A stretch of 25,592 nucleotides of DNA. Origin: a virus. The notes below the pieces were generated by a model. That model made no database searches and was not told where the DNA came from. It worked only from the letters and a program-made list of their open reading frames with translations. The stretch covers positions 1-25,592 of the IMG/VR virus record IMGVR_UViG_3300025913_000101, one strand, 5' to 3'. The translations under genes and the position numbers were made by a program. Positions 1 to 25,592 of this stretch are shown here, one piece after another (the first letter of the stretch is position 1; the number at the start of each line of letters is the position of its first letter).

Positions 1-1008
1 ACCGTCCCGACCATGCTCCTCTACGCGGCCAACTATTATTACGACAAATACCTGCCTGAAGATCAGCGGTATGATGCGATTCCCCGCTGGATAAGGGACA
101 CGCACTACATCACCCCTCCGATTGCGGGAGCGCGAATCCAGTTTCCCTACCCTCCGGTTGTCGGGACGCCCTTCGGCGGACTGGTCAACCGCTTCCTCGA
201 CTCCTGGAAGAAGGACGATCCTCACGCCTTTGACGATTGGGCGTCTGGGCTATTTGGAGAATATAAGCCGCAGGAGATGATGCCCACGGCAATCAAGACG
301 CCGCTGGAGTCGATTGCCAACTACAACTTCATGACCGGCCACCCGATCGTGCCTTCCTCAGTCGAGGCGGCGGACGGCTACATGCAATACACCAACGCCA
401 CGACCGAACCAGCCAAGGCCATTTCGCGATGGCTCGGACCTCCGGGTGTCAACGTCGCCAACTTCTCGCCCATTCAACTGGAGCATTGGGTGGATGGCTG
501 GACCGGCCCCGTGGGTATGGGAATCCTCAAAGCCGTCAATGGGCGGATGACGGACTACAAGCCGCCGCACCAGATGGCGGACACCCCGATTGTCGGAACA
601 TTCTTCGTCCGCAATCCCGATATGCACGCCCAGCAGATCGAGGATTTCTACACCGACCTCAAAGCGATGGAGGCGGCGCACACTGACTTCGCGCTGGCCT
701 TGAAGCACGGTGACCAAGGAGAGATCGCAACAGCTACCAAGGGGCCGTTCTACGGGCTGAGGATCGTCGGCAAGATCGCGGCTGCTCTAAAGATTCAATC
801 GGCGGCTATCTCAGCCGTTAATACCGACACGACCATGCGGCCTGAGGAGAAGTCACAGGCGGTCGATCAAATCCTGAATAGCATGATCCAGCTCTCGGTC
901 ATGGGATCAGGGATCGTCGCCCAGATACAGGGGAAAAAGCCGAGCGAGGCGTTCCAGAAGCTTGACGAGAACCAGCAGATCCAGACCGCAACGGCGGTGG
1001 CGCAATGA
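1..1008 (+). CDS. C-terminal part of a large virion-associated (polyvalent) protein, 5' truncated
   Basis: The frame is open from the first base of the window, so the ATG at 13 is probably internal and the true start lies upstream. The visible 335 residues contain an aromatic and proline-rich stretch (YYYDKYLP, IQFPYPPVVGTPFG) followed by a helical C-terminus. This composition resembles the C-terminal LPD38-type region of the very large polyvalent proteins found in phages with internal or ejected virion proteins. That assignment is from memory of the family style, not from a search. It overlaps the tail-fibre gene by ATGA at 1005-1008, which places it at the end of the late structural operon. 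It has no signal peptide or catalytic motif that I can see. It could also be another internal core protein. Confidence 0.6.
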   Translation, partial: TVPTMLLYAANYYYDKYLPEDQRYDAIPRWIRDTHYITPPIAGARIQFPYPPVVGTPFGGLVNRFLDSWKKDDPHAFDDWASGLFGEYKPQEMMPTAIKTPLESIANYNFMTGHPIVPSSVEAADGYMQYTNATTEPAKAISRWLGPPGVNVANFSPIQLEHWVDGWTGPVGMGILKAVNGRMTDYKPPHQMADTPIVGTFFVRNPDMHAQQIEDFYTDLKAMEAAHTDFALALKHGDQGEIATATKGPFYGLRIVGKIAAALKIQSAAISAVNTDTTMRPEEKSQAVDQILNSMIQLSVMGSGIVAQIQGKKPSEAFQKLDENQQIQTATAVAQ

Positions 1009-2213
1009 AACCGCCCAAAGTCGTCATCCCCGGACTGAACAGGGGCATAGGCGTTCCCGCTGGCTATGTTCTCGGGCGTCTTCCCGGCACCGGGCAGGGA
1101 CCAGCCCAGCTTCTCAGCCTCACCCATTTGAAGCAGATGGGCCTTGCCGCGACCGCCAGCATCTCGACCACCTATGTTCCGAACACTCGCCAGATCAATA
1201 CAACCTCTCCAATCCTGGGAGGCGGCCCACTCTCGGCGGACCTCACGCTTTCCCATGCGGCCAGTGGAGTCACGGCGGGATCGTATACCAACGCGAATAT
1301 CACCGTGGACGCTGACGGGCACGTTACTGCCGCAGCGAGCGGGACTGGCGGCGGCGGCAGCGGAACGGTCACTAGCGTCAGCGTCGTCACGGCAAACGGT
1401 GTCAGCGGTACAGTCGCAACTTCGACCACGACCCCGGCGATCACGCTCACCCTCGGAGCAATAACCCCGTCCAGTGTGGCGGCGACGGGAACGGTTACTG
1501 GATCGAACCTCTCAGGAACGAATACCGGCGACCAGTCGGCGGCCAACCCCACGGCAACGGCTTCCGATACGGCGGTAAACGGAACGGCCACAACGTTCAT
1601 GCGGTCGGATGCTGCCCCCGCGATCCAGAAAGCGTCATCGTCACAGTTCGGATTGGTCAAGGTAGACGGAACGACTATTACAGCAACCGGTGGTGTCATC
1701 TCTTCTAGTGGTGGAAGCGGTGCAGTAGCCCTGATTAAGGAAGTGGTTACTTCAGGCTCACAATCGACAATCACCTTCTCCTCGATACCAGGGACATATC
1801 GTGATTTGATTGTCGTAATCAGAGGACATGCTAGCGCTGCGGTGAACGTTCTGGCGCGGTTCAATAGCGATACAGGCGCGAACTATCAGTGGGAGTTTGG
1901 CCGGGTAAATAACACGACATTCACGGGACTAGGCCAAGTCGCGCAGACCACGATCGGACTGGCGACCCTCCCGACGGCCAGCACACATGCGGGTGGGGGC
2001 AGGGCGATAATATATAACTACCGCGACACCAATTTCTTCAAATACTATACATCTGAAAGCGGTCGATCAGACGGGACGACTGCCACCACTCAGAATAGGG
2101 ATTTCTACTCAGGAGAATGGCTGAGCACTGCGGCAATTACGCAGATCGATATTCTCCTTTCGTCTGGTAATTTTTCTGACAACTCAGTGGTTAGCCTCTA
2201 TGGACACATGTAG
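1005..2213 (+). CDS. Tail fibre / receptor-binding structural protein
   Basis: This 402-residue protein is rich in Ser, Thr, Gly and Ala and built from short beta-type repeats. Recognisable phage-fibre phrases are INTTSPILGGGPLSADLTLS near residues 63-82, GSYTNANITVDADGHVTAA near residues 91-110, a glycine linker (GTGGGGSGTVTS), and FGLVKVDGTTITATGGVISS before residue 240. The last 165 residues (FSSIPGTYRDLIVVIRG onward) form a separate compact domain seen at the end of other phage tail proteins, probably a receptor-binding or trimerisation head. Cysteine is absent. It is translationally coupled to the gene before it (ATGA). Its stop almost meets the stop of the convergent gene at 2219, leaving little room for a terminator. 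Host range is the likely role. Confidence 0.8.
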   Translation: MKPPKVVIPGLNRGIGVPAGYVLGRLPGTGQGPAQLLSLTHLKQMGLAATASISTTYVPNTRQINTTSPILGGGPLSADLTLSHAASGVTAGSYTNANITVDADGHVTAAASGTGGGGSGTVTSVSVVTANGVSGTVATSTTTPAITLTLGAITPSSVAATGTVTGSNLSGTNTGDQSAANPTATASDTAVNGTATTFMRSDAAPAIQKASSSQFGLVKVDGTTITATGGVISSSGGSGAVALIKEVVTSGSQSTITFSSIPGTYRDLIVVIRGHASAAVNVLARFNSDTGANYQWEFGRVNNTTFTGLGQVAQTTIGLATLPTASTHAGGGRAIIYNYRDTNFFKYYTSESGRSDGTTATTQNRDFYSGEWLSTAAITQIDILLSSGNFSDNSVVSLYGHM

Positions 2214-2218
2214 CCGAG

Positions 2219-2386
2219 CTAGTGTCTAACGCGCCAAGCTCGAATCAGGAACAGCAGCAATATCCAGAACGGCGCACTGAGCAAAAACCCCCACAGTATG
2301 CCCTTGATCGGCTTGGCTTCCTCACGGATCAGCCTTTCAAGAGAGAACGTGTTTTCAAGATATTTGAGAAGGTCTCTCGCGCTCAC
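2219..2386 (-). CDS. Small single-pass membrane protein
   Basis: This 55-residue gene starts at GTG 2386, preceded by TTAGGAG, a good ribosome site 4-5 bases away. Residues 1-28 are charged and helical. Residues 29-49 (ILWGFLLSAPFWILLLFLI) form one clear transmembrane segment, followed by a basic tail RAWRVRH. A + strand reading of the same bases (2222-2530) lacks a ribosome site and has a disordered-looking composition. The gene lies last in a three-gene leftward cassette between tail and lysis genes. The function is unknown; a membrane role such as superinfection exclusion is possible but not shown. Confidence 0.65.
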   Translation of the reverse strand: MSARDLLKYLENTFSLERLIREEAKPIKGILWGFLLSAPFWILLLFLIRAWRVRH

Positions 2387-2439
2387 GATACTCCTAACCC
2401 GAGCGCCACCACACTAACCCCCAGAAACTCGGCAGGCAA

Positions 2440-2814
2440 TCAGTTCACGCGGCGATATTCAATCGGCACACGATCTTCCGCCTGTTCGGTCTCCGGTCTG
2501 GCGTCTTCCTTGATCCAGCCCCGGACTTGAGCGAACAGCGCGTGCGCCTGAACGTCGGACAGCTTCAGGTGATCGACCAGCCTTCTCAGGTTATCCAGCA
2601 GTTCGTCGATGTGGCAGACGGCGTAAGCGAACTGCCGCCGGTTCTGTTCATCGACATAGTTGGAGAGGACGATCCCCTTGTCGTCGATGATTGCAGAGGG
2701 GCCAAGCCACGGGGGATTGTTGGTCGGCATTGCCATGACGGCTCTTAAGATTAGCCCGAGCTTGTCAGACTCCGTTTGAAGGAGGCACCGCGCCCACCAT
2801 TGCTGGCGGATCAT
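2440..2814 (-). CDS. Hypothetical protein of the inverted cassette
   Basis: A 124-residue soluble protein of unknown family. I chose the ATG at 2814 because GAGGT lies 7 bases upstream. A longer frame from ATG 2898 (152 residues) is possible, but it overlaps the previous gene by 26 bases. A 21-residue frame (2876 down to 2811) links the two genes through ATGA overlaps at both ends and may act as a coupling leader. The sequence is Trp and Leu rich at the start (IRQQWWARCLLQ), has a central LDNLRRLVDHLKLSD helix and an acidic C-terminus. Nothing catalytic is visible. Confidence 0.65.
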   Translation of the reverse strand: MIRQQWWARCLLQTESDKLGLILRAVMAMPTNNPPWLGPSAIIDDKGIVLSNYVDEQNRRQFAYAVCHIDELLDNLRRLVDHLKLSDVQAHALFAQVRGWIKEDARPETEQAEDRVPIEYRRVN

Positions 2815-2872
2815 ATCGGCGACCTCACGCGGAGGCTCGGATTGGCAGCTACGCTGGATTTGAGCGCCGACT

Positions 2873-3193
2873 TCATGCGTCCTCCGGCGGGGCAACATTC
2901 ACGTATCCGCAGGTGACGCATACCCTCCACCCGCGCTCGTCCACGGGACCGAAGCAGTGGACGTTCTTCATGCAGAACTCCATGCTGTGAACGGGGGGTG
3001 GAGCTTCAACCTTGGGAGGGGGTGGAGTATCGTCCGACATGAGGCCGTTCACCTCTTCGGCTTCCCGGTTCAGGTCATCGGCAATCTCGGCGAATATCCC
3101 GGCGGCTCGCCTGAAATGCCCGCTCCCCATTGCATCGCAGGCGGTGACAAGTCTCCCGCCGAGTTTCAGGTCTGCGGCAGTAATGGAACTCAC
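2873..3193 (-). CDS. Hypothetical protein with a C-terminal zinc-ribbon-like Cys cluster
   Basis: 106 residues, starting at ATG 3193 behind GGTGAG. The N-terminal half is helical (ADLKLGGRLVTACDAMGSGHF). A proline linker (DDTPPPPKVEAPPPVH) then leads to a C-terminal module with C-x4-C and C-x2-C pairs (CMKNVHC and CVTCGY), compatible with binding one zinc ion. It is the first gene of the leftward cassette and lies directly downstream of the predicted leftward promoter at 3228-3256. The function is unknown. The modular build suggests an adaptor or nucleic-acid-binding role. Confidence 0.7.
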   Translation of the reverse strand: MSSITAADLKLGGRLVTACDAMGSGHFRRAAGIFAEIADDLNREAEEVNGLMSDDTPPPPKVEAPPPVHSMEFCMKNVHCFGPVDERGWRVCVTCGYVNVAPPEDA

Positions 3194-3227
3194 CTAATGG
3201 TCCCCCTCGATAAGCATCTCCAAATAC

Positions 3228-3277
3228 ACAATACGCCAGAAATAACTATTGGTAAACAAAGCATGGCTTGATATAAA
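3228..3277. promoter_or_regulatory. Overlapping divergent promoters for the inverted cassette and the lysis operon
   Basis: Rightward: TTGGTA (3249-3254), 17-bp spacer, TATAAA (3272-3277), upstream of the holin-like gene at 3311. Leftward: TTTACC (complement of 3251-3256), 17-bp spacer, TATTGT (complement of 3228-3233), upstream of the gene starting at 3193. The two -35 boxes overlap, so polymerase binding at one should exclude the other. This AT-rich gap (3194-3310) is the only long non-coding stretch between 2440 and 5866. Confidence 0.55.
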
Positions 3278-3310
3278 GGATCAGGAGGACGCGGCGGGGG
3301 AAGTTGCGTC

Positions 3311-3547
3311 GTGGACGGTCATAATAATAGTGTCATCGTCCATTTGGCCGACGCTGGAGCATTGACCGGAGCGGTCGCTGCATTCTTCCACTTACTGCCA
3401 AACCTTACAGCGTTACTTGCCGCGATCTGGATTATCCTCAGAATCGGTGTTGCTTGGCAGGAATGGCTGCTCAACCGAAGGAAGCTGAACGCCTCTCGAT
3501 TACTAAGAGCCGCCGACGAAACACATGATGGCGTGAAGCCGTCGTGA
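3311..3547 (+). CDS. Small membrane protein, holin-like
   Basis: 78 residues from a GTG start; GGGGGAAG lies 6-12 bases upstream, and a stronger AGGAGG lies too far away (3284). Two hydrophobic stretches (about residues 15-31, AGALTGAVAAFFHLLPN, and 32-48, LTALLAAIWIILRIGVA) are followed by a basic soluble tail. That topology and the position at the head of a lysis cassette suit a holin or antiholin. No family signature is conclusive. Its stop overlaps the next gene by GTGA. Confidence 0.65.
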   Translation: MDGHNNSVIVHLADAGALTGAVAAFFHLLPNLTALLAAIWIILRIGVAWQEWLLNRRKLNASRLLRAADETHDGVKPS

Positions 3548-3804
3548 ACCGCTCACTCCGCCGCTTTTACAATGAGGTCCTTCAGGAGCAGGTCCCTGAT
3601 GAGTTCATAAGGATACTCTCCGGCCTTTCCGACGAAGGAGCTGGGAGCGGGGGGCTGACCAGCGGGCGTCTTACTCAGCCGGAGAGTGATATTCGGCACG
3701 CTGACCGCGCTTCTCGCGAAATCCACGCGGCCCATGACGCTCAATCTCATAACTTGAACGCCACGCTTTCAACGCGCTCGGCGTCGGACGGTTCCGATGC
3801 TTGA
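3544..3804 (+). CDS. NepR-like anti-sigma factor (candidate phage regulator of host stress response)
   Basis: Residues 3-28 read SLRRFYNEVLQEQVPDEF followed by IRILSGL. This fits the conserved core of alphaproteobacterial NepR (LR-x2-Y-x2-V-x2-E-x-VPD-x-F-x2-LL-x2-L). NepR is the small anti-sigma factor that holds the general stress sigma factor EcfG and is released by PhyR. About 55 low-complexity residues follow the core. NepR proteins are usually short with disordered ends, so 86 residues is plausible. The gene is coupled on both sides: GTGA overlap with the holin-like gene and an 8-base overlap with the next start. A competing reverse-strand frame (3553-3750, 65 residues) has slightly higher GC3 and cannot be excluded by eye. 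The family match is seen; the action on host sigma factor is inference. Confidence 0.55.
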   Translation: MNRSLRRFYNEVLQEQVPDEFIRILSGLSDEGAGSGGLTSGRLTQPESDIRHADRASREIHAAHDAQSHNLNATLSTRSASDGSDA

Positions 3805-4042
3805 AGTGATAAAATCACGCCTTATCAACGACTGGCGGCAATCGTGGAAGTTCGGCAGCGTCTGGCTTCACTGGATCGGCACGGCAGCATTTGCCTACGT
3901 TATCGACAATCCCAATGCCCTGAACAACCTCGTTTACGGCATTCCCGGCGAGTGGCGAAAGCCGTTCCTGTTCACTCTTGCCGGGGCGTGGTTCGCATTC
4001 GGATGGGCTGTCCGCATCTACAAGGGCAAGTCCAATGGCTAG
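3797..4042 (+). CDS. Holin (two-helix membrane protein)
   Basis: 81 residues with hydrophobic segments at about 22-37 (VWLHWIGTAAFAYVI) and 55-74 (PFLFTLAGAWFAFGWAVRIY), separated by a NALNNLVYGIPGEWRKP loop. This matches a recurrent small holin-type protein of alphaproteobacterial phages, placed directly before the endolysin. It would permeabilise or depolarise the inner membrane and so release or activate the SAR endolysin. Its stop overlaps the endolysin start (ATGGCTAG). Two candidate holins in one cassette suggest a holin/antiholin or pinholin pair. Confidence 0.75.
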   Translation: MLEVIKSRLINDWRQSWKFGSVWLHWIGTAAFAYVIDNPNALNNLVYGIPGEWRKPFLFTLAGAWFAFGWAVRIYKGKSNG

Positions 4043-4517
4043 TCGGGGCCAGAAGATCGCTGCGGCCTGTGCCTTGGCTTGCGGACTGACTGCCGGTTTC
4101 GAGGGATTGCGGACGCGGCCCTACGTCGATCCCGGCAACCACCGGACGCTCACCGTATGCTTCGGAGATACGGAAGTCGAGATGCGGTCCTACACTCCGG
4201 AAGAGTGTCAGATGCTTCTGGAGACCCGCCAGCAGCGCGACTACGCGCCCGGTGTCCTCAAGTGCGTTCCCAACTTAGCCGACAAGAGAGAGGCGTTCGC
4301 GGCCTCGATCGACGCGTCCTATAACGGAGGCGTCTCAGCTTTCTGCCGTTCCCCTATGGCCCAGAGGTTCAACCGCCGCGATTGGGTTGGCGGCTGCAAT
4401 GCCTTCCGCACCTGGCACACCATGCCGGGAACGAACGTCCACAACGGGCTGGTCCGCAGACGCAACGCCGAGGCGGTTCTGTGCCTCAAATCAACCAACG
4501 GGAACCGGGAGGGATGA
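4035..4517 (+). CDS. SAR-type endolysin, T4-lysozyme-like muramidase (GH24)
   Basis: 160 residues from ATG 4035; an upstream in-frame start exists, but this one overlaps the holin stop tightly. Residues 7-20 (KIAAACALACGLTA) are a weakly hydrophobic, Ala/Gly-rich signal-arrest-release segment, so the enzyme is expected to be membrane tethered and inactive until depolarisation. The catalytic triad has exact T4/P21 spacing: E23 (GFEG), D32 (YVDPG) and T38 (HRTLT). The GDT and Y-x-GG elements follow (CFGDT, SYNGGVSAF). It cleaves the MurNAc-GlcNAc bond of peptidoglycan. Several cysteines (12, 16, 42) could give disulphide control as in P1 Lyz. Confidence 0.92.
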   Translation: MASRGQKIAAACALACGLTAGFEGLRTRPYVDPGNHRTLTVCFGDTEVEMRSYTPEECQMLLETRQQRDYAPGVLKCVPNLADKREAFAASIDASYNGGVSAFCRSPMAQRFNRRDWVGGCNAFRTWHTMPGTNVHNGLVRRRNAEAVLCLKSTNGNREG

Positions 4518-4518
4518 T

Positions 4519-4758
4519 GTGTCTTTCCGCCGCGCGCTGCGTAGATGGCTCGCAAACGACAGGCCGGACTTTATCCCGACTGATTGCGTGGTCGCGATCT
4601 GGGGCGGCCCTGTCGGGTGGATCTATGACATCACCGGGGATTGTGCTCGGGTGTGGTGGCATACTGCCGGACACGGACGCTACGAGGTCATCCAGCTTAA
4701 CCTCCTGCGCAGAGGGTCTGCTGACCCTGCCTCGGGCCTGGATGTGAGGCGGAGATGA
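4519..4758 (+). CDS. Small hypothetical protein of the lysis operon
   Basis: 79 residues from GTG 4519, chosen because GGAGGG sits 5-6 bases upstream and the longer frame to 4387 lies inside the endolysin. The core PDFIPTDCVVAIWGGPVGWIYDITGDCARVWW has beta-strand character with a central Trp/Gly motif. No membrane segment or signal is present. I do not recognise the family. It is coupled to the protease gene by an ATGA overlap. Confidence 0.65.
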   Translation: MSFRRALRRWLANDRPDFIPTDCVVAIWGGPVGWIYDITGDCARVWWHTAGHGRYEVIQLNLLRRGSADPASGLDVRRR

Positions 4759-5312
4759 GAGCGCTTGCCCTTGTCCCGCTGATGGCGATGACCGCTCACC
4801 CGGTATCAACGGAAAGCGGCATTCAACCCGTTGGCGATGTCATCGTTAAGGTCGATTGCACGGCAGGATCGGGAACGGCTTTTCGCGTCGGGCCGACCGA
4901 ACTGATCAGTGTCGCTCACGTCGCGACGATGGCGGGCTGCACTATAAATGGTGCACCCTTCACGATCACCTACCGGCATGGCGACTTTACCGCGCTCAAG
5001 GTCGAAAAGCCATCGGACGCTTGGCTGAAGATCGACTGTTCCGGCTTCCTGCCTCGCCACCATTACATCGCTTACGGATTCGCCAGAGGCTTGGACAGCG
5101 AGACCTCCGTAGACCTCACGGCGCTCGGATTGTCTCAGGACGGCGAGGCAATGCTGATCGGGGTTTTTGAGGCGCAACCGGGCCAGTCAGGCGGTCCCGT
5201 GGTGGATGCGGGATCGGGTGAAGTCGTCGGCACTGTCAACGCCGCGAATTGGGAGGCCGGAGTGAGCTTCTCGACGCCCCTACAGGACACTAAGTTATGC
5301 CCGCGCTCCTAA
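4755..5312 (+). CDS. Secreted trypsin-like serine protease
   Basis: 185 residues. A short signal peptide (MRALALVPLMAMTAHPVS) is followed by a chymotrypsin-fold protease. The catalytic triad is legible: H55 in ELISVAHVA, D77 in GDFTALKVEK (as in the DxAxLKV motif of the family) and S145 in PGQSGGPVVD. GSGTAFRV at 38-45 is the usual beta-strand leading to the His. Paired cysteines (35/62, 95) fit a periplasmic location. Known families with this layout are trypsin-2/V8-like proteases. Its place between endolysin and spanins is unusual. It may cut envelope proteins to aid lysis, process virion proteins in the periplasm, or be a moron. The catalytic assignment is strong; the role is inference. 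Confidence 0.85.
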   Translation: MRALALVPLMAMTAHPVSTESGIQPVGDVIVKVDCTAGSGTAFRVGPTELISVAHVATMAGCTINGAPFTITYRHGDFTALKVEKPSDAWLKIDCSGFLPRHHYIAYGFARGLDSETSVDLTALGLSQDGEAMLIGVFEAQPGQSGGPVVDAGSGEVVGTVNAANWEAGVSFSTPLQDTKLCPRS

Positions 5313-5866
5313 TCGCCAAAGCCATGCTGGGCCATGCGTGGGGTTGGCTATCTCACGCGAGCCTGTGGCAGATCGTATCGATATGCATGTGTGTATTTAT
5401 TTGTGTTCAACACTTCCAGCTTGTCTCCGCTCGGCACTCGGCAGCGAAATGGGAAGGCTTGGCTGTCAACTATAGGAGACAGTTGGACGCGGAAACCGAA
5501 AAGAACAAGGCGGCTGAAAAGCAAACCGCGCAAATCTCCAAACAACTCAGGGATAGGACCGATGAAGAAAACCGCCGCATTGCTGGCGATGCTGACACTT
5601 TGCGCCTGCGGGGACCGGGTAAGGCTGTCTGCCCCGCCCTTCCCAGCAGCCCCGGTGGACACGAGCAAGCCGCTCCCTCCGCCGATGCTCCCTTGGCTCA
5701 ATTGCCTGACACAAGAGGGCCCCAACTCATCGCACTGCCATTCGATGACACCATCAGATTCGGCAAAAGCTACGACGAACTCCTGAACGAAAACAAGGCA
5801 TGGCGAGACTGGCACGATCAGGTGTTGAAGGTCTGGCCGAAGACTACGGAAGCGCCGGCCAAATAA
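5297..5866 (+). CDS. Rz: Inner-membrane spanin, Rz-like
   Basis: 189 residues. A single N-terminal transmembrane helix (about 22-40, SLWQIVSICMCVFICVQHFQ) is followed by a coiled coil (AETEKNKAAEKQTAQISKQLRDRTDEENRR, about 65-95), a proline-rich linker and a helical tail. This is the i-spanin architecture that joins the inner membrane to an outer-membrane lipoprotein to fuse the two membranes at lysis. It is larger than lambda Rz. The o-spanin gene is nested in another frame. The start overlaps the protease stop by 16 bases. Confidence 0.85.
   Translation: MPALLIAKAMLGHAWGWLSHASLWQIVSICMCVFICVQHFQLVSARHSAAKWEGLAVNYRRQLDAETEKNKAAEKQTAQISKQLRDRTDEENRRIAGDADTLRLRGPGKAVCPALPSSPGGHEQAAPSADAPLAQLPDTRGPQLIALPFDDTIRFGKSYDELLNENKAWRDWHDQVLKVWPKTTEAPAK
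5562..5786 (+). CDS. Rz1: Outer-membrane spanin lipoprotein, Rz1-like, nested in Rz
   Basis: 74 residues in a different frame, wholly inside Rz. The start MKKTAALLAMLTLCAC is a lipoprotein signal: basic n-region, hydrophobic core and lipobox L13-C14-A15-C16, with C16 the likely lipidated residue. The mature part is proline rich (SAPPFPAAPVDTSKPLPPPMLP), as Rz1 proteins typically are. The nested arrangement is the lambda one. The longer open frame back to 5334 is not needed; the ATG at 5562 is fixed by the signal peptide. Confidence 0.85.
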   Translation: MKKTAALLAMLTLCACGDRVRLSAPPFPAAPVDTSKPLPPPMLPWLNCLTQEGPNSSHCHSMTPSDSAKATTNS

Positions 5867-5888
5867 GGCTGGTCGCGGGGGACTATGC

Positions 5889-7064
5889 GTGGCAAATCCC
5901 GGTCTATCAGATACCGATTGCGACGAAGCGCTTAGGCTAGTCGAGCTTCACGGCTCTATCACCGCTGCTGCCGACGCTGCCGGTATTTCCAGAACGACTA
6001 TGCAAAGCCGGGTCACTACGGCGCGGGCTCGCAGCGTCACGAAAGCCCGTGAAGGCCATGCTCCGGGCCACTTCAACAACGGCGTTGCTCCCGGCTACCT
6101 CATGGGCAAAGTCACCGTCCAGCGCAACGCAGAGGGCGGGGTTGAGCGCACATGGGAGCGGCAGTCTCCACACCAGGAGCAATCGGCAGAGGCATTCAAA
6201 GCCGCTCTGGCTGATCTTGTCTCCGATATTCGCGGCCTCGCCCCGGCGGTAAAGCCACCCTCTGTTTGCGATGACGATCTGCTGGCCGTCATTCCAATGG
6301 GGGATCCACACTTCGGACTTCTCGCATGGGCCAGAGAGTGCGGCGACAATTTCGACCTCTCCATTGCCGAAAGCGTCACGGTCGAAGCCGTGGACCGTCT
6401 GGCAAGCCTTGTTCCCGCAGCCGGGACCGCGCTGCTCCTGAACCTCGGAGACTTTTTCCACGCGGATAATTCAACGAACAGAACGCCCAGAAGTGGCGTG
6501 TCGCTGGACGTTGACGGGCGCTTTCAAAAGATTGCCTCGGTTGGTTTCCGCGCCATGATCCGCTGCGTCGATCGGATGCGAGAGAAGCACCGCAAGGTCA
6601 TCGTCCGGTGCAATCGCGGCAATCACGATCCGCATCAGGCGTTCATGCTGGCGATGGCCCTCAATGCCTATTACCATGACGTTGAAAGTGTCGAAATCGA
6701 CCTTTCCCCGGCAAGCTTCTATTACTATCGCTTCGGCAAGGTTCTGATCGGATCAACGCACGGCGACGGGGCCAAACTGGGCGAGCTGCCGCTGATTATG
6801 GCGACCGACGTTCCGCAGGATTGGGCTGCGTCCGAGTATCGCCATTGGCATTGCGGACACTTCCACCACGACCAGAAGTTCGCGCTCAAGGAAAGTCCCG
6901 GCTGCACGGTCGAGACACATAGGACGCTAGCGGCAAAGGATAGCTGGCATACCCACGAAGGCTACCGGTCTGGCCGCGACATGAAGGCGATCATCTATCA
7001 TCGGGAGTATGGAGAAATCACCCGTCTGCGGTGCGGAATCCAAGCGCTCAAGGCGGCGGCATGA
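5889..7064 (+). CDS. HTH-fused calcineurin-like metallophosphoesterase
   Basis: 391 residues from GTG 5889 with GGGGGA 8 bases upstream. Residues 13-45 form a Fis/HTH-8-like helix-turn-helix (ALRLVELHGSITAAADAAG, then SRTTMQSRV). The rest carries all metallophosphoesterase signatures: D139-P-H141 (MGDPHFG), G187-D188 (NLGDFFH), G244-N-H-D247, H291 (STHGD) and G323-H-F-H. These ligate two metals and cleave phosphodiester or phosphomonoester bonds. HTH-MPE fusions of this kind recur late in phage gene orders. It follows the lysis operon and is coupled to the next small gene by ATGA. Its substrate is not evident. Confidence 0.88.
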   Translation: MANPGLSDTDCDEALRLVELHGSITAAADAAGISRTTMQSRVTTARARSVTKAREGHAPGHFNNGVAPGYLMGKVTVQRNAEGGVERTWERQSPHQEQSAEAFKAALADLVSDIRGLAPAVKPPSVCDDDLLAVIPMGDPHFGLLAWARECGDNFDLSIAESVTVEAVDRLASLVPAAGTALLLNLGDFFHADNSTNRTPRSGVSLDVDGRFQKIASVGFRAMIRCVDRMREKHRKVIVRCNRGNHDPHQAFMLAMALNAYYHDVESVEIDLSPASFYYYRFGKVLIGSTHGDGAKLGELPLIMATDVPQDWAASEYRHWHCGHFHHDQKFALKESPGCTVETHRTLAAKDSWHTHEGYRSGRDMKAIIYHREYGEITRLRCGIQALKAAA

Positions 7065-7243
7065 CCCCCCGCACCCGCATCATCGGTGATCGCCATCGCA
7101 TTATATTAGCTGAACACCCGGATAGCGCCTACATCGCATCGTCGGTTGATGGAGCAAGTGTGGGAGGGTTTTACAGCCTTGCCGAGATTGACGACATAAT
7201 CACGGAATTATGGGCTATTCGGAGACGGATTAGGAAGCGGTAG
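7061..7243 (+). CDS. Small hypothetical protein
   Basis: 60 residues starting at ATG 7061 (ATGA overlap with the phosphoesterase). The reading MTPRTRIIGDRHRIILAEHP then a short acidic helix EIDDIITELWAIRRRIRK suggests a small alpha/beta protein with a basic tail. It is the last + strand gene before the convergent leftward operon; the two 3' ends overlap by 14 bases with no terminator hairpin visible. Confidence 0.6.
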   Translation: MTPRTRIIGDRHRIILAEHPDSAYIASSVDGASVGGFYSLAEIDDIITELWAIRRRIRKR

Positions 7244-7598
7244 GCTCCTCGTTCCACTGGCGGCGATAATAGTCCTCCCACGCCGCTATGAGCGCAGGAA
7301 AGCCTTCTCGGTCTATCGGCCAGCACCCGCGCGGACTAGTGCCATATTCTCCCCATCCTGCCGAGCAGAAAATGCTCTGGAATAGCTCGACACGGGACGG
7401 CGACATTCCGGCGCGCTTGGCGATGTCGTCGCAGTATTCGGCCTTCGCCATGCCGCGTAGAACCTCAAGTGCCTGAGCGTCGATCTCGCTATTATACGAG
7501 CGGCAACGCAGGCCCAAGCTCTCCCACGGGTCCCAATAGTCGCCGATCTCATCTTCGGCGTTTGGCTTGATGATCTCACTGACAGGCTTGTCGCGCAT
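7230..7598 (-). CDS. Hypothetical protein, distal end of the leftward operon
   Basis: 122 residues from ATG 7598, one base after the stop of the microgene at 7600. The middle (ALEVLRGMAKAEYCDDIAKR) resembles a short helix-turn-helix-like segment followed by AGMSPSRVELFQSIFC. The C-terminus is Trp/Tyr rich (WEDYYRRQWNEE). A DNA-binding role is possible, but no family is recognised. Confidence 0.65.
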   Translation of the reverse strand: MRDKPVSEIIKPNAEDEIGDYWDPWESLGLRCRSYNSEIDAQALEVLRGMAKAEYCDDIAKRAGMSPSRVELFQSIFCSAGWGEYGTSPRGCWPIDREGFPALIAAWEDYYRRQWNEEPTAS

Positions 7599-7599
7599 T

Positions 7600-7689
7600 C
7601 TACCCCCGATTGAAGCCGATAGGCCGCGACACCGTAGATTGGCGCGGTGCGAAGCACGAAAGCGGGTTAAAGGTTCCGATTCTGTCCAT
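7600..7689 (-). CDS. 29-residue microprotein sharing a peptide with the gene at 15757
   Basis: ATG 7689 overlaps the previous stop by one base (TGATG), and the stop at 7600 is one base before the next ATG, so it fills the gap exactly. Its peptide APRQSTVSRP matches EPRQSTLSRP near the N-terminus of the product of 15032-15757. The codons CCG CGC CAA TCT ACG are identical and the flanking TCG/TCT and CCT/CCA are synonymous. That pattern argues for coding. It could be a relic of a longer paralogue. Confidence 0.45.
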   Translation of the reverse strand: MDRIGTFNPLSCFAPRQSTVSRPIGFNRG

Positions 7690-7979
7690 CAGGAAGCGCT
7701 CCTGTTGAGGGCGGGAGATAGCATTTCAATCACATAGCGCCGTGTGTAGCTTCTGTACCCTTGTGCTTCATCGCGCTCACACTCTTCAACAACCCGCTTC
7801 GCGCGTTCTTCCAGCAGGTCCAGCTTATCTACCCTTGATAGTAACGCTCGAATGTCTCCGATCCTGACGTGAACAATCTGATCGGGCGTGAAGCTCGGCC
7901 AGTCCCTATCGCGCAATCGCTCGCAGGCTTCAGCTACGTGATCGTGCTCGATCAGCTCGCGTTCGGGTGTGTCGGTCAT
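7689..7979 (-). CDS. Hypothetical helical protein
   Basis: 96 residues, start ATG 7979 coupled by ATGA to the gene upstream. It is charged and helical throughout (DHVAEACERLRDRDW; ALLSRVDKLDLLEERAKRVVEECERDEAQ) with a probable short coiled coil at 50-75. Such small acidic proteins are typical accessory-region phage products. The function is unknown. Confidence 0.65.
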   Translation of the reverse strand: MTDTPERELIEHDHVAEACERLRDRDWPSFTPDQIVHVRIGDIRALLSRVDKLDLLEERAKRVVEECERDEAQGYRSYTRRYVIEMLSPALNRSAS

Positions 7980-8293
7980 TGGGTTTGCCCTAATTGTTCG
8001 CGCGCTTCAGCGTGGGCTGCGCGAACTCGCTCGTTGTGCTTTTTACCGGTCCCCATTGAGCGGGCGTCAAGGATTTGAAGCGCCTCCGGGCCATGTTCAA
8101 CCCACGGCTCGCCAAAATCATCGACGGTAAGAACGTGGATGTAGGCAGTCGGGCGCAACTTCATAAAGTCGCGAAGTATCGGGGCCATCCCCGTTCTCAG
8201 CCACGGTCCTTTGCGCTCCGGAACTCGCCCCGGCTCTTGAAGCACAAGCCAGAAGCGATTTCTGTTGCGTTCGATAAATTCGGGCTCGCTCAT
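7976..8293 (-). CDS. Hypothetical protein
   Basis: 105 residues with alternating strands and helices: RNRFWLVLQEPGRVPERKGPW, FMKLRPTAYIHVLTVDDFG, then GPEALQILDARSM and a basic tail. It overlaps both neighbours by ATGA (start 8293, stop 7976), which supports the frame. It has no recognised motif. Confidence 0.65.
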   Translation of the reverse strand: MSEPEFIERNRNRFWLVLQEPGRVPERKGPWLRTGMAPILRDFMKLRPTAYIHVLTVDDFGEPWVEHGPEALQILDARSMGTGKKHNERVRAAHAEAREQLGQTQ

Positions 8294-8724
8294 TCCCCCT
8301 TCTCCTTTGCTAGTGCCCTGAGTGCGGCGGCGGTGAGAGCAAGGGCTGGCGTTGCGGCAAACCCGTGCGTAGCTTCAGGTGCATCGCGATAGCCTTGTTG
8401 GCCATTCTGCCAATCCGGATCGAAGCCACTTTCAAACGGCCAACACCACGCCTCCTCTATTTGCTTACCATCAAACATTCCGGGTTGCTCAAGACCAAAT
8501 CGCCACCCTTCCGGCACCAGTGACATCGCCGCGTCGAGTGAGGCGGTGTAGTTAAAGTCGCTCCGCCTGAAGTGTCCGTCACAGAGCAAAAACAGCGCTG
8601 GATTACGGGGGTGAGGATTCGCGCTGGGATGTCGAACTTGGGTGATCGCCCAATCAAGATCGCGATCCGGCCCTGTCGCAGCCTCGCAGCGGGACGCCAG
8701 TTCCAGCAGTGCGGATTTATTCAT
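8290..8724 (-). CDS. Conserved phage hypothetical protein
   Basis: 144 residues. The phrases LLELASRCEAATGPDRDLD near the N-terminus and YTASLDAAMSLVPEGWRFGL in the middle recur in accessory proteins of many phages of Alphaproteobacteria and others. The C-terminus AATPALALTAAALRALAKEK is also typical of that group. These proteins are small, soluble and of unknown function. Start ATG 8724. Confidence 0.75.
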   Translation of the reverse strand: MNKSALLELASRCEAATGPDRDLDWAITQVRHPSANPHPRNPALFLLCDGHFRRSDFNYTASLDAAMSLVPEGWRFGLEQPGMFDGKQIEEAWCWPFESGFDPDWQNGQQGYRDAPEATHGFAATPALALTAAALRALAKEKGE

Positions 8725-8732
8725 GGCTGGCC

Positions 8733-9173
8733 TCAGAGGGCTTTGCTAATGTGGCGGTCGATCCGCGACTTGATTTCGGCTATGCACTCCCGAACGCCGT
8801 CTAGATCCTCGACGAGTGTGGTCAGCGACAGCGCAGCCTTCACTTCGCGGAATGCGCCGACAAGCCGCTCATTCTCAGCACGAAGCTCAGCGCTCAGCGA
8901 AATCGCGTCCTGCCACGCTTTCTCCAGACCGTGTGTGTCAACGTATTGCCCGCCGTCACGGTGAATGATTGCCAACAGATCAAGCAGCATCCGCCTCTCA
9001 GCACGAAGCTCGTCTAGTTGGATTGCTTCGATAGCGGCTTGAGCGGCCTGACGAGATCGCGCTGCCTCCAAGCTCGCGCCGCCGAGCCACTCGTCAACAA
9101 AGATGCTTTCGTAAATGGCACGTGCAACACGTTCGATCCGCTCTCGACACGCCAGCAGCTCACTGTTTGACAT
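8733..9173 (-). CDS. Coiled-coil hypothetical protein
   Basis: 146 residues starting at ATG 9173, which overlaps the previous stop by one base (TAATG); the longer frame to 9215 would run into the DUF1643 gene. Residues 1-30 (SELLACRERIERVARAIYES) and 70-125 (LSAELRAENERLVGAFREVK) are helical with heptad character. IYESIFVDEWLGG followed by QAAIEAIQLDEL is a style common in phage accessory proteins. The function is unknown. Confidence 0.65.
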   Translation of the reverse strand: MSNSELLACRERIERVARAIYESIFVDEWLGGASLEAARSRQAAQAAIEAIQLDELRAERRMLLDLLAIIHRDGGQYVDTHGLEKAWQDAISLSAELRAENERLVGAFREVKAALSLTTLVEDLDGVRECIAEIKSRIDRHISKAL

Positions 9174-9718
9174 TATGAGTCTCCATGTGGGGTTTGAGAT
9201 TGGGGCGCGGTCCACGGCACGAGCGGCGTTTCGTATGCCAGCATAAGAGGGTGGCGAGGATGGCCGTCAGCGGCGGTTCCAAAGCACCACAGGGGTTTGC
9301 CGTTCGCCAGCTCGACTATGCGCCTGAAGCGGTCGCGGAGAGCCTTGGGTTGCTTAGCCAGCGGCCCCCATGCCACTACGACGCATTGAGCTTCGCCGAT
9401 GATCCGTTTAAGGTGATCGTCGTTATCAGGCCCGACAGGATCGGCGGCTGATTTAAGTTCCCGAACGTCGGTGGCGCGATAGGCAAATAGATTGCCGACC
9501 GTCACTCTGAAGCATCCGTGCCGCCGTGAAAAGCCAACCACCTTGCGGATCGTCGCGTCGTCAGTCTCACCGTCAGCCGTGGACGGATTGACCATGATCC
9601 ACGCCATGCGCGGCCCGAATGAGCGCCCAGCAGGCGCGGCCTCGCGGTCGAGGCGGTATCTATAACGCTCGCACGGGGAAATTACGGCTGAGCCTTCAGC
9701 GAACAGACCTTCCGCCAT
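9173..9718 (-). CDS. DUF1643 family protein
   Basis: 181 residues from ATG 9718, preceded by GGGAGGTAGGTGA; the open frame extends further back, but this start follows the upstream stop. It carries the family's hallmarks: YRYRLDREA, MAWIMVNPSTADGETDDATI and VGNLFAYRATDVRELKSA, then VVVAWGPLAKQP, and CFGTAADGHPRHPL at the C-terminus. DUF1643 proteins are common in phages and mobile elements. They have no established biochemical activity; the NPSTAD motif is the most conserved element. Confidence 0.88.
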   Translation of the reverse strand: MAEGLFAEGSAVISPCERYRYRLDREAAPAGRSFGPRMAWIMVNPSTADGETDDATIRKVVGFSRRHGCFRVTVGNLFAYRATDVRELKSAADPVGPDNDDHLKRIIGEAQCVVVAWGPLAKQPKALRDRFRRIVELANGKPLWCFGTAADGHPRHPLMLAYETPLVPWTAPQSQTPHGDS

Positions 9719-9719
9719 T

Positions 9720-9956
9720 TCACCTACCTCCCTTGTTGGGGACGGGTGGGGAGACACCCTGCTGAGCAAGCACGATGCCGAGAATTTCTCGCAGCCGAAC
9801 GGCGCGGTCCATTGTGACGATGGCGCGATCAATCGCCACGGTGTCCAAACCCCAGTCCACTATGGATTTGTGTGCAGATGACAACTCCGCCGCTGCTAGC
9901 CGTTCGCACTCACTCGCAAGCGCTTCGATTTGATCCGCATCTAGTTCGTCATCCAT
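9720..9956 (-). CDS. Small helical hypothetical protein next to attP
   Basis: 78 residues, acidic at the start (MDDELDADQIEALASECERL) and helical through VAIDRAIVTMDRAVRLREIL. GGAGAAG precedes ATG 9956. It is the first gene after attP in the direction of the leftward operon. The function is unknown. Confidence 0.6.
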   Translation of the reverse strand: MDDELDADQIEALASECERLAAAELSSAHKSIVDWGLDTVAIDRAIVTMDRAVRLREILGIVLAQQGVSPPVPNKGGR

Positions 9957-10022
9957 CTACATCTTCTCCTGTGGGGTTACTGGGTGTGGGCGCATCCTTC
10001 GGACCGGGCTTGCCAGTCCTTA

Positions 10023-10088
10023 GGGACCGGAGCCCTTCGGTCTCCGCGCTGTCGCGTGGCATCCCTTGCGCGGCGTCCCCCCGGTCCC
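10023..10088. repeat. Inverted-repeat structured region beside attP
   Basis: Perfect outer arms GGGACCGG (10023-10030) and CCGGTCCC (10081-10088) enclose inner arms CCGCGC (10044-10049) and GCGCGG (10068-10073). The transcript of either strand can fold into a two-level hairpin. No U-tract follows, so it is not a typical terminator. The 283-base gap 9957-10239 holds this, the attP core and nothing coding that I trust. Confidence 0.5.
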
Positions 10089-10163
10089 GTAAGTCATTGA
10101 TACGCAATGGCGGGAACGAAAGGTGAAGAGTGGGACGCGGCCTTGATTCCAAAGCCTTTTCCA

Positions 10164-10207
10164 CTTTCACGGCGAAAACACGGGTTCGAGTCCCGTTGGG
10201 GTCACCA
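10164..10207 (+). other. attP core: 3' half of a tRNA-Glu(UUC) gene
   Basis: From 10164 the sequence reads as a tRNA from the anticodon loop on: loop CTTTCAC with anticodon TTC at 10166-10168, stem GGCG, variable AAAAC, T-arm ACGGG-TTCGAGT-CCCGT, acceptor TGGGGTC, A and CCA ending at 10207. The 5' anticodon stem (expected CGCC) and everything upstream are missing, so it is not a full gene. This matches bacterial tRNA-Glu. Integration here would restore the host tRNA 3' half. The integrase stop lies 32 bases away. Confidence 0.85.
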
Positions 10208-10239
10208 CGTTGATTGTAAACGATATTTTCCCGCTCCAT

Positions 10240-11259
10240 TTACCGGCGTCCCCCTTTTAGGTGAAGCACGTCCCCCCGGCGCACTTTTCGCGCTGCCCCA
10301 CGGGCAATCATCAACGCTCGGCTGCGCTTCGTATAATGACGCACCACCTCCGGCGTCATGCCGACTATTGCCCCGATCTCGGTGTCATTCAGGCCAAGCT
10401 CCTTTAGGTAGCAGCAGGCGTTCTTCCGGAGACCGTGGAAAGTGTATCCGTCTTCTCCTATGGCCTTCATCAAGTCGCGGACTCGCGACTGCATGGTGCC
10501 GGTCGATTGGAAGGGGCGTCCAGAGCGATCATAGAGGATCGTCACCGCGCGGCGTGGAACCTTTGCGACCTCTTCCAACAGCAGCGGATGAAGCGGGACG
10601 GCCACATCAGCCTTGTTCTTGCTGGTCGTGAACTGAAGCACGAAGCCGTCATGCCAGCCATGCTGAAGGCGGATAGCGTCTCCAACTCTCGCCCCCGTGC
10701 AAAGCCCAAGGACGATTGCAAGCCGCGTCATGGGCGAAGCTTTGTCCAGAGCCTTTTCTAGCACGGCAGAGGGCCACGGTTCATGCTCTCCTATTGGGAG
10801 AAGGCTGATCTCGCGAGCCGGGTTATCTGAGCGCCAGTCGTTCGCGGCGGCATACTTCATCAGCGCCTTGAAAACGCGCAGCCAGTTGTTCGCCTTGCCG
10901 GGAGTGTCCTGGTATTCATCGCGCATCTTGGCGACGTGGAACGGGCGAATCCCCTTCACCGAGCGGTGGCCGTGGGCCTGCGACAGCAAGTCTAGGTAGC
11001 GAGAATCATTGCTTCTCGTCTTGTCTGATGGAATGGATCTGAACGCGGAACTGGCGCGATAGGCTGCGACCAGAGCGGCAATGGTCCCTGCATCGGGTTT
11101 GGCCCTGCATTCCTCGTGCGCGGCTTCCTGATAGGCTCTGGCGTGGTCCGGGTGCCACGGCGGCGGCAGACGGATATACTCGTCCTTCCCGTTCACCTTG
11201 CGCCGATAGTAGAAGCGCCCCTGTTTCTGGCAGAGGTTCTTCACTTGTAATCCACCCAT
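10240..11259 (-). CDS. int: Tyrosine recombinase (phage integrase)
   Basis: 339 residues. The N-terminal arm-binding region (about 1-60; GRFYYRRKVNGKDEYIRLPP) and SAM-like core-binding domain (about 60-150) precede the catalytic domain. Catalytic residues visible: R191 in CTGARVGD, K214 or K216 in TTSKNK, H275 and R278 in TFHGLRKN, and nucleophile Y309 in EVVRHYTKRS. The second His position is Met301 (GMTPEVV), a variant common in alphaproteobacterial integrases. It catalyses attP x attB recombination; the attP core lies just past its 3' end, so the pairing is direct. Its start overlaps the AlpA-like gene by 19 bases. Confidence 0.93.
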   Translation of the reverse strand: MGGLQVKNLCQKQGRFYYRRKVNGKDEYIRLPPPWHPDHARAYQEAAHEECRAKPDAGTIAALVAAYRASSAFRSIPSDKTRSNDSRYLDLLSQAHGHRSVKGIRPFHVAKMRDEYQDTPGKANNWLRVFKALMKYAAANDWRSDNPAREISLLPIGEHEPWPSAVLEKALDKASPMTRLAIVLGLCTGARVGDAIRLQHGWHDGFVLQFTTSKNKADVAVPLHPLLLEEVAKVPRRAVTILYDRSGRPFQSTGTMQSRVRDLMKAIGEDGYTFHGLRKNACCYLKELGLNDTEIGAIVGMTPEVVRHYTKRSRALMIARGAARKVRRGDVLHLKGGRR

Positions 11260-11489
11260 GTTGGATCGCCCCGCTCTTCGTTCACGATTCCGAACTGAGC
11301 GTCCACGTATAGATCAAGCTGGCGCTTCGCCCATAGCAATCTGGCGCCCTCTCTGACGGGCTGCGGGTAGGACTTATTGCGGACGCGCTCACGGAACCGA
11401 GTGGCAGAGACGCCAAGGTAAAGCGCTGCCATGTTCTCATCCATGCGAGCGGGCCAATGAGGCATCAAGGCGATGCGCTCGGCTCTCAC
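11241..11489 (-). CDS. xis: AlpA/excisionase-like HTH protein
   Basis: 82 residues from GTG 11489 (GTGA overlap with the membrane microgene). RMDENMAALYLGVSATRFRE then RVRNKSYPQPVREGARLLWAKRQLDLYVDAQ is the MerR-like winged helix of AlpA and excisionase proteins: helix-turn-helix, a wing with P-x-P, then LW-x-K-x-x-LD. Being immediately upstream of, and overlapping, the integrase, it most likely directs excision or controls int. Confidence 0.8.
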   Translation of the reverse strand: MRAERIALMPHWPARMDENMAALYLGVSATRFRERVRNKSYPQPVREGARLLWAKRQLDLYVDAQFGIVNEERGDPTWVDYK

Positions 11490-11662
11490 CGCTTTGGCCG
11501 CCCCTCAAACGCCGCCCACGCGAGAAACAGCGGCCAAGCAGCAACAATAACCGCGAGCGTGAGCCACTCTATCCAGCGTATCGGCAGGCAGCTGGACGAA
11601 GTGATCAGAAACACCGCCAGAGGCACCGCTCCGCATAGCCAGATGATCGCAATCGTGGTCAC
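11486..11662 (-). CDS. 58-residue two-helix membrane microprotein
   Basis: It starts at GTG 11662 (GTGA overlap with the previous stop) and ends in a GTGA overlap with the AlpA-like gene, so it is locked between neighbours. Two hydrophobic helices: residues 3-20 (TIAIIWLCGAVPLAVFLI) and 31-52 (IEWLTLAVIVAAWPLFLAWAAF), then a basic tail EGRPKR. The function is unknown. Confidence 0.65.
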   Translation of the reverse strand: MTTIAIIWLCGAVPLAVFLITSSSCLPIRWIEWLTLAVIVAAWPLFLAWAAFEGRPKR

Positions 11663-11775
11663 GCGGCACCGCGCGAGGGATGCTCGCCGTTACGGCCAAG
11701 ACCTTGAAACAGGGCTTGGGCTTTGCCGAGCAGCCCGATGGCGAAGCCACGCGCCCATGATCTGTATTTAGACAT
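11659..11775 (-). CDS. 38-residue microprotein
   Basis: ATG 11775 overlaps the previous stop; the stop overlaps the next GTG by 4 bases. It reads MSKYRSWARGFAIGLLGKAQ and on to ALFQGLGRNGEHPSRGAA: a short amphipathic helix with a basic N-terminus. Only the packing and composition support it. Confidence 0.5.
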   Translation of the reverse strand: MSKYRSWARGFAIGLLGKAQALFQGLGRNGEHPSRGAA

Positions 11776-11986
11776 CAGTGTTGTCCGGTGGTGGGGGTAA
11801 GGGCATCCACCAGTCTGGGCTATCCACCTCCTCCAATCCTTGCGCTAGCCACCATATGCCGTCTTCAGCATCGCAGTAAGCTGGCAGCGGCGTTGGGCCG
11901 TCATCGCGCTCGCCCTCCAGTCGGCTCCAAACGAGTACGCGAGTCCCGTCAAACGGGTATGTGTCTATCGTCTTCCATACTGTCAT
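11768..11986 (-). CDS. DUF551-like phage protein
   Basis: 72 residues from ATG 11986; an earlier in-frame ATG at 12037 would overlap the preceding gene. It follows the DUF551 plan: W-K-x-I-D-T-x-P-x-D-G-T-R-V-L-V at 4-19, a middle strand with AEDGIWW, and the terminal SPDWWMPLPPPP (WMPLP box). DUF551 proteins are common phage accessory products without assigned function. Confidence 0.75.
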   Translation of the reverse strand: MTVWKTIDTYPFDGTRVLVWSRLEGERDDGPTPLPAYCDAEDGIWWLAQGLEEVDSPDWWMPLPPPPDNTDV

Positions 11987-12020
11987 GACTGTGTGCCTGA
12001 TGATGGTGGTGTTTGGGTCA

Positions 12021-12458
12021 TCAGTGGAAATCCACATCTTCGTTCGCAGCTGCGGCCAATCGAAGCCCAGCAATGAACTTTCGCGCCGCACCGGCATATC
12101 CGCCGTGATATTCTATATGGCCAGCGCTTCCCTCGGTGGCATCGACAGCCTCTAGTTCAGGCAGAAGCTCTTCTAGCCGGTTGGCCAACGGCGCCCCTTG
12201 CTCCGGTCTGATAATCCCTTCGCAGTCGCTGTGAGCGATAAGAACGAGTAGAGGATCGCTCGGGGTTTCGGGCCAGTCTCCCATTAGGGCGTTTTCCGGC
12301 AGGTGGCCCCAATCGATCATAACTGTATCGGTTGCTGGATAATCGTCGAATTTGACTTTCCAAATGGCGTAACCGGCGACTTCAGCCACCTTTTGCCGCC
12401 ATCTACCAAAGGCCGAACATGCGCCGTGCCAGCAATCGTGCGATGTATCTAAGCCCAT
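12021..12458 (-). CDS. Conserved phage hypothetical (GLDTSHDCWHG family)
   Basis: 145 residues. ATG 12458 follows GGAGGG, and the product begins MGLDTSHDCWHGACSAFGRW. I recognise this N-terminus, the middle DPLLVLIAHSDCEGII, the LANRLEELLPEL helix and the C-terminal FIAGLRLAAAANEDVDFH from a widespread phage and prophage family of unknown function. The conserved H, D and C residues in HDCWHG and HSDCEG could form a metal site. The stop lies 34 bases before the next start. Confidence 0.85.
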   Translation of the reverse strand: MGLDTSHDCWHGACSAFGRWRQKVAEVAGYAIWKVKFDDYPATDTVMIDWGHLPENALMGDWPETPSDPLLVLIAHSDCEGIIRPEQGAPLANRLEELLPELEAVDATEGSAGHIEYHGGYAGAARKFIAGLRLAAAANEDVDFH

Positions 12459-12598
12459 TACGCCGCCCTCCGGCAACGAGAGCATTTGCACCGCATTTCA
12501 TGAAGATCGCCGTGCACCCAACGCCTGTGCCACGGTGTCTGCCAATTAGGCCTGGACATGAAAGACCTCTCTGGTTCGCGGCTGTTTCGGAAGATCAT
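12458..12598 (-). CDS. Cys-rich microprotein
   Basis: 46 residues from ATG 12598 (ATGA overlap with ninB); the stop overlaps the next ATG by one base (TAATG). A better ribosome site (AGAGAGG) precedes an internal ATG at 12559, giving 33 residues. The C-terminus MRCKCSRCRRAA has a C-x-C-x2-C knuckle, and the middle is Trp/His/Arg rich (WQTPWHRRWVHGD). Possible zinc-binding, nucleic-acid-contacting peptide. Confidence 0.5.
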   Translation of the reverse strand: MIFRNSREPERSFMSRPNWQTPWHRRWVHGDLHEMRCKCSRCRRAA

Positions 12599-13002
12599 GC
12601 TGCGACTCCTCTCTGTTCCGGTAGTTGGACCGGCTCCGACCAGCGCACGTCATGCTTCGCACCGTAGGCGTAAAGCAGCTCGATCAGGCCGGAGAATTGT
12701 TCCTTTGTGAGCGTCGAAGATCGCAGCCCGACTGGAAACGATCCTTGGCTCTCTAGGCACGGTAGAAACCGCATCTCGACGCCAAGTTCATTCAGGAAGC
12801 GAAGCTTGATGTCGTCGGTTGTGAACTCGCCCAAACCAGGAACCTGATCGCGAAGATCCTTAAGCATCGGCCAGAGCTTACGGTTCTGTTCGTCGGAGCG
12901 AGTTTCCTTGCCGATCTTCACAACGTCTCCCGCTGCGGCTTCGTCAATCAGCAGCTTGGCACGGGCGCGTTGCGTATCGCCAACGAGGCGCACGAACTTC
13001 AT
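12595..13002 (-). CDS. ninB: NinB-like recombination mediator
   Basis: 135 residues, close to lambda NinB (Orf) length. Signature: KETRSDEQNRKLWPMLKDLR (RS-x2-QN-x3-W-x-ML) and later STLTKEQFSGLIELLYAYGA. Lambda Orf binds ssDNA and SSB and assists Red recombination in place of RecFOR. Here it lies downstream of erf and yqaJ-like genes in one leftward operon, consistent with a complete phage recombination module. ATGA coupling with the HNH gene upstream. Confidence 0.9.
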   Translation of the reverse strand: MKFVRLVGDTQRARAKLLIDEAAAGDVVKIGKETRSDEQNRKLWPMLKDLRDQVPGLGEFTTDDIKLRFLNELGVEMRFLPCLESQGSFPVGLRSSTLTKEQFSGLIELLYAYGAKHDVRWSEPVQLPEQRGVAA

Positions 13003-13283
13003 GCGGCCCTCCGTAATTCTCTGACTTCGTAATTGTGGCGGTTCAGGGCGGCCAAGTGGACGGTGCTATGGCCCGTCTCTTCCTCGAACTGTCGATCACC
13101 ACCGAGCGAATGAAGGAGGCGATGGCAGGCGTTGCAGAGCTTGCAGACCAGCCAATCGTCTTTGGTGATCCGCTGCCAGTTCACATGAATAATGTGGTGG
13201 ACGCACTCCGACATTGCGCCGCACGGGCACACGTCCGGAAGCCAATTCCAATATCTCTGAACGGCAGCGGTCGCCATCATCAC
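12999..13283 (-). CDS. HNH-type (DUF968/Ref-like) nuclease
   Basis: 94 residues. Cys/His pattern: CPCGAMSEC (19-27), VHHIIH (28-33), then DDWLVCKLCNACHRLLHSLG (42-61) and FEEETG. Paired zinc ligands, a His-His active strand and a late H-x-x-H region fit small HNH nucleases of the DUF968 and P1 Ref type, which cut DNA in recombination contexts. NinG- or Ref-like roles are plausible given the neighbours. The exact family is less certain than the fold. Confidence 0.7.
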   Translation of the reverse strand: MMMATAAVQRYWNWLPDVCPCGAMSECVHHIIHVNWQRITKDDWLVCKLCNACHRLLHSLGGDRQFEEETGHSTVHLAALNRHNYEVRELRRAA

Positions 13284-13286
13284 GGC

Positions 13287-13535
13287 CTAGTAAGGAATAC
13301 CATCGTCGAGATCGGCTGAGAATCGCTGACCCGCCGTTGCATTCTGGCGCGGAGCGTCCGACCTCTCTCGCGGCTCGAACAGGTTGGCGACACACCGGCC
13401 TTCCGCGTCCGGTAGAGGCAGGGCGTCGAAGATCAATTGAATGCCCTTGTCGCCCTCGAACGCCGTTCCGATGCGCGTCCAGAATGTCTTATCGCGTCCC
13501 TTGCGCGGGGCCATAATGTCATATCGCTTGCTCAT
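13287..13535 (-). CDS. Small protein with SSB-like acidic C-terminal tip, candidate ssDNA-binding protein
   Basis: 82 residues from ATG 13535 (ATGA overlap with the exonuclease stop); the longer frame to 13718 lies inside the exonuclease. The body (KRYDIMAPRKGRDKTFWTRI, then GTAFEGDKGIQLIFDALPLP) looks like one small beta-barrel domain. The end ADLDDGIPY resembles the DDDIPF tip by which SSB recruits partner proteins. It sits between exonuclease and NinB genes, where an SSB-type protein would belong. The tail is seen; the DNA-binding role is inference. Confidence 0.7.
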   Translation of the reverse strand: MSKRYDIMAPRKGRDKTFWTRIGTAFEGDKGIQLIFDALPLPDAEGRCVANLFEPRERSDAPRQNATAGQRFSADLDDGIPY

Positions 13536-14164
13536 GCTGCCTCCAGTTGCTGTTCGTATCGGACGCGGAGTTGCGCCACCGTCTCGTCGATTTCGGCAAG
13601 GAAGCCGCGAACCGCGGTTTCGATCTCGCCAATCAATTCTTCGTCGCGGTCCACGCGCTTGACGAACAGGCGCATCCGTTCGGGAAGCCGGTTGTCGTAA
13701 CTGGCGAAGTCGCACCACTGACGGCCAGTGCAGGCCATCTGGAATTGCATCTGCTTCACATACTTGTCAGGAATAACCCCGCCGAGCAGCGTTTCGATGT
13801 GCGTGGCGCTGTTGGGGCATTTCAGTTCCAACAGTCCGTCGTCGCCGATCAGGCCATCGGGAGACGCGCCGGCCATCTCGATAGACGGGTGCGGCATGAA
13901 GCCGACCTGGACCACGTCACGGTCGATGTAGAACTCGTAAGCCCGCCGAGCTTCCGGCTCCGTCTCGGTCCCGTGGATCATCGCCGCGTTCGTGAATGAC
14001 GGCGCGACGCACCCTGTCAGGCGCTCGCAAATGAGTTGCGAGGCATAGTTCGCCCGTGAGGCTGAATATCCGCTCTTGGTGCGAGCCATCAGGTCCGCGA
14101 TCCGTGAGGCCGTGACTTTGCCGCAGCGCTCTTGCAGCCATGCGTCTGTACCCTGCGCGTTCAC
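13532..14164 (-). CDS. YqaJ-family viral recombinase exonuclease
   Basis: 210 residues. The lambda-exonuclease-like PD-(D/E)XK core is clear: WLQERCGKVTASRIADLMAR at the start, E69/E71 in TETEPEARRAYE, D103 in GASPDGLIG, and E113-L-K115 in LLELKCPNS, followed by PDKYVKQMQFQMACTGRQWC. This enzyme resects 5' ends to give ssDNA for the annealing protein. Pairing with erf upstream makes a two-component recombination system. Coupled by ATGA on both sides. Confidence 0.93.
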   Translation of the reverse strand: MNAQGTDAWLQERCGKVTASRIADLMARTKSGYSASRANYASQLICERLTGCVAPSFTNAAMIHGTETEPEARRAYEFYIDRDVVQVGFMPHPSIEMAGASPDGLIGDDGLLELKCPNSATHIETLLGGVIPDKYVKQMQFQMACTGRQWCDFASYDNRLPERMRLFVKRVDRDEELIGEIETAVRGFLAEIDETVAQLRVRYEQQLEAA

Positions 14165-14820
14165 TTTGCCATCTCCGGTTCGCGCTGCTTCTTCTTCGCG
14201 TCCAGCGCCCGCATGGCCGCGTCAAACTGGTCAGCCGGGACTTCCTTGAGACTGGCAATCCCGAAGTAGGCACAGAACCTCGCAAGGTCCGCGCCGACCG
14301 CGTTGGCCTTGTCCTGAAGCGCGTGAAGCTGATCCTCGTTTACCTTGGCGTTGCTAGCGACTTCCGGCGTCGATCCGTCCGCGTCGTTGTCGCCCTCTGT
14401 CGGAATTGCGAACGTCATGAAGGCCGCGTATTTGTAGGCAGCGGACATGGCCTTGTTCGTCGCCTTGTCGCTGCTATCCATTGCCTCGCCAAAGGTGGCT
14501 GCGGTATGCGTGGTCCCGTCGAGAGCCGACACAAAGTCGAACTCCGCGTGGACCGTGACATAGAACAGCGCGCCGCCGTTCTTGCTCTGTCGCTCGATCA
14601 CTTCGCGCTGGACAACGCGGGGGATCACGACCAGCTTGTGAGCGGACAGCAACGGGGACAGTGCGGCGTAAACGTCGTCAATGCCTCGGAAGTTGTAACC
14701 CGAGCCCTGCGTGTTGCGACGGCTCTTGGCGATACCGACCTTGGCAAGCTCGCCCTGGATTTCCGCTATCGCCTGGTAGACGTGCGGTGTTCCAGATTTC
14801 ACTTTCGTTTCCGCGTTCAT
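14161..14820 (-). CDS. erf: Erf-family single-strand annealing protein
   Basis: 219 residues; ATG 14820 overlaps the previous stop (ATGA). Core: HVYQAIAEIQGELAKVGIAK, then YNFRGIDDVYAALSPLLSAH (the family's FRGIDDVY signature), VVIPRVVQREV, AATFGEAMDSSDKATNKAMS and AAYKYAAFMTFAIPTEG. Erf proteins form rings on ssDNA and anneal complementary strands, used for circularising or recombining phage DNA. Its partner is the exonuclease next door. Confidence 0.93.
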   Translation of the reverse strand: MNAETKVKSGTPHVYQAIAEIQGELAKVGIAKSRRNTQGSGYNFRGIDDVYAALSPLLSAHKLVVIPRVVQREVIERQSKNGGALFYVTVHAEFDFVSALDGTTHTAATFGEAMDSSDKATNKAMSAAYKYAAFMTFAIPTEGDNDADGSTPEVASNAKVNEDQLHALQDKANAVGADLARFCAYFGIASLKEVPADQFDAAMRALDAKKKQREPEMAK

Positions 14821-15035
14821 TGATTGTGTGTGGCGCATTTATTGGACGCGCCCCCTCCTGGGTTGGAATCCTTGATCTCGTTGAATTTCGCCATGTGCCG
14901 GTCGAAGGCATCGTAATCGCGTTGCTTGAGAGCAGCCGCAGCACGATCCCATTCGCCGCTCATCGCCGTGAATTTGGAGATTGCGAAACTAAGCTCGGGT
15001 GTCTGTGCGCTCTCTAGGAGAGATGTGCTGATCAT
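14817..15035 (-). CDS. Small hypothetical protein
   Basis: 72 residues between genes with ATGA overlaps at both ends. Helical N-terminus (SFAISKFTAMSGEWDRAAAA), then LKQRDYDAFDRHMAKFNEI and a polar tail with one Cys. Unknown function; its position directly ahead of erf suggests the recombination module. Confidence 0.6.
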   Translation of the reverse strand: MISTSLLESAQTPELSFAISKFTAMSGEWDRAAAALKQRDYDAFDRHMAKFNEIKDSNPGGGASNKCATHNQ

Positions 15036-15757
15036 GGCCGGTCACCTTGGGCGTCTGGCTTCGCCACCGCGCCACTCACGAGCGGAGCCTGTTCCACGTC
15101 TCCGCCCTTCGGGTGAGTGTCGGCTGACGCGACAAGCCCCTCTATCCAGCCATCACCGCAATACATGCACGTGAGGGTGTTCAGTGGCGCTTCCACCACC
15201 TTCTTCGTCTCTCGCTCCCTGATGAGTCCCAGGACCACGTAGGGGTCGCAGATGTTGAACTCTGGGCCGCTCCCATTTGCGCATCCGTTGCGACGGCAAC
15301 ATTCATCCATGGCAGCGCGTCCAGCCCTTGTATTCGGGTGTGAATCGCGGTTCCAATAACCGCCCCATTCAGTCGCACCGTCCCTAAGCATGTAGTGCCA
15401 CGGGTTGCCGCGAGGATGCTGGGCGACATGGCCTTGCCAATGGGTCGTCAGGCCGCTCCAAAGGATATTGCGGTGGTGGGGAAGGTGCACATAGTAAGCC
15501 ATCGGAGCGCCCGCCCCGTAGGCCATGAACGCTATGTCATATTGGCCATCGTCCGGCAGCCATTCCCCGTCCGCATACCGTAGGACAATTCCCCGGCGAT
15601 CTTTGTCGAGAAGCCGGAACTCGAACACTGGCCACAGATCAGCGATAGCGACACTCGCCTTTGGCCGAGACAACGTAGATTGGCGCGGTTCACGAGTGGC
15701 GCGGGCCGAAGGCATCGCCCGAATACCGTCCTCTAGGAGAGATGGGATGGCGTTCAT
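15032..15757 (-). CDS. Hypothetical protein with Trp-rich core and CxxC
   Basis: 241 residues from ATG 15757 (ATGA overlap with the gene before). The basic N-terminus contains EPRQSTLSRP, the peptide shared with the 7600-7689 microprotein. The middle has EFRLLDKDRRGIVLRYADGE then WLPDD and several Trp/His-rich stretches (YYVHLPHHRNILWSGLTTHW). The last third carries Cys pairs (DECCRRNGCANG; CMYCGDGW) that could bind zinc. Not a family I can name. It is the longest unknown gene in the leftward operon. Confidence 0.65.
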   Translation of the reverse strand: MNAIPSLLEDGIRAMPSARATREPRQSTLSRPKASVAIADLWPVFEFRLLDKDRRGIVLRYADGEWLPDDGQYDIAFMAYGAGAPMAYYVHLPHHRNILWSGLTTHWQGHVAQHPRGNPWHYMLRDGATEWGGYWNRDSHPNTRAGRAAMDECCRRNGCANGSGPEFNICDPYVVLGLIRERETKKVVEAPLNTLTCMYCGDGWIEGLVASADTHPKGGDVEQAPLVSGAVAKPDAQGDRP

Positions 15758-15945
15758 GCTGACCTCTCCGCGCGCTCGTCCATTTGCCGCAGAGCCTCGC
15801 GAAGGGCACTCATGGCGCACAGGTGAAGCGGCGCTCCAGACTGCCCGAGTTCCTCGCGAACGCCGCGAGCATCGGCGCATGTGACGTAAAGGCCATCAGG
15901 CTCACGAAAGACGTTGAATGTTGCGAGGTGTTTCCCAATGTTCAT
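15754..15945 (-). CDS. Small hypothetical protein
   Basis: 63 residues with ATGA overlaps to both neighbours. It reads as two beta strands (KHLATFNVFREPDGLYVTCA) followed by a helix (HLCAMSALREALRQMDERAE). Unknown function. Confidence 0.6.
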   Translation of the reverse strand: MNIGKHLATFNVFREPDGLYVTCADARGVREELGQSGAPLHLCAMSALREALRQMDERAERSA

Positions 15946-16223
15946 GCGGCTTTTCCCAGTCTGGCCCGCTCGGTCATCACGTAGCGAGCTGGTGGAATGT
16001 CCTCTTCAACGATCCCGACAGACGCGAGAGCGGCGGCACGAAGCATCTTCCCGCACTTGACGTTATCGCCAGCTTCAGAGGCGGCGGTGTATTCTGCCAG
16101 CCATTCGGCATCGGCCTTTCGCTCGGCTTCCGATTTCCACGGCAGTCCGAACTCTCGGGCTGCTCGATCAAGGAACTCGGATGGAGTGACGGAGCGCGAG
16201 TCTGCGGTGAGGAGGCGGGTCAT
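15942..16223 (-). CDS. Hypothetical protein
   Basis: 93 residues from ATG 16223, overlapping the previous stop by ATGA. Helical: SEFLDRAAREFGLPWKSEAE, RKADAEWLAEYTAASEAGD, KCGKMLRAAALASVGIVEED. Its first residues MTRLLTADSRS loosely resemble MTLHLVTDNTR of the neighbouring gene, hinting at a shared leader by duplication. Unknown function. Confidence 0.6.
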   Translation of the reverse strand: MTRLLTADSRSVTPSEFLDRAAREFGLPWKSEAERKADAEWLAEYTAASEAGDNVKCGKMLRAAALASVGIVEEDIPPARYVMTERARLGKAA

Positions 16224-16441
16224 GACACCCACCCCGCCAGCGCAATAACGCCAATCACATACAGTGCTGTTGCAGCACCAGCGATGAAGAACAGACCATC
16301 ACGACCGATTGCCAGATGAACAGCGGGACGAGGATTGGGATTTGCTCTGACACGAGCCTCAAGCTCATCGCTCAGCCTACGCCATTCGTCCTCGGGTGTG
16401 CCGATGGTGCGGGTGTTGTCTGTGACGAGATGGAGGGTCAT
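16220..16441 (-). CDS. Small C-tail-anchored membrane protein
   Basis: 73 residues, ATGA-coupled both ways. The N-terminal half is soluble and charged (EDEWRRLSDELEARVRANPN). Residues 51-71 (LFFIAGAATALYVIGVIALAG) form a single transmembrane helix at the extreme C-terminus. A truncated copy of its first codons occurs at 16753-16794. Confidence 0.65.
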   Translation of the reverse strand: MTLHLVTDNTRTIGTPEDEWRRLSDELEARVRANPNPRPAVHLAIGRDGLFFIAGAATALYVIGVIALAGWVS

Positions 16442-16728
16442 GCTGACACCTGATCAGCAAACACTGGGAACGCGCCCGGATCACTCGCCGCGCAAGGGTG
16501 GTAGCTGCCGGTTCCGTCGAGATCGCGGAGGTGCGCTACGGGTTCCTGCGCATCGAGAATGCGGCGAATATCTGAAAGGCGCATTTCGCCGAACTTGAAG
16601 CCCAAGCTCCCGTCCTCATTGACGGAGCGTATTTCAGCTTTGCCAAACGGCTTAATCTCAACGACCCGCCAGCGATGCGCCACACTTCCGGGCCACTCGT
16701 CGCCGACTTTGATTTTCCGCTGAGCCAT
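16438..16728 (-). CDS. Hypothetical protein behind a hairpin leader
   Basis: 96 residues. ATG 16728 is chosen over the in-frame GTG 16743 because GGAGG lies 8 bases before it. Sequence: a basic beta-rich N-terminus (AQRKIKVGDEWPGSVAHRWR, VVEIKPFGKAEIRSVNEDGS) and EMRLSDIRRILD. This looks like a small SH3/OB-like barrel. The leader contains the ACGC-ACAA-GCGT hairpin shared with the gene at 17480. Confidence 0.65.
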   Translation of the reverse strand: MAQRKIKVGDEWPGSVAHRWRVVEIKPFGKAEIRSVNEDGSLGFKFGEMRLSDIRRILDAQEPVAHLRDLDGTGSYHPCAASDPGAFPVFADQVSA

Positions 16729-16735
16729 CTTCTCA

Positions 16736-16754
16736 TCCTCCACGCTTGTGCGTT
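16736..16754 (-). repeat. Leader hairpin repeat, copy 1
   Basis: The 19 bases TCCTCCACGCTTGTGCGTT (+ strand) recur exactly at 17488-17506. In the leftward transcript they give hairpin ACGC-ACAA-GCGT (16742-16753) followed at once by GGAGGA, the ribosome site of the gene starting at 16728 (13 bases from hairpin to ATG). Confidence 0.75.
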
Positions 16755-16794
16755 AATTGTTGGGGGTGCGGTCTGTGACGAGACGGAGGGTCAT
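16753..16794 (-). pseudogene. Truncated duplicate of the N-terminus of the 16441 gene
   Basis: ATG 16794 overlaps the previous stop (ATGA) and encodes MTLRLVTDRTPNN then stop. The complete gene at 16441 begins MTLHLVTDNTRTI with near-identical DNA (ATGACCCTCC, then CTCGTCACAGAC). It is either a remnant of a duplicated leader and gene or a leader peptide. Confidence 0.45.
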
Positions 16795-17480
16795 GCGATC
16801 CTCCCGTAATCAGCGGTAAGCACCGGGATTGCTTCCGGATCGGCAAAACCGAACATGGGAAGGAAGAAGAACGGCTGTTCGCGTCCGCGCAGGAGGCGAG
16901 CGCCTTGAATTTCAGCAGCGGCCCAAGCAGCGTCCCTAGCAGCGTCCCTAGCAGCAGCCCTAGCAGCGGCCCAAGCAGCGTCCCAAGCAGCGTCCCTATC
17001 AGCGTCCCAAGCAGCGGCCCTAGCAGCGTCCCAAGCATCGTCCCTAGCAGCGTCCCAAGCAGCGGCCCTAGCAGCGGCCCTAGCAGCGGCCACTTTTTCC
17101 CAGTCCTTCGCCTTCATGCCGTCGAGATGAGACCAGAAAGCAAGAACGGTTTGGGCCTGATCCCCCAGCACCTTTTCGGGGCGCGTAAGGACAATCGACG
17201 GCGCTCCGTCTGCCTTGTCGTTTACCGAGCGCAGGAGGATTGCGTGTGCCACGCTGATGTTCAGCAGTTTGGCGGTCGCCAGATCGGCCTTGCGCTGTTC
17301 AGCGCTTTGCAGCTTCTTTGGAGTCCATCCGCCGATCAGGTGGAGCACCTGACCCTGCGCACACATGCATCCGATGTTGGTTGGGTCGGCCTCGTAAGCC
17401 TCGAAGTCGATCAGCGAGCCTTTGTATGGCTTGCCTTCGTTCGAGTCCCACCGGGCAATGATTTCAGCGACACTCGCCAT
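16791..17480 (-). CDS. First gene of the leftward operon; Ala/Trp/Asp tetrapeptide-repeat protein
   Basis: 229 residues from ATG 17480, with GGAGGA about 8-13 bases upstream. Residues 1-125 are an ordinary globular domain (CMCAQGQVLHLIGGW; QRKADLATAKLLNISVAHAI; PEKVLGDQAQTVLAFWSHLD). Residues about 130-190 are about fifteen tetrapeptides of the type A-W-D-A / A-R-A-A, coded by 12-bp DNA repeats. These would form a long amphipathic helix with Trp or Arg every four residues. The C-terminal 35 residues are globular again (LLRGREQPFFFLPMFGFADP). As the first product from the PL-like promoter it holds the place of lambda N, but no resemblance to N is seen. Unknown function. Confidence 0.8.
   Translation of the reverse strand: MASVAEIIARWDSNEGKPYKGSLIDFEAYEADPTNIGCMCAQGQVLHLIGGWTPKKLQSAEQRKADLATAKLLNISVAHAILLRSVNDKADGAPSIVLTRPEKVLGDQAQTVLAFWSHLDGMKAKDWEKVAAARAAARAAAWDAARDDAWDAARAAAWDADRDAAWDAAWAAARAAARDAARDAAWAAAEIQGARLLRGREQPFFFLPMFGFADPEAIPVLTADYGRIA
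16914..17093. repeat. Fifteen tandem 12-bp repeats
   Basis: Units are variants of AGCAGCGTCCCT / AGCAGCGGCCCA on the + strand; most differ by one to three bases at fixed positions 2, 8 and 12, and the last unit is degenerate. They encode the tetrapeptide repeat on the - strand. The length multiple of 3 keeps two other frames open too, producing spurious readings (SVPSSGPSS on +, LLGTLLGP on -). Copy number is likely to vary by slippage. Confidence 0.9.
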
Positions 17481-17487
17481 TCTCTCT

Positions 17488-17506
17488 TCCTCCACGCTTG
17501 TGCGTT
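17488..17506 (-). repeat. Leader hairpin repeat, copy 2
   Basis: Exact 19-base copy of 16736-16754; hairpin at 17494-17505 in the 5' leader of the 17480 gene, 13 bases before its ATG and directly before its ribosome site. Confidence 0.75.
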
Positions 17507-17514
17507 GAGGAGAG

Positions 17515-17543
17515 TATGTGCCTTATAGGAACATCGGTGTCAA
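17515..17543 (-). promoter_or_regulatory. PL-like promoter with operator OL1
   Basis: On the - strand: TTGACA (17543-17538), 17-bp spacer, CACATA (17520-17515). An operator-like quasi-palindrome TGTTCC-N5-GGCACA (17533-17517) covers the spacer end and the -10. The rightward promoter at 18323 shares the blocks CGATGTTCC and AGGCACAT at the same offset. It drives the operon from 17480 to 7230. Confidence 0.7.
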
Positions 17544-17551
17544 CAACTTTC

Positions 17552-17568
17552 TGTTCCTGTGTGTCACA
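17552..17568. promoter_or_regulatory. Second operator-like site OL2
   Basis: TGTTCC-TGTGT-GTCACA, matching the OL1/OR1 pattern except for one base in the right arm. It lies 35 bp centre to centre from OL1, upstream of the PL -35, between the promoter and the end of the exported-protein gene. Confidence 0.5.
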
Positions 17569-17604
17569 TTCTTGCGCGAGGGATGGAGAATCGAGGGTGA
17601 AGGA

Positions 17605-17943
17605 TCAGTGTTTAGATGCGGCTCTCAGCCTCAGAACGGCCTCTAGCGCCCAATCGTGCGCAATGCGCTGCATATTGTTGTAGAACAATGTTGGGGAATA
17701 GGTCGGCTGTAAGACCCCCTGCTCGGCAAATCTCCAATCATTGAACTGAGGGGCGCACGAACTCAGGACGCCGGTCGCGATTGTCGAAGCGTCCGAAACG
17801 TGATCGTCGAGCACGGAAGCCTGCCCGAAGAAACACTTCATCATCTCGACCTGTGCGGCCTGTAGAGCCTTTTGAGAATCCGCTTCATTTTGAGCGTGAG
17901 CGGACGCTGGCAGGATTAAAGCTAGTGCCAGCAGCCTTCGCAT
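17605..17943 (-). CDS. Exported protein co-transcribed with the repressor
   Basis: 112 residues from ATG 17943; longer open frame upstream belongs to the repressor region. Residues 1-18 (MRRLLALALILPASAHAQ) are a signal peptide with an AHA cleavage site. The mature 94 residues have two Cys (CFFGQ and SSCAP), which could pair in the periplasm, and helical ends. TAA of the repressor is one base before this ATG, so both should be made together in the lysogen. That placement suits a lysogenic-conversion or superinfection-exclusion factor, but no homologue is recognised. Confidence 0.75.
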   Translation of the reverse strand: MRRLLALALILPASAHAQNEADSQKALQAAQVEMMKCFFGQASVLDDHVSDASTIATGVLSSCAPQFNDWRFAEQGVLQPTYSPTLFYNNMQRIAHDWALEAVLRLRAASKH

Positions 17944-17944
17944 A

Positions 17945-18265
17945 TTATCCCTCAGTGCCGGTGCGATCCCGAAGCAGCGCTTCAGCCACGCGCTCGATCT
18001 GCCGACGCTCACCTGGTTTGGCCCGATCCCACAGGGACCATATTGCAGTCGGTTCCGAAGGATCACGGATCAGCAAATCTACCGGCTCGCATCGGTAAAT
18101 CTCGGCGAGCCGTTCAAGCAGTTCCTGATTGTAAGGCTGTATGCCGCGCTCCACCTTCGACAGATAGCCGTGCGTAACGTGCAGTTCCTCAGCGACCTGC
18201 ACAAGCGTCTTGTTGCGGTGCTGCCGCCACTGCCGCAGGAACGTTGGGCGCAATTTGCCTGACAT
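17945..18265 (-). CDS. XRE-family phage repressor (CI position)
   Basis: 106 residues from ATG 18265. HTH_3 domain at about 8-62: FLRQWRQHRNKTLVQVAEEL, HVTHGYLSKVERGIQPYNQE, LLERLAEIYRCEPVDLL. The C-terminal 40 residues are helical (KPGERRQIERVAEALLRD). There is no LexA/CI-type S24 peptidase domain, so RecA-stimulated self-cleavage is not expected, and induction must work another way, such as an antirepressor. It lies between two like promoters, leftward at 17.54 kb and rightward at 18.34 kb, as CI does in lambda. Confidence 0.85.
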   Translation of the reverse strand: MSGKLRPTFLRQWRQHRNKTLVQVAEELHVTHGYLSKVERGIQPYNQELLERLAEIYRCEPVDLLIRDPSEPTAIWSLWDRAKPGERRQIERVAEALLRDRTGTEG

Positions 18266-18292
18266 GCACAAAGTATCGCCCAATCCGATACT
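18254..18292. promoter_or_regulatory. Candidate autoregulatory operators at the repressor start
   Basis: A perfect dyad AGTATCG-N7-CGATACT (18272-18292) lies just upstream of the repressor ATG. A weaker match to the OR/OL pattern (TTTGCC-TGACA-TGCACA, 18254-18270; 10 of 12 arm bases on the reverse strand) covers the start codon. One may serve Cro-like repression or autoregulation of the repressor. Confidence 0.45.
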
Positions 18293-18322
18293 AAGGCGGA
18301 TAGCTCCTCTGGAAAATTTCGC

Positions 18323-18352
18323 TTGACGAACGATGTTCCAGTGAGGCACATT
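18323..18352 (+). promoter_or_regulatory. PR-like promoter with operator OR1
   Basis: TTGACG (18323-18328), 18-bp spacer, CACATT (18347-18352). Operator-like TGTTCC-AGTGA-GGCACA occupies 18334-18350, overlapping the spacer and -10 exactly as at the leftward promoter. Transcription would start near the ATG at 18360, leaving a very short or no leader for the Cro-like gene. Confidence 0.7.
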
Positions 18353-18359
18353 GCTACTC

Positions 18360-18569
18360 ATGCGGCTATCGGAATTCATGTCGGAACATGACCTCAAGGA
18401 TGAGGACATGGCCCAGCGGCTAGGTTGTGACCGGAGCTACGTTCTGAAGCTCCGCAACGGGGTGGCAAAGCCATCCGCAACCATGATGGGAACGATTGCC
18501 GAGAAGACTGGCGGATCGGTTCAACCGAACGACTGGTTTGAAAATCTCCCTGAAGCAGACGCGGCTTAA
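18360..18569 (+). CDS. Cro-like HTH protein
   Basis: 69 residues. ATG 18360 is used; TTG 18351 and a second ATG at 18378 (MSEHDL) are alternatives, and no strong ribosome site distinguishes them. The HTH spans about 7-56: FMSEHDLKDEDMAQRLGCDR, SYVLKLRNGVAKPSATMMGT, IAEKTGG. It diverges from the repressor and is first after the PR-like promoter, so a Cro-type antagonist that commits to lytic growth is the natural reading. Confidence 0.8.
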   Translation: MRLSEFMSEHDLKDEDMAQRLGCDRSYVLKLRNGVAKPSATMMGTIAEKTGGSVQPNDWFENLPEADAA

Positions 18570-18769
18570 TGCTCCAGCGTCCTGACCTCGCAAGCGCCTC
18601 CGCGCCATTCTCTGGCGAGCTTTCCCGCTCTGGCAAAGCTTTCGAGGAAGTCGTGCATGGTCGCGACGAACACATAATGCCGCGCCCCGGTTCTGACTGT
18701 CGCCCTGACAAGTGGACCGAAAAGTTCAAGATCAATCGGTCCTTCGATGAACACAACATCGCCGTCCAT
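18566..18769 (-). CDS. Small hypothetical protein on the reverse strand
   Basis: 67 residues from ATG 18769 with GGAG about 10 bases upstream. The sequence is well-formed alpha/beta protein (DGDVVFIEGPIDLELFGPLV; TGARHYVFVATMHDFLESF), unlike the Arg/Ser-rich + strand reading of the same bases. It runs against the rightward early operon and its stop overlaps the Cro-like stop. This could be an inserted single-gene unit (moron). Unknown function. Confidence 0.5.
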   Translation of the reverse strand: MDGDVVFIEGPIDLELFGPLVRATVRTGARHYVFVATMHDFLESFARAGKLAREWRGGACEVRTLEH

Positions 18770-18798
18770 TGGTCCACTCCACGCACGACTCGGCGAGC

Positions 18799-18817
18799 AA
18801 GTGAAACCCCTTCACTT
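18799..18817. promoter_or_regulatory. Dyad between divergent small genes
   Basis: AAGTGAA-ACCCC-TTCACTT, perfect 7-base arms with a 5-base centre, located in the non-coding gap 18770-18841 between the reverse gene at 18769 and the + gene at 18842. The form suits a regulator site; no convincing -35/-10 pair was found. Confidence 0.4.
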
Positions 18818-18841
18818 TCGTTAATCAAGGCGTTGACCCCT

Positions 18842-18976
18842 GTGGTTAACACCTACCGCAAGCTTCTCAAATGGCAGCTTGTCGGACTCTGCTTCTGGGC
18901 TGGCGGTTGCATATTCGAGGCGGTGCTTTTGTCGGTTCCCAAGCTGGTTCCGATACTGGTTGCACGATTTCTTTGA
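18842..18976 (+). CDS. 44-residue membrane microprotein ending PILVARFL
   Basis: Likely GTG start at 18842; a TTG at 18833 is also possible. MVNTYRKLLKWQLVGLCFWA continues into a hydrophobic stretch (GGCIFEAVLLSV) and ends PKLVPILVARFL. The last eight residues equal those of the 19262-19429 product. The final codons differ in DNA yet are synonymous (CGA/AGG, TTT/TTC, CTT/TTG), which argues that the frame is translated. Confidence 0.45.
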   Translation: MVNTYRKLLKWQLVGLCFWAGGCIFEAVLLSVPKLVPILVARFL

Positions 18977-18988
18977 AGGAGAATGATG

Positions 18989-19258
18989 ATGAACGCGACT
19001 GCCCAAATTGCCGCACAGGCTGTCCAACAAGCTGTCAGGCCGCAGCCCGAACTTGGGCGATTGAAAGCCGCTGCCGAGCGCGTTTCTGTCGCATCGTGGA
19101 AGGTTCAGACATTCCTCGACAACTTCCACGGCCAATCGCCGGAGACCGCCCAAGCCACCGACCCGTCGCAGGATTGCTACCGTAACGACCTCGACTCGCT
19201 TTTCGACGCAATCGGCACGCTCGAAGCGCGCGTCGAAACCCTCGCGCACATCGGCTGA
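18989..19258 (+). CDS. Hypothetical early protein
   Basis: 89 residues. Of three consecutive ATGs (18983, 18986, 18989) the third has the best spacing (7) from AAGGAG. It is helical: TAQIAAQAVQQAVRPQPELG, RLKAAAERVSVASWKVQTFL, then DNFHG, and DLDSLFDAIGTLEARVETLA. This FHG linker plus a C-terminal helix is a layout I have seen in other alphaproteobacterial phage early proteins. Unknown function. Confidence 0.7.
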   Translation: MNATAQIAAQAVQQAVRPQPELGRLKAAAERVSVASWKVQTFLDNFHGQSPETAQATDPSQDCYRNDLDSLFDAIGTLEARVETLAHIG

Positions 19259-19261
19259 AAC

Positions 19262-19429
19262 ATGGCAGCGCTGGAGCTCCAAACCAACGACAGTGGCGGC
19301 GTTGAAAATGGCCGCTCTGCTCTCATGAGTAAACGCTGCTCCGGCGCGCGGGTTGCAGATCCCGTCATGTGCGCAGCGAAGAGCGGCAACGCCACACCCC
19401 ATCCGATACTGGTTGCAAGGTTCTTGTAG
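19262..19429 (+). CDS. 55-residue microprotein, Ash/Icd-like region
   Basis: The frame fills the gap exactly: 3 bases after the previous stop, and its TAG directly abuts the next ATG. It begins MAALELQTNDSGGVENGRSA and ends HPILVARFL, sharing its last eight residues with the microprotein at 18842 through synonymous codons. The complementary strand of the same bases reads CNPRAGAAFTHESRAAIF and on, a phrase I associate with phage Ash/Icd-like proteins, so this stretch may be conserved in both strands or as RNA. No ribosome site is obvious. Confidence 0.45.
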   Translation: MAALELQTNDSGGVENGRSALMSKRCSGARVADPVMCAAKSGNATPHPILVARFL

Positions 19430-19630
19430 ATGAGCGGCGGGGGAACCAAGCGAGCGGTTCAGTGGGGCGCGATGGTGTTCAGCCTCTGGCAGTTGCTGGT
19501 TTATCTCAGCGTAAGCTTCGTAATGTGGGACTTCGACGCCGGGGATTGGCCCATAGAAGCGCGCATGATTGCGGCGTTCCTTGGGATGGCTGGCCTGTTT
19601 CTCGCGGCTGCGTTCGCGGAGACCGCATAA
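19430..19630 (+). CDS. Two-helix membrane protein
   Basis: 66 residues, ATG directly after the preceding TAG. Hydrophobic helices at about 12-32 (WGAMVFSLWQLLVYLSVSFV) and 45-63 (MIAAFLGMAGLFLAAAFAE), separated by DFDAGDWPIEAR. Its own TAA abuts the next ATG. Unknown function. Confidence 0.65.
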   Translation: MSGGGTKRAVQWGAMVFSLWQLLVYLSVSFVMWDFDAGDWPIEARMIAAFLGMAGLFLAAAFAETA

Positions 19631-19807
19631 ATGGAACCCGCCTCCATCATCTCCCTTATTCTGTGGTTCGCTTTTCTCGGATCGCTGGCGTGGTTTGTTA
19701 CGCACGAGCCCGAGATTGACGCGCACGGCGAGGCTTACGGCGACTGGCCGAACGTCCCCGTTCCAGATGATGCCCTCGGTCATTTCGGGGGCGCACCTAA
19801 CCCATGA
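19631..19807 (+). CDS. 58-residue single-pass membrane protein
   Basis: ATG 19631 follows the previous TAA directly; the stop overlaps the next start (ATGA). One helix at 5-23 (SIISLILWFAFLGSLAWFV) is followed by an acidic, Pro-rich soluble tail (HEPEIDAHGEAYGDWPNVP). Unknown function; the second of two adjacent membrane genes. Confidence 0.6.
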   Translation: MEPASIISLILWFAFLGSLAWFVTHEPEIDAHGEAYGDWPNVPVPDDALGHFGGAPNP

Positions 19808-20100
19808 CCGATTCAATTTTCCTTGAATACGATTGCGAGGCGATTCAGGCCGCGATGGCTGTTGCTCTTTTGCACTTCAAGAACGCCAACGAACTGACGC
19901 TCTCCAAGATCGGCAAGGCTATCGAACGAGAGGCGCAATCGGTCCACCAGTATATCTGCGGCGGAGCTGAAATGCCAATGTCCTGTTGGCTCAAAGCGGT
20001 CGCGAAATGGCCGGAGCTACAGGACCGGCTGATCTACAATCTAGACGAGGCCGAAAAGGGCTTCCGCGCCAAGCAGCGCGAACTGAGGCTCAACCAGTGA
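19804..20100 (+). CDS. HTH-type early regulator in the CII position
   Basis: 98 residues. CEAIQAAMAVALLHFKNANE then LTLSKIGKAIEREAQSVHQY and CGGAEMPMSCWLKAVAKWPE: a helix-turn-helix style region followed by WPELQDRLIYNLDEAEKGFR and a basic tail. Position between Cro-like and replication genes is that of lambda CII, but sequence support for CII itself is weak. A 33-base gap separates it from the methyltransferase. Confidence 0.6.
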   Translation: MTDSIFLEYDCEAIQAAMAVALLHFKNANELTLSKIGKAIEREAQSVHQYICGGAEMPMSCWLKAVAKWPELQDRLIYNLDEAEKGFRAKQRELRLNQ

Positions 20101-20133
20101 CTTCCCCATCATATAACAGGGCGGTGTAGAGCG

Positions 20134-21081
20134 ATGGCTACTGCATCAGGGCGCATCGCCAAAGGCGACCGGGCTGCTCATGAACCGAGCCGAGTTGCAC
20201 CGTCTCGGCCATCCGGTGAGCATCCCTTGCGCGTCCTCGACCTGTTTTCAGGGATTGGCGGATTCTCGCTTGGCCTGGAAAGATCTGGAGGCTTCGAAAC
20301 CGTCGCGTTCTGTGAAATCGATCCGTTCTGCCGAAAGGTGCTGGCGAAACACTGGCCGGAGGTTCCCTGCTTTGACGATGTTCGAACCCTTAGAGGAGAT
20401 GCGGTCGCTCCCGTTGACATCATCAGCGGAGGCTTTCCCTGCCAGGATCTTTCAAACGCCGGCCTTCGAGGAGGCATTGAGGCGGAACGCTCTGGCCTTT
20501 GGGCGGAGATTGCCCGTCTGGCTGGCGAGCTTCGACCGTCCTACATCATCGTGGAGAACGTCTCAGCTTTGCTTAATGGCCCAACTGAGTGGCCAGGGCG
20601 ATGGTTTGGCAGAGTTCTGGGGAACTTGGCCGCGCTCGGGTATGATGCGGAGTGGGACTGCATACCAGCTTCCTACGTTGGCGCCCCTCGCCAGCGAGAT
20701 CGCGTCTGGATTGTTGCCTACCCCGCGCAAGAACGACAGTCAGAAGCGCGGCAACTTCGACGTATCAAACTCGCGGAATGGCTTCCCCGCTGCGGTCAAA
20801 CGTCTTTTCCTGCCAACGATCGGGAAGAACGAGCCGAAGTGCGCAAGCCGCAACAGGTTTCGGGGTTCCCCGCATTTCCGTGGTGCCAAGATGTGCGAAG
20901 GGCTGAGGATCTGCGAGGACGATCCGATTTACCTCCACCCCTCTTTCGCGGAAGCGTCGATGGGATTCCCAATTGGGTGGACAGAGTTGGAAGCTGCGGA
21001 AACGCAGTAGTTCCTCAAATCCCCGAGCTTATCGGAAGGGCGATTCTCGCTGCCATCGAAGCCGAAAGGCAGGCAGCATGA
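20134..21081 (+). CDS. DNA (cytosine-5) methyltransferase
   Basis: 315 residues with the ordered C5-MTase motifs: I DLFSGIGGFSLGLE (36-49), IV GGFPCQDLSNAG with nucleophile C103 (99-110), VI ENV (141-143), VIII QRDRVW (187-192), X GNAVVPQI (289-296). The target-recognition region (about 195-275) is short. It transfers methyl from SAM to C5 of cytosine in a specific site, probably to evade host restriction. No cognate endonuclease is adjacent unless the VRR-NUC gene two places downstream serves, which is speculative. Much of its length is overlapped by a second conserved frame. Confidence 0.95.
   Translation: MATASGRIAKGDRAAHEPSRVAPSRPSGEHPLRVLDLFSGIGGFSLGLERSGGFETVAFCEIDPFCRKVLAKHWPEVPCFDDVRTLRGDAVAPVDIISGGFPCQDLSNAGLRGGIEAERSGLWAEIARLAGELRPSYIIVENVSALLNGPTEWPGRWFGRVLGNLAALGYDAEWDCIPASYVGAPRQRDRVWIVAYPAQERQSEARQLRRIKLAEWLPRCGQTSFPANDREERAEVRKPQQVSGFPAFPWCQDVRRAEDLRGRSDLPPPLFRGSVDGIPNWVDRVGSCGNAVVPQIPELIGRAILAAIEAERQAA
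20180..21010 (+). CDS. Overlapping second-frame protein inside the methyltransferase gene
   Basis: A 276-codon frame, probably started at an internal ATG (20378 or 20399) because the family similarity begins at SSAEAFPARIFQTPAFEEAL. It continues TSSWRTSQLCLMAQ, FWGTWPRSGMMRSGTAYQLP then TLAPL, LLPTPRKND and ends with SFAEASMGFPIGWTELEAAE. I recognise this ordered set (SSxEAFPA, SWRTSQ, WPRSGM, LPTP, the MGFPIGWT end) from a phage protein family found with cytosine methyltransferases. Both frames carrying recognisable motifs over about 600 bases suggests dual coding. Function unknown; the upstream third (20180-20377) is doubtful. Confidence 0.5.
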   Translation: MNRAELHRLGHPVSIPCASSTCFQGLADSRLAWKDLEASKPSRSVKSIRSAERCWRNTGRRFPALTMFEPLEEMRSLPLTSSAEAFPARIFQTPAFEEALRRNALAFGRRLPVWLASFDRPTSSWRTSQLCLMAQLSGQGDGLAEFWGTWPRSGMMRSGTAYQLPTLAPLASEIASGLLPTPRKNDSQKRGNFDVSNSRNGFPAAVKRLFLPTIGKNEPKCASRNRFRGSPHFRGAKMCEGLRICEDDPIYLHPSFAEASMGFPIGWTELEAAETQ

Positions 21082-21401
21082 CCTGCGCCAAACTCACCAC
21101 AAGAGCCACGATCATCGCTCCGGACGGTTCCCGATACGTCGGCACAAACTACGTCCGCAATCCGCAGCGAATGTGTCCGCGCGAGGGAATGCCTACCGGC
21201 GTCGGATATGAGCTTTGCAAGAGCATCTGTGACCAGCCAGCCCATGCTGAAGTCAACGCCTGCCTGGCAGCCGGAGACCGCGCTCGCGGCGGCACGCTTT
21301 ACCTGGAGGGCCATTACTACGCCTGCGACAACTGCAAGCGCGTAGCTGCTGAACACGGCGTCGAGATCGTCATCGGTTCTCCGCCCGAGGAGGCAGCATA
21401 A
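21078..21401 (+). CDS. dCMP-deaminase-like zinc protein
   Basis: 107 residues from ATG 21078 (ATGA with the methyltransferase stop). Zinc and catalytic motif H56-A-E58 in QPAHAEVNA and C83-x2-C86 in YYACDNCKRVAAEHGV fit the cytidine/deoxycytidylate deaminase fold; the usual PC before the second Cys is replaced by AC. The fold converts dCMP to dUMP, raising the dTTP supply for phage replication. It is shorter than typical dCMP deaminases (about 140-170), so activity is probable but unproven. Confidence 0.8.
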   Translation: MTCAKLTTRATIIAPDGSRYVGTNYVRNPQRMCPREGMPTGVGYELCKSICDQPAHAEVNACLAAGDRARGGTLYLEGHYYACDNCKRVAAEHGVEIVIGSPPEEAA

Positions 21402-21757
21402 TGCAATCCGAAGCCTCCGTTCAAAAAGACGTTCGAGCCTATTTGGCGCGCGTCGGCATTGACTCGCTCGCCATACCGAACGGCGCTGTCCTTGCCGGTG
21501 ATAAAGCCTCACGCTGTCGTCAGATGGCAAAGCTCAAGGCTACTGGATTAATGCCTGGAGCTGCGGACCTCCTATTGCTGGACCGCCGCTTTGTGCGCCG
21601 TGTCGGCTTCTTCGAGATCAAGCGCGAAGGCGGAAGGCTGGAGGCTTCACAGAAGACATTCGCCGATCTGTGCGAGAGCGTCTGGCACATTCCCTATGCG
21701 GTCGTTCGATCGATTGCCGATGCGACTGAGACGCTGGCGCAGTGGGGATGGCGATGA
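21401..21757 (+). CDS. VRR-NUC domain nuclease
   Basis: 118 residues; ATG overlaps the previous stop (TAATG). It has SEASVQKDVRAYL at the start, NGAVLAGDKASRCRQMAKLK then ATGLMPGAADLLLL with D56, and E72-I-K74 in FFEIKREGGRL with Q84. This is the PD-(D/E)XK-type VRR-NUC fold, which cleaves branched or single/double-strand DNA; phage versions stand alone like this one. It lies in the early region between nucleotide metabolism and replication genes. Confidence 0.88.
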   Translation: MQSEASVQKDVRAYLARVGIDSLAIPNGAVLAGDKASRCRQMAKLKATGLMPGAADLLLLDRRFVRRVGFFEIKREGGRLEASQKTFADLCESVWHIPYAVVRSIADATETLAQWGWR

Positions 21758-21903
21758 CTCCCCGTCAAGACCAGGTATCCGAATGGATGGCCGCCTATGG
21801 TGGAACACCATCACAATGCGCTGAGTGTCTGGGGATAAGCTACAAGGCTGTTCAAAGGGCATGGCAGAAGGTCTGCGCCAGATATGGGTGGCAGGCGCGA
21901 TGA
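21754..21903 (+). CDS. 49-residue HTH-like microprotein
   Basis: ATGA overlap at both ends (21754 and 21900). It reads MTPRQDQVSEWMAAYGGTPS then QCAECLGISYKAVQRAWQKV, resembling a single helix-turn-helix with two Cys. Unknown function. Confidence 0.55.
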   Translation: MTPRQDQVSEWMAAYGGTPSQCAECLGISYKAVQRAWQKVCARYGWQAR

Positions 21904-22166
21904 CTGCTCTTCCCCGTTGGAAACCCGAGGACAGCGTTAGGCTTGTCCGGCGAAAGAAGATCGATGGCGCTCCGTTCAAGAGATTGCAGACGGAGTTCGG
22001 CAGAAGCCACACTGCCCTTCACAAGCAGTTTCACAAGCTCGAAACCATGCTGGAATCCTCGCACGGCGAAATTCTTGAGCGCCATCGGGAGGAAGAGTTG
22101 GAGCTGTTGGAGAAGCTCCTTCGAGAACAGCGCTCTCCAGAGGCGTACGGAGACGAGCGCCCATGA
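21900..22166 (+). CDS. SANT/GcrA-like small DNA-binding protein
   Basis: 88 residues from ATG 21900. PRWKPEDSVRLVRRKKIDGA then PFKRLQTEFGRSHTALHKQF has the W-x-P-E-D ... G-R-S ... A pattern of SANT/Myb or GcrA-type helix-turn-helix. The second half is a long charged helix (EILERHREEELELLEKLLRE) that could dimerise. Probably a DNA-binding early regulator. Confidence 0.65.
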   Translation: MTALPRWKPEDSVRLVRRKKIDGAPFKRLQTEFGRSHTALHKQFHKLETMLESSHGEILERHREEELELLEKLLREQRSPEAYGDERP

Positions 22167-22252
22167 AGCTGTGGAAAACCGCCGATCCTGACAAGTTAAT
22201 GAAATATCGGCCACGCTTCCCGTGGCCTCAATCGTGTAATTTTCCGGCATGA
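22163..22252 (+). CDS. 29-residue linking microgene
   Basis: ATG 22163 overlaps the previous stop and its TGA overlaps the initiator ATG at 22249. It reads MKLWKTADPDKLMKYRPRFP then WPQSCNFPA. It may only couple translation of the initiator to the upstream gene; coding is supported by packing alone. Confidence 0.35.
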   Translation: MKLWKTADPDKLMKYRPRFPWPQSCNFPA

Positions 22253-22974
22253 GCTTCGATGCTCTCGCATGGGCTGGAAAATGCCAGCCGGGAACGGCGG
22301 CGAGAAAGCTTGTGCTTCTCGCGCTCGCCGATAGGCACAACACTGAAGAGAATGCGTCACGCCCATCAACGGCGTGGATAGCTGACTGGACTGGGCTCAA
22401 CCGTAAAACTGTTATCGCTGCGCTGGACGAACTCGAGCGCAGCAACCTCATCAGCGACACAGGCAGGCGTAGCGGGGAAACGGGCCAAATAAAGGTCTAT
22501 TCGCTCCACCTTGAAAGCGTCCCAAAAACGGAACAGTTCCAAAAACGGAACAGTTCCACTTTTTCCTCCAAAGAGTCCCAAAAACGGGACACGGATACTA
22601 TTAGGGAACCAGTAGCTTCAGAAGCTAAAGCTTCTTCAGCTAGACCCGCGCGCAAGCGAGATGAGTTTCCCGCTCCTCCCAATGTTCCTGAAGAAGTCTG
22701 GCGCGACTTTCTGAATAGCCCGAAGCGGCGGAAGGCTGGGATGAGCGCGACCGCTTACGCCGGGATCACGAACAACCTCGTCGTTCTCGCGGAGCACGGT
22801 TTTCCGCCTGGAGAGATGATCGCCCTCGCTGTGGAGCGAGGTTGGACGACCGTGAAGCTGGAATGGGTCTTAAACGAACGGACGCGGCGAAATGAACGAA
22901 CCGACACCAACCCAACCGGGACAGCACTTGCAAGAGTCCAGGCCGCGATACGAAGCGGAGATCCTTTCAACTGA
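22249..22974 (+). CDS. Replication initiator, lambda O-like, with origin inside the gene
   Basis: 241 residues. Winged-helix domain at about 18-85: AARKLVLLALADRHNTEENA, RPSTAWIADWTGLNRKTVIA, ALDELERSNLIS, GQIKVYSLHL. A low-complexity central segment (about 90-125) is encoded by iteron DNA. The C-terminal half (NVPEEVWRDFLNSPKRRKAG, FPPGEMIALAVERGWTTVKL) is the usual partner-binding region of phage initiators. It should bind the iterons within its own gene and load the host helicase. Confidence 0.82.
   Translation: MSFDALAWAGKCQPGTAARKLVLLALADRHNTEENASRPSTAWIADWTGLNRKTVIAALDELERSNLISDTGRRSGETGQIKVYSLHLESVPKTEQFQKRNSSTFSSKESQKRDTDTIREPVASEAKASSARPARKRDEFPAPPNVPEEVWRDFLNSPKRRKAGMSATAYAGITNNLVVLAEHGFPPGEMIALAVERGWTTVKLEWVLNERTRRNERTDTNPTGTALARVQAAIRSGDPFN
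22522..22590. repeat. Iterons of the putative replication origin
   Basis: CCAAAAACGGAACAGTT occurs twice in direct tandem (22522-22538, 22539-22555), and a third partial copy CCAAAAACGGGAC lies at 22578-22590. All are within the initiator gene. Repeated initiator-binding sites inside the initiator gene are the lambda ori design. Confidence 0.75.
22613..22642. repeat. 30-bp imperfect palindrome downstream of the iterons
   Basis: TAGCT-tc-AGAAGCT-aa-AGCTTCT-tc-AGCTA: outer and inner arms pair, with the two TC pairs and the central AA unmatched. It lies 22 bp past the third iteron, and could be the unwinding or helicase-loading part of the origin. Confidence 0.55.
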
Positions 22975-23212
22975 GCTGGCGAAGATGCTCGGTTTGGTCG
23001 CTCCGGTCACGATGAGCGCGGACCAGCAAGCCATCTGGATCACATGCGCCATCGACGCTCTGCAAGGCATTCACGCTTCGGAAGTCGCTGCGGTTTCAAT
23101 GGAGGTTCGCCGCTCGGTCACACGCCCTTCGCAGATTGTGCCGGAGATCGCCAAGCTGGTTGCGGTGAAGCGGGAGAGACGGAGCGCGCATATTTCGGCG
23201 CCCGTGATATGA
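22892..23212 (+). CDS. Hypothetical replication-module protein
   Basis: 106 residues from ATG 22892, overlapping the initiator end by 83 bases. Helical: RPRYEAEILSTELAKMLGLV, SADQQAIWITCAIDALQGIH, EVRRSVTRPSQIVPEIAKLV. It could be a short helicase-loader partner (P position), but no AAA+ motif is present. A start within the overlap is uncertain. Confidence 0.55.
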   Translation: MNEPTPTQPGQHLQESRPRYEAEILSTELAKMLGLVAPVTMSADQQAIWITCAIDALQGIHASEVAAVSMEVRRSVTRPSQIVPEIAKLVAVKRERRSAHISAPVI

Positions 23213-23236
23213 GGGACCGCCACCGAGAAGCCCCTT

Positions 23237-23362
23237 ATGGACCGTCGCGGTGAGCCGATGAGTGAGGAAGAGACAACCGAGCTGAACGGGATATTGGAGA
23301 CGCTGAAAGCCAAGGCCAGATATCGCGCTGACGGGTCCAGGTATTTCATCGAAACCAACTGA
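23237..23362 (+). CDS. 41-residue microprotein
   Basis: MDRRGEPMSEEETTELNGIL then ETLKAKARYRADGSRYFIETN. GAGAAG precedes ATG 23237. Acidic helix followed by a basic strand; unknown function. Confidence 0.45.
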   Translation: MDRRGEPMSEEETTELNGILETLKAKARYRADGSRYFIETN

Positions 23363-23402
23363 ATTTCTTTGACTTTTCTGCCAATTTCATGTAGGTGACA
23401 GC

Positions 23403-23588
23403 ATGGGTGATTTGCTTAATCTTGCAGAGCATTTCGAGAGTGAATCGCTCAACTGGCGCGGACAGCCGATTGGCAATCTGCTTCACTCGATGGCAGAGCT
23501 TTTGAAGTCCCACGCATACGGAGACCTAGTGAGAGCCCAGATGCTAAGCTCAAGCCTGGTTAAGATGCCGATAGGGAGGGTGAATTAG
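23403..23588 (+). CDS. Small helical hypothetical protein
   Basis: 61 residues. ATG 23403 follows TAGGTGACAGC; a TTGACT at 23371 could be a -35 box, with no clear -10. The sequence DLLNLAEHFESESLNWRGQP then NLLHSMAELLKSHAYGDLVR is helical. Its end overlaps by 4 bases the convergent HTH gene. Last + gene before the terminase. Confidence 0.55.
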   Translation: MGDLLNLAEHFESESLNWRGQPIGNLLHSMAELLKSHAYGDLVRAQMLSSSLVKMPIGRVN

Positions 23589-23752
23589 TGGTCGAGCTGC
23601 TCCATCAGGATGGCAACTGGACCGCTGATAGAGCGCTCACCGGACTCATACCGCCTTATCGTACGATGGTCACTGATACGCAAATGCGCTGCGAGCTGGC
23701 GCTGAGTGAGGCCAGCCCGCAGGCGAATGGATTTGAACTCTTGAGGGGTCAT
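23585..23752 (-). CDS. 55-residue XRE-type HTH regulator
   Basis: ATG 23752 directly follows the previous stop. MTPQEFKSIRLRAGLTQRQL, AAHLRISDHRTIRRYESGER, SISGPVAILMEQLDH: a single helix-turn-helix unit of a type common in phages (LTQxQLAxxLxxSDxRTxRRYESGER). It would bind DNA; it is the last gene of the right-hand leftward cluster and may control that cluster or the late promoter. Confidence 0.75.
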   Translation of the reverse strand: MTPQEFKSIRLRAGLTQRQLAAHLRISDHRTIRRYESGERSISGPVAILMEQLDH

Positions 23753-24028
23753 TCAATCGGCTCCCGGTCGAGAGACCTTGCGGAACGTCTCAACGTCAAA
23801 ATAGGCAGGGGAGCGCAGGCCGTGCTTCACGGGGCGCTTGCGGCACAGTTCCCAGCACGTAACGGTTTCACCGCTGTATGTCTGGAAGGTAACAGGCTCC
23901 CGGCTTACGCTGTAGTTGGCCATGGTGTCACCGAAGAAGCGCATTGTCTCGCGGGTGAAAAAGTAAGGCTCGCGCCCAGCTTCCTCGACAAGTGCGCGAA
24001 GCCGGGCTGGCGTCATGCGGTCAGTCAT
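23753..24028 (-). CDS. Hypothetical protein
   Basis: 91 residues from ATG 24028, three bases after the previous stop. TPARLRALVEEAGREPYFFT (helix), ETMRFFGDTMANYSVSREPV, TFQTYSGETVTCWELCRKRP (strands). The FFTRETMRFFGDTMANY phrase looks like a conserved small phage protein, but I cannot name it. Confidence 0.65.
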   Translation of the reverse strand: MTDRMTPARLRALVEEAGREPYFFTRETMRFFGDTMANYSVSREPVTFQTYSGETVTCWELCRKRPVKHGLRSPAYFDVETFRKVSRPGAD

Positions 24029-24031
24029 GGC

Positions 24032-24223
24032 TCAAGCCTCCTCGCTCTGAAGGTTAGATGGAAGCTCCTGATATTGCCCGAGCGACCCATCGCGAAAGAC
24101 AGGATGGCCGAACACATGGCGAGTGCCGACCGACCAATCAGAGATGCGATAGCGCTGCCCGCCAGGAGACTTAAGCATAGCTCCTCCGCCAAGCCTGCGC
24201 GCAAGTTCAAAGGTATTCATCAT
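24032..24223 (-). CDS. Small hypothetical protein behind a hairpin leader
   Basis: 63 residues; two adjacent ATGs (24223, 24220) follow GAGGGAGA. FELARRLGGGAMLKSPGGQR, YRISDWSVGTRHVFGHPVFR: beta-rich. The leader contains hairpin GGGAC-TACA-GTCCC (24242-24255). Confidence 0.6.
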   Translation of the reverse strand: MMNTFELARRLGGGAMLKSPGGQRYRISDWSVGTRHVFGHPVFRDGSLGQYQELPSNLQSEEA

Positions 24224-24241
24224 CGTTCTCCCTCATCAGGT

Positions 24242-24255
24242 GGGACTGTAGTCCC
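24242..24255 (-). promoter_or_regulatory. Leader hairpin before the 24223 gene
   Basis: On the transcript: GGGAC-TACA-GTCCC then ACCT, spacer and GGGAGA. It sits between the stop of the 24258 gene and the ribosome site 18 bases further on. No U-tract. Confidence 0.55.
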
Positions 24256-24257
24256 GG

Positions 24258-24458
24258 TTATGCGAGCACAAACTCGCGAACATGCTTCCACGTCATATCA
24301 TGGATGCGCTGATCTGTATTCCTATGGACATAGACAACAGCGCACCGGCCATCGTCAATGTGCTTCCCGATATAGGCGACATATCCGCCAGGACATTCAC
24401 GCTTGGAAGCGCCCGGAAGCGCAGTGCGGATTATCTCTCTATGTAGGGTCTCGATCAT
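24258..24458 (-). CDS. Small hypothetical protein
   Basis: 66 residues from ATG 24458 behind AGAGGAGA. ETLHREIIRTALPGASKREC, GGYVAYIGKHIDDGRCAVVY, VHRNTDQRIHDMTWKHVREF: alternating strands and helix with two Cys. Unknown function. Confidence 0.6.
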   Translation of the reverse strand: MIETLHREIIRTALPGASKRECPGGYVAYIGKHIDDGRCAVVYVHRNTDQRIHDMTWKHVREFVLA

Positions 24459-24483
24459 TGTGCCATTCTCCTCTGGCGTGAGT

Positions 24484-24496
24484 GGGGCAAAGCCCC
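24484..24496 (-). promoter_or_regulatory. Leader hairpin before the 24458 gene
   Basis: GGGGC-TTT-GCCCC on the transcript, after the stop of the 24501 gene and 25 bases before ATG 24458. Confidence 0.55.
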
Positions 24497-24500
24497 GGTG

Positions 24501-24698
24501 TCAGGCTTCCAACCAGCGCACGAAGCCCGGATGACGCTCTAGCTTGGCCTTCGCCGCCTCAAGCGTCCGAAACGCCATTGGCCGATACCCCGGCGCATAC
24601 ATGGTGAAGCGATCAGCTCTCTGCCTCGTGATACCCGTAGGGTGAGGCATCTTGGAGCCGGTGAGGTAGTTCACCTCTGCATAGATGGTTTTCTTCAT
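24501..24698 (-). CDS. Small hypothetical protein
   Basis: 65 residues from ATG 24698 with GGGAGAA upstream; the longer frame to 24773 has no ribosome site. KKTIYAEVNYLTGSKMPHPT, DRFTMYAPGYRPMAFRTLEA, AKAKLERHPGFVRWLEA: strand-helix protein with a Trp-containing terminal helix. Unknown function. Confidence 0.6.
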   Translation of the reverse strand: MKKTIYAEVNYLTGSKMPHPTGITRQRADRFTMYAPGYRPMAFRTLEAAKAKLERHPGFVRWLEA

Positions 24699-24721
24699 TC
24701 CCATTCTCCCTTGGGTTAGGT

Positions 24722-24734
24722 GGGACAATGTCCC
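24722..24734 (-). promoter_or_regulatory. Leader hairpin before the 24698 gene
   Basis: GGGAC-ATT-GTCCC then ACCT, 23 bases before ATG 24698. The right arm and flank GTCCCACCT match the hairpin before the 24223 gene. Confidence 0.6.
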
Positions 24735-24769
24735 GATGCGCATTGATGTAATGAGGTCCGTTGGTCCTG

Positions 24770-24937
24770 TCAAGCATCGAATGTCGTTGGGTTGCGAATT
24801 ACCTCATTTCCCGCATCGTCACACATCTGCAATTCACGTCGCACCGGTAGCGGGTTACCGGCACGGGATGCGCTGATCCCGCTGCAACCTGGACACATGC
24901 GGTCGAGGCCGAGACCATAACGATGCTGTCGCTTCAT
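24770..24937 (-). CDS. 55-residue Cys-containing microprotein
   Basis: MKRQHRYGLGLDRMCPGCSG, ISASRAGNPLPVRRELQMCD, DAGNEVIRNPTTFDA. A C-x2-C pair (CPGC) plus one later Cys suggests a small zinc-binding module. ATG 24937 lies 7 bases after a 17-base hairpin and has no other ribosome site than GAGA within it. First gene of the right-hand leftward cluster. Confidence 0.55.
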   Translation of the reverse strand: MKRQHRYGLGLDRMCPGCSGISASRAGNPLPVRRELQMCDDAGNEVIRNPTTFDA

Positions 24938-24944
24938 GTGGCGT

Positions 24945-24961
24945 CGGTCTCAAAGAGACCG
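24945..24961 (-). promoter_or_regulatory. Leader hairpin before the 24937 gene
   Basis: Perfect 7-bp stem CGGTCTC-TTT-GAGACCG on the leftward transcript, ending 7 bases before ATG. The surrounding gap 24938-25130 is otherwise non-coding: it is AT-rich near 25030-25080, with GTTTTC-A-A/G-AAAT repeated at 25031 and 25065. It should hold the promoters of both sides and may hold the packaging site, since pac/cos sites often lie next to the small terminase gene. Confidence 0.5.
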
Positions 24962-25091
24962 GGGGCATGGTGGCGGGCACCCCCAAAGTTGCGAGCGTGA
25001 TGTGTGATGCCATCAACCAATCTATCCGGCGTTTTCAAAAATCGGGTCCCTTAAAAAATCGCGGGTTTTCAGAAATTTAGCGGATTCCTAA

Positions 25092-25114
25092 AGTATTTGG
25101 ATTTCGCAAATACT
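25092..25114. promoter_or_regulatory. Perfect dyad upstream of the small terminase gene
   Basis: AGTATTTG-N7-CAAATACT, 8-base arms, ending 16 bases before the terminase ATG. It shares AGTAT/ATACT ends and a 7-base centre with the dyad at the repressor start (18272-18292). TTTGGA and TACTCT with a 17-base spacer overlap it, a weak late-promoter candidate. Confidence 0.5.
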
Positions 25115-25130
25115 GTGATACTCTAGTCGA

Positions 25131-25592
25131 ATGGGGCGGGAACTGGCTATTCAGACGGATCGTAAGTTCGACGGCAAGTCGATGCGTGCGTTGCCGGACC
25201 GTCAGCGCGGGTTTGTTCTTGAAATGCTCAAGAGGAATGCGAACCCTGCTATGGTGATGGAGGCGGCTGAGGCTGCGGGGTATAGGCCGGACTACGGCTA
25301 TCACCTTATGCGGGACGAGGGCGTTATTGCCGCGTTACACGAGGAGTCGGTCAAGAGGCTTACCGGGGCTGCGATTGTCGGGGTCAGCGTTCTCTTGGAG
25401 ATCGCGCAGTCGGAGGATCACAAGGACAGGTTTAAGGCGGCGAAGGAGCTTGCTGCCATCAACGGGTTCACGGCGGAACAGAGGATCAGGGTCGAGCATG
25501 TGACCGAGGACAAAAGAGACCTCATCGAGCAGATCAAGGGCATGGCTCGGGAGTTGAAGCTGGATCCGAAACAGCTTCTTGCCGGGGTGGGG
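25131..25592 (+). CDS. terS: Terminase small subunit, 3' truncated by the window
   Basis: 154 residues are visible from ATG 25131 to the window end with no stop. MRALPDRQRGFVLEMLKRNA, NPAMVMEAAEAAGYRPDYGY is the terminase small-subunit helix-turn-helix pattern (LxxRQxxFVxxxL...N...AAxxAGY), followed by VIAALHEESVKRLTGAAIVG, VSVLLEIAQSEDHKDRFKAA, KELAAINGF, a typical oligomerisation region. It recognises phage DNA for packaging. Its large partner should lie just beyond the window. No ribosome site is evident and the possible -10 is only 5 bases from the ATG, so a leaderless message is possible. Confidence 0.82.
   Translation, partial: MGRELAIQTDRKFDGKSMRALPDRQRGFVLEMLKRNANPAMVMEAAEAAGYRPDYGYHLMRDEGVIAALHEESVKRLTGAAIVGVSVLLEIAQSEDHKDRFKAAKELAAINGFTAEQRIRVEHVTEDKRDLIEQIKGMARELKLDPKQLLAGVG

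Follow-up and report, generated by a model that had tools for sequence, protein, structure and literature searches.

A NepR-family gene in a phage lysis cassette with a predicted antisense sigma-EcfG promoter and a conserved hairpin

Analysis of a 25,592-nucleotide stretch of an IMG/VR viral contig (the window) revealed that the lysis cassette of an uncultured phage contains a gene of the NepR anti-sigma family, and that the opposite strand of this gene carries a conserved, predicted sigma-EcfG promoter followed by a conserved hairpin. NepR is a host protein that switches off the general stress response, and in host cells EcfG raises NepR in a plain negative feedback. In the phage, by contrast, the promoter is reversed, and EcfG would yield RNA against nepR. 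We give about an even chance to the reading that phage NepR and host sigma-EcfG form a mutual-inhibition switch over an antisense RNA that gates lysis; binding to the host machinery, EcfG-driven transcription, antisense action and an effect on lysis timing would all be parts of it. The initial annotation had recognized the NepR-family protein, the lysis cassette and the strand, but missed the antisense promoter and the hairpin; with these two elements, the picture of an inhibitor acting in one direction gives way to that of a circuit in which phage and host sigma factor likely act on each other.

The NepR-family gene and its coding strand

The features of the cassette are listed in Table 1. 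The list of open reading frames agreed with the earlier description of the gene as joined to holin-like genes on both sides, by a GTGA overlap (translational coupling) with the gene at 3311–3547 and by 8 bases with the downstream gene, which is a holin. The 78-aa membrane-protein gene also lies directly 5′ of the NepR-like gene in the related contigs L005, L007 and L023. A promoter previously placed near 3272 was not recovered there by a scan with a sigma70-type consensus. Behind the lysozyme, a 79-aa protein (SFRRALRRWLANDRPD...GHGRYEVIQLNLLRRG; about 4520–4758, plus strand) is shared with L002, L003, L004, L023 and L103; it had no relatives among 398 Sphingomonadales genomes or phage records, and gives no clue to the host. 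A trypsin-like peptidase (PF13365, 1.6e-5, just under the cut-off) is encoded at 4755–5312 (plus strand), directly 3′ of the lysis genes, with near-identical copies in L002 and L003.

Table 1 Features of the lysis cassette and its opposite strand (positions in the window)
Feature	Position	Strand	Remarks
Membrane protein, 78 aa, holin-like	3311–3547	+	One hydrophobic stretch; no confident family
NepR-family protein, 86 aa	3544–3804	+	GTG start; core residues 3–29 (3550–3630)
Reverse-strand ORF of the initial annotation	3553–3750	-	Not conserved as a protein
Conserved RNA hairpin of predicted antisense transcript	3603–3699	- (favoured)	Arms at about 3615–3625 and 3677–3687
Predicted sigma-EcfG promoter, GGAAC-N16-CGTT	3771–3795	-	Antisense, at the 3′ end of the NepR-like gene
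Holin (PHROG 1356 / DUF7940)	3797–4042	+	8-base overlap with the NepR-like gene
Phage lysozyme (endolysin)	4037–4517	+	Start at 4037 inferred; listed ORF begins at 3978

The 86-aa protein matched the Pfam NepR family (PF18557) over residues 3–29 with an E-value of 6.8e-8 and 32.5 bits and so passed the curated threshold (25.7 bits), which bears out the NepR core previously proposed for residues 3–28; in a control search of 14 genomes, Caulobacter alone exceeded this cut-off. At E≤10, no PDB sequences other than the NepR chains 3t0y_B and 2lfw_B were matched, and both matches were weak (E 0.04 and 0.19). The score against the NCBIfam equivalog model for anti-sigma T NepR (NF051865) was 23.8 bits where more than 100 are required, so that by this model the protein is not orthologous to Caulobacter NepR. 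Two helix 1 residues required for function in Sphingomonas melonis NepR, L32 and Y36 (PMC6599016), correspond to L5 and Y9 of the window protein, and both are also retained in L005, L023 and L103. The AlphaFold2 model was of low confidence (pLDDT 57, pTM 0.20), with helices at residues 5–13 and 19–26.

Relatives were found through the C-terminal part of the protein, which is common to three viral contigs, and searches with the upstream gene and the holin added more. The same slot, between the membrane-protein gene and a holin or lysozyme gene, is filled in these contigs by differing yet NepR-like proteins. PF18557 scores exceeded the cut-off in L005 (3.6e-7, 30.1 bits), L023 (2.2e-8, 34.0 bits) and L103 and L114 (both 5.1e-10; 39.2 bits in L103), and fell below it in L007 (0.0033, 17.5 bits) and L003 (0.06, 13.4 bits). 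DNA flanking the core is nearly identical between L003 and the window, the core itself is unalignable, and both proteins are still NepR-like. In L002, L004 and L009 the core has decayed and the VPD motif is gone, with no Pfam match and a profile probability of 51. The gene on the upstream side encodes a different small membrane protein in these three contigs (L002 4633–4980, L004 4780–4968, and in L009), and loss of NepR and the swap of the first holin may be linked.

A profile built from the phage proteins only matched 141 of 299 Sphingomonadaceae genomes, with one gene per genome, and EcfG or PhyR adjoined at the loci inspected, identifying them as host nepR. Comparison of the phage and host NepR profiles gave a probability of 98 (2.7e-13). 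Searches by tblastn gave no match supporting a phage isolate with NepR, and the gene was absent from the related phages RHph_N2 and Pan3 and from those Sphingomonadales prophages whose capsid or exonuclease genes are related.

The reverse frame 3553–3750, previously raised as a possible alternative protein, is open in the window; stops interrupt the same frame in L004, L005, L007 and L023, and the product matched no family, which rules it out. Codon substitutions were compared with the diverged relatives L023 and L005, and the plus frame differed at codon positions 1/2/3 by 21/23/33 and 35/38/53, respectively. Since third codon positions of the plus frame changed most and the reverse frame is stopped in relatives, the plus strand is the coding strand, as first assigned. 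Together with the profile match and the relatives, these strand tests support the original claim of a phage-encoded NepR-like protein within a lysis cassette, and we regard 3544–3804 (plus strand) as a real gene of the NepR anti-sigma family.

The antisense promoter and the conserved hairpin

A scan of the window for the sigma-EcfG consensus (GGAAC, spacer of 16–17, CGTT) revealed a single, perfect match, on the minus strand (3795–3771), and no sense EcfG promoter serving the lysis cassette. The antisense GGAAC-N16-CGTT occurred at the same position in all nine of the nepR-like contigs first compared; the remaining matches in about 318 kb numbered two and form one homologous pair (G005 and G006). 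G009, which has the holin and lacks the NepR gene, contained no match to the consensus. The chance expectation is about 0.0016 for each gene and strand. Every one of the ten letters of C-GGAAC and CGTT was invariant among four lineages, compared with 0 of 39 columns further upstream. Of 32 host nepR loci analysed, 31 have the EcfG promoter upstream in the sense direction and none has it antisense, which validates the consensus and sets the phage arrangement apart from that of the host gene. That the antisense promoter generally serves a protein operon running leftwards is unlikely, with plus-strand genes lying directly to the left in L002 and L103.

Downstream of the promoter and inside the NepR-like gene lies the hairpin, whose outer-stem arms of 10–11 bases pair in every contig despite differing letters (ACTCTCCGGC/GCCGGAGAGT, GCTCGCCAGC/GCTGGCGAGC, ACTGCCGAGC/GCTCGGCAGT and TGGACCCCGCT/AGCGGGGTCCA). 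In nine sequences, 99% of the outer-stem cells were paired and 13 cells carried double changes, compared with 3.4 in shuffles, none of 500 of which reached the observed number; L007, which forms a perfect 11-bp stem of its own, could not be aligned to the hairpin set and was omitted from these covariation counts. The hairpin folds on either strand. Wobble pairs numbered 13 on the minus strand and 2 on the plus strand, 6 of the 13 coming from one column chosen on the minus strand, and folding z-scores favoured the minus strand in the window, L023 and L103 and were about equal in L005 and L007 (minus in three of five lineages). On these two grounds assignment of the RNA to the minus strand, whose loop (about 3643–3654) is C-rich, is favoured, not proven. 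No terminator was found for the predicted antisense RNA, and no Rfam family matched the hairpin. Between promoter and hairpin, the minus strand at 3720–3755 reads GTTATGAGA in the window, L004, L009, L023 and L103 and GGGAGATGYAACCG in L005 and L007; this stretch is conserved as DNA, and its reading frame differs in part among the contigs.

When 2.9 million viral contigs were scanned for the promoter letters only, the known contigs and unrelated matches came up together with two new contigs, L103 and L114. On the strand opposite the scanned promoter both encode a NepR-like protein (5.1e-10), and the previously built covariance model placed the hairpin in them at 69–71 bits. The promoter-only prediction thus held in two further contigs with gene and hairpin. 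Promoter and hairpin, including the loop, also persist in L002, L004 and L009 despite the degenerate NepR core; retention without VPD suggests that the RNA may have a role of its own where NepR is no longer functional.

Phage group, host and lifestyle

Relatives of other phage genes point to an alphaproteobacterial host: the terminase of the related G002 was nearest to those of Rhizobium phages (39–41%), the exonuclease of the window has a relative in Sphingopyxis flava (56%), and proteins related to the capsid occur in prophages of Sphingomonadales (up to 40%). The host of this uncultured group is therefore likely to belong to the Alphaproteobacteria, to which EcfG is described as exclusive (PMC3892343). 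Neither a sigma region 2 nor a PhyR domain was found in the phage contigs; thus the gene lacks the ecfG or phyR neighbour of a canonical nepR, and, with no sigma factor or PhyR of the phage's own, the partners of its product must be the host's. An integrase-like gene (just under the Pfam cut-off) and a Cro/CI-type regulator indicate a temperate phage.

Two further elements were observed in the window. Two tandem GGAACNGTTCC palindromes separated by a short spacer (22530–22557, and 38363–38390 of G002) lie inside a replication-type gene and look like operator or iteron sites. The minus strand at 16791–17495 encodes a protein rich in AAWDAARAAARDAA-type repeats, and the underlying DNA is repetitive.

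A candidate stress-gated lysis switch and its alternatives

In the circuit we propose, the phage NepR-family protein would be produced together with the lysis proteins and would bind the general-stress machinery of the host (sigma-EcfG, or its antagonist PhyR), lowering stress-response transcription. Active host sigma-EcfG would in turn have the nepR-like and holin-like genes transcribed in antisense, into an RNA that includes the C-rich hairpin, and so repress both by pairing with mRNA or by transcription interference. Phage NepR directed against EcfG and an EcfG-driven RNA directed against nepR would amount to mutual inhibition. Lysis would go ahead where the stress response is off or overcome and be restrained in stressed cells, in which phosphorylated PhyR would additionally titrate the phage NepR.

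The phage protein is likely to dampen the host general stress response, and its sequence makes NepR2-like action on PhyR equally possible. A reading in which PhyR, not EcfG, is the partner, as for NepR2 of Sphingomonas or the NepR paralogues of Methylobacterium, finds precedent in PhyR-binding paralogues without detectable EcfG binding (PMC6599016, PMC4814048), and the phage protein, variable outside its core, has no N-terminal extension of the canonical NepR kind. Its core residues, however, are very near those of canonical NepR (3t0y, 2lfw), and we hold this partner choice to be rather unlikely; overexpression of NepR paralogues lowers the stress response in reported cases, so the circuit logic would be unchanged. 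We consider it similarly doubtful that the locus serves mainly to make the antisense RNA, a GsrN-like sRNA driven by sigma-EcfG and acting in trans through its C-rich loop on host or phage mRNAs, with the NepR-like gene as a second overlapping element. GsrN of Caulobacter is driven by sigmaT/EcfG, exposes a C-rich loop and has homologues typically near nepR/ecfG (PMC5869019). Survival of hairpin and loop where the NepR core is degenerate, and z-scores favouring minus-strand folding for three of the five lineages, agree with such an RNA, whereas the hairpin model had no match in 100 Sphingomonadaceae genomes, providing no bacterial homologue there, no Rfam family was recovered, and the RNA is antisense to a gene and not intergenic.

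A one-way takeover, with phage NepR shutting down the stress response at a late stage of infection and an antisense promoter that regulates nothing, being a mere decoy or relic, has a precedent in the Pseudomonas phage protein gp70.1, which binds the stress sigma factor RpoS (PMC5035744); a relic, however, would not retain all promoter positions over randomized flanks in four lineages, and we regard this account as improbable. Chance likeness to NepR in a short helical lysis-cassette protein is strongly disfavoured and would be very surprising: only about 27 residues matched and the AlphaFold2 model is of low confidence, but the Pfam cut-off was passed in four lineages, the reverse profile search retrieved host nepR adjoining ecfG, and the gene bears a promoter of the same regulon. 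The mutual-inhibition switch remains the reading we prefer.

Comparison with known systems revealed parts of this arrangement elsewhere. The phage protein shares with alphaproteobacterial NepR (PF18557; 3T0Y, 2LFW) the two-helix core LR..Y..v..E.vPd.f..lL with its key Leu and Tyr, but is encoded among lysis genes with neither ecfG nor phyR, lacks the N-terminal extension, and has its EcfG promoter antisense, where that of the host is sense and upstream. NepR2 of Sphingomonas melonis and the NepR paralogues of Methylobacterium extorquens (PhyR antagonists) are likewise extra NepR-like negative regulators tied to EcfG promoters; they are chromosomal and activated by their own EcfG promoter, whereas that of the phage opposes its gene. 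With the sigmaT-dependent GsrN of Caulobacter the predicted phage RNA shares an EcfG-type promoter, an exposed C-rich loop and a link to nepR, but it shows no detected homology to a known sRNA, is antisense to a protein gene and is phage-borne. Phage control of a host sigma factor is also exerted by gp70.1 of PaP3 (RpoS) and AsiA of T4 (sigma70); these proteins are unrelated to phage NepR, and we know of no reciprocal promoter for the target sigma factor in either case. Open-access literature on phages with NepR, EcfG or the general stress response described no such system, in agreement with the initial annotation.

With a conserved stress promoter and hairpin on the strand opposite a phage nepR, the regulation of lysis and that of host stress probably oppose one another. 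That temperate phages have made a toggle from host parts, setting NepR against an opposite-strand EcfG promoter and a structured antisense RNA for stress-gated lysis, we put at somewhat less than an even chance. If true, this would be, in the literature searched, the first phage regulator directed at the general stress response of Alphaproteobacteria. It would also be a rare example of a virus acting against a host sigma factor that in turn reads the viral DNA, with the two functions on opposite strands of one 261-bp gene. Phage sensing of host stress in the lysis decision would thereby become a question testable with one gene and one promoter.
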